From positions 2,790,001-2,854,000 of the forward strand of contig CP017039.1 of NCBI GenBank assembly GCA_001717545.1: 64,000 nucleotides of DNA, in the 5' to 3' direction. The DNA is from Anaerolineaceae bacterium oral taxon 439 (GTDB taxonomy: Bacteria > Chloroflexota > Anaerolineae > Anaerolineales > Anaerolineaceae). Positions 1-64,000 of the stretch are shown here, in pieces. The stretch's first letter is position 1, and each line of letters begins with the position of its first letter. The notes under the pieces were generated by a model, which saw nothing but the letters and a program-made list of their open reading frames with translations, was not told where the DNA came from and ran no database searches. The position numbers and the translations under genes were made by a program.

Positions 1-798
1 CGCTTCCGTTCGATCTTCTTCGCGCGCAACTTCGGCCATCAAATAGCCGTCACAGCCGGGATGGACTACGCGCTCGGCGACGCCGTCGTCGTTATCGACG
101 CCGATCTTCAGGATCCGCCGGAAACGATTCTGGAGCTGATCGCGAAATGGCGGGAAGGGTACGAAGTCGTCTACGCCGTTCGCGGCGAACGGGACGGCGA
201 AACCTGGTTCAAGAAGGCTTCCGCTTCGCTTTTTTACCGGATGATCTACCGGATTACCGACGTCAATATCCCGCTCGACACCGGCGACTTCCGCCTCCTG
301 GATCGAAAGGTCGTCGACGTCATGTGCAGCATGCGCGAAAAGCACCGCTTCCTGCGGGGGATGTCCTCCTGGATCGGCTATAAGCAGGTTGGCGTCCGTT
401 ACCACCGCGCCCGACGCTACGCCGGCGCGTCCAAATACCCGTTCAAAAAGATGATCAGGCTCGCCTGGAACGCGATCACCGGATTTTCCTACGTTCCGCT
501 CCAGGCCGCGACCTTCTTCGGATTCGTCGTCGCGGCGCTTTCGATTATCCTGATCCCGATCGTCGTTATCCTCCGCTGGCGCGGCTCGGAGCTCATCGGT
601 CAGGCGACGACGCTGATCTCGACGCTCTTCCTCGGCGGGGTCCAGCTGATCTGTCTGGGAATTATCGGGGAGTACCTCGGCCGGATTTACGATGAGGTCA
701 AGTCTCGGCCGCTCTACGTTACCCGGGAAATTACCGCTTCAACTTATGACGAAAATGGCGTCCCGCCGGCTCCGAAAGAGCCGGGACGCCGTCCGTAA
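1..798 (+). CDS. GtrB/DPM1-like family 2 glycosyltransferase, 5' end outside window
   Basis: The frame is open from base 1, so the start lies upstream. The protein transfers a sugar from a nucleotide donor to a polyprenyl phosphate at the membrane (family knowledge). The visible part has the [15 protein letters not shown] block and the metal-binding DADLQDPPE motif typical of GtrB/DPM1 enzymes. Two membrane helices follow near the C-terminus ([20 protein letters not shown] and a second around [20 protein letters not shown]), ending in the usual [10 protein letters not shown] tail. It may supply lipid-linked sugars for surface glycans. A hairpin overlaps its last codons. Family is secure; the sugar is unknown. 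Confidence 0.93.
757..795 (+). terminator. Hairpin overlapping the end of the glycosyltransferase
   Basis: GGCGTCCC (757-764) pairs with GGGACGCC (783-790), with an inner GGCTC/GAGCC stem (768-772, 778-782) and a CGAAA loop. A weak T-rich stretch follows (TAAATTCTTT). It looks like an intrinsic terminator or attenuator built into the last codons, upstream of the PLP gene. The short, broken T-run makes full termination uncertain. Confidence 0.45.
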
Positions 799-826
799 AT
801 TCTTTAAAAGGATGGTTTAATAAAAA

Positions 827-2293
827 ATGGCTCGTATCGATTTATCTATTCACCCCGAACGTCGTAAGCACGCGATTGACCGCGCCCGCGAACGAAAAAT
901 TATTATCCCGACCTATGATCAGCAGATGCATCCGGAACGCGTTCCGGAAAAAATCAGGCAGAACCTGAAATCGATCGGTCTCTGGGATATCGACCCGAAT
1001 AACCTTTTCCGGATTACCTGGAAAAACGAACCGACCGAAAAAGGCGGCGGTTTCGGCGGCGTCAACTATATTGAACTTCCGTCGTCGCTGACCGGCGTCG
1101 ACGCGCGGATCGTCGCGCTCGTCGGGAAATGGTTCCCCACCGGGGCGCATAAAGTCGGGGCCGCCTTCTCCTGCCTCGTTCCCCGCCTCGTCACCGGCCA
1201 ATTCGACCCAACGACCGAAAAGGCCGTCTGGCCTTCGACCGGGAACTACTGCCGCGGCGGCGCTTATGACTCCGCGCTGCTCGCCTGCAAGTCGGTCGCA
1301 ATTCTCCCCGAAGGCATGAGCCGCGAACGCTTCGCCTGGCTCGAAAAAGTCGCCGACGAAATTATCGCTACGCCCGGAACCGAATCCAACGTCAAAGAAA
1401 TCTTCGACAAGTGCTGGGAGCTGCGCCGATCGGGTCAGGAGCTGATGATCTTCAATCAGTTCGACGAACTCGGGAATTACCTCTGGCACTACAACGTCAC
1501 CGGCAGCGCCATGGAAGAAGTCTTCCGCAAGCTCGCCGGACCGAATACCCGCTTTGCCGGGATGGCGTCGAATACGGGTTCGGGCGGAACGATCGCCTGC
1601 GGCGACTTTCTGAAAACGCTGTACCCTGACGTCAAGGTCATCGCTTCCGAAGCGCTCCAATGCCCCACGCTCCTGATTAACGGCTTCGGCGCGCATCGAA
1701 TCGAAGGCATCGGCGATAAGCACGTTCCCTGGGTCCATAACGTCCGCAACACCGATTTCGTCACGTCGATTGACGACAACGCAACGGTTCATCTTCTCCG
1801 CCTCTTCAACGAGCCGGAAGGCAGGAAATATCTCGCCGACAAGGGCGTCCCGGCGGAAATCGTCAGCCAGCTGAGCCTGATGGGCCTGTCCGGAATCGCC
1901 AATCTTCTCTCGGCGATCAAGTTCGCGAAATACAACGAGCTGACCGGCGACGACGTCGTCATGACCCTCTTCACCGACTCGCTCGACCTCTACGGGACGC
2001 GCCTGGCCGAATACACGGAAGAATTCGGGCCGTTTACGCGCGACGACGCTGCCTTTGACTTCGGGCGCTACCTGATGGGCGAGACGACGAATAACATGAT
2101 CGAGCTTACCTACGCCGACCGCAAGCGCATCCACAACCTGAAGTATTACACGTGGGTCGAACAGCAAGGCCGCACCTCTGAGGAGCTCAACGCCCAGTGG
2201 TACGACCGTTCGTACTGGTCCGAAGTCGCCGCTCAGCGCGAAGAGATCGACCGCCTGATCCGCGAGTTCAACGCCGAAGTCGGCCTGATCTGA
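827..2293 (+). CDS. PLP-dependent cysteine-synthase-like protein (fold type II)
   Basis: This 488-residue protein belongs to the tryptophan-synthase-beta/cysteine-synthase fold. Lys109 in PTGAHKVGAA is the expected Schiff-base lysine. STGNYCRGGAY resembles the substrate-binding loop, and SNTGSGGTIACGD is the glycine-rich loop holding the PLP phosphate. It is longer than CysK (about 310 residues) and matches a family often annotated as PLP-dependent protein subunit beta in Anaerolineae; the substrate of that family is not established to my knowledge. AAAGGA about 15 bases upstream is the likely ribosome site. It stands alone, 28 bases after the glycosyltransferase. Confidence 0.85.
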   Translation: MARIDLSIHPERRKHAIDRARERKIIIPTYDQQMHPERVPEKIRQNLKSIGLWDIDPNNLFRITWKNEPTEKGGGFGGVNYIELPSSLTGVDARIVALVGKWFPTGAHKVGAAFSCLVPRLVTGQFDPTTEKAVWPSTGNYCRGGAYDSALLACKSVAILPEGMSRERFAWLEKVADEIIATPGTESNVKEIFDKCWELRRSGQELMIFNQFDELGNYLWHYNVTGSAMEEVFRKLAGPNTRFAGMASNTGSGGTIACGDFLKTLYPDVKVIASEALQCPTLLINGFGAHRIEGIGDKHVPWVHNVRNTDFVTSIDDNATVHLLRLFNEPEGRKYLADKGVPAEIVSQLSLMGLSGIANLLSAIKFAKYNELTGDDVVMTLFTDSLDLYGTRLAEYTEEFGPFTRDDAAFDFGRYLMGETTNNMIELTYADRKRIHNLKYYTWVEQQGRTSEELNAQWYDRSYWSEVAAQREEIDRLIREFNAEVGLI

Positions 2294-2313
2294 TTGGGTC
2301 GAACGGGCTGACG

Positions 2314-2650
2314 ATCGAATAGGAGGGGGTGATTAGCCCCCCTCCTCTCACACCACCGTGCGTACCGTTCGGTACATGGCGGTTTCAATAGTTGACGTAC
2401 ACTGACTGATACGCTTTGGTTAGGTCATAGCCCCCCGGCGTATCAGTCTTTCTTTCGTGAGTGCGCGGTGAAGTATACCCCACTTGCCATTCTCCAATAG
2501 CCTTTCCGGCTGTATGCTCCTTCACAGGCTACCCATTCGGGCAAGCCAAGCTTCCACTTGCGCGTCCTCGGCAGTTTCCACTGCTTCCAGATACACATCC
2601 GGAATCGCTGCTGCAGTCATCCGTTGAGGTCATCGATCACGCTCTTCATA
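2314..2650 (-). mobile_element. Decayed 3' end of a group II intron (RT C-terminus plus domains V and VI)
   Basis: On the minus strand, codons from about 2650 to 2460 encode the C-terminal end of a group II intron maturase, including RFRMCIWKQWK and YSRKGYWRM. A TGA at 2617-2619 replaces the usual Trp codon. A frameshift follows, and the expected ending (HRALTKERLIRRGG) continues in another frame to a stop at 2385-2387. Downstream, 2352-2384 folds like catalytic domain V and 2321-2346 like domain VI (AGGAGGGGG against CCCCCTCCT), ending in TTCGAT as bacterial introns do. The 5' part of the intron is missing. The element is dead. Confidence 0.8.
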
Positions 2651-2651
2651 C

Positions 2652-2688
2652 CTGAGTTTCCCATTCTTACAGAAAATGGGAAACTCAG
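2652..2688. repeat. Perfect 14-bp inverted repeat between intron remnant and ABC operon
   Basis: CTGAGTTTCCCATT (2652-2665) is exactly complementary to 2675-2688 across a 9-base spacer. A smaller palindrome, CTCAGA/TCTGAG (2684-2703), overlaps it. It lies just past the last ATPase gene and exactly where homology to the intron maturase stops. It could terminate the ABC operon, though neither side has a convincing T-run. It could also be the end of a mobile element that cut the intron. Confidence 0.5.
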
Positions 2689-2740
2689 ATTCTAAATTCT
2701 GAGATCCTTTTACGAGGGAAAAGATTGCTGGGCTCCTCAA

Positions 2741-3847
2741 TCATGTATCGCTCTGACCTTTTATCGGCTTGATTCTCATCCCGGACCCGGCGTCAAACAG
2801 ATGCATTTTCCCGGTATCGATCGAATAATGAATCGGAGCATCGTAAGTCCAATCGCTGACCAGACCATCCACATCAGCTTTTAATAACAGGTCCCCTGAG
2901 CGTATACTGATAATGGTTGTTTCTCCCAATCCCTCCACCACGTAAACAGTTCCGGAGATACTGCCAGGAAATGGTTGATGAGAGATATTCAGATTATTGG
3001 GACGGATTCCCAGAACTACCTTCTGTCCGGCAACGATCTGCCCGCGATATTGCTCCGCTGTGACAGCAAAAACCTGGCCATGCTTCACTGTGCAGCCATC
3101 GCTGTCAATTTCGCAATCGAAGAGGTTCATTTGTGGAGTGCCAATGAACCCTGCGACGAATACATTTGCCGGTTCGCTGTACACCTCGTCCGGGGTCCCA
3201 ATTTGCTGTTCGCGGCCGTAATTCATGATCAGGATCTTATCCGCCATGGTCATCGCTTCAATCTGATCATGTGTCACGTAGACAGTCGTCAGCCCAAGGG
3301 AATTATGGAGTCGCTTGATAACGCTCCGCATATGGCTCCGCATTTTCGCATCCAGGTGTGAAAGCGGTTCGTCCATAATGGTTACATCCGGGTTTCGCAC
3401 CAGAGCCCGTGCAATCGAGACACGCTGTTTCTGTCCGCTGGATAAGGCCGCAGGTTTGAAATTCAGAACATCTATCAGGCGTAGCTTTCTGGCAATATCC
3501 ATCACTTTTTTATTGATCGTATCCTGATCAAGTTTCAGAATTCTCAGTGGATAAGCAATGTTGTCATAGATGTTAAAGGTTGGGTACAAACCATAATTCT
3601 CAAATGACATGGCGACATTTCGTTCACGGGAAGACAGGTTATTCACTCTTTGTCCGTTGATCAGAATATCCCCCCTGGAGATATCTTCCAACCCTGCCAA
3701 CATACGCAATGATGAAGTTTTCCCGCAACCTGATGGGCCAAGAATTGCAAAGAACTCTCGATCCTTGCATCCAAATGTCAGATCCTGCACCGCATTGACC
3801 TTCTTGTCATAGATTTTCCAAACATTACGAAATTCCATATCTGCCAT
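2741..3847 (-). CDS. Sugar ABC transporter ATPase (MalK-like), second copy
   Basis: This cytoplasmic ATPase has 368 residues. Walker A is GPSGCGKTS, the signature is LSSGQ (usually LSGGQ), Walker B is VTIMDEP, and the H-loop is VTHDQ. A MalK-type regulatory C-terminus (OB-like region after about residue 235) is present. The Q-loop reads MSFENYGLYP, with Glu where MalK has Gln. It is the last gene of the operon, two bases after the first ATPase gene. Having two different ATPases suggests a heterodimer, as in glycerol-type GlpST systems. Codon use is more A/T-rich than in the ribosomal region. Confidence 0.92.
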   Translation of the reverse strand: MADMEFRNVWKIYDKKVNAVQDLTFGCKDREFFAILGPSGCGKTSSLRMLAGLEDISRGDILINGQRVNNLSSRERNVAMSFENYGLYPTFNIYDNIAYPLRILKLDQDTINKKVMDIARKLRLIDVLNFKPAALSSGQKQRVSIARALVRNPDVTIMDEPLSHLDAKMRSHMRSVIKRLHNSLGLTTVYVTHDQIEAMTMADKILIMNYGREQQIGTPDEVYSEPANVFVAGFIGTPQMNLFDCEIDSDGCTVKHGQVFAVTAEQYRGQIVAGQKVVLGIRPNNLNISHQPFPGSISGTVYVVEGLGETTIISIRSGDLLLKADVDGLVSDWTYDAPIHYSIDTGKMHLFDAGSGMRIKPIKGQSDT

Positions 3848-3849
3848 GG

Positions 3850-4965
3850 CTATTTTCCCCCATCAATCCAGTTCAGACGTTTTTTACTGTCCGAGTCAAA
3901 TAAACATGTTTTCTCGATTGCAGGCGTCAGAAAAACGAAGTTTCCCTTTGCATATGAGAGATCGCGGTCCACCTTCACGAGGATCATTTTCCCCTGAATA
4001 TTAATTTCCATAATTTGCTTTGCGCCAGTTGGAAGGATCTCCTGAATCTCGCCTTTGAGACAGGATTCAGCCAGCTTCTCGTGCGTGACCGTGATTTCTG
4101 ACGGCCGTATGCCAAGGTCGACCTGTACTGTCTCGCTTTCGATCCTGGGTAGCTTGAGTTTCTCTTCCCTGAAGCAGAAGATCGATCCATCAGCGCTGTG
4201 TTCAAGTCTGCCGGGAATGAAATTCATTGGAGGTTCGCCAACTGTCGAGGCCACAAATTCATCGACAGGGTTGTTATATATCTCCCTCGGGACACCCTCC
4301 TGCTGCAAACAGCCGTTATTGATCACATAGATGCGGTCTGCCATTGCCATGGCTTCTGTGTAATCATGCGTCACATAAATAATTGTTGCTCCAAGGTCTT
4401 TCTGCAGGCGTTTCAGCTCTGCACGCATACTGTTTCTGAGTTTTGCATCCAGATGCGCGATAGGTTCATCCATCAGAATCACATTCGGCGCTGGAGAGCG
4501 GACCAGTGCCCTTGCCAGGGAAACACGCTGACGCTGGCCGCCTGAAAGCTGGCTTGGTTTTCGATCCAGCAGATCGAGCATGCCAATGGTCTTTGCCCAT
4601 TCCTCGACCTTGTTGTTGACCTGTTCCTTTGTGAGCTTTTCAGCGCGCACGGGCGCTTTCAACGGGAAAGCAAGGTTCTCGCGTACAGTCAGATGCGGAT
4701 ACAGGGCATAACCTTCAAACACCATCGAAACATTTCTGGACTGAGGAGGAAGATCGGTAACATCCTTCCCACCAATGCAAATTTGTCCATTTTCAAGCCG
4801 CTCAATACCGGCGATCAGGTTCAACGTGGTCGTTTTCCCTGCTCCCGACGGACCAAGAATCGCGATGAACTCGTGATCGTGGCATTCCAGGGAGAAATGA
4901 TTGACAGCCGTTAGCTTGCCGTTATTGAATGTTTTTACAGCATCTTTCAATAGAATCTCTGCCAT
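3850..4965 (-). CDS. Sugar ABC transporter ATPase (MalK-like), first copy
   Basis: This ATPase has 371 residues. Walker A is GPSGAGKTT, the signature LSGGQRQR is canonical, Walker B is VILMDEP, and the H-loop is VTHDY. The C-terminal third is the MalK-like extension. As in its partner, the Q-loop has Glu instead of Gln (SMVFEGYALYPH). The Q-loop links the nucleotide site to the permease (family knowledge), so the shared change is notable. It lies 11 bases after the MalG-type permease gene and is separated by two bases from the second ATPase gene. Confidence 0.92.
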   Translation of the reverse strand: MAEILLKDAVKTFNNGKLTAVNHFSLECHDHEFIAILGPSGAGKTTTLNLIAGIERLENGQICIGGKDVTDLPPQSRNVSMVFEGYALYPHLTVRENLAFPLKAPVRAEKLTKEQVNNKVEEWAKTIGMLDLLDRKPSQLSGGQRQRVSLARALVRSPAPNVILMDEPIAHLDAKLRNSMRAELKRLQKDLGATIIYVTHDYTEAMAMADRIYVINNGCLQQEGVPREIYNNPVDEFVASTVGEPPMNFIPGRLEHSADGSIFCFREEKLKLPRIESETVQVDLGIRPSEITVTHEKLAESCLKGEIQEILPTGAKQIMEINIQGKMILVKVDRDLSYAKGNFVFLTPAIEKTCLFDSDSKKRLNWIDGGK

Positions 4966-4976
4966 ATTGTTCTCCT

Positions 4977-5837
4977 CTATTTACTCGCACTGCCAAAGGA
5001 CAAACCCTGAACCAGATATTTATCCATAACAATTGCGATAATGGTAGGGGGAATGATCGCGATGATCCCCAGTGCTGAGATCATTGCCCATTCCGGTTTT
5101 TCCTGTGCATTGAGGCTGGAGATCAGGACCGGAATTGTCTGTGCTTTCTGAAACGTCATAATCAATGAGAAGAGGAACTCATTCCACGCAAAGTTGAATG
5201 CCAATGTGAAACAGGCCGCCAGTCCAGGCGCAGCCAACGGGATGACGATTTTTCGCAATTGATCAAACTTTGAATAGCCATCCACCGCCGCCGCATGCTC
5301 AAGTTCAATCGGGATGCCGGCAAAGAAGTCTTTCAGCAGGTAAACAGTGATTGGCAGATTCATCCAGGTGTATACGATGATCATTCCTACATGGGAATCC
5401 AGCAGGCTCAGCTTGCTAAACATGATATACAGCGCAATTACTGCAACAATCGGCGGCATCATTCTCTGGGAAAGAATCGTGAACGCCAGACCGTCACTGT
5501 TCTGCCCGAGGTAGTTATACTGATAGCGTGTCAGGGCATACGCCGCCATTGCGCCAATCACCAGTGCCAGAAAAGAACTGGCCAGGCTGATGATGATGCT
5601 GTTCTGCAGGTTCATTGTGAAAATGCTGTTGCCGTTCAGCAGGTAATCCCAGGCAGAGATTGTCGGTGTGAAATCTATTCCGGGGAAGAAAAAGGGCCCG
5701 CCATAAATATCCACCTGTCGTTTGAATGAGGTTACCAGCGTCCAGTAGATAGGGAACGTCACGCAAACGATCCATATCAGGATCAGTGCCGCACGCAATA
5801 CCTGTGTAAATCCGCCTTTTTTCGTATTGTTGTTCAT
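4977..5837 (-). CDS. Carbohydrate ABC transporter permease, MalG type
   Basis: This inner-membrane permease has 286 residues and six predicted helices. The EAA loop that docks on the ATPase is seen as EHAAAVDGYSKFDQLRKIV followed by IPLAAPG. The start overlaps the stop of the MalF-type gene by four bases (ATGA), implying coupled translation. It pairs with that permease to form the channel of a CUT1-type importer. The substrate cannot be read from the sequence. Confidence 0.92.
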   Translation of the reverse strand: MNNNTKKGGFTQVLRAALILIWIVCVTFPIYWTLVTSFKRQVDIYGGPFFFPGIDFTPTISAWDYLLNGNSIFTMNLQNSIIISLASSFLALVIGAMAAYALTRYQYNYLGQNSDGLAFTILSQRMMPPIVAVIALYIMFSKLSLLDSHVGMIIVYTWMNLPITVYLLKDFFAGIPIELEHAAAVDGYSKFDQLRKIVIPLAAPGLAACFTLAFNFAWNEFLFSLIMTFQKAQTIPVLISSLNAQEKPEWAMISALGIIAIIPPTIIAIVMDKYLVQGLSFGSASK

Positions 5838-6769
5838 GCCAGATCCTCCTCTTCATACTGAGAAAAATCTACGTCAACCGGAATGATGATTTCCATTTGT
5901 TTTTTCTTCCTGTTCGCCTGAACCTTCTGCACGATCTGCGAAACGAGCATCAAAAAGATCAGCATGATCACGCAGAGAGCGGCAGATTTCCCAAGCGAGA
6001 AGTTCCGCAGCCCGACCTGATAAGCATACATTGAAGACGACATACTGGAGACGCCAGGTCCACCGGCAGTTGTAATATAAATCGTGTCAAAAATCTTGAA
6101 AGTCTCAATGGATCGCAGTGTGATCGCAACGATCGATGACGGCATCAGCATCTTGAAGATGATGTCTTTGAAGATCTGCCATTCACTGGCGCCGTCCACG
6201 CGCGCTGACTCAATCGGCTCTTTGGGTATCGATTGCAAACCGGCAAGTAGGATCAGAATAATAAAAGGCGTCCATTCCCAGACGTCTACCAGGATGATAG
6301 ATGTCATGGAGTATCCACGCTTTGAAATCCACGGAACTCCTTCAACCCCCAACAATCGGAGAAAATAGTTCAATGGGCCATACAACTCGTTAAATAATTG
6401 TTTCCACATAAAGCCGATCACAACAGGAGCCATCAGCATGGGCAGCAACATCAGAACGCGGATTATCTTCTTGCCGAATATCAGCTTATTGATGTTATAG
6501 GCAAGGAGTAAAGCCAGAAGATATTCAACGGTGACAGAAATGAGAGTCACAAGAACAGTATTCCCCATTGTCTTCCAGAAAACGTTGTTCTTGAATGCCC
6601 AAATGTAATTGCTCAATCCCAGAAAGCGAATAGAGCCACCTAATTTCCAGTTGCATAAGCTCATGATCACGTTAAAAATCAGGGGAAATATCGTAATGGC
6701 CACAAACATAAACAGCGCTGGCGCGACCAGTATATGTTTAATAGAATCTGGTTGTTTTTTCTTAATCAT
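5834..6769 (-). CDS. Carbohydrate ABC transporter permease, MalF type
   Basis: This 311-residue inner-membrane permease carries the EAA motif ESARVDGASEWQIFKDIIF and a short hydrophilic C-terminus. It lacks the large periplasmic loop of enterobacterial MalF, as is usual in non-proteobacterial CUT1 systems. It sits downstream of the binding-protein gene, with a stable hairpin in the 115-base gap, and overlaps the next permease gene by four bases. Confidence 0.92.
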   Translation of the reverse strand: MIKKKQPDSIKHILVAPALFMFVAITIFPLIFNVIMSLCNWKLGGSIRFLGLSNYIWAFKNNVFWKTMGNTVLVTLISVTVEYLLALLLAYNINKLIFGKKIIRVLMLLPMLMAPVVIGFMWKQLFNELYGPLNYFLRLLGVEGVPWISKRGYSMTSIILVDVWEWTPFIILILLAGLQSIPKEPIESARVDGASEWQIFKDIIFKMLMPSSIVAITLRSIETFKIFDTIYITTAGGPGVSSMSSSMYAYQVGLRNFSLGKSAALCVIMLIFLMLVSQIVQKVQANRKKKQMEIIIPVDVDFSQYEEEDLA

Positions 6770-6810
6770 GTCAGGTCTTCCAAATTTCCAGTTATAAATG
6801 AGGGGTAATC

Positions 6811-6849
6811 AGAACGGCTGCCCAGAATTTCTCTCGTGGCAGCCGTTCT
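6811..6849 (-). promoter_or_regulatory. Intercistronic hairpin between binding protein and permease genes
   Basis: AGAACGGCTGCC (6811-6822) is perfectly complementary to 6838-6849, giving a 12-bp stem with a 15-base loop. No T-run follows on the minus strand. Such hairpins between binding-protein and permease genes commonly protect the upstream mRNA or cause partial termination, so that more binding protein than permease is made. The role here is inferred from position. Confidence 0.6.
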
Positions 6850-6884
6850 TTCATAAATCAAGATTATAGATCGAAGCTGCAAAA

Positions 6885-8366
6885 TTACTTGCTGACACCG
6901 GTACCGGTTGTCACGTTCTTGTAAGTGTTCTGATAGAATTCTCTCTGCGTGTCGCGGCCTTCTTCATCGGTAATTTCTTCCCAGGATTCTGCGACATAAT
7001 TCAGCGCGCTTTCGACGTCCAGATCACCCGAAAGAGCTTGAGAAACTCCGAGGTCCAACGCATCCAGATAGGAACCCGCCTTTGGCAGACGCATATCAAG
7101 CTGTACGTTCGGGTGCGTGTAGGATTTCAGAACAGTATCGATGAATTCCTGCGCGTTGTAATAATGGATCGGAGAATTCTCCCAAACTGAAGCATCGGTC
7201 AGGTGCTGCAGTCGATATGGGTTGCGGGCTGTACCATCGGTAGTAACAGCTGCCAATGAGTTCTCGTCGTTGTCCATCACGCTGAGGAAGTCAACTGCGA
7301 CCTGCGGGTTCTTGCAGGTGGAGGTCACTGATGATGTCCAGCCGCTGAAAGCCAGATAAGGAGCGTACTGAACTTCGTCAAAGGTATCCCACTGTTCAGT
7401 TTCCGGGTTCCAGCATTCATAGCTTCCGGGAGCCAGAGCATAGCCAACCAGTTCCTTCACCTTGGAGCTATCAGGGTTCTGAGTAGCAAGCGCGGTATCA
7501 TGCCAGTCAATTGCAAGCGCGGATTCGCCAGCCGGGAAAGCCGCACGTTCATCACCACCGCCATAGTTGATCATGTTCGGAGGACCTAATTTCAGAATGC
7601 GTTTGTATTCTTCCAGCGCGCGCTGGTAGGCGGGATCATTGACCATCGGCTGCATGGTTTCAGGATTAAAGAAGGTATAGCCAGGGTAATTCGGATGTGC
7701 GGCATAGGTTACAGCGTGAGTCAGGAAAATATAGGGGTTGACGTCCTTCGGGGCCATGGCTTCGATTGTGCCATAGTCAACTTCGCCATCACCATCCCAG
7801 TCCCATCCATTGAAGAATTCAGCAGCGTCCATGTATTCAGTCCAGGTCTTCGGGACTTCGAGCTCATAACCGTACTGTTCCTTGAACCTGGCTTTATACT
7901 CTTCGTTTTCGAAAGCGTCTTTACGATAATAAAGAAGAATGGAGTCGCCATCCAGCGGGATCGCATAGGTTTTACCATCAAATTTCTGCATATCATAGTA
8001 GGCTTTGATCAATGTATCCCAGTTATCTTTCAGGCCAAGATAATCATCGATCGCCAGGACTGACCCACCCTGAATGAACTCAGAGAGCCAGTTGGAGGGG
8101 TAAATCACGATATCATATGCATCGGTGTTCGTCGCAAAAGAAGTGCAGAGCTTCTCGTAAAGAGAGCCAAACGGGATCTCGATCACGTTGATTTCAACGT
8201 TCGGGTTCGAAGCTTCGAACTGCTCTTTTGCGGAATAAACAGTTGTGGCGGCGAAACTGCCAACGCCGACATTGATAACAACTTTCTCATCAGCTGCAAA
8301 AACGCTGGCAACCACCACGCCATACAGCATCACAGCAACGAGAAGCAACGATAAAGACTTTTTCAT
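6885..8366 (-). CDS. Extracellular solute-binding protein, family 1-like
   Basis: This 493-residue protein has a signal peptide at residues 1-24 (MKKSLSLLLVAVML, then VASVFA before ADEKV). No lipobox Cys is visible at the cleavage site, so anchoring is unclear. The body resembles CUT1 binding proteins, for example DIVIYPSNWLSEF and the WHDTALA region. It captures the substrate outside the membrane for the permease pair encoded downstream. It follows the nucleoside hydrolase gene by 33 bases in the same operon. Confidence 0.88.
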   Translation of the reverse strand: MKKSLSLLLVAVMLYGVVVASVFAADEKVVINVGVGSFAATTVYSAKEQFEASNPNVEINVIEIPFGSLYEKLCTSFATNTDAYDIVIYPSNWLSEFIQGGSVLAIDDYLGLKDNWDTLIKAYYDMQKFDGKTYAIPLDGDSILLYYRKDAFENEEYKARFKEQYGYELEVPKTWTEYMDAAEFFNGWDWDGDGEVDYGTIEAMAPKDVNPYIFLTHAVTYAAHPNYPGYTFFNPETMQPMVNDPAYQRALEEYKRILKLGPPNMINYGGGDERAAFPAGESALAIDWHDTALATQNPDSSKVKELVGYALAPGSYECWNPETEQWDTFDEVQYAPYLAFSGWTSSVTSTCKNPQVAVDFLSVMDNDENSLAAVTTDGTARNPYRLQHLTDASVWENSPIHYYNAQEFIDTVLKSYTHPNVQLDMRLPKAGSYLDALDLGVSQALSGDLDVESALNYVAESWEEITDEEGRDTQREFYQNTYKNVTTGTGVSK

Positions 8367-8399
8367 CTTTTCTTTCCTTCCAAGAATGGATTGGCCTGT

Positions 8400-9377
8400 C
8401 TATTTACAAATAGCGTTCGTGAAATCTTCAGTAAAACGCTTGTTATCCACACCAATAGCCACGCTCATGTTCGGAGCCGCCTTCTTCGGGATCGTTCGTA
8501 GAATGTCGTTGCGTATGATCATGTCACGAAGAATGACAGTCGGTGCAAACTCGACATCCACATGCAGGCGTGCTTCCTTAATGAAAGAGCGATCTCTGGC
8601 AACGCCGATCGTCAGGGGATCATGCAGCCATAAACCTGTGAATTCAGTCGGGATTCCAACGCTCGTGTAGATAATGTATTCCTGTTCCGGCCATACGGCG
8701 ATGATATCGCGAACCTGGCGGGCAATCGGAGTGTCGGTGTTCTTAATTCGTTCGATCTGTTCCGGCGCAAGCGGCACCTTAAGGGTAACGTCGATCGGAA
8801 CCATAGTCATATTTATACCGGATTTCCAAACGACCTGGGCTGCGAACGTATCATTATTCAGGTTGTATTCTTCGACCGGGGATCGGGAAACGCCCTTTTC
8901 ATCTACGATCGGGACGACCACACCGGCCATCATGATTAGCTCTTTTGCAAGCTCAGCGACTTTCGGCTCCTTGATCAAAGCCGCAGCGATATTGGTGACG
9001 GTGCCGGTTGTAATAATGGTAACTTCATGCGGGTACTTTTTAACCAGCTCAATGATCGCATCATCAGCATTGTAGCTGTCCGGCGCCAGTGTGGGGTCTT
9101 TCCAGTCTTCTTCTGTAAGAATGTTCTGACCTTCAAAACCGAACATATAAGCGCCGCCGCTCATGGAACCTGGAATGCCTGCGTTTACTTTGATCTCTTC
9201 ACGTCCGGCAACGCGCAGGAGCTTCTTGGCGATCCTTGCACGAATTGCCGTATCGCCGTATGAAGAGTTCACTGCAAGAATGTCAAGGTCGTCATTCTGT
9301 ACAGCATACAGCAAAGCGAAGGCATCATCGTAATAAGTGCCATAGTCCGAATCGATAATAACTTTCTTCTTACACAT
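8400..9377 (-). CDS. Nucleoside hydrolase (IunH/RihA-like)
   Basis: This 325-residue enzyme would hydrolyse the N-glycosidic bond of a nucleoside to give base and ribose. The N-terminal calcium/ribose motif is DSDYGTYYDDA, spaced like the DTDxGxDxDDA variants of the family. EYNLNNDTFAAQVV fits the mid-protein ribose-binding segment, and HDP (GLWLHDPLTIG) the C-terminal motif. No signal peptide is seen, so it acts in the cytoplasm. It is the first gene of the operon, after AAAGGAGA at 9386-9395. This suggests that the importer takes up nucleosides or a similar glycoside (inference). Confidence 0.9.
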   Translation of the reverse strand: MCKKKVIIDSDYGTYYDDAFALLYAVQNDDLDILAVNSSYGDTAIRARIAKKLLRVAGREEIKVNAGIPGSMSGGAYMFGFEGQNILTEEDWKDPTLAPDSYNADDAIIELVKKYPHEVTIITTGTVTNIAAALIKEPKVAELAKELIMMAGVVVPIVDEKGVSRSPVEEYNLNNDTFAAQVVWKSGINMTMVPIDVTLKVPLAPEQIERIKNTDTPIARQVRDIIAVWPEQEYIIYTSVGIPTEFTGLWLHDPLTIGVARDRSFIKEARLHVDVEFAPTVILRDMIIRNDILRTIPKKAAPNMSVAIGVDNKRFTEDFTNAICK

Positions 9378-9460
9378 CTTGTTTTCTCCTTTGTTTATTT
9401 TTCCCGGTCTTTTTTTTGAAAAGCTGGCTTTTCTCAGCCCGGTTTTTTACCATCTCCCTA

Positions 9461-9489
9461 TTTTTACAATGCAAAAGAATTCCTGTAAA
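9461..9489 (-). promoter_or_regulatory. Predicted sigma-70 promoter of the ABC/nucleoside hydrolase operon
   Basis: On the minus strand TTTACA (9484-9489) and TAAAAA (9461-9466) are separated by 17 bases. Transcription would start near 9455 and give a leader of about 78 bases before the hydrolase start codon. Confidence 0.45.
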
Positions 9490-9594
9490 TTATCAGTTTT
9501 TCATCCGATATTCCAGCTTTCTACAGTTCACCTCAGGTTAATTTTTTAACATTTCATCAGAAATTCGCTTCTTTCGGAATTCTTATCCTCCGGC

Positions 9595-9623
9595 TGAAAA
9601 CTCAGGGCCGCTTCCCTTATAAT
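9595..9623 (+). promoter_or_regulatory. Predicted promoter of the AraC-type sensor gene
   Basis: A perfect TATAAT stands at 9618-9623, 17 bases after a weak -35 element TGAAAA (9595-9600). The weak -35 would fit an activated promoter. Confidence 0.4.
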
Positions 9624-9697
9624 TTGTTGAGAAATTAACATGCTTATCAGGAATTCCTGCGTTTGTGAAGGCGCGTGATCAATAGAAATCATAGGAA

Positions 9698-12136
9698 ATG
9701 AAGGCAGCACATATGATGAAACATGATGAAAGATTCAATGGATCTTTTGGACTGAAGAATAATATAAAAAAGGGAAATAAAAAGAGAATAAATCGCTTCG
9801 GTATCAGCAAGGAACGGAAAGGCGTCTGGTATTCAGTGATCACCGTTGCCCTGCTTGTGTTTGTTCTGGTGATCCTCAGTGCGATTGCCTTCTATTCTGT
9901 CTATCAGAATACGCTTGTTCCTCAGCTCATCTCAGCAAACGAAGAAATTCTTGAAAAAACAGACATACTGGTATCAGAAACCTATTCTCAGATCGAAAAC
10001 ATGGCGGTCCAAATCTCATTGGATACCATGCGTATGATCAACCGCTCAAATGACAGCATTGTCACGGACTATCATCGGCTGCAAATGCTCTCTGATTCGC
10101 TGGTCAACTTCAAAAACTCACATCGTTACGTCCATTCAGCATATATTTACTTCAACCAGGGAGATGTGATCGTAACCTCATCAGGTATGGGCGTCACCTC
10201 ATTCAATTTATTCTATGACACCGCCTGGTATGACTATTACCGGACACATACGACGGCTATTACCTGGTTGAACTGCCGCAAACCATACAGCTCCACTTTT
10301 ACAAATGTCGAGCGGGCGCTGCAGCGTTATGGTGTTGACGATGGCGATGTGATTACGCTGCTCGTCCCGTTGTCAGAATCGCTGCGCTCGCGCGGAGGGG
10401 TGGTCGTTGTTAACATATATGAAGAGGAAGTAGCCAAACTGCTCCCAGGCGATGATGATTATGTTTACCAGGCTTTCGGCATCAGTAAAAATGGCATGAT
10501 CACGATTTCCTCTGACAGAAGCTTTCTCTATCGGAAGGCTGATCCGGATCTGGTTAAACGAATTCAGGAATATAAAGGAAATGGACATCTGATCATCAAA
10601 AACGCTGATGCGCAGACATTGATCCTTTTTACAGATTCAGATCAGACAGAAACAACGCTCGTCGTCGAGATGCCGCTCAATCGTATTCTTTCTCCAACCC
10701 AAACGCTTTTACGGCGTATCATTCTGATTTCAGCTGCACTGCTGCTTGTTTCCTGCCTCTTCGTTTTCTTTCTTTATCGCCAGTCGCTTCAGCCGATCTC
10801 AAAACTATATAAGACCATTGAAGAAAGCCTTTCTTCTGATGGAAATAGCCAAAGCGTTGAAAACAGTGTCGAGCAGAAACTCAGAAACATCATTCAGGAC
10901 AACAAACAATTGCACTCCATGTGGGAAAACAACCGGACACTAATCCGTCACCGAACGCTTTCCCTCTTACTCGAAGGGCAATTCACAGGAACTGAGGATA
11001 CCTTTCAGCGCCTCAGGTATATGGATATTGAGTTCCCTTACCGTCTAATCAATGTAATATATATTAACATGGATATTCTGCAACAGGCGCGCACACTGAC
11101 GAACGACGAATACGAACTGGTCAAAATTCAGTTATTCCCTATGATTAAGGAGTGCCTCGATCCCTCAATGGGAGGGTACACAGTGGATATTGATGATTTT
11201 CATCTCGGTGTCATTCTGAACTATGAAGTAGAGGAACCTGATAAATTACTTAGATTCTGCCAGAATGTTCAGAGCGCTGTCGATAACTCAGCAATCATTC
11301 CTTACACGCTCTCGCTTGGTATCGGATCGAGCGTTGATTCAATCGATGAAATCTATATTTCCGCGCAGAACGCACGTTCCGCTGCGGATTACGCCTCATC
11401 CCTCGGAGGAAACGAAATCATCAGTTATTCTACGATTTCGCTTTTCCAGGATAACAAGTCCTTCACACTCTCCAGCACGTATAAAACTATCATTGAGCGA
11501 GAACTGCTTCCAGCCATTCGCATCGGCGACTTCGACCTGAGCAGCAAGGCTTTCCAGAAAGCCCTTGCCTGTCTGGAGAACTCCAGTATCGCATTTGCTG
11601 ATTGCCAGCAATACTGTCTTCTGCTCCTGCATCGTATTTCCTCCCTGATGCAGGAAATGGGCTTCCCTCTCTCGGAAGCAAGTCAGATCACCGATAGTGC
11701 GAATCTATTCTCCTCTGAAGATAAAGAACAGTTACAGGATGTCTTTCTCGAAACGCTCAGTAATGCCTGCAGCCAAGTAGAAGAAAAAAGAAAGAACAAG
11801 AATGCCGACTTGATGGAACAGGTCGTCAGCTATATCGACCAGCATTTTCAGGAAGATATTTCTCTCAACCAACTTTCAAAAGCGGTTTACATGAGCGTCC
11901 CATATTTCTGCAAAATTTTTAAAGAATACACAGGAAAAACTTTTATGGATTACCTTACGGGCCTCCGCATTGATACATCCAAAGAGCTTCTGCTTACCAC
12001 CAACCAGAAGATCATGGATATCTCAATCTCCTGTGGTTTCGCAAACGTGCAGACCTATATCAGATCATTTAAGAAATATTGTGATGTTACGCCAACAGCA
12101 TTCAGGAAGCAAAATGTTTCAACGAAACTAAATTGA
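9698..12136 (+). CDS. Membrane sensor fused to an AraC-family DNA-binding domain
   Basis: This 812-residue protein combines sensing and DNA binding. A basic N-terminus is followed by a membrane helix (about 44-66), a large extracytoplasmic region like a Cache sensor (70-340) and a second helix (about 341-361). A cytoplasmic stretch (about 430-590) resembles the degenerate GGDEF-like domain of YesN. The AraC double helix-turn-helix lies at about 710-806 (ISLNQLSKAVYMSVPYFCKI, then the CGFANVQTYIRSFKKY block). It probably senses the sugar or nucleoside and activates the divergent operon. The ATG at 9713, eight bases after an AAGG, may be the true start. Confidence 0.88.
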   Translation: MKAAHMMKHDERFNGSFGLKNNIKKGNKKRINRFGISKERKGVWYSVITVALLVFVLVILSAIAFYSVYQNTLVPQLISANEEILEKTDILVSETYSQIENMAVQISLDTMRMINRSNDSIVTDYHRLQMLSDSLVNFKNSHRYVHSAYIYFNQGDVIVTSSGMGVTSFNLFYDTAWYDYYRTHTTAITWLNCRKPYSSTFTNVERALQRYGVDDGDVITLLVPLSESLRSRGGVVVVNIYEEEVAKLLPGDDDYVYQAFGISKNGMITISSDRSFLYRKADPDLVKRIQEYKGNGHLIIKNADAQTLILFTDSDQTETTLVVEMPLNRILSPTQTLLRRIILISAALLLVSCLFVFFLYRQSLQPISKLYKTIEESLSSDGNSQSVENSVEQKLRNIIQDNKQLHSMWENNRTLIRHRTLSLLLEGQFTGTEDTFQRLRYMDIEFPYRLINVIYINMDILQQARTLTNDEYELVKIQLFPMIKECLDPSMGGYTVDIDDFHLGVILNYEVEEPDKLLRFCQNVQSAVDNSAIIPYTLSLGIGSSVDSIDEIYISAQNARSAADYASSLGGNEIISYSTISLFQDNKSFTLSSTYKTIIERELLPAIRIGDFDLSSKAFQKALACLENSSIAFADCQQYCLLLLHRISSLMQEMGFPLSEASQITDSANLFSSEDKEQLQDVFLETLSNACSQVEEKRKNKNADLMEQVVSYIDQHFQEDISLNQLSKAVYMSVPYFCKIFKEYTGKTFMDYLTGLRIDTSKELLLTTNQKIMDISISCGFANVQTYIRSFKKYCDVTPTAFRKQNVSTKLN

Positions 12137-12271
12137 TTTGTGAGGGCGTGTTGCGCTGACAGTCGAATTATTCATTTTTTATATTTAAATTTTTCAATTA
12201 CCGACATATCAAAATAAGCATAGCGGTTCAGAATCAACCATTTTTATTGATAATAGCATTCATGTCCATCC

Positions 12272-12300
12272 TTCGCCCCCTATCGCGGCTGTGGTATAAT
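12272..12300 (+). promoter_or_regulatory. Extended -10 promoter of the CRP-family gene
   Basis: TGGTATAAT (12292-12300) is an extended -10 element. A weak TTCGCC lies 17 bases upstream (12272-12277). The predicted start near 12307 leaves a leader of about 50 bases, which supports the ATG at 12359 over an upstream TTG. Confidence 0.55.
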
Positions 12301-12358
12301 TTTGTTGGAAATCCAACTCCGACTCGGGAGAATCCGGCGAACGAAAAGGAGGCAGCCC

Positions 12359-13045
12359 ATGAATCGCAGCGATCTCGCCTTTCAGCATAACCCGCTCTTC
12401 ACGGGCATCGCCCGCCATGAGCTGGCCACCCTGTTCATCTGCCTGAACGCGCGGACACGGGGATACGCGAAGAATCAATTCGTCCTCCTCGAAGGCGACC
12501 CCGCCGACCGGGTCGGGATCGTCCTGAGCGGAAATTTACAGATCCTGAAAGAGGATTATTTCGGGACGCGGAATATTATCGCCAACGTCGGCCCGAACGA
12601 ACTTTTCGGCGAGGCGTTCGCCGCCGCCGAGCTCGACGAGCTCCCGCTCAGCGTCATCGCGACCGAGGAGAGCCGGCTCATGCTGATCGACTATCGCGCG
12701 ATCCTGACGACCTGCGGGCAGAACTGCGCTTATCATTACGCGCTCATCCGCAACCTGATCCGGATCATCGCAAAGAAAAACCTGGGGCTCATCCAGAAAA
12801 TCGAGCATGTCTCAAAGCGCTCGACGCGTCAAAAAGTCCTGAGCTATTTATCCGCGGTCGCCAAAGCGAATCATTCCAATAGCTTCGTCATCCCGTTCAG
12901 CCGTCAGGAACTCGCCGATTATCTCTGCGTCGATCGGACCGCGCTCTCCGCGGTGATCAGTAAACTTCAGAGCGAAGGCGTCCTTGAATTCAACCGCAGC
13001 AGCTTCACGCTTCACCATCGCCCCGACACGGACGCATACGAATAA
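12359..13045 (+). CDS. CRP/FNR-family transcriptional regulator
   Basis: This cytoplasmic regulator has 228 residues. Residues 1 to about 120 form the cyclic-nucleotide-binding-like barrel (VLLEGDPADRVGIVLSGNLQ, then PNELFGEAFA). A dimer helix follows, and the CRP-type helix-turn-helix is near the end (FSRQELADYLCVDRTALSAV). No FNR cysteine cluster is seen. The start chosen has AAAAGGAGG seven bases ahead. The in-frame TTG at 12302 overlaps the promoter and is rejected. It is monocistronic, between its own promoter and a terminator. Ligand and targets are unknown. Confidence 0.9.
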   Translation: MNRSDLAFQHNPLFTGIARHELATLFICLNARTRGYAKNQFVLLEGDPADRVGIVLSGNLQILKEDYFGTRNIIANVGPNELFGEAFAAAELDELPLSVIATEESRLMLIDYRAILTTCGQNCAYHYALIRNLIRIIAKKNLGLIQKIEHVSKRSTRQKVLSYLSAVAKANHSNSFVIPFSRQELADYLCVDRTALSAVISKLQSEGVLEFNRSSFTLHHRPDTDAYE

Positions 13046-13093
13046 TTCAACGGAAAACGCGGTCGCCGATCCTTAAAAAAAAGAACGGTATTA

Positions 13094-13131
13094 AAGTTCC
13101 CCTCCGGTTTCCGAAGGGGAACTTAATTTTT
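13094..13131 (+). terminator. Intrinsic terminator after the CRP-family gene
   Basis: AAGTTCCCCT (13094-13103) pairs with AGGGGAACTT (13115-13124), followed by AATTTTTA. It lies between two convergent genes and may also slow transcription coming from the AIM24 gene. Confidence 0.8.
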
Positions 13132-13172
13132 AATGATAATTGCTCAAAATAGAAACACAAAATCGAAAAGGC

Positions 13173-13847
13173 TTAACTCTTTACGACGTACGTCCCGATA
13201 CGGCGCGCCAGCTCGATAATCGGCATCGTCTGAATATACACCCGTCCCGGGCCCGTCACGTACGTATTGAACATCCCTTCGCCGCCGAAGAACATGTTTT
13301 TCAGCCCGGAAACCATCTTAACGTCCATCGTACAGGTCGCGTCCATCGCCGCGACGAAGCCCGTTGAAACGACGAGCGTCTCGCCCGGCTTCAGGTCGTA
13401 AACCTTACAGTGACCGTCGATTTCAACGAACGCCGTTCCCTGACCCGATAATTTCTGCATGATAAAGCCTTCGCCGCCGAAGAAACCGGAACCCAACTTC
13501 TTCTGAAGCGCGATCGATAATTCGACGCCCGCGGTCGCCGCCAGAAAGCCCGACTTCTGAACGATAATCTCATGCCCCGGCGCAACCTCAAACGGAACGA
13601 TCATCCCGGGCATCGACGAAGCGAACGCGATCATGCCGTCGCCCTGCGCCGTAAAGACGTTCAGGAACAGCGATTCTCCGGAAAAAGCGCGTGAAAAGAC
13701 TTTTCCGATCCCCCCGCGCGAAGACGTTTCCATGTTGATATTCGGCGTCATCCAGGACATCGCTCCCGATTCCGATACAACCTGTTCGCCATTTCGCAAA
13801 TTGCAGATTACAGCAGGTAAGGGCGTTCCCTCAATTTTATATTCCAT
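13173..13847 (-). CDS. AIM24/TIGR00266 family protein
   Basis: This 224-residue protein of the AIM24 family has a beta-rich fold with several Gly-rich turns. Visible blocks include SESGAMSWMTPNINMETSSR, FFGGEGFIMQKLSGQG and FGGEGMFNTYVTGPG, all typical of TIGR00266 members. No signal peptide or membrane helix is seen. The biochemical role of the bacterial family is not established. It is a single-gene unit with AGAGGAT ahead of its ATG. Confidence 0.9.
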   Translation of the reverse strand: MEYKIEGTPLPAVICNLRNGEQVVSESGAMSWMTPNINMETSSRGGIGKVFSRAFSGESLFLNVFTAQGDGMIAFASSMPGMIVPFEVAPGHEIIVQKSGFLAATAGVELSIALQKKLGSGFFGGEGFIMQKLSGQGTAFVEIDGHCKVYDLKPGETLVVSTGFVAAMDATCTMDVKMVSGLKNMFFGGEGMFNTYVTGPGRVYIQTMPIIELARRIGTYVVKS

Positions 13848-13906
13848 CGTAAAATCCTCTTCTTTCGTGTCGCTATATGCGCAACGGACAACGATCCGTC
13901 TCTTTT

Positions 13907-13915
13907 AATATATCA
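13907..13915 (-). promoter_or_regulatory. Possible extended -10 promoter of the AIM24-family gene
   Basis: On the minus strand TGATATATT forms an extended -10 element about 60 bases before the start codon. A small dyad, ACGGA-N6-TCCGT, lies between it and the gene. No good -35 element is visible. Confidence 0.3.
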
Positions 13916-13984
13916 TTATTTCCGCCAATCGACCCAAATTCGGAACGAAGCAAATACCGGCGCCAGCCTTTTCCCGGTCATTCC

Positions 13985-15079
13985 TCAACCGCCGATCTCG
14001 GGGTCCTCCGCGAACCCGCCTTTCGACGAGACGCTCCCAGGTCGGTATCGCTCCGCACGCTCCGAACCAGCGATCTTCGCAGAGGCGATCTCCGCGACGC
14101 TTCCTTCGTCGGTCGCGAACGATCCGGCGTACAGCTCCGCAACCGACGCGCCGGGCAGGATCGTAACCGACGCCGTTCCGCTCAATTTCGCCGCGCCCCG
14201 TCCGAACGCGTAATCGCCTCCAAAAACCCAGGCTGCCGTCCCAGCCACAGAAACCACGCTGTCCTCCGTTCGATACGCCGATGCGTCGCCTTCTGCCAAC
14301 CCGCCGCCGAACAGCGCGACCGAGGACGCGCCTTCCGCTTCGAGCGCGATCCGCGAAACGCCGACGACCTCGGACCGTCCACCGCCCCGCGCCGCGCCCC
14401 CGGCGAAAGCGTACGCCGCACGTCCGGAAACGCTGACGTCCGTGTCGCCGATCGTCGCGTACGCGTTCGTTCCTTCCGCCGCGCCTCCGCCGCAGAGCTG
14501 CCAGATGACCTCGCCGCCAGCCGCCAGCTTCACCGACGAAGCGCCGCGGACGATCGAAACTCCGCCAGCGAGCGCGAGCCCGCCGCCATAAACGTTCGAA
14601 ACCATCCCCGCGATCGTCAGCTCCGTCGTCAGGACCGTCGCCAGGCTGCGATCCGCGGCCAGCGACCCGCCGAAAACCGACGCGTTCGGAAATTCGAGTC
14701 CCGGTCCGATCGTCAGCGCAACCCCGTTCGCGAAAATCCGCCAGACGGATAAAACGCGGACCCGCCGCGCCGCGCCTACTTCGAGGTCTGCCTCGAACGT
14801 CACGCGCTCCAACGACGGCGCGTCCGGAACCGACAGCTCCGCGTCGCGTTCCGCCGGCAATAGCGACGGCGCAATCCGGATCCGGACCGAAGAAGCGTCG
14901 TCCGGAATCGCTTCCAACGCCGCGCTGATCGCCGCGTAATCGCCATCCGGACCGACCCTGAACGTAACCTCGCGTCCGGCGCCGACGGATCGGACGCTGA
15001 AGAGAAACGCCAGTCCGAAAATCAGCGCGATTCCAGGATAACTCAAAAGCCGGTAACCCTTTTTATGCAGCCGCCGCAT
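13985..15079 (-). CDS. Secreted repeat protein, probable beta-solenoid
   Basis: I do not recognise a named family for this 364-residue protein. A basic N-terminus and hydrophobic segment (about 13-34) form a signal peptide or anchor. Residues 37-60 (REVTFRVGPDGDYAAISAAL) resemble the start of pectin-esterase/pectate-lyase-type right-handed beta-helix proteins. From about residue 135, an aromatic-Gly-Gly motif recurs near 135, 163, 195, 225, 257, 286 and 316, a period of about 30 residues. This is strong evidence for a repetitive solenoid. It may be an adhesin or surface protein. Coding on this strand is supported by the repeats and the signal sequence. Confidence 0.7.
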   Translation of the reverse strand: MRRLHKKGYRLLSYPGIALIFGLAFLFSVRSVGAGREVTFRVGPDGDYAAISAALEAIPDDASSVRIRIAPSLLPAERDAELSVPDAPSLERVTFEADLEVGAARRVRVLSVWRIFANGVALTIGPGLEFPNASVFGGSLAADRSLATVLTTELTIAGMVSNVYGGGLALAGGVSIVRGASSVKLAAGGEVIWQLCGGGAAEGTNAYATIGDTDVSVSGRAAYAFAGGAARGGGRSEVVGVSRIALEAEGASSVALFGGGLAEGDASAYRTEDSVVSVAGTAAWVFGGDYAFGRGAAKLSGTASVTILPGASVAELYAGSFATDEGSVAEIASAKIAGSERAERYRPGSVSSKGGFAEDPEIGG

Positions 15080-15405
15080 GTTTTCCCATTTCCACCGCTC
15101 GTCCCCGCCCTCGCCATACGACGCTCAAACAGGGGATAGATAACGTAGAAGCCGGGGAAAATCACCGGCTTCCGAATAAAACAACCCAAAGTCAGCGCAT
15201 TAAGCTCCCGCCTGTCCCAGCGCGCAGCGCATAGAAACAGACCTTCTGGCAAGTGAGGGACGCTCGACACGCTGACCAGAATATTATGATCACAGAACTG
15301 TTCTGAGACGCTCGCGTCGTCAGATTCCGCCTCATGCAACGGCACGCCGATCCAAGGCTTTTCCCGGACGGACAAGCGGCAGGACCGGCGGCGATAACGG
15401 CGGAA
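15080..15405. other. Gap with one hairpin, no convincing gene
   Basis: The stretch separates two secreted-protein genes on the minus strand. GAAGCCGG (15148-15155) pairs with CCGGCTTC (15165-15172), but there is no T-run on either side. A 110-codon minus-strand frame spans the gap but starts at TTG without a ribosome site and shows no recognisable motif. Confidence 0.4.
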
Positions 15406-15840
15406 CTATTGAAGCCCGTAGCGGATGAGAATTCTTCTCAGCTTATTCGCCTCGCGATCGGCGATCCCTGTCGCGAATTTCCCCTCGCCGCAGCTTGCGT
15501 AAAAATTCACCGCGCCCTGAATACTCTGTAAATCGAGCGTGTTTTTGATATCCATCTGAACCAACAGCCATTTCAAATTCTCGATTTCCGTCGCTAACCG
15601 CTGCCGCTCAACAATGTACCCATCCGGATCATTCTCGCAAAGCAGGTTATCCATAATCCCGGGAAGCTCCTGGATTCGCTTCATCGTCGCCCGAACGTCG
15701 CCTAAATATTTCGTGCGCGGTCTTTCGAAGCGCGACGAAGTCGACTGGGCGAACGAAGGGACCGCTATCATCAACAGCAATACGGTCATCAACGACGCTA
15801 AAACAATACTTTTTCGAAATGCTCTGTTCATATTTTTCAT
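15406..15840 (-). CDS. Small secreted protein of unknown function
   Basis: This 144-residue protein has a clear signal peptide (about 1-31: basic MKNMNRAFRKS, a hydrophobic core, then SFAQS for cleavage). The mature part is mostly helical in character, with two cysteines (near CEND and ASCGEG) that might form a disulfide. I recognise no family. It lies upstream of the solenoid protein on the same strand, but a 325-base gap argues against a tight operon. Confidence 0.65.
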   Translation of the reverse strand: MKNMNRAFRKSIVLASLMTVLLLMIAVPSFAQSTSSRFERPRTKYLGDVRATMKRIQELPGIMDNLLCENDPDGYIVERQRLATEIENLKWLLVQMDIKNTLDLQSIQGAVNFYASCGEGKFATGIADREANKLRRILIRYGLQ

Positions 15841-16473
15841 CCTTCCTTAATTCAGGATCTCCCTGCCGTCCGCGGAAAATCCTTTTCCAATAGGGACCTG
15901 CTTCCCGAACGCTTTTCCGGATCGGATCCGATCTCCCAAAAAACATCCGGGCAGCAAATTCCTTTTTTTCCCTATCCACTATTATGCAAATGCTATGCCA
16001 ATGTTTCCGATTTCACGGGTCATCCTGTGAATTATGTTCCCTGAAACCGACAAAACAAAGCTGACTCTAACGATTTTAACGTCCCTTGCCTGATTTATCT
16101 ACCCGGATCCCAGCGTCTTCGCCGGGAAAAGACCGTTCAACTCATCGGACAATCAGCTTACTCCTACGCGCAATCTATATTATACAACAAATTTCAAAAA
16201 AAATGAATACGCGAATAAATTTGCGCGATCTGTCCTCATGCAGACATTCTCCTCGTATTTCCGAGAAAATCCACAGCGCCGGCGAATCTTAAATTTACGT
16301 TAAGTCGAGAAGATTCAGGCCGTTTCCAGGATTGTCATGAATGCGCCTCGGGTCCAAAGCAGCCCCACCGTTTCGTCATACAATCGAACGCGTCTGCGTC
16401 CCCCGCCCCAACGTTTCCGCCGGGACCGCGCGGGATTCGCCGGACAAATCAGGACTGCGAGCTTTTTTGAATC
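15841..16473. other. Gene-poor A/T-rich region
   Basis: These 633 bases separate the divergent small secreted protein and azlC. Several T- and A-rich stretches could hold promoters (for example TATTATAC near 16176-16183), but no complete -35/-10 pair stands out. Short frames here, including a 68-codon plus-strand one, lack ribosome sites and motifs. I see no RNA gene. Confidence 0.4.
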
Positions 16474-17205
16474 ATGACCGCCGCTTTTAAACATGCGTTT
16501 CCCCGGACGATCCCCGTTTTTTTCGGGTATCTCTTTCTTGGGATCAGCTTCGGTATCCTGCTGATCGGCGCGGGACTGGACTGGTACTGGGCGCCGATCA
16601 TGTGCCTGACGATTTTCGCCGGATCCGTTCAATTCGTCGCCGTCGGATCGCTGATGACCGTATTCAGTCCGCTGACAGCCGTGATCCTGACGCTGGCTGT
16701 CAGCGCGCGCCAGCTTTTCTACGGCCTGTCGATGCTGCGGCGCTACGCGGACGTTGGGAAAATCAAGCCTTACCTGATTTTCGCGCTGACCGACGAAACG
16801 TATTCGCTTCTCGTCGCCGCCGACATTCCCGAAAACGTCGATCGCGGCTGGTTCTATTTCTGGGTTTCCGCGCTGGACCAATCGTACTGGGTCCTCGGGT
16901 CGACGCTCGGCGCGCTTTTCGGCGCGTTTCTCCGTTTCAACTCGAAGGGCGTCGAATTCGCGATGACCGCGCTCTTCCTTTATATCTTCCTGACGCAGTG
17001 GGAATCGCAGCGCGACCACGCGCCGCACCTGATCGGCATTGCTTCGGCGCTGGTCTGCATCTGGATTTTCGGGCCCGCGAACTTTATCATCCCCGCGATG
17101 ATCCTGATCCTGGCCGGGCTGCTGGCGATCCGCGGGAGAAAAGCGGACGAAGGGCGCGCCGAAAACGCGGCGGATGCGGATTCCGGGCCCGGAGGCGCGA
17201 AATGA
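16474..17205 (+). CDS. azlC: AzlC-type branched-chain amino acid exporter, large subunit
   Basis: This 243-residue integral membrane protein has the AzlC hallmark AFPRTIPVFFGYLFLGISFG and then FAGSVQFVAVGSLM. Several further helices follow, with a charged cytoplasmic C-terminus. With AzlD it exports branched-chain amino acids or analogues (family knowledge from Bacillus). It overlaps azlD by four bases (ATGA), so the two are translationally coupled. The ribosome site ahead of its ATG is weak. Confidence 0.92.
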   Translation: MTAAFKHAFPRTIPVFFGYLFLGISFGILLIGAGLDWYWAPIMCLTIFAGSVQFVAVGSLMTVFSPLTAVILTLAVSARQLFYGLSMLRRYADVGKIKPYLIFALTDETYSLLVAADIPENVDRGWFYFWVSALDQSYWVLGSTLGALFGAFLRFNSKGVEFAMTALFLYIFLTQWESQRDHAPHLIGIASALVCIWIFGPANFIIPAMILILAGLLAIRGRKADEGRAENAADADSGPGGAK

Positions 17206-17534
17206 CAACGCAGCAGATCATCCTGACCGTGATTATTATCGCGCTGACAACGTTCGCAACACGTTTCCTGCCATTCCTGATTTTTCCCGAAGGCAAAAAA
17301 ATTCCGAAGACCGTCGACTACCTTGAACGCGTCCTGCCTTTCGCCATGATCGGAATGCTGATCGTCTACTGCTTCAAGGACGTCCGCCCGTTCGCGCCGC
17401 CCTACGGGCTTCCCGAATGGATCGCGAGCGCGGTTCTCGTCCTGATCTATAAACTGACGCGGAAGATGATCCTGACGATCGGCGGCGGCCTGATCGCGTA
17501 CATGATTCTCGTCCAGTTCGTGTTTACCAGCTGA
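17202..17534 (+). CDS. azlD: AzlD-type branched-chain amino acid exporter, small subunit
   Basis: This 110-residue membrane protein has about four helices, with the typical TTFATRFLPFLIF near the N-terminus and LPFAMIGMLIVYC mid-protein. It is the small partner of AzlC. The ATG at 17202 overlaps the azlC stop. A longer upstream extension in the same frame only shadows azlC and is rejected. Confidence 0.92.
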   Translation: MTTQQIILTVIIIALTTFATRFLPFLIFPEGKKIPKTVDYLERVLPFAMIGMLIVYCFKDVRPFAPPYGLPEWIASAVLVLIYKLTRKMILTIGGGLIAYMILVQFVFTS

Positions 17535-17549
17535 TTTTTTTCATCGCCT

Positions 17550-17577
17550 GTGACTCAGCCTTAAATTATGCTATAAT
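17550..17577 (+). promoter_or_regulatory. Predicted promoter of the recombinase-like gene
   Basis: TATAAT (17572-17577) lies 16 bases after GTGACT (17550-17555). The gene therefore has its own promoter rather than depending on azlCD. Confidence 0.5.
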
Positions 17578-17669
17578 CATCACATTCGCATAACCTTTTG
17601 TTCGCGAGACAGATTCCTGGGATCCGTGAGATTGCGAATTAAGGGAAACAGGGTTATTATTGAAAATCT

Positions 17670-18641
17670 ATGGAACACGAATCAGCCATCAGTGAATTTA
17701 TCAGCAGCGAAACGACCTTTCCCGCCGCGATCCATGCCTGGGAAATTTATCTGGCGAATGAAGGCCGGACTGTCAATACAATCAAGGCCTTCATCAGCGA
17801 CGTGCAGCTGCTTTCGTCGAAGCTACGGCCGGATCGGACTGTCGGCTCGATTACGACCGCCGATCTGAACGACTTCCTGTATTGGATGGAACATAAGCGT
17901 GATGTCCCCTGTTCGCCGAAGACATATTCGCGCCGCGTGACGTCGTTTAAGTCTTTTTTCCGCTGGCTGAAAACGTTCGGAATTATCGATATCGACCCGG
18001 CCGAATCGGTCCTTCAGGTAACCGTCTACGCGCCGCTTCCCGAAATCCTGACGGTCGACGAATTCCCGCTCGTTCTCGAAGCCGCGAACGGTTTCCGTCT
18101 CCAGGAAAAAAGCGACGCGCGCCCGATGGCGCTGGTCCAGCTTCTCCTCGCGACCGCGATCAAGAAAAACGAAACGCTCGCGATCGCCCCGAATCATATC
18201 GACGCTGACGATCCGGACCACCCGGTTCTCTACGTCCGCTACAACCGCGGGGAACAGCGCTTCAAGGAACGAAAGATCGACCTGCCGATCGACTGGATTC
18301 CGGTTTATAACGAACTCCTCGATCAGGAAAAGCCGACCGACCGGATCTTCCCATATTCCGCGCGCAGGCTCGAATACCTGCTGCGCGATATCGGGGAAGC
18401 GGCCGGCCTGAAGAAAAGTCTGTCGTTTAATATGTGCCGCTGGACAAGCGCCGTTCACGACCTGTATATCAATATCGACGAAGAATCGATCCGCGGCAAG
18501 CTGGGCGTCTCCAAGGTCCAATGGCGCGAAATCTCCCAGAAGCTTCATAAGCTGAAACCGATCTACGCCGGGATAGCTCCGGCTTCCGAAGAAACGAATG
18601 AAGAAAGCAATATCGAAGACCCGGTGGAAAACCTCCAATAA
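17670..18641 (+). CDS. Tyrosine-recombinase homologue lacking most catalytic residues
   Basis: This 323-residue protein has the two-domain layout of XerC/XerD. The N-terminal SAM-like domain (about 17-105: AWEIYLANEGRTVNTIKAF, then YSRRVTSFKSFFRWL) is well preserved. In the C-terminal domain the key positions differ. Box I Arg is Lys165 (ATAIKKNETLAI), the HxxR motif is Asn254-x-x-Arg257 (FNMCRW), LGH is LGV (278-280), and no Tyr is found where the nucleophile should lie (WREISQKL). It is therefore unlikely to cut DNA and may bind DNA as a regulator or structural factor. The gene is intact, with its own promoter and terminator, which argues for function. Confidence 0.82.
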   Translation: MEHESAISEFISSETTFPAAIHAWEIYLANEGRTVNTIKAFISDVQLLSSKLRPDRTVGSITTADLNDFLYWMEHKRDVPCSPKTYSRRVTSFKSFFRWLKTFGIIDIDPAESVLQVTVYAPLPEILTVDEFPLVLEAANGFRLQEKSDARPMALVQLLLATAIKKNETLAIAPNHIDADDPDHPVLYVRYNRGEQRFKERKIDLPIDWIPVYNELLDQEKPTDRIFPYSARRLEYLLRDIGEAAGLKKSLSFNMCRWTSAVHDLYINIDEESIRGKLGVSKVQWREISQKLHKLKPIYAGIAPASEETNEESNIEDPVENLQ

Positions 18642-18652
18642 CGGAGGTTTTT
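18628..18652 (+). terminator. Intrinsic terminator at the end of the recombinase-like gene
   Basis: AAAACCTCC (18628-18636) pairs with GGAGGTTTT (18643-18651), followed by another T. The stop codon of the gene lies in the loop. A near-palindromic GGCCGGC run follows at 18654-18668. Confidence 0.75.
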
Positions 18653-18681
18653 CGGCCGGCGGCCGGCCTGAGAAGCGCTGA

Positions 18682-19284
18682 ATGGCCCCAAAGCCAGAAA
18701 ACAGCCCAAGAATCCGCCAAATTCGTCCGTCCGAGTTCACCCGCATGGACGAATTCCTTTATCTGGCGATCTTTCTCCCGCCCGGCGCCGTACCGCCGCC
18801 GCGAACGGTCACAAGCCTTCCCGAACTTGCGATCTATATCCGCGATTTCGGAACGCGCCCCGGCGATCATGGCTTCGTCGCGGAATCCAACGGCGAAATC
18901 GTCGGCATGGCCTGGGCGCGGCTCATCCGGGATTTCGGTTATATCGACGACGCGACGCCGTCCGTTGCAATCTCTCTGAAAGAATCATGGCGCGGGAAAG
19001 GGGTTGGAACGCGGCTGCTGCGCGCGCTGACGGACGAAATGAAATCCGCCGGCTTCCGCCATGCGTCATTATCCGTTCAGAAAGAAAACCGTCCGGCGCT
19101 GCGGCTGTACCGGAAAGCTGGCTTTGAACCGTTCCGCGAGACCGACGAAGAATGGATCATGCGGATCCACCTGTATCAGGACGAAGCCGTCGGATCCGAA
19201 GAATCCGGCGCGAACCCGCTGCGAGCGACGCCCGCTCCGCCGCGCGCAGCCCGACGACCCAGAGAACCCCTTCGTCGTCGCTGA
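18682..19284 (+). CDS. GNAT-family N-acetyltransferase
   Basis: This 200-residue protein uses acetyl-CoA to acetylate an unknown acceptor. Motif A is seen as WRGKGVGTRLLRALTDEM, and motif B as NRPALRLYRKAGFEPF. The recognisable domain ends near residue 163 (EEWIMRIHLY). The remaining Arg/Pro/Ala-rich tail lies opposite the end of tilS, with which the gene overlaps tail to tail by 128 bases. The tail may have arisen by loss of an earlier stop codon. Confidence 0.85.
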   Translation: MAPKPENSPRIRQIRPSEFTRMDEFLYLAIFLPPGAVPPPRTVTSLPELAIYIRDFGTRPGDHGFVAESNGEIVGMAWARLIRDFGYIDDATPSVAISLKESWRGKGVGTRLLRALTDEMKSAGFRHASLSVQKENRPALRLYRKAGFEPFRETDEEWIMRIHLYQDEAVGSEESGANPLRATPAPPRAARRPREPLRRR

Positions 19285-20680
19285 CAAGCGGATAGCCGTC
19301 CCGAAAGATTGCCGGAACCTTCCGGTTCAGCAGGAACTTTTCCAAAAGAACCTCTGTCCCGTTCATCCCAAACGGAACGAAACGCTCCGCCCGGCTCGTC
19401 CGCGGACGAACGCGAAGCGTCCCCTGGATCCGGCCGACGTCAAGATAGACGGTTCCCGGATCGCGTTTCATTTCCTCAATCAGCGCCGCGATCTCCGCAG
19501 CATTCTCGACTTCCCGCCATTCGAAGCGCAGCCGGATATTCCCGACCGGATAGTCCCCGTCAACCACTACCGCTGCCGTATCTGCCGCTGCCATCGCCGC
19601 CCAGTCCCAGATCGGCAGCGCGCCCGTCGGAACCGAGGCATCAGCGATTCCGAACGCATTTCCACGGAGGAAAAGCGTCTTTCCCCCGGTCCAGTCTTCC
19701 CGGCGAAATCCGCCCGGAGGCTCGTCGATATCCGCGAACCGCGCCGCGCGAAGGATCAGCGGCTGCGTCAGGCCGTCCTCAAACCCGCCCAACAGCTTCG
19801 CCATCCGCCGGATCAGGCGCGCCTGAATCGCGCCCATCTCCGCCCGGAACTTCTCCCGATCCAAAACGACAGTATTCGCCGTTTCAAAACGGACGATCCG
19901 CGCGAACGCCCGCTCCGCGGCCTGATTCAGGTAATCCCGATCCGGCCCCAGCGCCGACGCACAGCGATTCAGCGTTTCGACGATATTCGGATTAAACGAA
20001 GCCTGGAGCGACGGCAGGAGCTCCCAGCGGATACGGCTGCGCGTGTACGCAAGGTCAGAATTGGTCCGATCGACGACCGCGGAAATTTTCCGCGCCGCGA
20101 GCCAGGCTTCGATTTCCGCCCTGCGCAGCGTCAACAGCGGACGGATCAGCGGGATCGACGCAGACCATTCCGTCGGACAGCTCCATTCCGCCATAGCGCA
20201 CAATCCGTCCAGGCCGGACCCGCGGATGAGCTGCGCCAGGACGGTTTCCGCCCGATCGTCGGCATGATGGCCGACGGCAACCGCGGCCGCGCGCTCCCGT
20301 CCGGCGACGTCGAAAAGAAAACGGTAGCGGAGCCGCCGCCCGATATCCTCGATCGAACGGCCTGTCCGCCGCGCCTCGACTGGGACGTTTTCCGCCCCGA
20401 GCGTAAACGCAATTCCCTGCCGCGAGCAGAACGCATGAACGAAATCAGCGTCCGCGGCCGATTCCGCGCGAATCTGATGATCCAGATGCGCGGCGATCAC
20501 GTCGAACCCCAACGTTCGCAGCGTCAATAGCAGCGTCAGGCTATCGGCGCCGCCGCTCGTCCCAACGACGATCCGATCCGGCGGAACGACGCCCATCCGT
20601 GTTCTCAGCGCGTCCAGCCCGATCAGCGTTTCCCCGGCGGACGGCGCGAACGTCGGTAAAGCCCGATCCCGCGGACTCAC
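19157..20680 (-). CDS. tilS: tRNA(Ile)-lysidine synthase
   Basis: TilS joins lysine to C34 of tRNA-Ile(CAU) using ATP, changing its identity from Met to Ile. The PP-loop SGGADS is present near residue 40 (IVVGTSGGADSLTLLLTL), followed by HLDHQIR and GHHADDRAET, all family signatures. The C-terminal tRNA-binding region brings it to 507 residues. The ATG overlaps the degV stop by four bases (mutL-degV-tilS order). The 3' end overlaps the convergent acetyltransferase gene. Confidence 0.95.
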   Translation of the reverse strand: MSPRDRALPTFAPSAGETLIGLDALRTRMGVVPPDRIVVGTSGGADSLTLLLTLRTLGFDVIAAHLDHQIRAESAADADFVHAFCSRQGIAFTLGAENVPVEARRTGRSIEDIGRRLRYRFLFDVAGRERAAAVAVGHHADDRAETVLAQLIRGSGLDGLCAMAEWSCPTEWSASIPLIRPLLTLRRAEIEAWLAARKISAVVDRTNSDLAYTRSRIRWELLPSLQASFNPNIVETLNRCASALGPDRDYLNQAAERAFARIVRFETANTVVLDREKFRAEMGAIQARLIRRMAKLLGGFEDGLTQPLILRAARFADIDEPPGGFRREDWTGGKTLFLRGNAFGIADASVPTGALPIWDWAAMAAADTAAVVVDGDYPVGNIRLRFEWREVENAAEIAALIEEMKRDPGTVYLDVGRIQGTLRVRPRTSRAERFVPFGMNGTEVLLEKFLLNRKVPAIFRDGYPLVSDDEGVLWVVGLRAAERASLAAGSRRILRIRRLRPDTGGSA

Positions 20681-21546
20681 GCCGGAATCAGCTCCTTAAA
20701 CAGCGAAAGCGGACCGATGATCAGTCCGACAAGCGACGGGCCGGTATGCGCCCCGAGAACGGGCGAAACCGGAAGCGTCTCTTCGCAAACGACATTCAGC
20801 TTTTTCTTCAGCGCTTCGATCAGGTATGCGACACCCTCCGGGCATTGGCCATGGACGACCTGTGCCCGAAGCGGAACGGATCCGAATTTCTTTTCCTTTA
20901 ATCTGACAATCTGATCAAGGGCGCGCTGAAACGAAATCGCCTTGCCCCCATCTTCGTAATGCCCGTCTTCATGGTTGACCAGGATGATCGGTTTGATATT
21001 GAGGACCTGCGCCAGGATTCCTTTGATATGACTGATCCTCCCGCCGGCGATCAGGTAGCGAAGCTCCTTGAGCGTGAATTGGCCGTCGACCTGATCGCGG
21101 ATCAGCTCCAGCCGCGAAAGGATCTGATCTATCCCCCAGTTCCTGAGAATCGCCTGTCCCGCGGCCTGAACCTGCCAACCTAACCCGGAGGTCAGCGTCC
21201 TCGAATCAAAAAACGTCACCTTCGCCTCAGGAACGAGCGCCGCGGCGGCGCGCGCCGCCCGGATCGTCCCGCTCAGCGCCCCGGCGATATGAATCGATAA
21301 AATCTCCGATCCGCGCGCCGCAATCGTGCGATACGTCTCGACAAAATCGCCAATCGCAGCCTGCGACGTCTTCGGGAACTGGAGCGTTTCGCTGAGCCTT
21401 CGGTAAAATTCCACCGGCGAAATCGGGTTATCCCGATCGAACGATTCATCTCCGATCGAGACATTCAGCGGAACGAAGGTCACCGGTAAGCCCGCAAACT
21501 GGCTTTCATGCAGATCACATCCTGAATCCGTAACAATTTCGATCAT
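20677..21546 (-). CDS. DegV family fatty-acid-binding protein
   Basis: This 289-residue DegV-family protein has the N-terminal IVTDSGCDLHES, SQAAIGDFVETY and SIHIAGALSGTIRAARAA blocks and the mid-protein YLIAGGRISHIKG. Members bind a fatty acid and can act as FakB subunits of fatty acid kinase. No FakA is in the window, so this use is inferred. It lies between mutL (30 bases upstream) and tilS (4-base overlap). Confidence 0.93.
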   Translation of the reverse strand: MIEIVTDSGCDLHESQFAGLPVTFVPLNVSIGDESFDRDNPISPVEFYRRLSETLQFPKTSQAAIGDFVETYRTIAARGSEILSIHIAGALSGTIRAARAAAALVPEAKVTFFDSRTLTSGLGWQVQAAGQAILRNWGIDQILSRLELIRDQVDGQFTLKELRYLIAGGRISHIKGILAQVLNIKPIILVNHEDGHYEDGGKAISFQRALDQIVRLKEKKFGSVPLRAQVVHGQCPEGVAYLIEALKKKLNVVCEETLPVSPVLGAHTGPSLVGLIIGPLSLFKELIPA

Positions 21547-21576
21547 CTTTACACCCTCTGTTCTTTCTCAAGCCTG

Positions 21577-23388
21577 TTACAGCTTGCCCTTTCTGCCAAA
21601 TTGTTGCTCCAGGTTCTGGAAGCGCAAATGAATCATGGTCGGCCTACCATGCGGGCAGGTCCGCGGCGATTCGCAGTCTTCCAATTCGCGGATGAGCTGC
21701 TTCTGTTCCGCTTCTGATAACGGCTGCCCCGCCTTAACCGCCATTCGCTTACAGACGCGAGCAGCAATCCGCTCGGCGACAACGTTCATCAGCGGCGTCT
21801 CATCCTCCTCGAAATCCTCGACCAGCGACCGAACCGCCGCCGCGGGATTTCCCTTTGAAAAAATCTCCGGAATTGCGTAAACGCGGAAATCTACCGGACC
21901 GAACGCTTCGATTTCGAATCCCAGCGACGTCAGGATCCCGCGATGTTCTTCCAACAGGGCGACTTCATGCGGCTGGAGGCGGACGATCGCCGGTTCCAGA
22001 AGCGGAATTGATATCAGCTCCGCTTCCGGCCGGCGCATGCATTTTTCGAACAGAATCCGTTCGTGCGCCGCATGCTGATCGATTAAGTATAAACCGTCCG
22101 GCCCCTCGGCTAAGACATACGTATTGCCGATTTGCCCAATCCAGCGCAGCAGCGGAAAAACCGCGCCTGATCGATCCGTATGCGGCGGGATAAACGACGG
22201 CGTCTCGTACGAAACGGGCGGAACGCCGCCTTCCGGCATGGAGGGCGGCTGAACCGCGATCGCCGGCTCCGCGTCGGACGCAGGCTCAGAATACCCCTCC
22301 CGCCAGGCTGGACGTTCCGGCGCGTCCCAGGCGGAAGCGTCGAACGGCGCCAGCTGCTGCGCCGCCGCCCACCCTAACGTCGGGCGGGCTTCCGGGATCG
22401 GGGCCTGAAGCTGGAGACCCTTGCGAACCGCGTGATGAACCGCGCTGAAAACCGTCTCCGCGGATCGGAAGCGAACCTCCGCTTTGGACGGATGAACGTT
22501 GACGTCGACCTCCTCCGGACTGAGCTTTAGAAAAAGAATCGTGATCGGATAGCGCCCGACCATAATCAGCGATTGGTAAGCGCGATTAACCGCCGCGACC
22601 AGCTGCTGATCCTGAATCCAGCGTCCATTAACGAAAAAATTGATTTCCCTGCGATTCGACCGCGTCAGCGCAATCGGGCTGATATAGCCTGAAACGGCGA
22701 TACCGTCCCGTTCCTCTTCGATCTCAATCAGCCGTTTCGCGATATCCAGATCATAAACCGCGCTCAGGATCTCGCGCGTTTCGCCGTTTCCCGCCGATTG
22801 CAGCTGCGTCCTGCCTTCGACGATCAGCTCCCAACGAATCTGGGGATACGCGAGCGCGTAGCGGGTAATCAGCGTTGAAATCTGACTGAGTTCCGTTCGA
22901 TCGCTCTTAAGGAATTTAAGCCGCGCGGGAACGTTATAAAATAAATCCTCAACGCGAACTGTTGTTCCCCGCGGCGCCGCGGCCGGCTGCTGCGAAACGA
23001 GCCTGGCGCCGTCGACTTGGATCCGGCTCCCGACCGGCTCGGACGCGGTCCGGGAAACGATCGTCAGCCTGGATACCGACGCCGCCGAAGCGAGCGCCTC
23101 GCCGCGGAATCCGAGCGTCCCAAGACGAAATAAATCGTCCGCGACACGGAGCTTGCTCGTCGCGTGCCGCGTGACCGCGAAGCGCAGCTCTTCGTTCGCA
23201 ATTCCGCAGCCGTCGTCGCTGATCTCGATCAACCGCTTTCCCGCGCCGTCAATCCGGATCCGGATCTCCGACGCGGCCGCGTCGATCGCGTTTTCAATCA
23301 ATTCTTTAACAACCGACGACGGACGTTCAATAACCTCGCCCGCGGCGATTTTAGAGATGACGTCGTCGGCTAAAACGTGAATCGTCAT
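21577..23388 (-). CDS. mutL: DNA mismatch repair protein MutL, endonuclease type
   Basis: This 603-residue protein has the GHKL ATPase motifs VVKELIENAIDA, DDGCGI and GFRGEAL in the N-terminal third. The C-terminal domain carries DQHAAHERILFE, matching the DQHA(x)2E(x)4E endonuclease motif, and CPHGRPT, another metal-site motif. This places it with nicking MutL proteins of species that lack MutH, rather than with E. coli MutL. No mutS is in the window. It leads the mutL-degV-tilS operon from a promoter 27 bases upstream. Confidence 0.96.
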   Translation of the reverse strand: MTIHVLADDVISKIAAGEVIERPSSVVKELIENAIDAAASEIRIRIDGAGKRLIEISDDGCGIANEELRFAVTRHATSKLRVADDLFRLGTLGFRGEALASAASVSRLTIVSRTASEPVGSRIQVDGARLVSQQPAAAPRGTTVRVEDLFYNVPARLKFLKSDRTELSQISTLITRYALAYPQIRWELIVEGRTQLQSAGNGETREILSAVYDLDIAKRLIEIEEERDGIAVSGYISPIALTRSNRREINFFVNGRWIQDQQLVAAVNRAYQSLIMVGRYPITILFLKLSPEEVDVNVHPSKAEVRFRSAETVFSAVHHAVRKGLQLQAPIPEARPTLGWAAAQQLAPFDASAWDAPERPAWREGYSEPASDAEPAIAVQPPSMPEGGVPPVSYETPSFIPPHTDRSGAVFPLLRWIGQIGNTYVLAEGPDGLYLIDQHAAHERILFEKCMRRPEAELISIPLLEPAIVRLQPHEVALLEEHRGILTSLGFEIEAFGPVDFRVYAIPEIFSKGNPAAAVRSLVEDFEEDETPLMNVVAERIAARVCKRMAVKAGQPLSEAEQKQLIRELEDCESPRTCPHGRPTMIHLRFQNLEQQFGRKGKL

Positions 23389-23414
23389 ACGAAAATTCCC
23401 TTCGTTCCTCGATA

Positions 23415-23444
23415 ATTATACCGTCCAGGCAGAACGAACGACAA
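23415..23444 (-). promoter_or_regulatory. Predicted promoter of the mutL operon
   Basis: On the minus strand TTGTCG (23439-23444) and TATAAT (23415-23420) are 18 bases apart. The start would be near 23408, giving a leader of about 20 bases with AAGGGA before the ATG. Confidence 0.6.
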
Positions 23445-23572
23445 AGATTTTTTTCCGGGAACGACTGGGAACGCATTCAAAAATGATCGGCCGCATTACA
23501 TGGATCAACAACCGGAAACGGCGAGCGGAAAAACCGCCTTCCGACCAGACCGGCTGCCGGATGGAAACGGCG

Positions 23573-24193
23573 CTACTCAGTTAAAATGATCACTCCGGCG
23601 CAGTACGAAATCCTGCGAAACGTCATCGCCAACGCCGACTTCCTTTCAAACTCCTCGAAAACGAGGTAATTCTCTCCCGGGACCCACTTTTTCCCATTCT
23701 CCGCGCGACAGGCGTCGCGCTCGTCCGCCGTCCGAAACATGACGCCGCCCAGGTAAACGTTCCCGCCCGGTTCCAGATAATTTTTAAGCGACCTGATCAG
23801 CCGGATCAGCTCGTCGTCGCGAAATTCCGCAATCATGTACGTCGAGACGATCGCGTCGAACCGCTCTCCCGCCAGCTCCGGCGGCATCCCGAGTTTCAGA
23901 TCATAGCAGATCTGCCTTCCGCGCCGCATCCGTTCGCTTTCAATTTCGACCATGCGCGGCGACCGGTCCACCGTCGTAACCGGATGACCCGAGCTGTAAA
24001 AACGCTCCGCGAGAATCCCCGTACCCGCGCCCAGGTCCAAAACCCTCGCGCCGCGGGCCTGTTCGACGCCGCGTTGAATAAACTTTAATAAATCCAGATA
24101 ACCCGCGTACGGGAAACGGTCCCGAAGGACGTCCCTTCGAATCGAGTTTTCATAGCTGTCAGCGTAATCCATGTCCCATTCCGGTTCCCGCAT
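23573..24193 (-). CDS. Class I SAM-dependent methyltransferase
   Basis: This 206-residue cytoplasmic protein has the Rossmann SAM-binding motif VLDLGAGTGILAERF, the acidic TVDRSPRMVEIE loop and the DAIVSTYMIAEF segment of class I methyltransferases. The acceptor is unknown. I chose the ATG at 24193 because GGAGG precedes it by five bases. An in-frame start 39 bases further upstream has no such site. It is 185 bases upstream of mutL on the same strand and may be separate. Confidence 0.85.
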   Translation of the reverse strand: MREPEWDMDYADSYENSIRRDVLRDRFPYAGYLDLLKFIQRGVEQARGARVLDLGAGTGILAERFYSSGHPVTTVDRSPRMVEIESERMRRGRQICYDLKLGMPPELAGERFDAIVSTYMIAEFRDDELIRLIRSLKNYLEPGGNVYLGGVMFRTADERDACRAENGKKWVPGENYLVFEEFERKSALAMTFRRISYCAGVIILTE

Positions 24194-24452
24194 CGATCCT
24201 CCGTCGGCCTCTTTTATCGTCTGTCGCCTCATGAATTAAGTCTATCAAGCTTTTTCCCTCCCGCATGGCGGCGCGCGATTAATCATGCGCCGTCAGCCCG
24301 CGCATAATCGTCCGGCGCCGCGAAACAGTTGCATCCCGTCCCATTTCAACGGAATTCCGAAAAAAACCAAAAGTCCAGAATGAAGCATTTCCCATCCTCG
24401 CGTGAAAATTGTTAAATGAATCCTTGAAATGAGCGGTCGCCGCCTTTATCTG
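24194..24452. other. Spacer between the methyltransferase and the ribosomal terminator
   Basis: No gene is seen. A GGCGCGCG-ATTAAT-CATGCGCC-like imperfect dyad lies near 24269-24292, upstream of the methyltransferase, and could be regulatory. No clear promoter was found for that gene. Confidence 0.35.
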
Positions 24453-24492
24453 AAAAAAAAAGCGAGCGCCGTCCCCAGCGGGAGAGCGCTCG
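24453..24492 (-). terminator. Strong intrinsic terminator of the ribosomal protein cluster
   Basis: CGAGCGC (24463-24469) pairs with GCGCTCG (24486-24492), with an inner TCCC/GGGA stem and a CAGC loop. On the minus strand it is followed by an unbroken run of T residues (plus-strand A at 24453-24461). It stands about 100 bases after rpsI and closes the array. Confidence 0.88.
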
Positions 24493-24590
24493 TAGCTTTT
24501 TATCCGTTAAACGTCAGCCACAATCCGTAAAAACGAATTCCGGACGCCATTCTACCGACCCCCAAAATCAGACCGGAAGCCGGGAAACGA

Positions 24591-24986
24591 TTAACGTTTG
24601 GTGTAGGTCGGCGCCTTTCGGGCCCGCTTCAGGCCCGGCTTCTTCCGTTCCTTGATTCTCGGATCGCGCGTCAGCAAGCCGGCATGGCTCAGCGACGGTT
24701 TCAACGTCTCGTCCATCTCGATCAGCGCCCGCGCAAGGCCAAGGCGGACCGCCTCGGTCTGCCCGGTGACGCCGCCGCCGTTAACATGAACCGTCACGTC
24801 AAACAGCGCCTGATCCTTATCGACCGCCGCGAACGGGCGAAGAATCGACTCCACGTCGCCCAGGCGGTTGAAATAGGCCGCGATCTGCTTTTCGTTGACG
24901 ACGAAAACGCCGCTGCCCGTGCTGACGCGGACGCGGGCGATACTCTCTTTTCGGCGACCAACGCCTTCAAAATACTGTCCTGCCAT
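24591..24986 (-). CDS. rpsI: 30S ribosomal protein S9
   Basis: S9 has 131 residues. The N-terminus AGQYFEGVGRRKESIARVRV and the basic C-terminal tail ending in YTKR are typical; the tail reaches the P-site tRNA. It is the last gene of the cluster, 15 bases after rplM, and is followed by the strong terminator. Confidence 0.98.
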   Translation of the reverse strand: MAGQYFEGVGRRKESIARVRVSTGSGVFVVNEKQIAAYFNRLGDVESILRPFAAVDKDQALFDVTVHVNGGGVTGQTEAVRLGLARALIEMDETLKPSLSHAGLLTRDPRIKERKKPGLKRARKAPTYTKR

Positions 24987-25001
24987 CGTGATTCGCTCCT
25001 C

Positions 25002-25433
25002 TTAGTTGACTTTCGTCGGATTCTGCGCGGCGTGCGGATGATCGTTTTCAGCGTAAATCTTCAGTCGGCGCAGCAAGGCGCGTCCATGCCGGTTATGCGG
25101 GAGCATCCCCCAAACCGCGCTCTGGATCACGCGTTCCGGCCGCGTTCGCAGCAAGAATTTCAACGACGCTTCTTTCAAGCCGCCCGGATAACCCGAGTGC
25201 CGATAGTACATTTTTGTAACCATCTTCTTGGGAGAAGCCGCGATATGCGCCGCGTTAATGACGACGACGAAATCGCCCATCATGACGCCGGGCGTAAACG
25301 TCGGCTTATGCTTCCCTAAAAGGTAATTCGCAATCTGTGTCGCGAGTCTGCCAATGCCTTGACCGTTCGCGTCAACGAGCAGCCAATCATTTTGCGGTTC
25401 ACCTTTAATGACGTAGGTCTTTTCCACAGTCAT
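25002..25433 (-). CDS. rplM: 50S ribosomal protein L13
   Basis: From the chosen ATG, L13 has 143 residues, close to the 142 of E. coli. DWLLVDANGQGIGRLATQIA, the KMYYRHSGYPGG block and VWGMLPHNRHGRALLRRL are conserved signatures. An in-frame ATG 12 bases upstream (25445) is also possible, and ribosome sites do not decide clearly. It pairs with rpsI, the usual two-gene unit, and follows truA by about 20 bases. Confidence 0.96.
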   Translation of the reverse strand: MTVEKTYVIKGEPQNDWLLVDANGQGIGRLATQIANYLLGKHKPTFTPGVMMGDFVVVINAAHIAASPKKMVTKMYYRHSGYPGGLKEASLKFLLRTRPERVIQSAVWGMLPHNRHGRALLRRLKIYAENDHPHAAQNPTKVN

Positions 25434-25453
25434 TCTCCATTCCATCCATCTGA

Positions 25454-26305
25454 CTAAAATATCTCTGCCTGTTTTCCAGTCTCGTCGCTATCGTAAATCC
25501 ACGCCGGATAACTCACGTTCGTCAGCGTCAATCCCGCCGCCGGCGCTAATCCCGCCCGGAGCGGACGCCCGCTTTCGAGCGCTTCCCGGAGCGAATCCCC
25601 CGGAAGGAACCCAAGCGCGGCCATCGCCTGCAAATACACCAGCCGTCGGACCATTCGATACAGGAACCCGTTCGCCTCAACCTCATAAAAAAACAGCTTC
25701 TCCGGCGTTTCCGCCGAACGCAGCCAGCGACTGCGGTAGATCCTGCGAACCGTGCTCCCGCCTTTTTCAGGCGCAGATCCGAACGACGCGAAATCGTGCG
25801 TCCCGAGAAATACAGCTCCAGTCTCCCGAAGCTTTTCAAAATCCGGAACCGCGCTCAGGCGCCATCCGTTTCTTTCCGACAACGGCTGACGAATCGGATG
25901 AATCAGGATCCGGTAACGGTACGTTCGCGAAACCGCGTCGCGCCGGGGATCGAAATCGGACCGGACCCGTTCGGCGTCCTGGATCGCGATCTCGGGCGGA
26001 AGGCTGACGTTCAGCGCCCCAACCAACGCCGCCGGCGGATGATTCCAACAAAGGCGCGCAGAAATAACCTGCCCACTGGCGTGAACGCCGCTGTCGGTCC
26101 GTCCCGCGCCCCGGATCGCCGTCCCCGTCCAACCGACCGAGCGGAACGCTTTCTCAAGCTCCCCCTGGACCGTTCGGACTCCGTCTGTCTGGCGCTGGAA
26201 GCCCTTGAAAGACGTTCCATCGTACGAGACTGTAAATTTGTAATGTGCTTCGGACGAGCCGCCCGACGCTTCCGCGTCGTTCAGCGGCGGATTACTCGCC
26301 GACAA
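25454..26305 (-). CDS. truA: tRNA pseudouridine(38-40) synthase
   Basis: TruA makes pseudouridine at positions 38-40 of tRNA anticodon arms. The 283-residue protein has VSYDGTSFKGFQRQ and the catalytic aspartate in GRTDSGVHASGQ (Asp71). FLYRMVRRLVYLQAMA near the C-terminus is also typical. The only plausible start is TTG at 26305, 14 bases inside the end of rplQ, with no good ribosome site, so translation is probably coupled to rplQ. Its place between rplQ and rplM is conserved in many bacteria. Confidence 0.94.
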   Translation of the reverse strand: MSASNPPLNDAEASGGSSEAHYKFTVSYDGTSFKGFQRQTDGVRTVQGELEKAFRSVGWTGTAIRGAGRTDSGVHASGQVISARLCWNHPPAALVGALNVSLPPEIAIQDAERVRSDFDPRRDAVSRTYRYRILIHPIRQPLSERNGWRLSAVPDFEKLRETGAVFLGTHDFASFGSAPEKGGSTVRRIYRSRWLRSAETPEKLFFYEVEANGFLYRMVRRLVYLQAMAALGFLPGDSLREALESGRPLRAGLAPAAGLTLTNVSYPAWIYDSDETGKQAEIF

Positions 26306-26672
26306 GTTCGAGGACGACCATCTCGGCGCTGTCGCCCTTACGCGGCCCTAATTTGATTATCCGCGTATACCCCCCGCTCCGTTTTTCGAAGCGCGGCGCG
26401 AGATCGTCAAACAACTTCCTGGTCAGATCGCGGTCGTTGCCGAGACGGGAAGCCGCTAAGCGGGACGCGTTCATTTTATCAATCGTATCCCCGCCGTTCC
26501 CTTTCTTCGCGATCGTAATCAATTTTTCTGCAAGGTTGCGGACCGAATGCGCCTTGGCGAAGGTCGTCGTAATCCGCTCGTGTTCAAAGAGCTGACGGAC
26601 CATCGTCGTCCGAAGCGCGGTACGCTGATTCTTATTTCGGCTTAATTTATAGCCTGCAACTGAGTGCCGCAT
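26292..26672 (-). CDS. rplQ: 50S ribosomal protein L17
   Basis: L17 has 126 residues. MRHSVAGYKLSRNKNQRTAL, then RITTTFAKAHSVRNLAEKLI, match the family. It is two bases after rpoA, and its end overlaps the truA start by 14 bases. Confidence 0.98.
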   Translation of the reverse strand: MRHSVAGYKLSRNKNQRTALRTTMVRQLFEHERITTTFAKAHSVRNLAEKLITIAKKGNGGDTIDKMNASRLAASRLGNDRDLTRKLFDDLAPRFEKRSGGYTRIIKLGPRKGDSAEMVVLELVGE

Positions 26673-26674
26673 GT

Positions 26675-27637
26675 TTACTCCGTAGTTTTATCTTTCTTCA
26701 GGTAACCTTTTTCCTGCAATTTCTCACGCAGCTCCTCCAGGCTCTTCTCCCCGAAGTTGCGGATCGATTTTACAGCGTCATCACCTTTATCTAACATGTC
26801 CAGAACATCGCCTACCGTCTGAACGCCAGTCCGCTTCAGCGAGTTGAAAACGCGGACCGAAAGATCGAGCCCTTCGATCGTCGTCTCGTTGATCTCGCTG
26901 GCGCGGTGAATCGGTTTTTCGTAAGCCATCGGAAGCTCGATCGTCTCTTCGCTGATCCCGGAAATGAAACGCAGATGCTCGATCATGATCTTCGACGAAA
27001 GCTTCAACGCCTTCTCCGGCAGGATCGTTCCATCCGTCCAAATTTCCAATTCGAGCTTATCATAGTTCGTGCTTCGATCGTACAATACCGAACCAACGTT
27101 CCAGTTAACGCGCTTGATCGGACTGAAAATCGCGTCCACCGGGATTTCCCCGATCGATAGGTAATTCGGGCGATCGTTCGCGGCGGAATACCCCCGTCCG
27201 CGTTCAACGGTCATATCTATTCGTAAATTGGCGTTCGGGTTGTCAACCGTAAAAAGATACAATTCGGGGTTGAGGATCTCCACCTCCGATGGACATTGGA
27301 TATCCGACGCGGTTACTTCGCCTTCATTCGTAACCTCCAGCGTAACGCGGGACGAGTTGACCCCATGCAGCTTGAGGCGAACCTGTTTCACCTGCAGCAT
27401 GACCTGTAAAACGTCCTCTCGCACACCCGGTATCGCGCTGAATTCATGCTGAACGTCAGAAATACTGATCGACGTGATCGCCGCTCCTTCCAACGAAGAC
27501 AGTAAAATCCGGCGCAGAGCGTTCCCGATCGTCACGCCATAGCCGCGTTCGAGCGGATAAATCCGGAACTTTCCGTATTTATCGCCTTCCCGTTCAATCT
27601 CCACCTTGGGTGTTACCATGTTGCTGAGTGTAGCCAA
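26675..27637 (-). CDS. rpoA: RNA polymerase alpha subunit
   Basis: This 320-residue alpha subunit is complete. The N-terminal assembly domain has RGYGVTIGNALRRILLSSLE. The C-terminal domain that contacts promoters and activators has VFNSLKRTGVQTVGDVLD and NFGEKSLEELREKL. Position between rpsD and rplQ is the classic alpha-operon order. Confidence 0.98.
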   Translation of the reverse strand: MATLSNMVTPKVEIEREGDKYGKFRIYPLERGYGVTIGNALRRILLSSLEGAAITSISISDVQHEFSAIPGVREDVLQVMLQVKQVRLKLHGVNSSRVTLEVTNEGEVTASDIQCPSEVEILNPELYLFTVDNPNANLRIDMTVERGRGYSAANDRPNYLSIGEIPVDAIFSPIKRVNWNVGSVLYDRSTNYDKLELEIWTDGTILPEKALKLSSKIMIEHLRFISGISEETIELPMAYEKPIHRASEINETTIEGLDLSVRVFNSLKRTGVQTVGDVLDMLDKGDDAVKSIRNFGEKSLEELREKLQEKGYLKKDKTTE

Positions 27638-27689
27638 TTTATTCCCCTTTCGGCATCATAAAAACCGGTAGCCGTCGCCGTTTCGTTCC

Positions 27690-28331
27690 TTACCGAGAAT
27701 AGTACTCGACAACCAGCTGTTCAGAAAGGTTCTCACCGATTTCAGTTCGCTCCGGCAATCGCAGCATCCGCCCGGAAATCGCTTTCGTATCCCGACCCAG
27801 CCAAAGAGGACAAACCCGCTTTTCAGCCACTTCCGCAATATCCCGGAACATCGCCTTATTTTTCGACAATTCCCGAACGGTAACCTCATCCCCCGGCTTC
27901 AAAATCGCCGAAGGGATATCGCAGCGCACCCCGTTGACCATGAAATGACCGTGATTGACGAATTGCCGCGCCTGCGTCCGATTCTCGGCGAACCCAAGGC
28001 GGAAAACGACGTTATCCAGACGGGATTCCAAAATCTGGAGCAAGTTCAGACCAGTCATACCCGACTTTTTATCAGCGATACCGAAATAGCGGCGGAACTG
28101 CCGCTCCAGAACGCCGTACACGCGGCGGATCTTCTGCTTCGCGCGAAGCTGCCGGGCGTAGTCGGAAGCCCGATCGCCGCCGCGTCCCATCCCGGATTTA
28201 CCATGATCCCCGGGCGCAAACGCGCGTTTTTCAAAAGCGCATTTCGCAGAGTAGCACCGTTCGCCTTTTAAATATAATTTTTCATTCTCCCGTCGGCAAA
28301 GCCTACAAACGGATCCGATATATCGAGCCAT
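27690..28331 (-). CDS. rpsD: 30S ribosomal protein S4, zinc-binding form
   Basis: S4 has 213 residues. It keeps four cysteines, C9-x2-C12-x13-C26-x4-C31, so it is the zinc-binding (C+) type. The S4 RNA-binding domain is seen in SRLDNVVFRLGFAENRTQAR. S4 often regulates the alpha operon in other bacteria; no known site is recognisable here. It lies 21 bases after rpsK. Confidence 0.98.
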   Translation of the reverse strand: MARYIGSVCRLCRRENEKLYLKGERCYSAKCAFEKRAFAPGDHGKSGMGRGGDRASDYARQLRAKQKIRRVYGVLERQFRRYFGIADKKSGMTGLNLLQILESRLDNVVFRLGFAENRTQARQFVNHGHFMVNGVRCDIPSAILKPGDEVTVRELSKNKAMFRDIAEVAEKRVCPLWLGRDTKAISGRMLRLPERTEIGENLSEQLVVEYYSR

Positions 28332-28352
28332 TTTTAAATATTTCCTTCCAGA

Positions 28353-28757
28353 TCAGACGCGGCGTTTCTTCGGAGGGCGGCAGCCGTTATGCGCAATCGG
28401 CGTAATATCCGAAATCGTCCGGACTTTCATCCCCACACCCTGAACCGCGCGAATCGCAGATTCGCGGCCCGGTCCGGGCCCTTTAACGATCAAATCAACT
28501 TCCTGAACTCCCATCGTCTGAGCAGTTTTGATAACCTGCTCAGCCGCGACGCGCGCGGCAAACGGCGTGGACTTCCGGGAGCCTTTGTAGCCGGCGGTTC
28601 CGCCGCTCGCCCAGCAAACCGGATTCCCCATGGCGTCCGTGACCGTAATAATGGTGTTATTAAAGGAAGCAAAAATGTGCACCTGGGCCGCGCCCAGCGT
28701 GCGCTTTACTTTTCGCGCCGAACCGGCGCGACGCGCAGAGCGTACATTTTGAGCCAT
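28353..28757 (-). CDS. rpsK: 30S ribosomal protein S11
   Basis: S11 has 134 residues. Signatures include [38 protein letters not shown] and the C-terminal [12 protein letters not shown]. It follows a 129-base spacer after rpsM that contains two hairpins, an unusual gap in an otherwise tight array. Confidence 0.98.
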
Positions 28758-28795
28758 ATTTCCTCTTACTACTTTACGTTTCTTTGAAATAGCTG

Positions 28796-28858
28796 TCCTT
28801 CAAGGCAGGGAAGCCTTGCTCGCAGGCAGCCGCAGGTTGAAAGGAAACCCAAACCTGC
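28796..28858 (-). repeat. Two hairpins in the rpsM-rpsK spacer
   Basis: CAAGGC/GCCTTG (28801-28818) and GCAGGTT/AACCTGC (28832-28838 with 28852-28858) form two stems. The 26 bases at 28796-28821 match 20 of 26 positions with a segment upstream of the ATPase gene at 42520-42545, all differences being transitions. This suggests a small dispersed hairpin repeat, or a regulatory RNA element. Confidence 0.5.
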
Positions 28859-28886
28859 AAGCAAAGCTCCCGCCTAACTGACAACT

Positions 28887-29276
28887 CTATTTCTTCGTTG
28901 CGCCGCGGCGACGACCGCGACCGGCGACCGTCTTTTTCGGCCCCTTCGCCGTACGCGCGTTCGTACGCGTCCGTTGCCCGCGGCAAGGCAGATTACGTCG
29001 ATGACGCTGGCCGCGGTAGCAGCCGATTTCCACCAGCCGCTTGATACTCATCTGAACCTCGCGGCGAAGATCGCCTTCGACCGTAAAGTTCTTCGCGATA
29101 TACTCGCGGAGGAGGTTCTCATCCGTATCAGAGAGATCGCGAACGCGAACGTCCGGACTGACGCCCGTTTCCGCGATGATTCGCTGGGCGCGGGGCAAGC
29201 CGATCCCGTAAATATAGGTTAACGCAACTTCGATCCGTTTATTCCGCGGAAGATCAACACCTTCAATACGAGCCAT
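28887..29276 (-). CDS. rpsM: 30S ribosomal protein S13
   Basis: S13 has 129 residues. [30 protein letters not shown] and the [19 protein letters not shown] block are conserved. The basic tail ([10 protein letters not shown]) contacts the tRNA. It follows rpmJ by nine bases. Confidence 0.98.
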
Positions 29277-29285
29277 ATGTCCGTT

Positions 29286-29399
29286 TTACCCCTGTCGCTG
29301 TTTATGCTTCGGATTTTCACAAATGACGTACAAACGCCCAGATCGCTTTACGATTTTGCATTTTGCACATCGTTTCCCAATGGATGACGTAACTTTCAT
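29286..29399 (-). CDS. rpmJ: 50S ribosomal protein L36
   Basis: This 37-residue protein is encoded between map and rpsM. It begins [14 protein letters not shown] and contains C11, C14, C27 and H32, the zinc-binding form of L36. It is the first gene after the internal promoter at 29456-29484. In many bacteria infA lies just before rpmJ; here the 81-base gap to map holds no such gene. Confidence 0.97.
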
Positions 29400-29455
29400 C
29401 TTTACAAAACTCCCCCTCGGATAGATCACCCGAGTAATTAACTAAAATCCTGCCA

Positions 29456-29484
29456 ATTATAATAGGCTTCGCCGAATCGGTCAA
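29456..29484 (-). promoter_or_regulatory. Near-consensus promoter of the alpha operon (rpmJ onward)
   Basis: On the minus strand TTGACC (29479-29484) and TATAAT (29456-29461) are exactly 17 bases apart. The -35 element overlaps the stop codon of map. Transcription would start near 29449, about 50 bases before rpmJ, allowing rpmJ-rpsM-rpsK-rpsD-rpoA-rplQ-truA-rplM-rpsI to be made independently of the upstream genes. Confidence 0.78.
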
Positions 29485-30329
29485 AGCCCCTGGGCCAGTT
29501 CCCGTGACAACCGCTCGGCGGTCATGCCGATCGAGGTAACCGGCGGATTCCCGTCCGCCAGAAGCGTCGTCACCATCGGGCCCTCGTCTGTCACGGCGAT
29601 CGTATGCTCATAATGCGCCGTCAGGCTATGATCCGCGGAGGAGACCGACCAGCCATCGCCGAGGACTTTCGTCGCTTCCGTCCCGATCAGGACCATCGGC
29701 TCGATCGCGATCACGATTCCGGCTTTCAGCCGGACGCCCTGCCCCGCGATCCCGTAGTTCGGAACCTGAGGCGCCTCCCACATCTTCCGCCCGACGCCGT
29801 GGCCGGTGTACTGTTTCGTCAGGAAATATCCGCGACTTTCCGCGTACTCCTGAATCGCGGCCGAAACGTCGCCGGTATGATACCCGACGCGCATGCGCTG
29901 GATCCCGGCGTAAAGCGCTGACTCGGTCGTCTCGATCAGCTTCCGCGCCTCGTCGGTAAGCTTTCCAACGCCGGTCGTAAACGCCGAATCCGCGACATAG
30001 CCCTTAAAAAGCGTTCCACAGTCGACCGAGATAATATCCCCTTCTTTTAAAATATGCTTCCGGGAAGGGATCCCATGTACGAGAACATGGTTCACGCTCG
30101 TACAGGTATTCGCCGGAAAGGGGATCGGACCGGGAACGCCGCGGAACGGCGAGGTCACGCCGTATCGGTGATGCACCTTTTCCGCCGCCGCGTTTACGTC
30201 ATACGTCGACGCGCCGGGAACGCAGGCCTCCGCCGCCGCTCGCAGCGCTTCAGCGTTAATCACGCCTGCCTCGCGCATCAGCTTCAGTTCCTCTTTCGAT
30301 TTAATCGATATCTGCCTGTCCCAACTCAT
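29481..30329 (-). CDS. map: Methionine aminopeptidase, type I
   Basis: This enzyme removes the N-terminal Met from new proteins. The 282-residue protein shows the metal ligands in order: VDCGTLFKGYVADSAFT (two Asp), YTGHGVGRKMWEAP (His), IAIEPMV (Glu) and HYEHTIAV (Glu). It is about 30 residues longer than E. coli Map. It lies between adk and rpmJ, as is common. Confidence 0.96.
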   Translation of the reverse strand: MSWDRQISIKSKEELKLMREAGVINAEALRAAAEACVPGASTYDVNAAAEKVHHRYGVTSPFRGVPGPIPFPANTCTSVNHVLVHGIPSRKHILKEGDIISVDCGTLFKGYVADSAFTTGVGKLTDEARKLIETTESALYAGIQRMRVGYHTGDVSAAIQEYAESRGYFLTKQYTGHGVGRKMWEAPQVPNYGIAGQGVRLKAGIVIAIEPMVLIGTEATKVLGDGWSVSSADHSLTAHYEHTIAVTDEGPMVTTLLADGNPPVTSIGMTAERLSRELAQGL

Positions 30330-30373
30330 CGTTTTTTGACCCTCGTCTTTCGTTCGTTCGACGGACCGCCGAA

Positions 30374-31027
30374 TTACGCGACGTCAAGCGCCTGAAAAAT
30401 CTGCGCGGTGACGCCTTCAATACGCTGCTTTCCGTCAATCTTCACCAGGATTCCCGCTTTTTCGTAATAAGCGATCAGCGGCGCCGTCTGGTTTTCGTAG
30501 ACCTCGATCCGCCTGGTAACCGTCTCGACCTTGTCGTCGTCGCGCTGATAAAGCGCAGCGCCGCATTCATCGCAGACGCCTTCCGCCGCCGGCGGGTTGA
30601 AAACCTGATGGAAGACATGCCCGTTGGGGCACATCATCCGCCCGCTCAGCCGCTCGATCAGCAGGACCGCGGGAACGTCGATACAGGGAACGCAGCTGAT
30701 CTTCGCGCCGAACGATTCGCCCAGCATTCGATCAAACGCTTCCGCCTGCGCGACCGTTCGCGGGAACCCGTCCATCAGAGCACCCTGGGCGCAGTCCGGC
30801 TCGCCGATCCGCTCCCGGACCATCGAGATAATCAGGTCGTCGGGAACGAGGCGTCCGGAATTCATGAACCCCTCCGCCTCGCGGCCCAGCGCCGTATGGT
30901 TTTTGACGTTTTCACGGAGAAGATCGCCGGTGCTGATATGCGCAACGCCAATTTTCTCGGAAATGAGCTTCGCCTGCGTCCCCTTACCGGCGCCGGGAGG
31001 CCCTAACAATACATAATACTTCGCCAT
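30374..31027 (-). CDS. adk: Adenylate kinase with zinc-binding lid
   Basis: Adenylate kinase interconverts ATP, AMP and ADP. The 217-residue protein has the P-loop LGPPGAGKGTQAKLI, the AMP-site DGFPRTVAQA and a long lid with MMCPNGHVFH and CDECG. These supply Cys/His zinc ligands like those of Gram-positive enzymes. It stands between secY and map in the spc-alpha array. Confidence 0.97.
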   Translation of the reverse strand: MAKYYVLLGPPGAGKGTQAKLISEKIGVAHISTGDLLRENVKNHTALGREAEGFMNSGRLVPDDLIISMVRERIGEPDCAQGALMDGFPRTVAQAEAFDRMLGESFGAKISCVPCIDVPAVLLIERLSGRMMCPNGHVFHQVFNPPAAEGVCDECGAALYQRDDDKVETVTRRIEVYENQTAPLIAYYEKAGILVKIDGKQRIEGVTAQIFQALDVA

Positions 31028-31072
31028 AGCTTTCTCCTCCGTTCTAAATAAAAATCGCTGTTCAGAGAATCC

Positions 31073-32410
31073 TTATCGGATCAGTTTCTCGTCGTATCCA
31101 TGCTGACTGAGTTCGCTCTGAACATAGTCCAGAATATCGCGGACAACCCCGACAACGATCAGCATTCCGGACGACGACATGATCATCGTCGACGTCGAGC
31201 TTCTTCCCAGGATCAGGCCAAGAATATTCGGCAAAATCGCGATCGCGCCCAGGAAAACCGCGCCCGGAAGCGTAATCCGATTCTGGATTTTCGCCAGATA
31301 CGCCTGCGTTTCCGCGCCCGGCGCGCGCCCGGGGACGATCGCGCCCTGTTTTTTCAGGCTGGAGCCATAGTCGTTGTTCATGAAGGTCACGCTCGTATAA
31401 AAGTAGGTAAACCCTACGACGAGAATGAAATACAGAACCATATACAGGAAGCTCGACCCGCCGAAGTTGCTCTGAATCCACGAAGCGGCGCTCTTGACCC
31501 AGACCGTCTGCGAATTGACGAAGAAGCTGGCGATCAACGCCGGAAAGGTCACGAGCGACTGCGCAAAGATCAGCGGGATCATGCCGACGCTGTTCACGCG
31601 AAGCGGGAGGCTCGTCGATCCGCCTGATTTGATATTGCGGTAACCGATCCGCTGCCCGGGGATCATCAGTTTAACATTGCGCGTTCCCTGCTGAATATAA
31701 ACGATCGCGAAGACCGCGACCAGCAGCACGACGATCGAGATGATCAGGATGTACCAGCCGGTCGAAAGATCGGCTAAAATCCGAACCAGGTTCGAAGGAA
31801 CCTGCGACACGATACCCGAAAAGATAATCAACGACAGACCCTGCTGCTGGATACCGTATTCAGAGATAATATTCCCCAGCCAGATCGCGATCATCGTTCC
31901 CGCCATCATCGTCAACACGTTCGCGAGCGTCGGGATCAGGTTCGAACCGCTCCAGCCAAAATCCTTCAGCACGGTCATTCCCGGGACGATCTGATTGAAC
32001 AGGCCGATCTGACCCAACGCGGAAACAAACGCCATCGGGATCGTCAGGTACATCGTCCATTTTTCCATCCACTGGCGGCCCTCGCGCGGGTTATTCTTCA
32101 TTTTCTCTTCAATCGCCGGAATAATCGGGCCTAAGAGCTGAAGAATAATCGACGCCGTAATATACGGGTAAACGCCCATCGCCAGAATCGAGAAGTTCGA
32201 CAGCGTACCGCCGGAAAGAACGTTCAAAATCGACAGCAGATCGCCTGCTGCCGATTGATTGTTCCTGAACGCCTGGAGGACTTCAGCGTTAAATCCGGGA
32301 ACCGGAATATTCGCGATCAAGCGATAGATGACCAGGATCCCCAACGTCATCAGCAATTTCTCGCGGATCCCCCGGGAGGTCCAGACGTAACGCCATGGAG
32401 ATCGTTTCAT
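31073..32410 (-). CDS. secY: Protein translocase subunit SecY
   Basis: SecY forms the membrane channel for Sec-dependent export. The 445-residue protein has ten predicted helices. Conserved blocks are RIPVPG-like NIPVPGFNAEV in the first periplasmic part, GIYPYITASIILQLL-like GVYPYITASIILQLLGPIIP, and the cytoplasmic loop before helix 9, KKQGAIVPGRAPGAET. It follows rplO in the usual order. Confidence 0.97.
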   Translation of the reverse strand: MKRSPWRYVWTSRGIREKLLMTLGILVIYRLIANIPVPGFNAEVLQAFRNNQSAAGDLLSILNVLSGGTLSNFSILAMGVYPYITASIILQLLGPIIPAIEEKMKNNPREGRQWMEKWTMYLTIPMAFVSALGQIGLFNQIVPGMTVLKDFGWSGSNLIPTLANVLTMMAGTMIAIWLGNIISEYGIQQQGLSLIIFSGIVSQVPSNLVRILADLSTGWYILIISIVVLLVAVFAIVYIQQGTRNVKLMIPGQRIGYRNIKSGGSTSLPLRVNSVGMIPLIFAQSLVTFPALIASFFVNSQTVWVKSAASWIQSNFGGSSFLYMVLYFILVVGFTYFYTSVTFMNNDYGSSLKKQGAIVPGRAPGAETQAYLAKIQNRITLPGAVFLGAIAILPNILGLILGRSSTSTMIMSSSGMLIVVGVVRDILDYVQSELSQHGYDEKLIR

Positions 32411-32446
32411 GATTTAGTTCTCCTTTCGTTTCACGCGCCGAACGAT

Positions 32447-32899
32447 CTAATCGATCAGTTCGACGCTGCCGCCGGCGGCTTCGATCTTCGACCGAGCGCC
32501 CTTGGTAATTCGATGCACCTTGAGTTTCAACGCGCGGGTGACTTCCCCGTTCCCAAGGATCACGACCGGATTGTTTTTCTTGCTGAGGAGATTAGCCCCA
32601 TGCAGGACTTCCGGCGTAATTTCGACGGAGCCGTCGAATCGGTCCAGCGCGCTCAGGTTGACTTCGTTGTATTCGACCTGATTCGGCGGGGTAAAGCCTT
32701 CGCCGCGAATAAACGGAAGACGGCGATAAAACGGGAGGTTCCCGCCCTGGCGGTAGAGAGCCCCGCCGGCGCCCTGCCGGACGGCCTGACCCTTCGTACC
32801 TTTACCGGCGGTTTTCCCCTGACCGGCGGCATGACCGCGGCCGACGCGGCTTTTCCGCGTCCTCGCGCCTTCGTTAGGTTTTAATTCATCTAATCTCAT
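32447..32899 (-). CDS. rplO: 50S ribosomal protein L15
   Basis: L15 has 150 residues. The Gly/Arg-rich N-terminus (RVGRGHAAGQGKTAGKGTKG) and FEGGQ-like FYRRLPFIRGEGF are typical. It is two bases after rpmD and 36 bases before secY. Confidence 0.97.
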   Translation of the reverse strand: MRLDELKPNEGARTRKSRVGRGHAAGQGKTAGKGTKGQAVRQGAGGALYRQGGNLPFYRRLPFIRGEGFTPPNQVEYNEVNLSALDRFDGSVEITPEVLHGANLLSKKNNPVVILGNGEVTRALKLKVHRITKGARSKIEAAGGSVELID

Positions 32900-32901
32900 A
32901 A

Positions 32902-33099
32902 TCAGTCCCCTGACTCCACTACTTTGACTAAATGGCTGACCTTATGGATCATGCCGCGCGTTACCGCGTTATCCTCTTTTTCAACGGTCTGATTCAGCTT
33001 CCGCAACCCTAAGGCGCGGATCGTGTCCTTCTGCCGCTGCGAATAGCCGATCGCGCTCTTGAACCAGGTAATCTGCAATTTTTTGGTTTCGCCTGCCAT
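32902..33099 (-). CDS. rpmD: 50S ribosomal protein L30
   Basis: L30 has 65 residues and is a compact single domain: [20 protein letters not shown], then [15 protein letters not shown] and a C-terminal [11 protein letters not shown]. It lies two bases after rpsE and two before rplO. Confidence 0.96.
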
Positions 33100-33101
33100 G
33101 A

Positions 33102-33647
33102 TTATCGACCTCGATCCCAGAACGGGAGCAGCTCGTCGCGCGATTTACCGCGGAGCGCCGCTTCCGTTTCAATATCTTTCAAAGAATCAAGCGCGTCAAA
33201 CGTTGCCTTGACAATGTTGAGCAAGTTGGCGCTTCCCAGCGATTTCGTCAGAATATCGTTGACGCCGGCGACTTCGAGAACGGCGCGGACGCCGCTCCCG
33301 GCGATCACGCCGGTACCTTCGGAGGCCGGGCGAAGTAAAACTTTCGCGCCGGAAACCGTCGAAATAACCTCGTGCGGAATCGTCGTCTTATAGAGATTCA
33401 CCTTGCGCATGTTCTTCCGCGCGCGGTCCGACGCTTTTTTCATCGCGTCCGGGACCGCTAACGCTTTCCCGATGCCTAAGCCGATTTTGCCGTTGTTGTC
33501 GCCGACGACAACGGTGACGCGGTACTGCATGCGCCGGCCGCCTTTAACCGTCTTGGCAACGCGCGCGATTTCAATCGTTCGTTCGTCGAGCTGATTTTCC
33601 TGTGAATATTCGTTTTGTTCCATGGTTTTTGAGTCTGCCCTTCCCAT
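33102..33647 (-). CDS. rpsE: 30S ribosomal protein S5
   Basis: S5 has 181 residues from this start; the ATG at 33623 is an alternative giving a usual N-terminus. The double-stranded-RNA-binding region [20 protein letters not shown] and the C-terminal [16 protein letters not shown] are conserved. Its first base overlaps the end of rplR. Confidence 0.97.
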
Positions 33648-34012
33648 TAAAACTTCAGCCCGGCTTCGCGCGCCGCGTCGGCGAGCGCTTTAACCCGTCC
33701 GACATACTGGAAACCGCCGCGGTCAAAAACGACCGTCGTAATTCCGGCCGCGAGCGCGCGTTCAGCGATCGCCTTACCGACTAATTTTGATTGTTCCGAC
33801 TTATTCTTTCCGTCCATTTCGCCGCGGAGTTTCCTGTCGATATTCGACGCCGCAACCAACGTCACGCCAAGATCATCGTCGATAACCTGAGCATAGATGT
33901 TCTCAAGGCTGCGATAAACGTCAAGGCGCGGGCATTCCGCCGTGCCGGCAAGTTTCTTGCGAATGCGCAAATGACGGCGAATGCGAGCTTCTCTTCGAGA
34001 AAATTTTGCCAT
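33647..34012 (-). CDS. rplR: 50S ribosomal protein L18
   Basis: L18 has 121 residues. [20 protein letters not shown] and [20 protein letters not shown] are the family blocks. It binds 5S rRNA together with L5. It is nine bases downstream of rplF and touches rpsE. Confidence 0.97.
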
Positions 34013-34021
34013 CTTTTACCC

Positions 34022-34570
34022 CTATTTCTTAGCTTTCCCGGTTTTACCGGCCTTGCGGCGGATCTTCTCGCCCAGATAATGGATCCCTTTTCCCTTATAC
34101 GGTTCCGGAGGCCGGATCGCGCGGATATCCGACGCAACCTGCCCGATGACCTCGCGGTCATGACCCATGACTTTTACCTGCCGCGTTTTCGTATCTACGT
34201 CGAAAGAAACGCCTTCAACCGGCTCAACCGTCACCGGGGCGGAATAACCGACGTACAAAACCAGGTTCTTCCCGTTCATTTCAGCGCGGTACCCGACGCC
34301 GTCGATTTCGAGAACGACCGTGAACCCCGTCGACACGCCGACAACCATGTTGTTCAGCAGCGCCCGGCTGGTTCCATGCAGCGCGCGGATCGAAGCTTCG
34401 TCCGACGACCGGGTCACCGTAATCGTATCGGCGTTCTTTTCAATTTTAACGACGGGCGAGAAAAGGCGCTTCAATTCGCCTTTCGGGCCCTTAACTTTTA
34501 CTTCACTCCCCTGAATGTCCACGTTAACACCGGCGGGAATGGTAATCGGTAAACGTCCAATTCGAGACAT
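34022..34570 (-). CDS. rplF: 50S ribosomal protein L6
   Basis: L6 has 182 residues in two similar domains. MSRIGRLPITIPAGVNVDI and the C-terminal RPPEPYKGKGIHYLGEKIR are diagnostic. It is 18 bases after rpsH. Confidence 0.98.
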   Translation of the reverse strand: MSRIGRLPITIPAGVNVDIQGSEVKVKGPKGELKRLFSPVVKIEKNADTITVTRSSDEASIRALHGTSRALLNNMVVGVSTGFTVVLEIDGVGYRAEMNGKNLVLYVGYSAPVTVEPVEGVSFDVDTKTRQVKVMGHDREVIGQVASDIRAIRPPEPYKGKGIHYLGEKIRRKAGKTGKAKK

Positions 34571-34588
34571 CGCCTTCCAGTTCCTTTC

Positions 34589-34999
34589 CTACCAAACCTT
34601 GCAGAGGATTTCGCCGCCGACGCCCATCGTTCGGGCGCGCTGACCCGTCATGATCCCCTTCGGCGTGGACAGAATCGTGATGCCCAACCCGGATAAGACC
34701 CAGGGGATATCGTTGCGGCGCGAGTAAACCCGCCGCCCGGGGCGGCTGACGCGGACAATCCCGCTCATAACCGGCCGGCGCTCACGGCGTTCGCCCGCAT
34801 ATTTAATTTTAACTTTCAGCGTCAGATGCGTCGGTTTTTCGCCCTCGACGACCTCGTACGATTCGATATAACCTTCTTCCAAAAGAATCCGCGCAATTTC
34901 CGCTTTGATTTTCGAACTGGGCATCGCAACCGCGGTCTGACCAACCATCATGGCGTTGCGAATCCGAGTCAACATATCGGCAATAGGATCATTAACCAT
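34589..34999 (-). CDS. rpsH: 30S ribosomal protein S8
   Basis: S8 has 136 residues. [19 protein letters not shown] at the start and the C-terminal [20 protein letters not shown] are conserved. In E. coli S8 represses its own operon; no matching RNA site was recognised here. Confidence 0.98.
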
Positions 35000-35023
35000 C
35001 TTCTGTTCTCCTTTGCTTCCTGC

Positions 35024-35206
35024 TTACCAGGATGACTTGGTAACGCCGGGAATCTGGCCATTCAGCGCTAATTCACGGAAACAAATCCGGCACAAGCCGA
35101 ACCGTCGCATATAACCGCGCGACCGACCGCAGATTTTACAGCGATTGCGCACCTGATTCGGGTATTCTCGCCGTAATTCACGATAAGCCATACATTTTTT
35201 CGCCAT
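35024..35206 (-). CDS. rpsN: 30S ribosomal protein S14, zinc-binding short form
   Basis: This 60-residue S14 (type Z) starts [14 protein letters not shown] and has [20 protein letters not shown], a four-Cys zinc site. A longer in-frame extension upstream runs into rplE and is rejected because the family starts here. It is one base after rplE. Confidence 0.97.
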
Positions 35207-35207
35207 A

Positions 35208-35750
35208 TTAACCCTTCCTGAAAGGCATCCCGAGCAGCGCCAACATCGTCCGCGCCTGATCATCGGTCTCAGCCGTCGTTACAATCGTGATTTCCATTCC
35301 GCGGACTTTATCGACCTTTTCATAATCGATTTCCGGGAATAAGGTCTGTTCCTTGAGACCGAGCGTGTAATTTCCGCGCCCGTCGAACGCGTCCGGGGAA
35401 ATCCCGCGAAAGTCGCGAACGCGCGGCAGCACGATATTCATCACGCGGTCCAGAAACGACCACATTTTATCGCCGCGCAGCGTAACCTTCGCGCCGATCT
35501 CGCGGCCCTCGCGAAGCTTGAAGTTCGCGATCGAAACCCGCGCCTTCGTAACGAGCGGCTTCTGGCCGGTAATCGAACGAAGATCGCCGATCGCGGCTTC
35601 TAACGCCTTCGGGTTATCCATGGCTTCCCCTAAACCGATATTCACGACAATCTTCTCGACCCGGGGATACTGCATGACGTTTTCCAGATTTAACGCGGTT
35701 TTCATCGCGGGAACGACTTCGTTCAGATATTTCTCTCGTAAATGGTTCAT
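35208..35750 (-). CDS. rplE: 50S ribosomal protein L5
   Basis: L5 has 180 residues and binds 5S r[23 protein letters not shown], the [19 protein letters not shown] block and [17 protein letters not shown] are conserved. It is 14 bases after rplX. Confidence 0.98.
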
Positions 35751-35764
35751 GATTTACTCCCCGC

Positions 35765-36100
35765 TTATTCCGCGTCGATTTCCGCGCTGCATTTTTTACA
35801 GACGCGAACCGCTTTTCCGTCGATCCGTTTCAGTCCGACGCGCGTCGCCTTCCCGCATTTCGGGCAGACAAGCATCACGTTCGAATTATGAATCGGAGCT
35901 TCAAACTTGACGATACCGGCGTCGATCTGCCGCCGTCCGGCCTGCGTCTGACCTTGATGACGCGCGCGAATGTTGACGCCTTGAACGACGACGCGTCCGG
36001 CCTCTAAATCCACGCGCAGTATCTCGCCGCGTTTCTTTTTATCTTCGGCGCGGCCGCTGATCACTTCAACGGTATCGCCTTTGCGAATCTTTAATTTCAT
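35765..36100 (-). CDS. rplX: 50S ribosomal protein L24 with C-terminal zinc ribbon
   Basis: L24 has 111 residues. A KOW motif (IRKGDTVEVISGRAEDKKKR) starts the protein. The C-terminus has CPKC and CKKC pairs, a zinc ribbon found in many but not all L24 proteins. It helps start 50S assembly. Confidence 0.97.
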   Translation of the reverse strand: MKLKIRKGDTVEVISGRAEDKKKRGEILRVDLEAGRVVVQGVNIRARHQGQTQAGRRQIDAGIVKFEAPIHNSNVMLVCPKCGKATRVGLKRIDGKAVRVCKKCSAEIDAE

Positions 36101-36121
36101 TCCTGCTCCATCTCTCCGGTC

Positions 36122-36493
36122 TTAAATCGTTTCCGGCGCCAATGAGACGATTTTCGTAAACCCTTTTTCGCGAAGTTCGCGAGCGACAGGCCCGAAAATA
36201 CGCGTTCCCTTGGGATCGGTTCCGTTCGCGTCAAGAACGACCGCAGCGTTATCGTCGAACCGAATCGACGACCCGTCTTCCCGGCGCCATTCCTTCGCGC
36301 AGCGCACAATGACGCATTTCACGATTTCGCTTTTCTTAACCGAACCGTTCGGGTTCGCGGATTTAACCGTACCGATGACGACGTCGCCGACGGCCCCGTA
36401 CCGGCGGACCGATCCGCCGACAATATGGATCACAAGGATTTCTTTCGCGCCGGTATTATCGGCGATCTTGAGACGTGACTCTTTTTGAATCAT
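36122..36493 (-). CDS. rplN: 50S ribosomal protein L14
   Basis: L14 has 123 residues. [20 protein letters not shown] and [20 protein letters not shown] are near-invariant stretches, so identification is secure. It is three bases after rpsQ. Confidence 0.98.
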
Positions 36494-36496
36494 GGC

Positions 36497-36769
36497 TTAC
36501 GCTCCCTGTTCCGTTTCAACCTTTTCGTTGACTTTCACGATCGCTTCGACCGCCCAGCGCTTATCGCGGGAAATCGGGCGCGTCTCGACCAGCATGACTT
36601 TATCGCCGATCTTACAGGCGTTATTCTCGTCATGCGCCTTGACCCGCTTCAGGTCGTGAACTACTTTGCCAAGGAGCGGATGACGGTAGGATCGCTTGAT
36701 TTCCACGACGACCGTTTTATCCATCTTATCGCTCGTTACGGTACCCATGATACGTCGCCGTGAATTCAT
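36497..36769 (-). CDS. rpsQ: 30S ribosomal protein S17
   Basis: S17 has 90 residues. GTVTSDKMDKTVVVEIKRSY and KVMLVETRPISRDKRW are typical. Its start overlaps the rpmC stop by four bases (ATGA). Confidence 0.97.
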   Translation of the reverse strand: MNSRRRIMGTVTSDKMDKTVVVEIKRSYRHPLLGKVVHDLKRVKAHDENNACKIGDKVMLVETRPISRDKRWAVEAIVKVNEKVETEQGA

Positions 36770-36972
36770 CGAACACCTTCCTGTTTCATTTCCATTTCCC
36801 GCAAAATCGTTTCCAATCGGGCGATATCGCGGCGAACTTCCTTCGGACGGCTGCTATCGGTCAGCTGACCGGTAACCGCCTGGAACCGAAGATTCATTTT
36901 TTCCTGACGCAGCTCGGCAAGCTTCGCGCGAATTTCTGCGCCTGATAATTTTCGAATTTCTTCCGCTTTCAT
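36766..36972 (-). CDS. rpmC: 50S ribosomal protein L29
   Basis: L29 has 68 residues. [20 protein letters not shown] and [15 protein letters not shown] form the expected helical hairpin. It overlaps rplP and rpsQ by four bases each, indicating coupled translation. Confidence 0.97.
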
Positions 36973-37397
36973 GATTCACTCTCTCCGGAACCCAACGCGT
37001 ATTTCGCGACGACTTTCGTCTTAATCGAAAACTTGTAGGTAGCCTGGCGCAGCGCCTCCAGCGCGGCTTCTTCGGGAAGCCCGCCGACCTCGAACATAAT
37101 CCGGCCCGGTTTCACAACCGCGACCCAGTATTCCACGTTCCCTTTTCCCTTACCCATACGGGTTTCGGCGGGACGATGCGTATACGGCTTGTCCGGGAAA
37201 ATCCGAATCCAGATCTTTCCGCGCCGTTTCATTTCACGCGCCATCGTGCGGCGGGCGGCTTCGATCTGCCGGGCTGTGATCCAACCCGGTTCCAGCGCCA
37301 TTAAGCCGTATTCACCGAACGAAATCTCGGCCCCGCGGAGCGCTTTCCCTTTCATCCGCCCGCGTTGCTGCTTTCGATACTTTACTCGTTTTGGCAT
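36969..37397 (-). CDS. rplP: 50S ribosomal protein L16
   Basis: From [17 protein letters not shown] the protein has 142 residues, the usual size; an ATG two codons earlier is less likely. [20 protein letters not shown] and [20 protein letters not shown] are conserved. It follows rpsC by about 70 bases, a slightly wide gap. Confidence 0.97.
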
Positions 37398-37468
37398 TAA
37401 CATTTCAAAACTCTCTTTCGACCCGCGTCAGCCGCCGCAAAAGCGGCGCCAGACGGCGAAGCAATCTG

Positions 37469-38158
37469 TTATTCGCTGACGTAGACGCCGTCCGTCGCGG
37501 CGGCGGCCGCGGTTGCGGCCTCTTCGCTCATGGAAAGCACGATACCGCGGTAAATCCAAACCTTGATTCCGATTTTCCCATACGTCGTATGCGCTTCCGC
37601 GTGCGCGAAGTCAATATCCGCGCGCAGCGTCTGCTGCGGAACGCGGCCTTCGCGAAGCGTAACCGAACGCGCCATGTCCGCGCCGCCCAACCGGCCGCCG
37701 ACCTGAACCTTGACGCCCTGCGCGCCCTGGCGGAGGCCCTGCTGGATCGCGCGTTTCATGGCGCGGCGATAACCGACGCGCCGTTCGATCTGCCCGGCGA
37801 TATTCATCGCAACCAGATAAGCGTCCGTATCCGGCGATTTGATTTCCTTGATCTCAAGATCGACCTTCCGCCCGGTCAGCGCTTCAAGGCTCTGACGGAG
37901 CGCCGCGACCTTCTGCCCCTTGCGCCCGATCAGGATCCCCGGCTTCGCCGTGTTCACGACGACTTTGACTTTACCCGGGTAACGCTCGATTTCGACGCGC
38001 GAAACCCCGGCTTTATCGGTTTCAGCGTGGATCAGCCCGCGGATCCTGAGATCCTGATGAAGCTGATCAACGTAATCATTACCCCTTGCATACCAACGCC
38101 CGTCCCAGGGTTTGTTGATATTCAATCGAAATCCAATAGGATGTACTTTACGACCCAT
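37469..38158 (-). CDS. rpsC: 30S ribosomal protein S3
   Basis: S3 has 229 residues with a KH RNA-binding motif (PGILIGRKGQKVAALRQSL). The N-terminus MGRKVHPIGFRLNINKPWDG is diagnostic. The C-terminus carries an Ala-rich tail. Confidence 0.98.
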   Translation of the reverse strand: MGRKVHPIGFRLNINKPWDGRWYARGNDYVDQLHQDLRIRGLIHAETDKAGVSRVEIERYPGKVKVVVNTAKPGILIGRKGQKVAALRQSLEALTGRKVDLEIKEIKSPDTDAYLVAMNIAGQIERRVGYRRAMKRAIQQGLRQGAQGVKVQVGGRLGGADMARSVTLREGRVPQQTLRADIDFAHAEAHTTYGKIGIKVWIYRGIVLSMSEEAATAAAAATDGVYVSE

Positions 38159-38181
38159 GATTTTCTCCGATCAACCCTTTC

Positions 38182-38523
38182 TTACGCGCGCTCGCTGAGA
38201 ACGACGGTAATATGAGACGAACGGCGCAGCACTGGCTTAAAGCGTCCGCGCGCTCCGAAATAACGCCATTTCCGCGTCGCTCCTTCGTCGGCGTAAATCG
38301 CCCGAACGATCAGGTCGTTCCGATCCAGGCCAAAGTTCTCTTCGGCGTTGGCGGCGGCGGAAGCGATCAGCTTATAAACCGGTTCGGCGCTGACTTTATT
38401 CGTGAACCTGAGGATATTCAACGCGTCCGTTACCTTCTTCCCGCGGACCATGTTGATGACCAGACGGACCTTCTGGGCGGAAACGCCGAGATTGCTCAAT
38501 TTTGCTTTAACTTCCTGGCTCAT
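38182..38523 (-). CDS. rplV: 50S ribosomal protein L22
   Basis: L22 has 113 residues. VSAQKVRLVINMVRGKKVTD and the RKWRYFGARGRFKPVLRRSS hook region, which lines the exit tunnel, are conserved. It is six bases after rpsS. Confidence 0.97.
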   Translation of the reverse strand: MSQEVKAKLSNLGVSAQKVRLVINMVRGKKVTDALNILRFTNKVSAEPVYKLIASAAANAEENFGLDRNDLIVRAIYADEGATRKWRYFGARGRFKPVLRRSSHITVVLSERA

Positions 38524-38529
38524 CTCGTC

Positions 38530-38805
38530 TTACCTCTTCGTCGATTTTTCGGAAACGTGGCCGCGGAATAAACGCGTCGGCGCGAATTCGCCCAGGCGGT
38601 GACCGACCATGTTATCGGTGATATAAACCGGGATATGGCGGCGTCCGTCGTGGACGGCGATCGTATGACCTACCATCTGCGGGAAGATGACGCTGGCGCG
38701 GCTCCAGGTTCGGATAACTTTCTTATCGCCGGCGCTGTTCATCTTCTCGACCTTCGCTAAAAGCTTCGGCTCAATAAATGGGCCTTTCTTCAATGATCGT
38801 GACAT
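38530..38805 (-). CDS. rpsS: 30S ribosomal protein S19
   Basis: S19 has 91 residues. [20 protein letters not shown] and the [20 protein letters not shown] block are conserved. It is 18 bases after rplB. Confidence 0.98.
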
Positions 38806-38823
38806 TTTCTAAACCTCTTCTGA

Positions 38824-39663
38824 TTAGCGCCCGCCCTTCGCGTTGCGGCGACGAACGATAAAGCGATCTGTCTTCTTATTGCGGCGCGTCTTATACCCTA
38901 ACGCAGGTTTCCCCCATGGGGTCTTCGGACCGGCCATACCGACCGGCTGCCGGCCTTCGCCGCCGCCATGCGGATGGTCGCGCGGGGACATCGCGGTCCC
39001 ACGAACCGTCGGACGGATCCCCAGATGGCGCTTGCGTCCGGCTTTTCCAAGCTTGATATTGCTGTGATCGACGTTGCCGATCTGGCCGATCGTCGCGTAG
39101 CAGACCTGCAATACCATCCGGACTTCGCCGGAGGGGAGCCGAACCTGAGCGTAATCGCCTTCTTTCGCGACGAGCTGCGCCGAGGCGCCGGCGGCGCGAA
39201 CAACCTGTCCGCCCCTTCCGGGCTTGAGTTCAATATTATGAATCGTCGAACCGACCGGGATATTCGCAATCGGCATCGCGTTCCCGACGCGGATTTCAGC
39301 GTTCGGACCGGACACGACCATATCGCCGACCTTCAACCCGATCGGAGCGAGGATATAGCGCTTCTCGCCGTCAACGTAGTTCAGGAGCGCGATCCGCGCG
39401 GTCCGGTTCGGATCGTACTCGATCGCGGCGACCTTCGCCGGAACGTTCGTTTTATTGCGTTTGACGTCGATAATCCGGATGAAACGGCGGACGCCGCCGC
39501 CGCGATGGCGGACGGTCACGCGGCCGAGGTTGTTGCGGCCGCCCGTGCTCTTTCGGAAAACGATCAGCGACCGTTCCGGCTTCGACTTCGTGATTTCTTC
39601 AAAGGTGTACCCGGTCCTGTTCCGGAGCCCGGGGGTAACCGGCTTGTAAATTTTAACTGCCAT
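38824..39663 (-). CDS. rplB: 50S ribosomal protein L2
   Basis: L2 has 279 residues. The peptidyl-transferase-adjacent motif [18 protein letters not shown] and [17 protein letters not shown] near the end are conserved. Its first base overlaps the end of rplW. Confidence 0.98.
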
Positions 39664-39962
39664 TATTCAACTCCCTCGAAGAACTTGATGCTGTCGCCTT
39701 CGGCGAGCGTAACGATCGCCTTCTTCATGACCGGCTTCTTGACCGTCGTGCGGCGGCTCTTCATGTTGCGCTTCGTTTTACCGGGGGTCAGGATCATATT
39801 GACCGAAACGACGGAAACGTTGAAAAGCTTCTCAACGGCATCCTTCACGAGCGTACGGTTCGCGTTTTTCTCAACTTCAAAAACGTATTGATTCTTTCGC
39901 AGCAGGTCATTCGTTTTTTCGGTTACGAGCGGTCGTCGTAAAACTTCGTAAATCGTCGACAC
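39663..39962 (-). CDS. rplW: 50S ribosomal protein L23
   Basis: L23 has 99 residues. [20 protein letters not shown] and [20 protein letters not shown] are the family signatures. It docks trigger factor and SRP at the tunnel exit. It lies 11 bases after rplD. Confidence 0.97.
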
Positions 39963-39973
39963 GATTTCCTCCC

Positions 39974-40600
39974 TTAGCCTAAGTACGAACTGATCGTTTC
40001 GATCGCCGCCAACGGCAGCACGACTTTATCGAAACGCAGCAGATCGCGAATATTCAAATAGTTCGCGTTCAAGGTTTTCGCGTCCGGGATATTGCGCGTC
40101 GCGCGGATAACGTCCGCCGAAGCTTCCCTGTCCGGAACGAGAACCAGCGCCGTACTTTCGCCGACGAGTTTATTCAGCGCTTCGACCATGACGCGCGTTT
40201 TCGGCTGCGCGATGACGAGTTCGTCGACGACGACGATCTGCGAATCGCCGGCTTTAACGCTGAGCGCGGAGCGGAGCGCGGCGCGGCGCATTTTCTTCGG
40301 CATATCCTGCGTATAATCGCGCATGTGCGGGGTATGGACGCGCCCGCCGCCTTTCCACTGCGCGGCGCGGGTCGAACCCTGCCGCGCGCGGCCGGTTCCC
40401 TTTTGCTTGAACGGTTTGCGTCCGCCGCCGGCGACTTCATGACGGACTTTCGTCTCATGCGTGCCGAGCCGGGCGTTCGCCATCTGGCGAATGTACGCCT
40501 GATGCATCAGGTCGACATAAATCGGGGCGGCAAAAATCGCCTCGGGAAGTTCAACTTCGCTGACGATCTCGCCCTTCATGTTTCTGACATCGATTTTCAT
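39974..40600 (-). CDS. rplD: 50S ribosomal protein L4
   Basis: L4 has 208 residues. The extended loop KPFKQKGTGRARQGSTRAAQ reaches into the exit tunnel. L4 represses the S10 operon in some bacteria by acting on the leader; the structured leader at 41256-41457 would be the place to look. It is 25 bases after rplC. Confidence 0.98.
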   Translation of the reverse strand: MKIDVRNMKGEIVSEVELPEAIFAAPIYVDLMHQAYIRQMANARLGTHETKVRHEVAGGGRKPFKQKGTGRARQGSTRAAQWKGGGRVHTPHMRDYTQDMPKKMRRAALRSALSVKAGDSQIVVVDELVIAQPKTRVMVEALNKLVGESTALVLVPDREASADVIRATRNIPDAKTLNANYLNIRDLLRFDKVVLPLAAIETISSYLG

Positions 40601-40625
40601 AAGTGCTTTTGCTCCCTGTCGTGCC

Positions 40626-41255
40626 TCAGCTCTTGCGAGCGCCCTTGATCATAACCAAACCGCCGCGAGCGCCCGGGATCGCGCCTTTGACGCCGATCAG
40701 GTTCCGTTCCGGATCCAGGTACGCGACCGTCAGGTTGTTCACCGTAACACGCTCGTTGCCCATATGACCGGGGCCTCGGGAACCTTTAAAAACGCGGCCC
40801 GGCGTCGTACCGGCGCCGCGGGAACCCGGAGCGCGGTGACGGTCGGACTGACCGTGGGTCTTCGGACCGCCGCCGAAGTTGTACCGCTTAACGCCGCCCT
40901 GAAAACCGCGGCCTTTGCTCGTCCCGACGACGTCGACCAGCTCGCCAACGGCAAACTGATCCACCGTTACCTTGTCGCCTTCGGCGACCTGCGGATCCTT
41001 CGCACGAAATTCGCGCAAAAAGCGAAGCGGAGGCAAGTTGTTCCGCTTAAGATGACCCATCTCGCCATTCGTAATCCGAGAAGGTTTAACTTCGTCGAAC
41101 CCGATCTGGACCGCGCTGTAACCGTCGGCTTCCGCCGTGCGCAGCTGGGTAACATAGCAAGGCCCAGCTTCAATGACGGTGATCGGAATTGCAACGCCGT
41201 TGTCATCGAAAATCTGGGTCATGCCGATTTTCTTGCCAAGTAGCCCTTTGAACAT
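40626..41255 (-). CDS. rplC: 50S ribosomal protein L3
   Basis: L3 has 209 residues. [20 protein letters not shown] and [20 protein letters not shown] are conserved. It is the first gene of the cluster here; rpsJ, which precedes it in most bacteria, is absent. AGGAGAG at a suitable distance is its ribosome site. Confidence 0.98.
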
Positions 41256-41457
41256 TCAGTATCTCTCCTATTGATTTCAACATATCGCCGGCCGCTCTGC
41301 GCGGCCCTGTACAAGATTGTCAGCATGGGCTTCGCTGCATCATCTTGCTCACAGATCAGTCAACCGCGCCCGTCTCGCCAGTGGAATTTTTGTCGCGCCC
41401 GGAGTTCGCCGGTTCTTGACCCGTGATTAATCTGATCCGGCATCTATCGGATCAAAC
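41256..41457 (-). promoter_or_regulatory. Structured leader of the ribosomal cluster
   Basis: About 200 untranslated bases separate the predicted start from rplC. GGCCGC/GCGGCC (41290-41306) is a compact hairpin. CAAGAT/ATCTTG (around 41312-41349) closes a longer, interrupted one. A leader of this length could bind a ribosomal protein for autoregulation. I recognise no described motif, and the fold is read by eye. Confidence 0.45.
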
Positions 41458-41463
41458 TGCTTC

Positions 41464-41472
41464 ATTATAGCA
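41464..41472 (-). promoter_or_regulatory. Extended -10 promoter of the ribosomal cluster
   Basis: On the minus strand TGCTATAAT is a perfect extended -10 element. No strong -35 is seen at 16-18 bases upstream. The predicted start is near 41457. Confidence 0.6.
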
Positions 41473-41525
41473 CAGCTTGTCCTGATTTCGTAAGGAAATA
41501 CGAATAAAAATGTGAGATCCGCCTG

Positions 41526-41546
41526 AAAAAAATCAGTCAGCTGATT
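41526..41546 (-). terminator. Intrinsic terminator of the ATPase/DUF4276 pair
   Basis: On the minus strand AATCAG-CTGA-CTGATT is followed by a run of T residues (plus-strand A at 41526-41532). It lies just after the DUF4276 stop and insulates the ribosomal promoter. Confidence 0.72.
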
Positions 41547-41558
41547 CAGGGAAACGAA

Positions 41559-41852
41559 TTACCCTGTCAGGGCTCTGATTTTTCCGACCCATGCGCGGAA
41601 ATGCGAACATTCCTGAAGAATTCGGTCGATTCCGATTCGTTCGGCTAAAACGATTCCATCCGCAACTTTTTTATACGCAGGGATCAGGGATTTTATTCGT
41701 TTCGAGGGCGCTGTATCGGGCGAATCGTCGATGAACTCCGGAGACGGATACGCGGTACGAATCGCCTGAATTCTTGAGACGGACGGAGAAAGAACCTGCT
41801 TTACAAACTGCTCTTCTGTTTGACCCTCGCAAAGGATATAAACGTTAACCAT
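41559..41852 (-). pseudogene. DUF4276 protein with internal deletion
   Basis: Only 97 residues remain, whereas DUF4276 proteins (TOPRIM-like, partners of AAA ATPases) usually have about 200 (family knowledge). The normal N-terminus is present (MVNVYILCEGQTEEQFVKQV). After residue about 25 the sequence jumps to the normal C-terminal part (DSPDTAPSKRIKSLIPAYKK and GIDRILQECSHFRAW). The join near 41770-41780 keeps the frame. The missing piece would contain most of the catalytic acidic residues. It may be dead, or a trimmed but functional variant. It lies one base after the ATPase gene. Confidence 0.75.
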
Positions 41853-41853
41853 A

Positions 41854-42510
41854 TCAAACGGGCTCAGCCGCAGGCCGGCCTCCGAGCAGGTTCATATTCC
41901 AAAGATCGCCCAGACTGTAATCGTCCTCCAGCCAGACTTTCAGAGATTCAGCAGGCAGACGCATCAACTCCGTCCCCCGTGAACCCCGGTTCGCGACAAT
42001 AACGTCTTCAGCGTCGAACTCATTTAACAGGTCGACCGATTGCGTCGATACGATAAGCTGAGAATCGACAGCCGCAGATTGGATCAGATCTGAATTATTT
42101 CCAACGCCAATATTCCACCTGGATTCAAAATTTCCCCTTGCGATTTCGCTTTGCCAGTCTGCATTATAATAATATCCGAAAAACTCCTTATTGAAGACAA
42201 GACGGTTATCATCCGTAGGAACTAATTCGAAACCGTATGAATTCAGTCCGAAAAAGGCTTCAAAAAAAATTTGATCCGTAACCTTTCTTCCTTCGTAAAA
42301 TAAGGAATTAACACCGCTTTGCGCTGCAAACAACTGAAGGCCCTTTGTCAAAACGCTTTGAAGAAACGAAAAAGCCGAAATAAAGTTGGATTTTCCCGAT
42401 CCGTTCGCCCCAATCAAAACGTTAATATTCTTTAATTCAAGGTCACATTCCCGAATGGACTTATATCCGGAAATTTTAATGCGGCTGAGTTGATCTCTCT
42501 GCAATACCAT
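41854..42510 (-). pseudogene. OLD/RloA-like AAA ATPase with internal deletion
   Basis: This 218-residue protein has a normal N-terminus with Walker A (GANGSGKSNFI, residues 34-44) and a normal C-terminus (QLIVSTQSVDLLNEF, then WLEDDYSLGDLWNMNLLGGR). Related AAA_21-type ATPases have about 350-400 residues (family knowledge). Everything expected between about residue 135 and the D-loop/H-like TQS segment is missing, including the ABC signature and Walker B. The join (near 42085-42105) is in frame. It is paired with DUF4276, as in RloAB-like defence systems, and is more A/T-rich than the flanking genes. Confidence 0.75.
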
Positions 42511-42519
42511 AAAGCTTCT

Positions 42520-42545
42520 TCTTTCAAAGCAGGAAAACCCTGCTT
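42520..42545 (-). repeat. Small hairpin upstream of the ATPase gene
   Basis: AAGCAGG pairs with CCTGCTT across an AAAAC loop. The segment matches 20 of 26 positions with 28796-28821 in the rpsM-rpsK spacer. It lies in the predicted 5' leader of the ATPase gene. Confidence 0.45.
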
Positions 42546-42575
42546 CAACACTGTTTTTACTTGTTGACCTTTTTC

Positions 42576-42584
42576 ATCATAACA
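42576..42584 (-). promoter_or_regulatory. Extended -10 promoter of the ATPase/DUF4276 pair
   Basis: On the minus strand TGTTATGAT resembles an extended -10 element, giving a leader of about 60 bases that includes the hairpin at 42520-42545. No clear -35 was found. Confidence 0.35.
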
Positions 42585-42597
42585 CAATAAACCCAAC

Positions 42598-42603
42598 TAT
42601 AAT
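42598..42603 (+). promoter_or_regulatory. -10 element directly upstream of the M28 peptidase start
   Basis: A perfect TATAAT ends seven bases before the ATG at 42611. Transcription would begin at or next to the start codon, giving a leaderless mRNA. The -35 region is weak; TTGACC at 42564-42569 is too far away to pair with it. Confidence 0.4.
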
Positions 42604-42610
42604 ATCCTTC

Positions 42611-43801
42611 ATGAAACCCGTCCGAAAACATCCAGATTCTCGCTTAACGATCCTGATCGCCGCGGTCGCCATATCCGCGCTCATCCTGATCACCCTTCCG
42701 TTTATGATCACGACCCCCAACGCCATCCCCGACCCGGTTCCGGCAGCGACAGCCGCACCCGAATCGCAGGCAGCAGCTTCCCCAACCGCCGCCCCGGAAG
42801 CCGTCCCCCCCACGGCAGAACCCAGCCCGACGCCGAAAACGGTCCCCGCGACCGAATATTTCCGCGCCAACGCGGATAAGGAAAGCTATCTCCGCTATAT
42901 CCGCGAGCTTTCGGGCGACGTCGAAGTCACGATCGGCGGCGCGCCCGCCCGAATCATGACCCGCTACAGCTACGCCATGTTCACCGGGAAGGAGAACGCC
43001 AAAGGGTTCGAATACCTGATGCAGACAATCCGCCAATGGATCCCCGAGGAAAATATCCAGGTCGAACCGTTCCAGTACGTCGACGGTATGGGCGCGAACA
43101 CGTGGCAGAATATCGTGCTGACGTTCCCGGGAAAATCGCTCCCGGAAGAGCAGGTCATCCTCTCGGCGCATTACGATTCCGTCGTCGTCTTCATGGGCGA
43201 CGCGTTCGAAGCCGCTCCCGGCGCGAACGATAACGGGACCGGCGTCGCGTCGATCCTCGAGCTGCTGCCGCTTTTACCGAAAATGCAGTTTGAGCGGACG
43301 TTGAAGGTCATCTTTTTCAGCGGCGAGGAAAATTTTCAGGAGGGTTCCGCCGGTTATATCCAGCAGCACCTGGACGACAGGATCATCGGCGTGATCAATC
43401 TCGACATGTACGGAACCGACAAGGACGGAGACCGCTGTTTCGAAATGTACGTCGGGACGCTCGAAGGCTCGCTCGGCCTCGCCAACCTGATTATCGACGT
43501 CATCGGCCGCTACGGACTGAACCTGACCTATGACGTCCTGACGACGAACGCGTACGACAAAGCCGACCATCGCCCCTTTTGGGAACATAACGTTCCCGCC
43601 GTAACGCTGATGGAAAACTTTTTGACCGATGCGACGCTTTCCGGCGGCGGCTGCGTCGGGATCGATCGGACCGACTGCTGGCATTTACCCTGCGACACCT
43701 ACGAAAAAATCAACGTCGATTACGCGTTTGACGTCGGGCTGGCGGGAATTTTCGCGGCGCTCGAGCTTTCCGGCGCGAACCCCGTCGCCGTTCCGGACTG
43801 A
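42611..43801 (+). CDS. M28-family zinc aminopeptidase, membrane-anchored
   Basis: This 396-residue protein has an N-terminal helix (about 13-33) followed by a Pro/Ala/Thr-rich linker to about residue 75, so the catalytic domain lies outside the membrane. Zinc ligands are visible in order: SAHYDS (His), GANDNGTG (Asp), FSGEEN (Glu pair), NLDMYG (Asp) and a late His near DCWHLPCDTYEK. It should remove N-terminal amino acids from peptides. No ribosome site is seen, in line with a leaderless start. YfhO follows 32 bases later. Confidence 0.9.
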   Translation: MKPVRKHPDSRLTILIAAVAISALILITLPFMITTPNAIPDPVPAATAAPESQAAASPTAAPEAVPPTAEPSPTPKTVPATEYFRANADKESYLRYIRELSGDVEVTIGGAPARIMTRYSYAMFTGKENAKGFEYLMQTIRQWIPEENIQVEPFQYVDGMGANTWQNIVLTFPGKSLPEEQVILSAHYDSVVVFMGDAFEAAPGANDNGTGVASILELLPLLPKMQFERTLKVIFFSGEENFQEGSAGYIQQHLDDRIIGVINLDMYGTDKDGDRCFEMYVGTLEGSLGLANLIIDVIGRYGLNLTYDVLTTNAYDKADHRPFWEHNVPAVTLMENFLTDATLSGGGCVGIDRTDCWHLPCDTYEKINVDYAFDVGLAGIFAALELSGANPVAVPD

Positions 43802-43833
43802 CCCGAAGCCGCCAGAAAGCAGAAGGAAAGAAA

Positions 43834-46437
43834 TTGAACGCAACCCTACGAAGACGTACCCTGCCCCTCCTTTCCGCGCTCCTCAGCGCGGCCGTCGCCG
43901 CCGCGCTTTTCGCGAAAACCGGCGTCTTTCCGTTCGGGAAGCTGACGCTGCTGATGAGCGATATGGATTCGATCTACGCTGAATTTCTCGCCGAGCTCCA
44001 GCGGGTCCTTCAGGGACGCGCCGATCCTTTTTACTCGTTCCATGCCGGGATCGGGCTGAACACGCTGGCAATTTTCGTTTTCTACCTTTCTTCGCCGTTC
44101 AACCTTCTCCTCGCGCTGGTCCCCGAAGCGTATCTCCTCGACGGAATCACGCTGATGACCCTGCTGAAAATCGCCGCCGCCGCGTTCCTGATGACCCGGT
44201 TCCTCGCGCGGACGGTCCCTGACGGCGAACGCGATGACTGGTCGCTGCTCCTCGGTATCTGTTACGCGCTTTGCGGCTACGCGATAAGCTATTCGTTCTC
44301 GCTGATCTGGCTCGACGGCTGGCTCCTTCTTCCGCTCGCCGCCGGATCGGTCGACGGGCTCGTCGAAAAGAATCGCTTCCTTCCGTTGACGCTGTCGCTG
44401 ACGATCCTCTTTTTCTCCGGATTCTACGTCAGCTACATGGCGGGGCTGTTCCTCGGCGTCCGCTTCCTGGCGCGCCTGATCGAGCGAGAGCCCGCCCGTG
44501 CCAACGCCGGTCCGCCGACCGCCGGGTTGATCTTCAGGTTTATCGCCGCCGTTCTCCTGGCCGCCGCGATCAACATGGCGTTCATCCTGCCAACCGCGTA
44601 CGTCCTCGCCAATAATATGGGCCTTTTCGGTCAGGCGCGGCCCGAATTCCGCGTCCTGTTCGACCTGATCGATTTACCCTGGAAGCTCTTTTCCGGCACG
44701 TTCGACGGCTATAAAGACGCGCTCCCGTTCCTGTACAGCGGGCTCCTCCCGCTCGTCTCCGCCGCGTTATTTTTCAGCTCCCCGCGCGTTCCCGAACGAA
44801 AGAAAGCCGTCGGGGCGTCGGTTCTCCTCCTCCTCGGGCTCAGCTTCCATTTAGCCCCGCTGAATTTCGCCTGGCACGCGTTCGACCATCCCTCATGGTT
44901 CCCGTTCCGTTACGCCTTTGTCTTTCCCTTCGCGCTGATCTGGCTCGCCGCTTCCGCGCTGAACGGACCGCGTCCGGACGAGTCCGACCGGGAATCAGGC
45001 CCGCTGGTCCGATGGGCGGCGCTCCTGATCGGTTACCTTGCGCTGATCTGGAAACTCGAACCCAACCGCGTCAGCCCGGCGTTTTTCTACCTGAACGCGG
45101 CGCTGATCGCGGTTTTCGCCGTCCTGATCCCGCTGAGCCGGAGATTCCCCGGCCGCCGCTGGCTCAGGGTCTGGCTGACGGTCCTCGTCATCGTCGATCT
45201 GAGCCTGAACGGATGGACCACGTTTTCCCGATACCAGCGCGAATACACGACGCGCGCCGATTATAAAAGCTTTCATGACCGTTTCGCCGCCGATATCGCG
45301 GAATATGGTCCGAAAAACGGCGCTTTCTACAGAATCGAAAAAACCGATGTCCGAACTTATAACGACGCCGCCGCGCTCGGTTATCCCGGAATCGGCCAGT
45401 TCAGCTCCGTTTCCTCGGTCGCGCAGACCGCGTTTCTCAAGAAACTCGGATACGATTGCTACGCGACCTGGTGTTCCTATCGTGCGGCGAACCCGTTCGC
45501 GGACAGCCTTCTGGGGATCCGTTACCTGCTGACCGGCGGGGCGGCCAACGCGCCCTATCGGGAGGTTTCCCCGACTGTCCATGAGAACCCCGACGCGTTC
45601 CCGCCCGCCTTCTTCGTCGACGCCGGCGCGTTCGCCGGCCCCTTCGCCGACGATCCGATCCAATTCCATCAGCAGCTCGCGCAGGCAATCGCGCCGGGAT
45701 CGGCGCCCATCTACCGGCGGATCGAGCTCCCCGCCGGCGTCCCGGACAACCTGAGCCCTGACGAAGGCGACGGGACGGGACGCCGCTGGCTCCGTTCCGA
45801 TCCGAATACGGAAGCGGAAATGCGCTATGAATTCCAGCTTCGGAAAGCCGGCGTCTACGTAGTTTACCTGCCGAACGTCAGCCTGAATTACACGGTCGCA
45901 ATCGACGGCGAAATCACGCACACCGACCACGGGTCCTACGCGCCTTTCCTGACCACAATCGTCTCGGAGGCGAACGAGCCGCATTCAATCGCGTTCTCAA
46001 TCGCCCGAACGGAAGATTATTACGACGACGTCCGCGTCTACCGGCTGAATCAGCGCGCGTTAGCGGGGATCGCCGGATCCGTCCGCGCAAACGCCCCTGG
46101 CTACCGCTACGACGGACGGCGAACGTTTACCTTTGAGATCAAGCCGGACGATTCGGGCGCGCGCGTGCTGATGACGACGATCCCGTATGACGCCGGCTGG
46201 CGCGCGACGCTCAGTGGAGAAGACGTGGCGACCGGGCCGATTCTTGGCGGACTGATGAGCGTGCGAATTGAAAATAAAAACGGCGGAACGCTGCGCCTGA
46301 GCTACGAACCGCCGCTGCTTTGGCTTGGAACGGTGATCAGCGTTTCCGGCCTGATCGTCCTGTTCGTCATCCTGATCATAAAATGGCTCCTGTCGCGGAT
46401 CGCCGCGCGGAAAAAGCGCGCCGCCGCCGGCTATTGA
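43834..46437 (+). CDS. YfhO-family multi-spanning membrane protein
   Basis: This 867-residue protein has about a dozen helices in the first 440 residues and a large extracytoplasmic C-terminal region, closed by a final helix near 840-860. Early residues include DMDSIYAEFLAELQRV and LLKIAAAAFLMTRF, typical of YfhO. Members are GT-C-like and have been linked to glycosylation of lipoteichoic acid in Bacillus; the substrate here is unknown. The start is TTG with AAGGA about eight bases ahead. It meets mgtC tail to tail with a 7-base overlap. Confidence 0.85.
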   Translation: MNATLRRRTLPLLSALLSAAVAAALFAKTGVFPFGKLTLLMSDMDSIYAEFLAELQRVLQGRADPFYSFHAGIGLNTLAIFVFYLSSPFNLLLALVPEAYLLDGITLMTLLKIAAAAFLMTRFLARTVPDGERDDWSLLLGICYALCGYAISYSFSLIWLDGWLLLPLAAGSVDGLVEKNRFLPLTLSLTILFFSGFYVSYMAGLFLGVRFLARLIEREPARANAGPPTAGLIFRFIAAVLLAAAINMAFILPTAYVLANNMGLFGQARPEFRVLFDLIDLPWKLFSGTFDGYKDALPFLYSGLLPLVSAALFFSSPRVPERKKAVGASVLLLLGLSFHLAPLNFAWHAFDHPSWFPFRYAFVFPFALIWLAASALNGPRPDESDRESGPLVRWAALLIGYLALIWKLEPNRVSPAFFYLNAALIAVFAVLIPLSRRFPGRRWLRVWLTVLVIVDLSLNGWTTFSRYQREYTTRADYKSFHDRFAADIAEYGPKNGAFYRIEKTDVRTYNDAAALGYPGIGQFSSVSSVAQTAFLKKLGYDCYATWCSYRAANPFADSLLGIRYLLTGGAANAPYREVSPTVHENPDAFPPAFFVDAGAFAGPFADDPIQFHQQLAQAIAPGSAPIYRRIELPAGVPDNLSPDEGDGTGRRWLRSDPNTEAEMRYEFQLRKAGVYVVYLPNVSLNYTVAIDGEITHTDHGSYAPFLTTIVSEANEPHSIAFSIARTEDYYDDVRVYRLNQRALAGIAGSVRANAPGYRYDGRRTFTFEIKPDDSGARVLMTTIPYDAGWRATLSGEDVATGPILGGLMSVRIENKNGGTLRLSYEPPLLWLGTVISVSGLIVLFVILIIKWLLSRIAARKKRAAAGY

Positions 46438-47132
46438 CGAACGGTGAGGACCTGTTCGCATTCCGCCAGATCGCGGTACAGCGTATCGAAATTCAGCTTC
46501 CCGTTAAACGCGACGTAGAGGATAACGTCCAGCTGGATCCCGCGCTTGATCCGCTGAATCTCGTAGCGGACGACCCGAACGCCATGATAGGAAAGGATCT
46601 TCTCAACCTCCTGGATCGCGCCGCTCTCGTCCTTGACGCGCAGCCCGATTGTTTCATGTCCCTTCACGCCGATCAGCGCGCCAAAACGCGATCCGAAAAT
46701 CTGAATCGTCAGGATCAGGACCGTCGATAAAACGCCGATCCTGATCTGCCCTGAACCGAACGCCATCCCGAGACCGGCCGTCGCCCAGATTCCAGCCGCC
46801 GTCGTCAGCCCGCTGACCGACTGGTTGCGGACGAAAATCAAGCCTGCGCCCAGAAAACCGATCCCGCTGATAATCTGCGCGGCGACCCGGCTCGGATCGA
46901 TCCCATAGCCCGGGAGATCCACCAAATCCGCAAAACCATATTTCGACGTAATCATCATCAAAGCGCTCGCCAGGCAAACCAGCATGTGCGTTCGGACGCC
47001 CGCTTCCTTATAGCGCCGGTCGCGCTCAAACCCGATCAGCCCGCCGCAGGCCGCCGCTAAGCAGATTCGGAAAAACCAATCGACATACAGCAAGGATGGC
47101 AACGTCCTGATATATTCCCAAATATTTTCCAT
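46431..47132 (-). CDS. MgtC/SapB-family membrane protein
   Basis: This 233-residue protein has four to five N-terminal helices with the MgtC signature AACGGLIGFERDRRYKEAGV and RTHMLVCLASALMMI, then GIGFLGAGLIF. The C-terminal part is a soluble ACT-like domain (residues about 150-233). In pathogens MgtC aids growth in low magnesium; the general role is unclear. Confidence 0.9.
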   Translation of the reverse strand: MENIWEYIRTLPSLLYVDWFFRICLAAACGGLIGFERDRRYKEAGVRTHMLVCLASALMMITSKYGFADLVDLPGYGIDPSRVAAQIISGIGFLGAGLIFVRNQSVSGLTTAAGIWATAGLGMAFGSGQIRIGVLSTVLILTIQIFGSRFGALIGVKGHETIGLRVKDESGAIQEVEKILSYHGVRVVRYEIQRIKRGIQLDVILYVAFNGKLNFDTLYRDLAECEQVLTVRQ

Positions 47133-47232
47133 GCGTTCGCTCCATTCCTAAAACAGGTTAGATTCCCCATTTTACACGGATTCAGCGAATTTTGGCGATT
47201 TTCAAAAAACTGATTTTCCGATCGCGCGTTGT

Positions 47233-47257
47233 CGCCGGCCGCGATCAAAGGCCGGCG
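47233..47257. repeat. Perfect 8-bp GC-rich hairpin between mgtC and NUDIX genes
   Basis: CGCCGGCC (47233-47240) pairs with GGCCGGCG (47250-47257) across nine bases. It directly follows the NUDIX stop on the minus strand. With no T-run it is a poor intrinsic terminator, but it could stabilise the mRNA end. Confidence 0.4.
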
Positions 47258-47261
47258 GGAC

Positions 47262-47819
47262 TTACGCCGCTCGGATCCGTCCCCGGGCTAACGTCAGCGC
47301 CGCGATCGTTTTCACGTCGTTCAGCTCGCCGTCCTCGGCGCGCCGGTACGCTTCCGCGATCGGGAGGGATACGAGATTCAAGAACTCGTCCTCGTCCTGC
47401 GGGAGCGGACTCTTCTTCAGACCCTGCGCCAGATAGACATGAATATACTCCGAACAGTACCCCGGCGTCATATAAAAGCCGCCGATCCGTTCGATCCGCT
47501 CCGCGTCATATCCGGTCTCCTCGCGGCATTCGCGCCGCGCCCCTTCGAGCGCGTCTTCGCTTCCGTCCGCGCCGTTCAGGATGCCCGCCGGCAATTCAAG
47601 AAGCGTGTCCTCCGCGCCCATGCGGAACTGCTCGACGAAAAGAATGCTGCCGTCCGCGGTAACCGGGACGATAACGACCGCCGGAACATGCGTAACCAGG
47701 TCGTAGCTCCGGACCTTCCCGTTCGGAAGCTCGACTTTAACCGAATACACGTCAAAAACATGCGCGGCGTATTTTTTTTCACGACCAATAATTTTCGTAC
47801 CCATTCTCTTATTCTCCAT
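47262..47819 (-). CDS. NUDIX hydrolase, ADP-ribose pyrophosphatase-like
   Basis: This 185-residue protein has the NUDIX core ARRECREETGYDAERIERIG with the catalytic REC-x-EE-x-G pattern. LLELPAGILNGADGSED leads into it, and GYCSEYIHVYLAQGL follows as in ADP-ribose pyrophosphatases. It probably splits ADP-ribose or a similar nucleotide sugar. Its start overlaps the preceding small gene by 11 bases. Confidence 0.92.
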   Translation of the reverse strand: MENKRMGTKIIGREKKYAAHVFDVYSVKVELPNGKVRSYDLVTHVPAVVIVPVTADGSILFVEQFRMGAEDTLLELPAGILNGADGSEDALEGARRECREETGYDAERIERIGGFYMTPGYCSEYIHVYLAQGLKKSPLPQDEDEFLNLVSLPIAEAYRRAEDGELNDVKTIAALTLARGRIRAA

Positions 47820-48051
47820 CCTGAATAGATTTTTCTTCGACGTCCGCCGGCCCAGAATCCGAAGCCGAGGCGTTCATCCACGCGCGCAGCCTGAGCGCCG
47901 CGGCGTTGAACGGCGCTCGATTTCCGTTCGCTTCCCCGGCGATCTCGTCCGCCGGCTCCACACGCCAGAATTCGTTTTCCTCCGCTTCAATTATCATGCG
48001 GCGAAGCTCGTCTTCGTCCTGCCAGATATTTTTCGCGTCCTGCCCAGCCAC
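47809..48051 (-). CDS. Small acidic protein of unknown function
   Basis: This 80-residue protein is rich in Glu/Asp, without a signal peptide or membrane helix. I recognise no family. Coding is supported by its fit between yihY (14 bases upstream, AGGAGG-type site) and the NUDIX gene (11-base overlap), forming a three-gene unit. Confidence 0.6.
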   Translation of the reverse strand: MAGQDAKNIWQDEDELRRMIIEAEENEFWRVEPADEIAGEANGNRAPFNAAALRLRAWMNASASDSGPADVEEKSIQDGE

Positions 48052-48064
48052 AGCTTTCCTCCTC

Positions 48065-49255
48065 TTATTTCCAGCGGAATAAACTCGAACAGATATTTTT
48101 TACCACCGTTACGAATTTTTGCCAGGCATCGCTCTGCCTCAGCCTGACAAGCCGGTCGATCCAGCGTTTCTCGAATTCACGTCCGCCGAACCGACGGTCG
48201 CGGACCCATCCGCGAAGACTCGCCGCGGCGCGCTGCGCCCGGGTTTCCTTCTTCACCGCCGACCTGGATTTCACCCCGTTCCGCCCGGAGAGGGGCGAAC
48301 TGGAACGAAGCAAGCCGGATTTCGCCGCGCCGCGCTTCCGCCGGTAATGCGTAATCGCCGCGCAGAGATGCGCCCCGCAGAGAACGATATACGCCATGAC
48401 GTAAATATACAGCAGCAAAATAATAATCACGGTTACCGAGCCATAAACCGCGTCGTACTTATTAAACGGGCTGATCAGGAACGCCGAAAAAAACTTCGTA
48501 AAGAGCGTCAGAATCCCGATCGCGCTGAAAGAGCTGATCCGCGCCGCGGACCGGTCCACCTCCACCGCCGGAATATATCGGTACAGCATGTACAACACCA
48601 GATACAGCAGCAGGAACGGCAGAAAATAACGCGTCAGAAACGCAAAAATCCAGCGCACAACCGCGTAACGCAGGATCGGGATCATCCGCGCCCAGTCAAA
48701 CAGGTCATTAATAAACGAAAAAATCAGGAGCGTCCCCAAAATCAGGATAGTGAACAGGATTCCCGTAATCGCCAGCGCGCGGTTCACGAGAAAGCCGCGC
48801 CCCTTCGACTCCGGCCAGGCGTTATGGACGTTTTGAATCATCGACGAAAACGCCCCCGATCCGGACCAGAGCAGCGTCAGCGCGGCGGTAATCGACGTCG
48901 TCGCCCGCTTCTCAAAAATTCCCTGAATATTTTCAACAATAATCGTATCGACACCCGGACCAATCGTCCCCAGCAGGTCAAGAATCAGTTCCTTTACCGC
49001 GGCGACATCGACAAAATACGAAAAGATCACAACCAGAAAAAGAACCAGCGGGAAAAGCGAAAATAAAGAATAATATGAGATCGCCGCCGCGGCCTGCGTC
49101 ACGCCCGCGCGGCCGATCGACGTCGCCATGTCGACAACAACGGTTAAAAACGCGTCCTTCCGAACGGTCCCAAGATTGGATCGTTCGCTCCGCTCCGCTT
49201 TCTCGCCAGACGGTCGATTCGATTCAGGATCAACCGGCTTTTTATCCCCTGCCAT
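48065..49255 (-). CDS. YihY/BrkB-family membrane protein
   Basis: This 396-residue protein has a charged N-terminus, then six helices. The typical start of the domain, AAAISYYSLFSLFPLVLFLV, is seen near residue 60. WSGSGAFSSMIQNVHNAWPE and the ILLLYIYVMAYIVLCGAHL segment also match. A basic C-terminal tail of about 90 residues extends beyond the core. The family was once called ribonuclease BN by mistake; its real function is unknown. Confidence 0.9.
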   Translation of the reverse strand: MAGDKKPVDPESNRPSGEKAERSERSNLGTVRKDAFLTVVVDMATSIGRAGVTQAAAAISYYSLFSLFPLVLFLVVIFSYFVDVAAVKELILDLLGTIGPGVDTIIVENIQGIFEKRATTSITAALTLLWSGSGAFSSMIQNVHNAWPESKGRGFLVNRALAITGILFTILILGTLLIFSFINDLFDWARMIPILRYAVVRWIFAFLTRYFLPFLLLYLVLYMLYRYIPAVEVDRSAARISSFSAIGILTLFTKFFSAFLISPFNKYDAVYGSVTVIIILLLYIYVMAYIVLCGAHLCAAITHYRRKRGAAKSGLLRSSSPLSGRNGVKSRSAVKKETRAQRAAASLRGWVRDRRFGGREFEKRWIDRLVRLRQSDAWQKFVTVVKNICSSLFRWK

Positions 49256-49278
49256 TCTCGCCTTCTTCCATAAAATAA

Positions 49279-49284
49279 ATTATA
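49279..49284 (-). promoter_or_regulatory. Predicted -10 element of the yihY unit
   Basis: On the minus strand TATAAT lies 24 bases before the ATG at 49255, with GAAGAAGG between. The -35 region is weak. Confidence 0.4.
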
Positions 49285-49370
49285 TCGAAGAAATCAGCGT
49301 AAATCCGATTTTATCGCCCTCCGAAAACCCCCGGCGGCCTCCTCAGGACCGAAACGCCCCCGCGCCGCCG

Positions 49371-49913
49371 TCAGGAGTACTTTCCGGTTCGGATTTCCAG
49401 CCCGCGCTTTTCGTACCTCTTCAGGCCCGCCGTATTGAGCTTCGTCGTCCCCTGAACCAGGAGCGTTTTCAGCTTCGGCAGCTGCTGAACGTATTTTCCC
49501 CCTGCGCCCGAAACCCGGTTGCAGAAGCTTAAATCCAGCGTTTCCAGATTAACCAGCGCCGGCAGGAACTCCAGACCTTCGCTGTTCAGGTCGCAGGCGG
49601 AAAGATTCAGGTAGCGAAGCTGCGGCAGCGCGGCGATCGCGGCGGCGCCGCGGTTCGTAACGTTCCGGTTTTCCGCCAGGTAAAGATAGCGAAGCGCCGC
49701 AACCGGCGCCAGCTCGCGGGCCAGCAGGATCAGGTCCGCGTCTGTAAACCCCTGAGCCCGGACGCCGAGCGCCTCCCCGGCGTTGAGGCGAAAAATCCCC
49801 GGCCCCTGATCGAACGGCCGCCAATCGAGCCAGAAATCCGTCAGCGAATCCAGCGGACAGGTGAAAAGAGAAACCGGAAAACTCGTTTCGACGCGATACG
49901 TATGCTCTGCCAT
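49371..49913 (-). CDS. Leucine-rich-repeat protein
   Basis: This 180-residue protein contains about five LRR units of the ribonuclease-inhibitor/AMN1-like sort, for example LRYLNLSACDLNSEGLEFLP and VNLETLDLSFCNRVSG. No signal peptide is seen, so it is probably cytoplasmic and binds a protein partner. I chose the ATG at 49913. The same frame is open further upstream, but only because it runs backwards through the tRNA-Gln gene. Confidence 0.75.
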   Translation of the reverse strand: MAEHTYRVETSFPVSLFTCPLDSLTDFWLDWRPFDQGPGIFRLNAGEALGVRAQGFTDADLILLARELAPVAALRYLYLAENRNVTNRGAAAIAALPQLRYLNLSACDLNSEGLEFLPALVNLETLDLSFCNRVSGAGGKYVQQLPKLKTLLVQGTTKLNTAGLKRYEKRGLEIRTGKYS

Positions 49914-49981
49914 GCGTCGGATTATACATCGGATCGGACGAAAAAACGAACCGCGCCTGGCAAGGCGTCCCCTTCGCCCCT

Positions 49982-50011
49982 TTGCGGTTTCGCGAAAACC
50001 TGTGATATAAT
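49982..50011 (+). promoter_or_regulatory. Promoter of tRNA-Gln
   Basis: TTGCGG (49982-49987) and TATAAT (50006-50011) are 18 bases apart, and TGA before the -10 gives an extended element (50003-50011). The start would lie about 20 bases before the tRNA. Confidence 0.65.
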
Positions 50012-50036
50012 GCAGTGTCTTTCGAAAAGGCGTATT

Positions 50037-50107
50037 TGGGATATGGTGCAACGGCAGCACACCGGACTTTGAATCCGTGGATCCTGGTTCGAATCCAGGT
50101 ATCCCAA
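50037..50107 (+). tRNA. tRNA-Gln (anticodon TTG)
   Basis: The acceptor TGGGATA (50037-50043) pairs with TATCCCA (50100-50106), and the discriminator is A. The D stem is GTGC/GCAC, the anticodon loop CTTTGAA gives TTG, and the T arm is CCTGG-TTCGAAT-CCAGG. The first pair of the anticodon stem (27-43) is a C-T mismatch. CCA is not encoded. It is followed by its own terminator. Confidence 0.95.
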
Positions 50108-50138
50108 CTTCATCCAGACCATCCGGCAGCGTAACCGA

Positions 50139-50174
50139 AACGGGGTCCCCGCTCATAGGGACCCCGTTTTTTTG
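50139..50174 (+). terminator. Intrinsic terminator of tRNA-Gln
   Basis: AACGGGGTCCC (50139-50149) is perfectly complementary to GGGACCCCGTT (50158-50168), followed by a T-run to 50173. It also lies just beyond the ileS stop and could act on that strand. Confidence 0.88.
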
Positions 50175-50187
50175 AATCGCCCCGCGT

Positions 50188-53100
50188 TCAGCCGTTTATG
50201 GCCCGGATCGCGATCGCCAGCGTCTCGCCGTCGAACGTATCCTCCGCCGTCGCCCAGCCTTCGGGAAGCTCGCCGCTCCCAATCGCGGCCGCCAGCGTCT
50301 CGTTCGCGATATAGCTTTCGTTCTCGCCGACCGCAGCGGTCAGCTCGGCCGACGCCCGGTAGCGAATTTCGATCCGATCGGCAACCTCAAAATTCGCCCC
50401 CTTCCGAAGATCCTGAACGCGGCGGATAAACTCGCGCGCCAGTCCCTCGCGGATCAGCTCCGGCGTCAGCGACGTGACCAGCGCAGCGATATTCGAGCCT
50501 TCCGAAGCGACGACGAACCCCTCGTGCGCGTTGGCGCGGACGTCGACCTCGTCCGGCTGGATTTCGAGCGCCGAACCGTCGACCGTGACCTGGACCCTGC
50601 CGCCTTCGAGGAGCGTCCTCCCAGCCGTCATCGGGTCTAATTTCAGGATCTCAGCCTTAATCGCCGGGAAACGCTTCCCGTATTTCTGTCCGAGCTGTTT
50701 CGGGAGCGGCGACAGCGTAAACGTCATCGCTTCCGCGGCTGCGTCAAGAAGGCGGACCTTTTTAACGTTCAGCTCCTCGGCCAGCACGTCGGCATACTTC
50801 GCGACGCACGGCCGCAGGTCGGCTTTTCCCACCGAAAAAGCGCATTCCGCCAACGGCTGACGCACCTTGATATTCGCCTTGTTGCGCGCGGCGTGTCCCA
50901 GCGACGCCAGATCGATCGCCAGCTTCATTTCCGCGTTCAACGTCTCGTCGATCAGGCTTTCTTCCGCCCTGGGCCAATCCGCCATATGCACCGACGGGAC
51001 CGCGTCCGGATCCACCGAACAGACCAGATTCCGATACATTTCATCCGCAATAAACGGCATCGCCGGCGCGATCAGCTTCGCGATCGTCGCCAGCGCCCGG
51101 TACAGCGTCATATACGCCGCGTTTTTATCCGCGTCGGTTTCGCCCTTCCAGAAACGTCGGCGAGACCGACGAAGGTACCAGTTGGACAGCGTTTCAACGA
51201 ACGCCGAAATCGGCCGCGTCGCCGCGTTAACGTCGTAGCGCTCATACGCATCCGTGATATCGCGGACAAGCGCGTTCAGCGACGACAGGATCCAACGATC
51301 GAGCTCGCTCGGAACGAACGGGACCGTCGCGTCCGGCTTCCAGCCGTCTAAATTCGCATACAACACAAAAAACGAATACGTATTCCAAAGCTGCAGCGTA
51401 AACATCCGCAAAACTTCGTTAACGAGATTCGCGGAAAATCGCCGTTCCTGACCCATCGGGCTCGAAGTAAACAAATACCAGCGGATCGCGTCGACGCCGT
51501 TCATCGCGATCACGTCCCACGGATTGACGATATTCCCTAATCGCTTCGACATCTTCTGACCCTTCTCGTCAAGAATCAGGCCGAGGCAGATCACATTCCT
51601 GAACGCGATCGAATTCTTATACAGCGTGCTGATCGCGTGGAGCGAATAGAACCAGCCGCGCGTCTGATCGATCGCTTCGCTGATATAGTCCGCCGGGAAC
51701 TGAGCTTCGAATTCAGAGACGTTCGACCGCGGGTAGCCCCACTGCGCATACGGCATCGCGCCCGAATCGAACCATACGTCGATCAGCTCGGAAACCCGGC
51801 GCATCGCCCCGCCACATTTTTCGCAACGGTACGTCACGTTGTCGACGTAGGGACGATGCAGCTCGATCGCGGAGCAGTCTTTCCCCGCCTTCGCGCTCAG
51901 CTCCTCGCGCGACCCGATACAGTCCTGATGACCGCAGGAATCGCAGACCCAGATCGGCAGCGGCGTTCCCCAGTAACGGTTCCGCCCCAGCGCCCAATCG
52001 ATATTATTTTCGAGCCAGTTGCCGAAACGACCGTGCTGAATATGACCGGGGTACCAGTTGATTCCCTCGTTCAGCTCAACCAGCCGGTCCTTGAATTCGC
52101 TCGTCCGGATATACCAGGTCGGCCGCGCATAGTACAGGAGCGGCGTGTCGCAACGCCAGCAGAACGGGTACGAATGGCGGATTTTACCCTGACGGAAGAG
52201 AATCCCGCGCGCTTCGAGATCCCTGAGGATCAGCGGATCGGCCTTTTTAACGAAAACCCCCGCCCAGGGCGTGACTTCCGGGATGAACGTCCCGTCCGCC
52301 GCGACCGTCTGGATCAACGGGATACCGTTCGCCTTCGCGACCTCCATGTCCTCCGCGCCGAACGCCGGCGCCGTATGGACGAGGCCGGTCCCGTCTTCGG
52401 TCGTGACGTACTCGCCCAAAATAACCCGATGCGCCGGCTTTTCCGGTTTGACGAAGTCGAAAATCGGAACGTAGCGGAGCCCGGCGAGGTCCCGCCCTTT
52501 ACAGCGTTCAAGAACCGTCACTTCCTCGTCGCCGAATACCTTCGCGACCAGCGGCTCGGCTAAAATCAGCTTTTCCTTCCCCACTTCGCAGCCGCCGTCC
52601 GCGCCATGCCGATGCACCTTGCGTTCGACCTTAACGTAATCGACGTCCGGATGCGCGGCGATCGCGACGTTGGCGGTCAGCGTCCAGGGCGTCGTCGTCC
52701 AGACCAGAAACGACGTATCGTCCGAATCGACGAGCCGGAAGCGGATAAAAATCGACGGATCGTCGGTATCCTTATATCCCTGCGCGACCTCATGATCCGC
52801 CAGAGGCGTTCCGCAGCGCGGGCAGTACGGGACGACCTTGAACCCCTGATAGAGAAGGCCTCGGTCGAAGAAATTCTTCAGGATCGCCCATTCCGATTCA
52901 ATAAACTCGTCTTTATACGTCACGTACGCCGTATCCAGATCGACCCAGTAGCCGATCCGCTCGGTCAGCCGCGCCCAATCCTGGATATAGGTAAACGCAG
53001 ACTCCTTGCAAAGCGCGTTGAATTTATCGATCCCGTAATCCTCGATCTGCTGTTTATTCGTGAAACCGAGCTTCTTTTCAACCTCGATCTCGACCGGGAG

Positions 53101-53367
53101 CCCATGCGTATCCCAGCCCCCGCGCCGAATAATATGGCAGCCCTGCATCGTCCGGTAACGCAGGACGACATCCTTCACCGAACGGGAAATAACGTGATGC
53201 ACGCCCGGCTTCCCGTTCGCCGTCGGCGGGCCTTCGTAAAAGACGTACTCCCGTCCGCCCTTTCGATTTTCGGTCGATCGCCTGAAGATATCTTCGTCCT
53301 TCCAGAACTTTAAGATCCCTTCTTCCATTTCATTGACGTTAAGTTTCGGTGAAACGGGTTTAAACAT
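50188..53367 (-). CDS. ileS: Isoleucyl-tRNA synthetase, eukaryote-like (type 2)
   Basis: This 1059-residue enzyme charges tRNA-Ile. The class I HIGH motif appears as GKPGVHHVISRSVKD, and KMSKS as KMSKRLGN. The editing domain and a zinc-type pair (CDSCGHQDC and CEKCGGAM) are visible. Length, HGLPVEIEVEKKLGF and the KMSKR variant fit the IleS2 group, which includes mupirocin-insensitive enzymes (family knowledge). It is controlled by the T-box upstream. Confidence 0.96.
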   Translation of the reverse strand: MFKPVSPKLNVNEMEEGILKFWKDEDIFRRSTENRKGGREYVFYEGPPTANGKPGVHHVISRSVKDVVLRYRTMQGCHIIRRGGWDTHGLPVEIEVEKKLGFTNKQQIEDYGIDKFNALCKESAFTYIQDWARLTERIGYWVDLDTAYVTYKDEFIESEWAILKNFFDRGLLYQGFKVVPYCPRCGTPLADHEVAQGYKDTDDPSIFIRFRLVDSDDTSFLVWTTTPWTLTANVAIAAHPDVDYVKVERKVHRHGADGGCEVGKEKLILAEPLVAKVFGDEEVTVLERCKGRDLAGLRYVPIFDFVKPEKPAHRVILGEYVTTEDGTGLVHTAPAFGAEDMEVAKANGIPLIQTVAADGTFIPEVTPWAGVFVKKADPLILRDLEARGILFRQGKIRHSYPFCWRCDTPLLYYARPTWYIRTSEFKDRLVELNEGINWYPGHIQHGRFGNWLENNIDWALGRNRYWGTPLPIWVCDSCGHQDCIGSREELSAKAGKDCSAIELHRPYVDNVTYRCEKCGGAMRRVSELIDVWFDSGAMPYAQWGYPRSNVSEFEAQFPADYISEAIDQTRGWFYSLHAISTLYKNSIAFRNVICLGLILDEKGQKMSKRLGNIVNPWDVIAMNGVDAIRWYLFTSSPMGQERRFSANLVNEVLRMFTLQLWNTYSFFVLYANLDGWKPDATVPFVPSELDRWILSSLNALVRDITDAYERYDVNAATRPISAFVETLSNWYLRRSRRRFWKGETDADKNAAYMTLYRALATIAKLIAPAMPFIADEMYRNLVCSVDPDAVPSVHMADWPRAEESLIDETLNAEMKLAIDLASLGHAARNKANIKVRQPLAECAFSVGKADLRPCVAKYADVLAEELNVKKVRLLDAAAEAMTFTLSPLPKQLGQKYGKRFPAIKAEILKLDPMTAGRTLLEGGRVQVTVDGSALEIQPDEVDVRANAHEGFVVASEGSNIAALVTSLTPELIREGLAREFIRRVQDLRKGANFEVADRIEIRYRASAELTAAVGENESYIANETLAAAIGSGELPEGWATAEDTFDGETLAIAIRAING

Positions 53368-53384
53368 CCTTTATCCTCCGGTTT

Positions 53385-53636
53385 CAAAAAATAAAAATCC
53401 GCCCCCAAAGGGACGGGAAATTTCCGCGCGGTACCACCCTTTGTCCCATGCCGTTTCCGGCACGGACGCTCAAGACCCATTAACGGGGGTCAACCGGTTC
53501 CCCTACTGGCTATTCGCGTTCGGTTCGTCGCTGGGAAACGATTTTCACCGTGAGCCCCGCCCGGCTTTCACCATCCCCGGGTCGCTGATACGGGCGCTGC
53601 ATGGGTACTCTTTTCCGTTGTCGCGTATGAGCTTCA
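53385..53636 (-). promoter_or_regulatory. T-box leader of ileS
   Basis: On the minus strand the T-box core AGGGTGGTACCGCG lies at 53427-53440. It is followed by a terminator (CCGCCCC against GGGACGG around 53399-53417, then T-runs to 53385). The Stem I part contains a bulge with the specifier codon ATC (53540-53542, minus strand), which matches Ile. Uncharged tRNA-Ile would favour the antiterminator and raise ileS expression. Confidence 0.9.
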
Positions 53637-53648
53637 AAAAATCAGTTT

Positions 53649-53677
53649 ATTTAACCATGTTTTTCGCGATCGGTCAA
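53649..53677 (-). promoter_or_regulatory. Predicted promoter of the T-box/ileS transcript
   Basis: On the minus strand TTGACC (53672-53677) and TTAAAT (53649-53654) are 17 bases apart, placing the start just before Stem I of the T-box. Confidence 0.6.
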
Positions 53678-53723
53678 AAAAAGAGGTTTTAAGTGATGAC
53701 CGAAGCGATAAAAATGTCCCTCG

Positions 53724-53732
53724 TGATATACT
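53724..53732 (+). promoter_or_regulatory. Extended -10 element directly before xseA
   Basis: TGATATACT ends six bases before the ATG at 53739. If used, it would give a leaderless xseA mRNA. No ribosome site is present in the short interval. Confidence 0.45.
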
Positions 53733-53738
53733 ACTCCC

Positions 53739-54953
53739 ATGTTCAAGACGTTCTCCGCAATAAGCGCGCCGGTTGCGCTTTCCGTCTCCGCCGTCAATCG
53801 GCAGGTAAAGCAGCTCCTGGAAAGCGACCCGATTCTGGAAGACCTGAGCGTTGAAGGCGAAATCTCCAACCTTTCGCGGCCCGCTTCGGGACATATCTAT
53901 TTCACCCTCAAGGACGCGGCCAGCGCGCTGAAATGCGTGATGTGGAAGACGGCGGCGGCCCGCTATCAAAACGTTTTTAAAGAAGGCGCGTCGATTATTG
54001 CGACCGGGAGGATCGGCGTCTACGAACCGTCCGGCGTTTATCAGCTCTACGCGGAGAAGGCCGAAAAAGTCGGCGCGGGGAAACGCTACGAAGAATTTCT
54101 GGCGCTGAAAGAGAAACTCGACCGCGAGGGGCTTTTCGCGCCGGAGAGGAAACGGCCGCTCCCGCGATTTCCGCGGACGATCGGGATCGTGACGTCTTCC
54201 GGCGGCGCCGCGCTTCAGGATATCCTGAAGACGCTCGAAAAACGCCGCTGCACCGCAAGAGTTCTTCTCTCCCCTTCCTCAGTCCAGGGGATCGAAGCGC
54301 CCGCCGAACTCGTCGCCGCCTTCCGCCGTCTCGTGACCTGTCGCCCCGATGTCATCCTGATCGGGCGCGGCGGGGGCTCCGCCGAGGATCTTTGGGCGTT
54401 TAACGACGAAACGCTCGTCCGCGTAATCGCTTCGTCCCCGATCCCGGTCATCTCCGGCATCGGGCATGAAATCGATTTCACGCTCGTCGATTTCGCCGCC
54501 GATTTCCGCGCCCCGACCCCGACCGCGGCGGCGGTCAGCGCGACGGCTGACGGGAACGAACTCCTCTTAACGCTGGACCGTTCGGTCGAACGCATGCGCC
54601 GGCGCTGCGAAGGGACGCTGAGAGAGGATCTGGACGCTCTGACCGCGCTTCGCTCGCGCTTATCGCGGACCTCGCCGGAGGCGGTCCTCGCGCGGCGGAC
54701 GGAAACGCTGGACGCGCTCCGAAACCGGCTCGACCTTCAGGCGCGTCAACGGACCGCGGACGCGGGAAACCGCCTGACCGCGCTCCGGCTCCAGCTGGAC
54801 GCGCTGAGCCCGACCGCGGTCCTGAAACGTGGGTACGCGATCGTAACCGACAGCGAAGAACGTCCGATCGCGCGCCAGCGCCAACTGACCGCCGACCAGT
54901 CCGTCCGCCTGATTTTCCAGGATGGGGTTCGAGAAGCGCGGATTACCGATTAG
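53739..54953 (+). CDS. xseA: Exodeoxyribonuclease VII large subunit
   Basis: This 404-residue subunit degrades single-stranded DNA from both ends together with XseB. The N-terminal OB domain has VEGEISNLSRPASGHIYFTL. The catalytic region has IGIVTSSGGAALQD, DVILIGRGGGSAEDLWAFND and the GHEIDFTLVDFAADFRAPTP block. The C-terminal coiled coil binds XseB. It heads an operon with xseB. Confidence 0.96.
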   Translation: MFKTFSAISAPVALSVSAVNRQVKQLLESDPILEDLSVEGEISNLSRPASGHIYFTLKDAASALKCVMWKTAAARYQNVFKEGASIIATGRIGVYEPSGVYQLYAEKAEKVGAGKRYEEFLALKEKLDREGLFAPERKRPLPRFPRTIGIVTSSGGAALQDILKTLEKRRCTARVLLSPSSVQGIEAPAELVAAFRRLVTCRPDVILIGRGGGSAEDLWAFNDETLVRVIASSPIPVISGIGHEIDFTLVDFAADFRAPTPTAAAVSATADGNELLLTLDRSVERMRRRCEGTLREDLDALTALRSRLSRTSPEAVLARRTETLDALRNRLDLQARQRTADAGNRLTALRLQLDALSPTAVLKRGYAIVTDSEERPIARQRQLTADQSVRLIFQDGVREARITD

Positions 54954-55008
54954 AATAAAGGAAAATTTAACGTTAGAACAGGCGGATAACGGAAAAAGAA
55001 CGGAAAGA

Positions 55009-55260
55009 ATGATGAAGAAGACCGAAGATCAGCCCGTCCCTTTCGACGAAGCGATCGCCCAGCTGGAGAAGATCGTCCAGAAATTAGAATCGGAACAGCT
55101 CCCGTTAGAGGACCTGCTCACGCTGTACCAGCAGGGCGCCGCGCTCGCGGATCAATGCGCGCTGCGGCTGAACGAAGCCAGAGTACGGATGGAAACGATT
55201 CATTCCGCCGCGGCCGACGCCGGTTCCGAACCTGAAACGCAGCCGGAAAATCGATCTTGA
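55009..55260 (+). CDS. xseB: Exodeoxyribonuclease VII small subunit
   Basis: This 83-residue partner of XseA has the family core FDEAIAQLEKIVQKLESEQL and LEDLLTLYQQGAALADQC. I chose the ATG at 55009 (the adjacent ATG at 55012 is equally possible) after GGAAAG. A longer frame begins inside xseA but adds residues not seen in the family. Its stop overlaps the next start. Confidence 0.93.
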   Translation: MMKKTEDQPVPFDEAIAQLEKIVQKLESEQLPLEDLLTLYQQGAALADQCALRLNEARVRMETIHSAAADAGSEPETQPENRS

Positions 55261-55715
55261 AACAGGCGGCGGATTTTTTTACCAACCCGGCGATTATCGC
55301 GGCTTTTTTCAGCTGGTTCGTCGCGCAGGCGCTAAAACCGGTAGTGAATTTTTGTATCGAACGGCGCTGGAACTGGTTCCTCGTTTTTCAAAGCGGCGGC
55401 ATGCCCAGTTCGCATTCCGCGCTCGTGACCTCCGTCGCCGCGACCATCGGCATCTGGCAGGGGTTCAACTCCCCAACGTTCGGCGTCGCTGTCGCCCTCG
55501 TCCTGATCGTCACCTATGACGCGTCGCATGTCCGCTGGCAGGCGGGGCTCCAGGCTCAGAAAATCAACCAGCTCATCCGCGACTTTTTCACGGGGCAGCA
55601 GATCGACGACGAGCTGCTGAAAGAGGTCCTCGGCCATACCCCGCGTCAGGTCTACGCCGGCGCGCTGCTGGGAATCGTCATCGCGATTCTCGTTTGCAGA
55701 AGCTTCGGCCTGTAA
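55257..55715 (+). CDS. Divergent PAP2 family (DUF212) membrane protein
   Basis: This 152-residue protein has three to four helices and the signature SGGMPSSHSALVTSVAATIG, with TYDASHVRWQAGLQAQ further on. The PSSH motif resembles that of PAP2 phosphatases. The start is TTG, overlapping the xseB stop. A phosphatase role is suggested by the family name but not shown. Confidence 0.9.
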   Translation: MKQAADFFTNPAIIAAFFSWFVAQALKPVVNFCIERRWNWFLVFQSGGMPSSHSALVTSVAATIGIWQGFNSPTFGVAVALVLIVTYDASHVRWQAGLQAQKINQLIRDFFTGQQIDDELLKEVLGHTPRQVYAGALLGIVIAILVCRSFGL

Positions 55716-55717
55716 CG

Positions 55718-56725
55718 ATGCGCCGCTGGGTCCGTATCCTGACCGCCGCCATGGCCCTCCTCCTTTCCGGACTGACCGGCGGCTGCCTCATGCGCCATTC
55801 GCCGGAAGCGCTCCCAACCGCGGAGCCCGAAGCAAGCGCGGTCAGCGCGGAAGATTTCGTTCCGATGATCCTGACCGGGACCGCCGCGGCGATTCCTGAA
55901 GCGACCGAGATCGAACCGACCCCAATTCCCAGCGAAACGCCGGTTCCCACGGCGGTTCCGACCCTGAGCGCCGCGCAATGGCGCGACTGGGACGTTATCC
56001 CGGGCTCGGTCAGCCCGAAAATGAAAGAACTTTACGCCGCCGGAATCGAGGCCGGAAATGACCCCGACCGATTCAGTAAGGTCGGCGACAGCAACACGGT
56101 TTCGCCGGCGTTTTTCGCCTGTTTCGATTTCAGCGAAACGTACGATCTCGGTCCGTATACCTCGCTCGCCGCGACGGTCGAGCGGTTCCGCTGGTCCTGG
56201 TCCCGGCTTTCGCGCGCGGCCGAAAACGGAAAAACCGCGCTCGACCTCGACATGTACCACTGGTACGACGACGATATCTGCTGGCCTTACGAATCGGCGA
56301 CGACCTGCGAATACCGCCTGTGGCAGCCGTCCATCGCGATCATCGCGCTCGGGACGAACGACGTTTTCATGAAAGTCAGCGACTTCGATCAGCACCTGCG
56401 CTCGCTCGTCGAGAAATCGATCGACCGCTTCATGATCGTTCCGATCCTCGTGACCAAGGCCGACGAGCTCGACGCTGACGGCGCGTTTAATCAGGCGATC
56501 GCACAGGTCGCGCTCGATTACGAGCTGCCGCTCTGGAACCTGTGGCGCGCGATGAACCCGCTCCCGAACCACGGACTGCGCGAAGACGGGGTCCATCCGA
56601 CCGTGAACGCGACGTCCGCCTGCGACTTCAGCGGCGGCGACCTCGATACCTATGGTTGGACAGTTCGGAACCTGACCGGGCTTCAGGCGCTTGACAGCGT
56701 CTCCGATTCTTTATCGCAGCCATAG
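55718..56725 (+). CDS. Lipoprotein with SGNH/GDSL-like hydrolase fold
   Basis: This 335-residue protein has a lipoprotein signal (LLLSGLTGGC, lipobox Cys near residue 22) and a Pro/Glu/Thr-rich spacer to about residue 85. The catalytic pattern is GDSNTVSP (Ser block), IIALGTNDVF (GxND block) and REDGVHPT (DxxH block). It should be an esterase acting at the cell surface on an unknown substrate. Start chosen two bases after the DUF212 stop. The acidic, Thr/Pro linker resembles that of the M28 peptidase. Confidence 0.85.
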   Translation: MRRWVRILTAAMALLLSGLTGGCLMRHSPEALPTAEPEASAVSAEDFVPMILTGTAAAIPEATEIEPTPIPSETPVPTAVPTLSAAQWRDWDVIPGSVSPKMKELYAAGIEAGNDPDRFSKVGDSNTVSPAFFACFDFSETYDLGPYTSLAATVERFRWSWSRLSRAAENGKTALDLDMYHWYDDDICWPYESATTCEYRLWQPSIAIIALGTNDVFMKVSDFDQHLRSLVEKSIDRFMIVPILVTKADELDADGAFNQAIAQVALDYELPLWNLWRAMNPLPNHGLREDGVHPTVNATSACDFSGGDLDTYGWTVRNLTGLQALDSVSDSLSQP

Positions 56726-56762
56726 ACAATTTTATACTGACAAGATCGGGGAGAGCGTCGAT

Positions 56763-57581
56763 TCACGGCTTGAAAGAGACGCAGGCCGTTTTTCCACGCA
56801 TCGGAATCTTCACCCTGCCGCGCTCGTCCGCGTACCCTTCCGAAAGAATCAACGCGCGGATCGTCGCGGCGTCAGCGGCAGCGTCAAAACGGGCCCGAAT
56901 CACGGAAACCGCCGCGTCGATCGAATCAAACCTGCGGACATGACCCGTCTCGCGGCTCTCAAAACAGACGTCGGCGAGAATCCCCATCTCAAACAGCGCA
57001 GCGTACAGCAGCGGAAAATCCATCCCTGAATACGGCGCCTCCGGCCGGATCCGGGCCGCCAGCCGCGCGTAAAAGTCGTCCGCGTAAGGCGCGCTGATCG
57101 CAAGCACGACCCGCCGCCGCGTCCGCTCGCGCAGCACCGCAATCGCCCCGGCAAGATCGTCCCACTCGTACATCGCGTGCGAACAGAAGGAAAGATCATA
57201 CCGTTCCGCGCCTCGCTCCGGCCAGCGTCCATCGACAATCCGGATCCGCTTCGCGGCCGCCGGATCAGCCTCGATATTTTTCCGCATGACCGCGCGCATA
57301 CCGGCGGACGGTTCGAGCGCGGTCACGTCCGCGCCCATCCGGGCGAAAAATAAAGACCACTGCCCGGTTCCCGCGCCAATATCCAGGACCGACCCAATCG
57401 ATCGCCCGGCGAAAAGCCGGACAAGATAATCACGCGTTTCGTCGTCCCCCTCCGCCCAGCGCTGATCGAATCGCCGGGAATAAGCTTCCGCTTTCTCAAG
57501 CCAATAATCGCCCTCGGCCGCCGCCGCGTGCCGCCGCGCGCGCGCGAACCGGTTCCATAGATCGACAGGATGCATTTTCAT
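56763..57581 (-). CDS. Class I SAM-dependent methyltransferase
   Basis: This 272-residue protein has motif I SVLDIGAGTGQWSLFFARM, an acidic loop (TALEPSAGMRAVM) and a motif near YDLSFCSHAMYEWDD. The C-terminal 80 residues are outside the usual core. The acceptor is unknown. It is the last gene of the minus-strand glycan region, separated from the GT4 gene by 127 bases that contain a toxin remnant. Confidence 0.85.
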   Translation of the reverse strand: MKMHPVDLWNRFARARRHAAAAEGDYWLEKAEAYSRRFDQRWAEGDDETRDYLVRLFAGRSIGSVLDIGAGTGQWSLFFARMGADVTALEPSAGMRAVMRKNIEADPAAAKRIRIVDGRWPERGAERYDLSFCSHAMYEWDDLAGAIAVLRERTRRRVVLAISAPYADDFYARLAARIRPEAPYSGMDFPLLYAALFEMGILADVCFESRETGHVRRFDSIDAAVSVIRARFDAAADAATIRALILSEGYADERGRVKIPMRGKTACVSFKP

Positions 57582-57593
57582 CCGGAATGACGG

Positions 57594-57686
57594 TCAATTC
57601 TCATAATGTCCCTTACAGGATTTCATAACAATCTCCCCAGCCACGATCTCGTAGACAAGACAGTTTGCATCATCAACCCTCCTGTT
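57594..57686 (-). pseudogene. C-terminal remnant of a YoeB/Txe-like toxin
   Basis: Thirty codons ending in TGA read NRRVDDANCLVYEIVAGEIV and then MKSCKGHYEN. This aligns without gaps to the last 28 residues of YoeB (RR, then LVY, then a C-x-x-HY end). The N-terminal two thirds and any antitoxin gene are absent, and no start codon or ribosome site is suitably placed. It is a fossil of a toxin-antitoxin module. Confidence 0.65.
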
Positions 57687-57708
57687 GTCCTTTTCAGCGC
57701 TCCCGAAC

Positions 57709-58869
57709 TCAGCTATACGCATGCCGATCCGCCAGGATTTCTTCATAAAAAGCCAGATGCGCCCGGGCGATCGCTCCCCAGTTCAGTTCCTTCCGCGCGA
57801 ATTCCGCGCCCGCTTTCCCCAGCCGCGCGCGCAGCTCCGCGTCGGTCATCAGCCGCTCCAGCGCGTCTCGGAAAGCGCCGGCGTTATTCGGTTCAACAAG
57901 CAGCCCGGTTTCCCCATCGCGGATCAGATCGGGAATTCCCCCGACCGCCGTCGCTGCGATCGCTTTTTCGAACGGGAACGCCGTCGGAATCACGCCGCTC
58001 TGCGTCGCCGATAAATACGGAAGCGCCACGATCGCCGCACGGCGCATCAGTCCCCCCACCTCCTCGTCGCTGACAAAGCGGTTGATCAGCTCGATCCGCG
58101 GCGCGTTGAGCCGCTCGCCCAGCCCGGAGACGTCCCCACCCCCGGCAATGACCAGTTTCCAATCCGGGTACCGCGGCGCCAGCTCCGCCCAGGCGTCCAG
58201 CAGGATCGGCAGCCCCTTATACGGCTCGATCCGCCCGAAGAATAAAATCTCTTTCCGCTCGCCCTCGCGCGCCGCGTCAGCGTCAGCGTCAGCGTCAGCG
58301 TCAGCGTCAGCGTCAGCGTCAGCGTCACGGAAAAAATCGTAAACGCCATGCGGAATGACGCGGACCTTCGCCGCCGGCTTTCCCGCCGCGATAAGCTCCC
58401 GTTTCGCTTCCGCGGTCAGAACGACGAACCCGTCCGGCATCCGCCGGAAAATCGCCTCGGTCAGCCGGAAATATCCGGGCGTTCCCGCGTGATGGATCAC
58501 GTCATGAACCGTATAAACGATCGGGATCCCGCGTTTCTGAAGCGCCGAACCCAGCGCCGGATTCCATTCCTGCGCGCCGGTTACATGCGCCAGGTCGGGA
58601 CAGAAGTTCTCGATTGCCGACTGGATCGCCCGGCGCGTCGACGGCGCGAAGAGTCTCCCGACCGTTCCCAGGCTCCCGACACCCGTATCGACAAAATAAT
58701 GACGTACGCCGCGCTGCACGGCGATCCGGGCGCGATGATCCGCGCTCTCCGCCGTCAGCGATCCGACCGTACAGACGCCAGCCAGCCCCTCGATCAGGCT
58801 GTCATGAAAATGCAGCATGCCACCGCGCCGCGCCAGCGAAATGCAGAGCACCTTAATTCCCGATTTCAT
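57709..58869 (-). CDS. GT4-family glycosyltransferase with (Asp-Ala)9 linker
   Basis: This 386-residue GT-B enzyme would add a sugar from a nucleotide donor. The N-terminal domain has HVTGAQEWNP and VYTVHDVIHHAGTP. The C-terminal donor domain has ILFFGRIEPYKGL, LVIAGGGD and FPFEKAIAATAVGGIPDLI. Between the two domains sits a run of nine Asp-Ala pairs encoded by a hexanucleotide repeat. The ATG at 58869 follows GTGAGG; an in-frame start 63 bases upstream is less likely. It overlaps the previous gene by 17 bases. Confidence 0.9.
   Translation of the reverse strand: MKSGIKVLCISLARRGGMLHFHDSLIEGLAGVCTVGSLTAESADHRARIAVQRGVRHYFVDTGVGSLGTVGRLFAPSTRRAIQSAIENFCPDLAHVTGAQEWNPALGSALQKRGIPIVYTVHDVIHHAGTPGYFRLTEAIFRRMPDGFVVLTAEAKRELIAAGKPAAKVRVIPHGVYDFFRDADADADADADADADADAAREGERKEILFFGRIEPYKGLPILLDAWAELAPRYPDWKLVIAGGGDVSGLGERLNAPRIELINRFVSDEEVGGLMRRAAIVALPYLSATQSGVIPTAFPFEKAIAATAVGGIPDLIRDGETGLLVEPNNAGAFRDALERLMTDAELRARLGKAGAEFARKELNWGAIARAHLAFYEEILADRHAYS
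58274..58327. repeat. Nine tandem copies of GCGTCA inside the GT4 gene
   Basis: The hexamer GCGTCA is repeated exactly nine times without a mismatch, encoding (Asp-Ala)9 on the minus strand. Because the unit is a multiple of three, slippage would change linker length but not frame. Confidence 0.98.
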
Positions 58870-60994
58870 CCTCACCCATTCCTTCCAAAAATCCGCAGTC
58901 CAGCCCGGCACGGGCCGCCGCGATTGCCGCACCCGCCGCGTCTGAAGCTTCAGCGTTTCGCTCGATCCGCGCCCACAGCGCGCATAGCGGATCGTTCATG
59001 ACCGGCGTCACCGCCAACGCCGCCGCCGACTGCGCCGCCGCGTCGTCCCATCTCCCCTGCATCGCGTACCCTTCGATAAATGGGAAGCGCTCGATCGGAT
59101 CGTTCGGGTAATCCGAGCCAGAAAAAGCCGCGTCGCCAAGTTCTGCGACCGCCGCCCAGTCGCGGCGCTGACGCGCTAAATCGGCCCGCTCGTAATACCA
59201 GCACCAGCCCTTCACCGCCGGTTCTGCCCCGAAAATCGTCGGATCCAGCGTCTTCGCCTCGGCCTCGGTAAGAATCCGCGCTTCATTCGTGAGAAGCGCC
59301 GCCGTGCGGTCGATCTCTCCGACCGTCTGATTAAAGATATCGACTTCCGGGTCGAGAACGCGGACGCAGCCGGGCGCGCGATAGTAAACGCTGACCGTGT
59401 CCGACGTATTGCCGGCGAAGCGCGCGGTCAGGTATTCCTGCTCGATTCGTTTTCCCGGAGCGAAATCCGAAAGCGTCCGCGTCCGCTTCGTATTCGTGTA
59501 CATCATATACCCCATCCGCCCCGGTTCGGAAAGCGCCGGATCAGCGTAAATCCAGTTCAACGGCGCAGTCAGCGAATTATCCGTGCTGAACCGGATCGGA
59601 AGCGTATTCGTGACGATCGTCGTATTCGGCGCGAGCGCCGGGATCCGCCAGCTCAGCTGACGAAAGAAATCCTTCGTCAGCGTCCAATCGCGCCGGTATT
59701 CGACGGCGTTGAGAAAATGGAATCCCGTCGCGAGACCGAAAACGACCGCCGCGAAAAGAAGTCCCAGAGCACCGCCGATCCGCGTCCGCCAAAGCCCCAG
59801 CGCGTCCGTCAGGAGCGCGGCGCCGCCCAAAGCCAGCGCCATTCCCGGCAGGAACGGAAGCGTAAAGCGGGAATTCGGGAAAATCAACGAAAGATGCGAC
59901 CCCGTCAGCCAGAACGGCTGCCCCCCCAGAAGAAGGAGCGCCAGCCCGACGGCGATTGCCGCCAGCGCCATGGAAACGGACCGCTTCTCCGACCTGCGTT
60001 CCCCGCGCAGCGCCAGCGCGAAGAACACGCCCGTCGCAAGCGTCGACCCGACGACGGTCAGCCAGTAGATCAGCGCGGTCCGTTCTCCCACCACCGCCGG
60101 ATCCGGAAATTGAAAGACCTCCGTCCAGGCCGCGCCTGCGACCTTGGCAAGGTCGGCGAAAACCGACCCGAAGTAGGAGAGAACCGCCGCGACCGGATCA
60201 ACCCTGAATTGCGCGACGAGATCGAATTCGTAGTGAAGCGTCTGCGTCCGGTTAAAAAAAAGCCGGTAGATCAGGGCCATCCCAAACACAGCCGCATACG
60301 GGAGCCAGGCGCGTAAAACACGGGCAAAACGTTCGCGCCGCTCGGATGCCCGGCTGCGATCGGCGCGATCCTCCGAAAGCGCGATCCAGAACAGAACCGG
60401 CCGGATCAGCTCCAGCAGGAAAAAATACTCCGACGCGAATAAATTCACCGCCGACAGCAGCAGCGCCGCCGCCGTCCCGATCCAGCCCCGGCCTTCGCCG
60501 CGCAGCGCCCGAATCGACAGCAGCAGCGAAACGAACAGCATCGCCATCAGCAGGTAAGAGAAACCGAAATTGATTCCAATCGGGAGCATCGTGAATCCCG
60601 GATATGAAAAAAAAAGCAGCGCCGCGAACGGAACGATCCAGCTTCCCGTCCAAAGCGTCCGGAGGAGCGCGGCGAAAACGAGCGTGCAGCATATGCGCAT
60701 AAGCTGAGCGTAGAGCTGAATCCGGATCGGATCGCCGCCGGTCAGCAGGATCGCAAGATTATGGAGCTGGCCCGCGAGCGGACGGCTGAAGCTGAAATGA
60801 CGGAGGAGTCCCGCGTATCCGACCGCGAGCCGAGTCCAGATAAACGCCCAGTCGTCCCAGTAAATCCCTGATTTCAGAATCGACGTCCCGTAAGACAGCG
60901 CCGATAACAGCGCCAGCAGCAGCGCAAACCCAACGCTCCCGGAACGGGGCCGGCTGGTTATTTTCTCCCGTAAGGATAAGATGAACCGTTTCAT
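58853..60994 (-). CDS. Large multi-spanning membrane protein, possible GT-C-type enzyme
   Basis: This 713-residue protein has about twelve helices in the first 430 residues and a soluble extracytoplasmic C-terminal half. An acidic pair in the first loop (SGIYWDDWAFIWTR) is placed as in GT-C glycosyltransferases that use lipid-linked sugars. I cannot name a family. It overlaps the upstream membrane-protein gene by four bases and the GT4 gene by 17 bases, so all three are probably expressed together. Confidence 0.75.
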   Translation of the reverse strand: MKRFILSLREKITSRPRSGSVGFALLLALLSALSYGTSILKSGIYWDDWAFIWTRLAVGYAGLLRHFSFSRPLAGQLHNLAILLTGGDPIRIQLYAQLMRICCTLVFAALLRTLWTGSWIVPFAALLFFSYPGFTMLPIGINFGFSYLLMAMLFVSLLLSIRALRGEGRGWIGTAAALLLSAVNLFASEYFFLLELIRPVLFWIALSEDRADRSRASERRERFARVLRAWLPYAAVFGMALIYRLFFNRTQTLHYEFDLVAQFRVDPVAAVLSYFGSVFADLAKVAGAAWTEVFQFPDPAVVGERTALIYWLTVVGSTLATGVFFALALRGERRSEKRSVSMALAAIAVGLALLLLGGQPFWLTGSHLSLIFPNSRFTLPFLPGMALALGGAALLTDALGLWRTRIGGALGLLFAAVVFGLATGFHFLNAVEYRRDWTLTKDFFRQLSWRIPALAPNTTIVTNTLPIRFSTDNSLTAPLNWIYADPALSEPGRMGYMMYTNTKRTRTLSDFAPGKRIEQEYLTARFAGNTSDTVSVYYRAPGCVRVLDPEVDIFNQTVGEIDRTAALLTNEARILTEAEAKTLDPTIFGAEPAVKGWCWYYERADLARQRRDWAAVAELGDAAFSGSDYPNDPIERFPFIEGYAMQGRWDDAAAQSAAALAVTPVMNDPLCALWARIERNAEASDAAGAAIAAARAGLDCGFLEGMGEDEIGN

Positions 60995-62565
60995 CGCGGG
61001 AACCGCCGATTCAGACCCTTCGGGTATTCGAGGATCAGGTAGTCGTCGAATCGCTTTTCACGAATCGGAGGACCAAAGAAATTCCGGACCGTCTCCGCGC
61101 TCATGAACATGCTGGGCTGATTAAGGTTGACGACGATGAAATTGGCGTTCGGATCGTCGTACCAGTCGGTCCGATTGAACCAGAGATATGGCCGGATCGT
61201 TTTCCCCGCACCCTCTTCGGCGCTCAGCGCGCGCAGCGCAACGCGGTTCCGCGAGCTGACAACCGTCTGCGACGCGGTCCAGAAATCGCCGTAGCCGCTC
61301 GTGTACCCGGATTCATATAAAAAAGTTGCGAGCCGGTCCTGCGGCGCGATAACGCGCCGTGTCGAAGGAAGCCGGAACGTCAGCGCAACGATCAGCGCGC
61401 AGCCAGCGATCGCCAGCGTCCGGAAGCTGACGGCGCCGCGAAGCTTCCGCGAGAAAAAATCGGAGCGAAACGCCGCGCGAAGGATCAGGACCGCGAACGC
61501 GTACGGGAAAAAAGCGTAATACCGCAGCGTATTCTCCATATTCAGCGAAAAGCCGCCCGCCGCGACCCACGCCCCATGACAGACGATCGCCAACGATAAA
61601 ATCGCTGAAAAGAAACCCAGCGTCCACTCGCGCCGGAAAAACCGCACAAGGTTCCATCCAAGAATCCCGGCGCCAATCAGAAAGACACAGAGCTTCAGGA
61701 TAACCGCCGCCGACCCGGGAGAAAAAATCGCCGTCTCGCCCGCCGACGCGCCGAAAAGCTTCATGCAGCCAAAGACAAAATTCCGGGCATACTCGAGAAT
61801 CACCGTTTCCCCTGCCCATTTCGCCAGTCCGACGCGGCTGTTCAGCGGCGTATTCCCCGCCGCGAGATAAAGCCTTTCGATCAGCTTCCCCGCCGCGGCC
61901 GCCGCAGCCGTCAACCCCATCAGCCAACCGTCGCGGCGCGCCGGAGCGTCCTCCCCGAGAGCCGTCCAGCCCAGAAAAACCAGAACCGGAACCGCGAATA
62001 ACGTCACGATAAACAGGTCGCTCGCCGCCGCCAGCGCCAGTAGCGCGAAATACAGCGCCGCCGCGCGCTTCGAAATCCGTTCCTCCCGTCGAAGCCGTTC
62101 CGCGAGCGCGATCAGCGGGAAAAACAGGATAAACACGCCGACATGCGCCCGCAGCGTTTTCAACAGCGGCAGCGTCGGGATCCCGGTCAGCGCCGTGTAG
62201 AAAAAAAACGAGATCCAGAACGAATCGCCCGATAATCCGCGGCGGAGGAGAAAAAAACCGGCGAAAAAAATCAGCGTCCCGCCCAGCGCAATCGCCAGAA
62301 GGACGGACGCCGTCGAAACGCCGAAAAGCGCCGCCCCGGGAAGATACAGCGGGAGCTCGGTAAACAGGAACGTCGCGCCGGTAAAATTCCAGCCGCGCAG
62401 CAGCACGTTCCCGGACAGAATGTCCGCCGCTTCGAGGTTCAGCGACGCCCAATCGGAATCGATCGGGATCGCGGAAAACGCGAAATAAAGGTAAAGAAAA
62501 TAGACGGCCGCGAAAACCGCGAGAAACCCGCCGCGAACAATCTTCCTCTCAGATAAACGCTTCAA
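60991..62565 (-). CDS. Multi-spanning membrane protein, possible GT-C-type enzyme
   Basis: This 524-residue protein has ten or more helices and a short soluble C-terminus. The first loop contains IDSDWASLNLEAADILSG, an acidic pattern like that of the neighbouring protein and of GT-C enzymes. No family can be named. It is 20 bases after the PH-like gene and overlaps the next by four bases. Confidence 0.72.
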   Translation of the reverse strand: MKRLSERKIVRGGFLAVFAAVYFLYLYFAFSAIPIDSDWASLNLEAADILSGNVLLRGWNFTGATFLFTELPLYLPGAALFGVSTASVLLAIALGGTLIFFAGFFLLRRGLSGDSFWISFFFYTALTGIPTLPLLKTLRAHVGVFILFFPLIALAERLRREERISKRAAALYFALLALAAASDLFIVTLFAVPVLVFLGWTALGEDAPARRDGWLMGLTAAAAAAGKLIERLYLAAGNTPLNSRVGLAKWAGETVILEYARNFVFGCMKLFGASAGETAIFSPGSAAVILKLCVFLIGAGILGWNLVRFFRREWTLGFFSAILSLAIVCHGAWVAAGGFSLNMENTLRYYAFFPYAFAVLILRAAFRSDFFSRKLRGAVSFRTLAIAGCALIVALTFRLPSTRRVIAPQDRLATFLYESGYTSGYGDFWTASQTVVSSRNRVALRALSAEEGAGKTIRPYLWFNRTDWYDDPNANFIVVNLNQPSMFMSAETVRNFFGPPIREKRFDDYLILEYPKGLNRRFPR

Positions 62566-62584
62566 GCCTACCCTCGCTCCGTCC

Positions 62585-63517
62585 TCAGACGATAAAAAAC
62601 CCCGACAGCAGGAAAACAGCGCAGACGAGAACCGACGCGCCCCAGATCATCTCCGCCGTCCGCTTCAGCTTATCAAACCGGTACAGCCGCACCCCTGCGA
62701 CAAAATTCACCGCCCAGCAGACCCCCGACAGGATCGGCAGGATCATCGCGTTCCCCGCCGGGACCGGATCGTGCAGCGTTCCCTCCGCCGTCCAGCCAAA
62801 CCGAACGAATTGCGCATGGTTCAGGCGGAACCCGAGCCATAACGCCAGCAGCGCGATCATCAGCAGCGACGCGGGAGCCGAAAACCGGGCGATCCGATTC
62901 TTGAACGACGCGACGAACCAATCCGCCGGGCGAACCGTCTGCCGCTCTGCTTCGGTCAGGATCCCCAGCTGGAGCATGCGCTCGTAAGCGGTCATGAACA
63001 GCGACGGGAGCCGCGGCGAAATCCCGTAAATCGTCGACGGCGTCCCAACAAACAGCATCGTTTTCAGGCTGGACGCCATGAACTCGACCTCGTCCCCATT
63101 GCCCAGCGTCACCTTCCCGGCGTAAGCGCCGGGCGTCGGTAAAAAAGGCCAGGGGATGTCCTGGTTCAGATCCGCCGGCGTCTTGATCCAGCTGATATCT
63201 GTCAACGGAATCGTCTCGCTGCGCAGCCCCCAGCGCAGCCGCAGGCTGTTCCGGGTCAGAACGTAGGAAGCGGTCGTCAGCGCGTACAGCCGGTACGCGA
63301 AAAACCCGATCGGTAAAAACAGCGATATCGCGACTAAAAACGACAGGAAAAACAACGGACCTGGCTGCTGCGCTGAAAAAAAGCTGAAACAGAACGCCAT
63401 CGCCGCCAGGCAGACGCCTGAAAAAACAAGATTCAGCGCCCATCCTTCGAATAGCGCCGGACGAAAAAGCAGCCTGTCGCTTCGTTTTTTCGGTTTCGCC
63501 GCCGCGCCGCCAATCAT
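62585..63517 (-). CDS. Membrane protein with bacterial PH-like domain
   Basis: This 310-residue protein has two helices near the N-terminus (about 26-75), then a soluble part resembling a bacterial PH domain (YVLTRNSLRLRWGLRSETIP, then LTDISWIK). Two or three helices near the C-terminus follow. The fold call rests on the RxG-x-IPL-x-DI pattern and is tentative. It lies eight bases after the aminotransferase gene within the glycan region. Confidence 0.6.
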   Translation of the reverse strand: MIGGAAAKPKKRSDRLLFRPALFEGWALNLVFSGVCLAAMAFCFSFFSAQQPGPLFFLSFLVAISLFLPIGFFAYRLYALTTASYVLTRNSLRLRWGLRSETIPLTDISWIKTPADLNQDIPWPFLPTPGAYAGKVTLGNGDEVEFMASSLKTMLFVGTPSTIYGISPRLPSLFMTAYERMLQLGILTEAERQTVRPADWFVASFKNRIARFSAPASLLMIALLALWLGFRLNHAQFVRFGWTAEGTLHDPVPAGNAMILPILSGVCWAVNFVAGVRLYRFDKLKRTAEMIWGASVLVCAVFLLSGFFIV

Positions 63518-63524
63518 CGCCGCC

Positions 63525-64000
63525 TCACCCGCCCTTTCGAAGGACCTGCCGCAGCGCAGCGCCGACCATCGCGACCTGTTCCCGCGTCATGACGCCGGAG
63601 AAAGGAATCGCCAGACCGCGCCGGCCTGAATCGACGGCGACCGGAAATCGTTCGGACGCATACCCGAACAGGCCGCGGATATAGGGCTGGTCCGTAATCG
63701 GGGCGAAATAAGGCCGAACCGGAATCCCCAGCGCGTTGAGCTGATGGATCGCGCGGTCGCGGTCGATCCCGCGAGCCAACCGGACGACGAAAACGAACCA
63801 GCTGTCCCGCGTCGTCGTCGCCGCTTTCGCCGGCAGCGTTATTTCATCCAGGTCCGCCAGCTCCTCGAAATACCAGCCGGCGACGCGTTCCCGATTCGCC
63901 AGCAGCGTTTCAATCCGGCTCATCTGCGCGGCGCCCAGCGCGGCGTTCAGCTCGCTCATCCGATAATTAAACCCCAGATACGTATGCTCCAGCCAGGTAT
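63525..64000 (-). CDS. DegT/DnrJ/EryC1/StrS-type aminotransferase, 5' end outside window
   Basis: The frame is open to base 64000. The visible C-terminal part includes GFNYRMSELNAALGAAQM, DSWFVFVVRLA, IPVRPYFAPI and GLAIPFSGVMTREQV, all standard for PLP-dependent sugar aminotransferases. These make amino sugars on nucleotide carriers for surface glycans. An internal ATG at 63959 lies inside the conserved block and is not the start. Confidence 0.92.
   Translation of the reverse strand, partial: TWLEHTYLGFNYRMSELNAALGAAQMSRIETLLANRERVAGWYFEELADLDEITLPAKAATTTRDSWFVFVVRLARGIDRDRAIHQLNALGIPVRPYFAPITDQPYIRGLFGYASERFPVAVDSGRRGLAIPFSGVMTREQVAMVGAALRQVLRKGG

Follow-up and report, generated by a model that had tools for sequence, protein, structure and literature searches.

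Do two adjacent short genes that have kept the ends of an ATPase and of a DUF4276 protein form a pared-down module with a new role, or are they what is left of a longer system? The question arises from the 64,000-nt stretch of the Anaerolineaceae bacterium oral taxon 439 genome (CP017039.1) that we have analysed, hereafter the window, in which the pair occupies positions 41559-42510 of the minus strand; it lies upstream of rplC, with an M28 peptidase gene transcribed divergently from it. The two open reading frames described in the initial annotation are present, one of 218 aa for the ATPase (41854-42510, minus strand) and one of 97 aa for the DUF4276 protein (41559-41852, minus strand), both free of stops or frameshifts. 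Our analysis favours the second answer: the pair is very probably a horizontally acquired, HEC-01-type two-gene candidate defence system that was inactivated by two separate internal deletions.

The deletions were mapped by alignment and codon position against 24 ATPases and 22 DUF4276 proteins from the loci L020-L045. In the ATPase, 150-151 residues of its 24 full-length relatives are missing, with the join within a few codons of position 42087 and about 450 nt gone. The DUF4276 protein lacks 111-121 residues compared with its 22 relatives (119 or 120 in 19 of them), the join being near 41781 and the loss about 360 nt. Close relatives measure about 365 aa (ATPase) and 216 aa (DUF4276) and, in the set of 44 loci from named genomes, complete relatives mostly range from 359 to 386 aa and from 212 to 241 aa, respectively. 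The alignment with full-length homologues that had been proposed for this pair bore out an internal deletion in both genes: the relatives are longer, the missing stretches could be mapped in both proteins, and both joins keep the reading frame.

What remains of the ATPase is an N-terminal part (residues 1-141; 42088..42510, minus strand) with the P-loop GANGSGKS, 65% identical to residues 8-148 of its nearest relative, from Pyramidobacter (locus L020), and a C-terminal part (residues 142-218 plus the stop codon; 41854..42087, minus strand) with STQS and WLEDDYSLGDLW. The predicted jump from the P-loop to the TQS end was seen in the alignment, and the lost middle is where relatives carry SDGTLRF and VDEPELGLHP, which we take to be their ATPase signature and Walker B, respectively. 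The DUF4276 remnant likewise passes from its EGQTEE start to its TAPSKRI end, with an N-terminal part (residues 1-24; 41781..41852, minus strand) that retains CEGQTEE and a C-terminal part (residues 25-97 plus the stop codon; 41559..41780, minus strand) that retains TAPSKRI. The stretch lost in between is where relatives carry TTMFDYY and HEFEG; the HEFE motif and the strand that ends with the invariant Asp79 went with it. Of the invariant columns, about half belong to the lost stretches (40 of 79 in the ATPase and 20 of 41 in the DUF4276 protein). Since the ATPase signature and Walker B as well as the DUF4276 Asp strand and HEFE motif are gone, neither shortened protein should be catalytically active, as judged from the sequences and models. 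When the short ATPase was submitted to AlphaFold2, one of five models was fair (mean pLDDT of 78.5) and the other four scored 45.8-50.3.

We have modelled the intact DUF4276 relative of locus L020 (pLDDT of 90.2) to compare its fold with known structures. In Foldseek, an OLD C-terminal region ranked first with an E-value of 1.2e-03, none being below 0.001. VIA-align superposed the model on four OLD C-terminal regions with Z of 8.5-9.2 (rmsd of 4.5-4.7 over 174-176 residues), on GajA with Z of 7.0 and on the PARIS chain 8ux9_A with Z of 7.7, which falls below the value of 8 under which a match may reflect just a common arrangement; unrelated folds scored from 6.2 down. A search of the PDB with the sequence of the same protein gave no match below an E-value of 0.5. 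The fold and the order of motifs suggest that DUF4276 would be a Toprim nuclease. PMC12839542 describes OLD-type ABC ATPases as often linked with nucleases, and PMC10568477 places the ATPase and the Toprim of PARIS in separate genes. In PARIS, according to PMC12409363, the AriA hexamer prevents the Toprim nuclease AriB from acting before a phage trigger appears, and the triggered system is toxic to its own host.

By sequence family, the remnant pair is assigned to the candidate system HEC-01 of PADLOC-DB and not to PARIS. The ATPase matched PDLC04175 (HEC-01A) in two stretches with an E-value of 5.5e-63 and the DUF4276 gene matched PDLC04188 (HEC-01B), also in two stretches, with 5.7e-35; the two genes are adjacent and in the order seen in relatives, from which they differ by lacking the middle of both. 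Pfam recognised AAA_15/AAA_21 in the ATPase remnant and DUF4276 in its partner (82 bits, cut-off of 30.2), the best stretch aligning residues 23-92 with profile positions 119-191 of 192. Our literature search found no paper on DUF4276, and a single one was listed for HEC-01 in phage defence. Of the "RloAB/PARIS-like" label given to the pair at first, the part that stands is the arrangement shared with PARIS (AriA/AriB) and OLD, an ABC-type ATPase beside a probably Toprim-like partner, the model of its intact relative superposing best on the OLD Toprim region. A PARIS assignment by family does not: the AriA model matched only residues 8-53 of the ATPase remnant (1e-11), and AriB was absent from the six PADLOC families matched at E-values up to 1 by the DUF4276 remnant sequence. 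As regards RloAB, no Rlo-named family was seen among the matches listed, the ATPase list comprising the best 25 of 121 PADLOC families. The window pair differs from PARIS and OLD also in that the catalytic core is absent. We have adopted complete ATPase and effector cores as our own mark of a working system; both are incomplete in the window pair, of which no defence activity is expected.

By analogy to AriA and AriB in PARIS, infection would be sensed in the intact system by the ABC-type ATPase, which would restrain the DUF4276 Toprim nuclease or set it free. In the window, the signature motif and Walker B would have gone with the ATPase deletion, and the conserved-Asp strand and HEFE motif with that in the DUF4276 gene. 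Both deletions would be recent, so that the remainder of each gene would not be eroded so far, and the frame kept at both joins would be, on the simplest account, a coincidence. The argument that two in-frame losses in partner genes are unlikely by chance was overstated, the odds being 1 in 9 given two deletions.

The surroundings of the pair speak for its acquisition. Thirteen further genomes of the genus (80-98% complete) yielded no relative of the ATPase, and in the search covering the genus some ATPase match, mostly weak, was obtained in 12 of 61 genomes, its own included. In one of the congeneric genomes (G008), the rplC leader adjoins the M28 gene and the pair is absent; a blastn comparison of the window and G008 intergenic regions found 86 nt of the rplC leader in common at 80%. 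Another genome of the genus (G007) has, at the corresponding position before the leader (L076 1597-4168), genes for an XcyI-type restriction endonuclease, a DNA methylase and an ASCH protein, and the spot possibly takes up defence genes. The GC content of the pair is 0.456 vs. 0.562 for the window, a value as low or lower being found in 77 of 1261 overlapping windows of the size of the pair, its own included. Because the ATPase was not found in the 13 congeneric genomes, and the site in one of them is free of the pair, we consider that the pair was probably acquired, at a variable spot. The probably foreign segment, with limits set by eye, covers approximately 41480..42590 and is flanked by the rplC promoter/leader on one side and by the divergent M28 peptidase gene on the other.

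The source genome is a single contig, 99.89% complete. When it was searched with an intact DUF4276 relative, only the two remnant pieces matched at E-values up to 1. The intact ATPase relative gave 20 matches at E-values up to 0.1, two of them being the remnant and the remaining 18 (best 4.1e-5, 30% identity) being read as other ABC-type ATPases. A programmed rearrangement with displaced middles was rejected, the lost parts having no close match elsewhere in the genome. Mobile sources of the same short form were also considered: phages gave zero matches, the 14 pattern matches in viral contigs included no relative, and, among the plasmid matches listed, the 15 records with at least 80% coverage of the ATPase all span 1056-1101 bp, that is, the full spacing. 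Another 94 plasmid records match the ATPase in part only (89 of them not among the matches listed), and the DUF4276 search of plasmids gave C-terminal matches in 12 records.

The initial annotation had proposed a search for the same shortened pair in related genomes, and none was found by comparing the spacing of the ATPase ends. Both ends were matched in 78 of the 97 loci with a match, some of which overlap, and they lie there 121-197 residues wider apart than in the window ATPase. In the class, the ATPase was matched in 58 of 396 genomes (own included), with 40 end pairs in 40 genomes among the matches listed, 146-159 residues wider apart than in the window. The class search also returned 35 places with an unpaired ATPase end, seven of them in frames under 300 aa; of these seven only the G300 one was retrieved (L100, which a contig end truncates), and single-ended fragments thus fall outside the spacing comparison. 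In the class of L024, 4 of 391 genomes were matched, including that of the query. Among the compared loci with both ends matched, no other ATPase has the deletion of the window. In two Chlorobiaceae genomes (L055 4944-5219 and L056 1830-2105) we have observed only the last part of a HEC-01A-like ATPase (profile positions 276-368), followed by a weak P-loop match.

For the DUF4276 gene, both ends were matched in 40 of 72 loci and only L041 was shorter. Both genes are complete in 60 of 70 evaluable loci, a tally of loci with an ATPase match above 60 bits from which we set aside 3 loci truncated at a contig end, 7 duplicates and 10 relatives that were weak or partial. Of the ten remaining loci, three (L054, L097 and L102) have an ATPase without a neighbouring DUF4276 match, and two (L050 and L052) seem to be shorter or diverged, not broken. 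Frameshifts were seen in the DUF4276 gene of L029, beside a complete ATPase, and in the ATPase of L030, beside a complete DUF4276 gene. In L121, a HEC-01-like pair, both genes are split between frames near their starts. Two loci share with the window a HEC-01-type pair with a large DUF4276 deletion. In L040 (Lachnospiraceae), DUF4276 is gone up to about residue 140, start included, together with the last ATPase residues, and what remains is in a different frame from the ATPase; in L041 (Ruminococcus), DUF4276 residues 27-185 or so are lost and the two parts are in different frames. They differ from the window pair in their end points, in the loss of frame, and in an ATPase that is complete (L041) or changed only at its last residues (L040). 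Hence, of four deletion joins in all, the two in frame are both those of the window, which was chosen for that; four joins are too few, and therefore no excess over one in three is shown.

We have then compared the retained parts with those of the relatives, leaving L043-L045 out of the invariant-column test. The window pair keeps 59 of 64 invariant ATPase columns (five changed) and all 22 DUF4276 columns, and the same test applied to each other relative gave 0-9 and 0-3 changed columns, respectively. The five ATPase changes are the second highest count of 22 rows, and the mean identity of the window ATPase to the others, 0.57, is the lowest of 22. With a nearest relative 65% identical in protein, we compared rates through a tree instead of dN/dS, which is a weak test. 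For the retained parts of both genes joined, the root-to-tip length of 0.42 was the lowest of 22 (a rank that depends on midpoint rooting), but the terminal branch of 0.39 was the fifth longest of 22 and the ATPase identity was the lowest, so that the comparison shows neither relaxed nor strong constraint. In the retained parts there is no clear sign of relaxed selection or faster change, the test being weak either way.

The deletions are possibly young; alternatively, some constraint may persist. Under the latter reading, the short proteins would still bind each other, DNA or related subunits, and would regulate ATPase/Toprim systems or inhibit them in a dominant-negative manner. This would agree with the frame kept in both genes, with the conserved residues of the retained parts and with the persistence of the P-loop and the CEGQTEE motif. 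However, no other locus with both ends matched has the same ATPase deletion, the genome holds no close second copy on which the pair could act (a distant one may exist), the short ATPase was poor in four of five models, and both other DUF4276 deletions (L040 and L041) have lost the frame. A selected minimal pair of this kind is therefore very unlikely, and it is just as improbable that two catalytically dead proteins assemble into a working mini-module that inhibits or senses related ATPase/Toprim systems. The "minimal variant" and "dominant-negative" readings first offered for the pair found no support, there being no other such ATPase among the loci compared and L040 and L041 being out of frame. 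The damage looks young because the retained parts are well conserved without a clear rise in rate, a small chance of retained function remaining. Youth is preferred given that no second lineage was found to have the form, that the genome offers no close intact copy to be modulated, and that four of five ATPase models were poor.

A sub-case of decay, which we have weighed apart from the main explanation, is that the loss of the nuclease was selected first, as an escape from self-harm, and that the ATPase deletion came later under relaxed constraint. Such an order would be compatible with L040 and L041, which lost most of DUF4276 and kept a complete or nearly complete ATPase, with the frameshifted DUF4276 gene of L029 beside its complete ATPase, and with the host toxicity of triggered PARIS noted in PMC12409363. 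Yet the cases are few, L030 shows the opposite, and the order of events is unreadable from the window; we regard this sequence of losses as improbable. A fault in the assembly or consensus of the reference genome is more improbable still, considering the single-contig, nearly complete genome and that two clean internal deletions with open frames would be an unusual assembly error.

The pair is probably a recent, inactive remnant, and the reading as a coincidental wreck, also among those first offered, is supported by the deletions in two genes, by the lack of another ATPase of this form among the loci compared and by the G008 site without the pair. It would provide an example of a foreign defence pair apparently in early decay. 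Profile searches may call such remnants present, with strong HEC-01 scores in both genes despite the lost cores, and the three loci with most of DUF4276 deleted hint at a cost that may lie mainly in the nuclease half. The terminator said to be retained by the pair held up less well: one terminator-like site does exist (41561-41573), and it overlaps the end of the DUF4276 frame, in a region where shuffled sequences lead one to expect 1.7 such sites. Directly downstream lie an AT-rich hairpin and a T run, seen by eye only.

Beside the remnant pair, at 41312-41458 of the minus strand, we have observed a conserved and covarying structured RNA, the 5' leader of rplC, which is a better lead than the pair itself. 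Its structure has 41 pairs, with changes on both sides in 16 and with 96.2% of cells paired. The covariation score was 0.328, compared with 0.177 in shuffles (0 of 500 reached the observed value) and at most 0.094 when the structure was slid; the structure was derived from the same nine sequences that were scored, which favours it. Rfam has no family matching the leader stretch of the window, and five leader loci gave only two chance-level matches, both elsewhere; no paper on the rplC leader was found in our literature search. We propose it as a candidate uncatalogued ribosomal-protein leader. A covariance model of the leader gave exactly one match at E-values up to 0.001 in each of 106 of the 121 genomes of the family, the nine model sequences included. 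The rplC start motif, beginning about 50-125 nt after the leader, was found on the same strand in 19 of 20 fetched leader loci, the remaining locus being cut short. In a locus of the same family (L139, 1-2984), translations read by eye gave the order tuf, rpsJ, leader, rplC and rplD, from which the window differs in that the remnant pair and the M28 gene, and not tuf-rpsJ, precede the leader.
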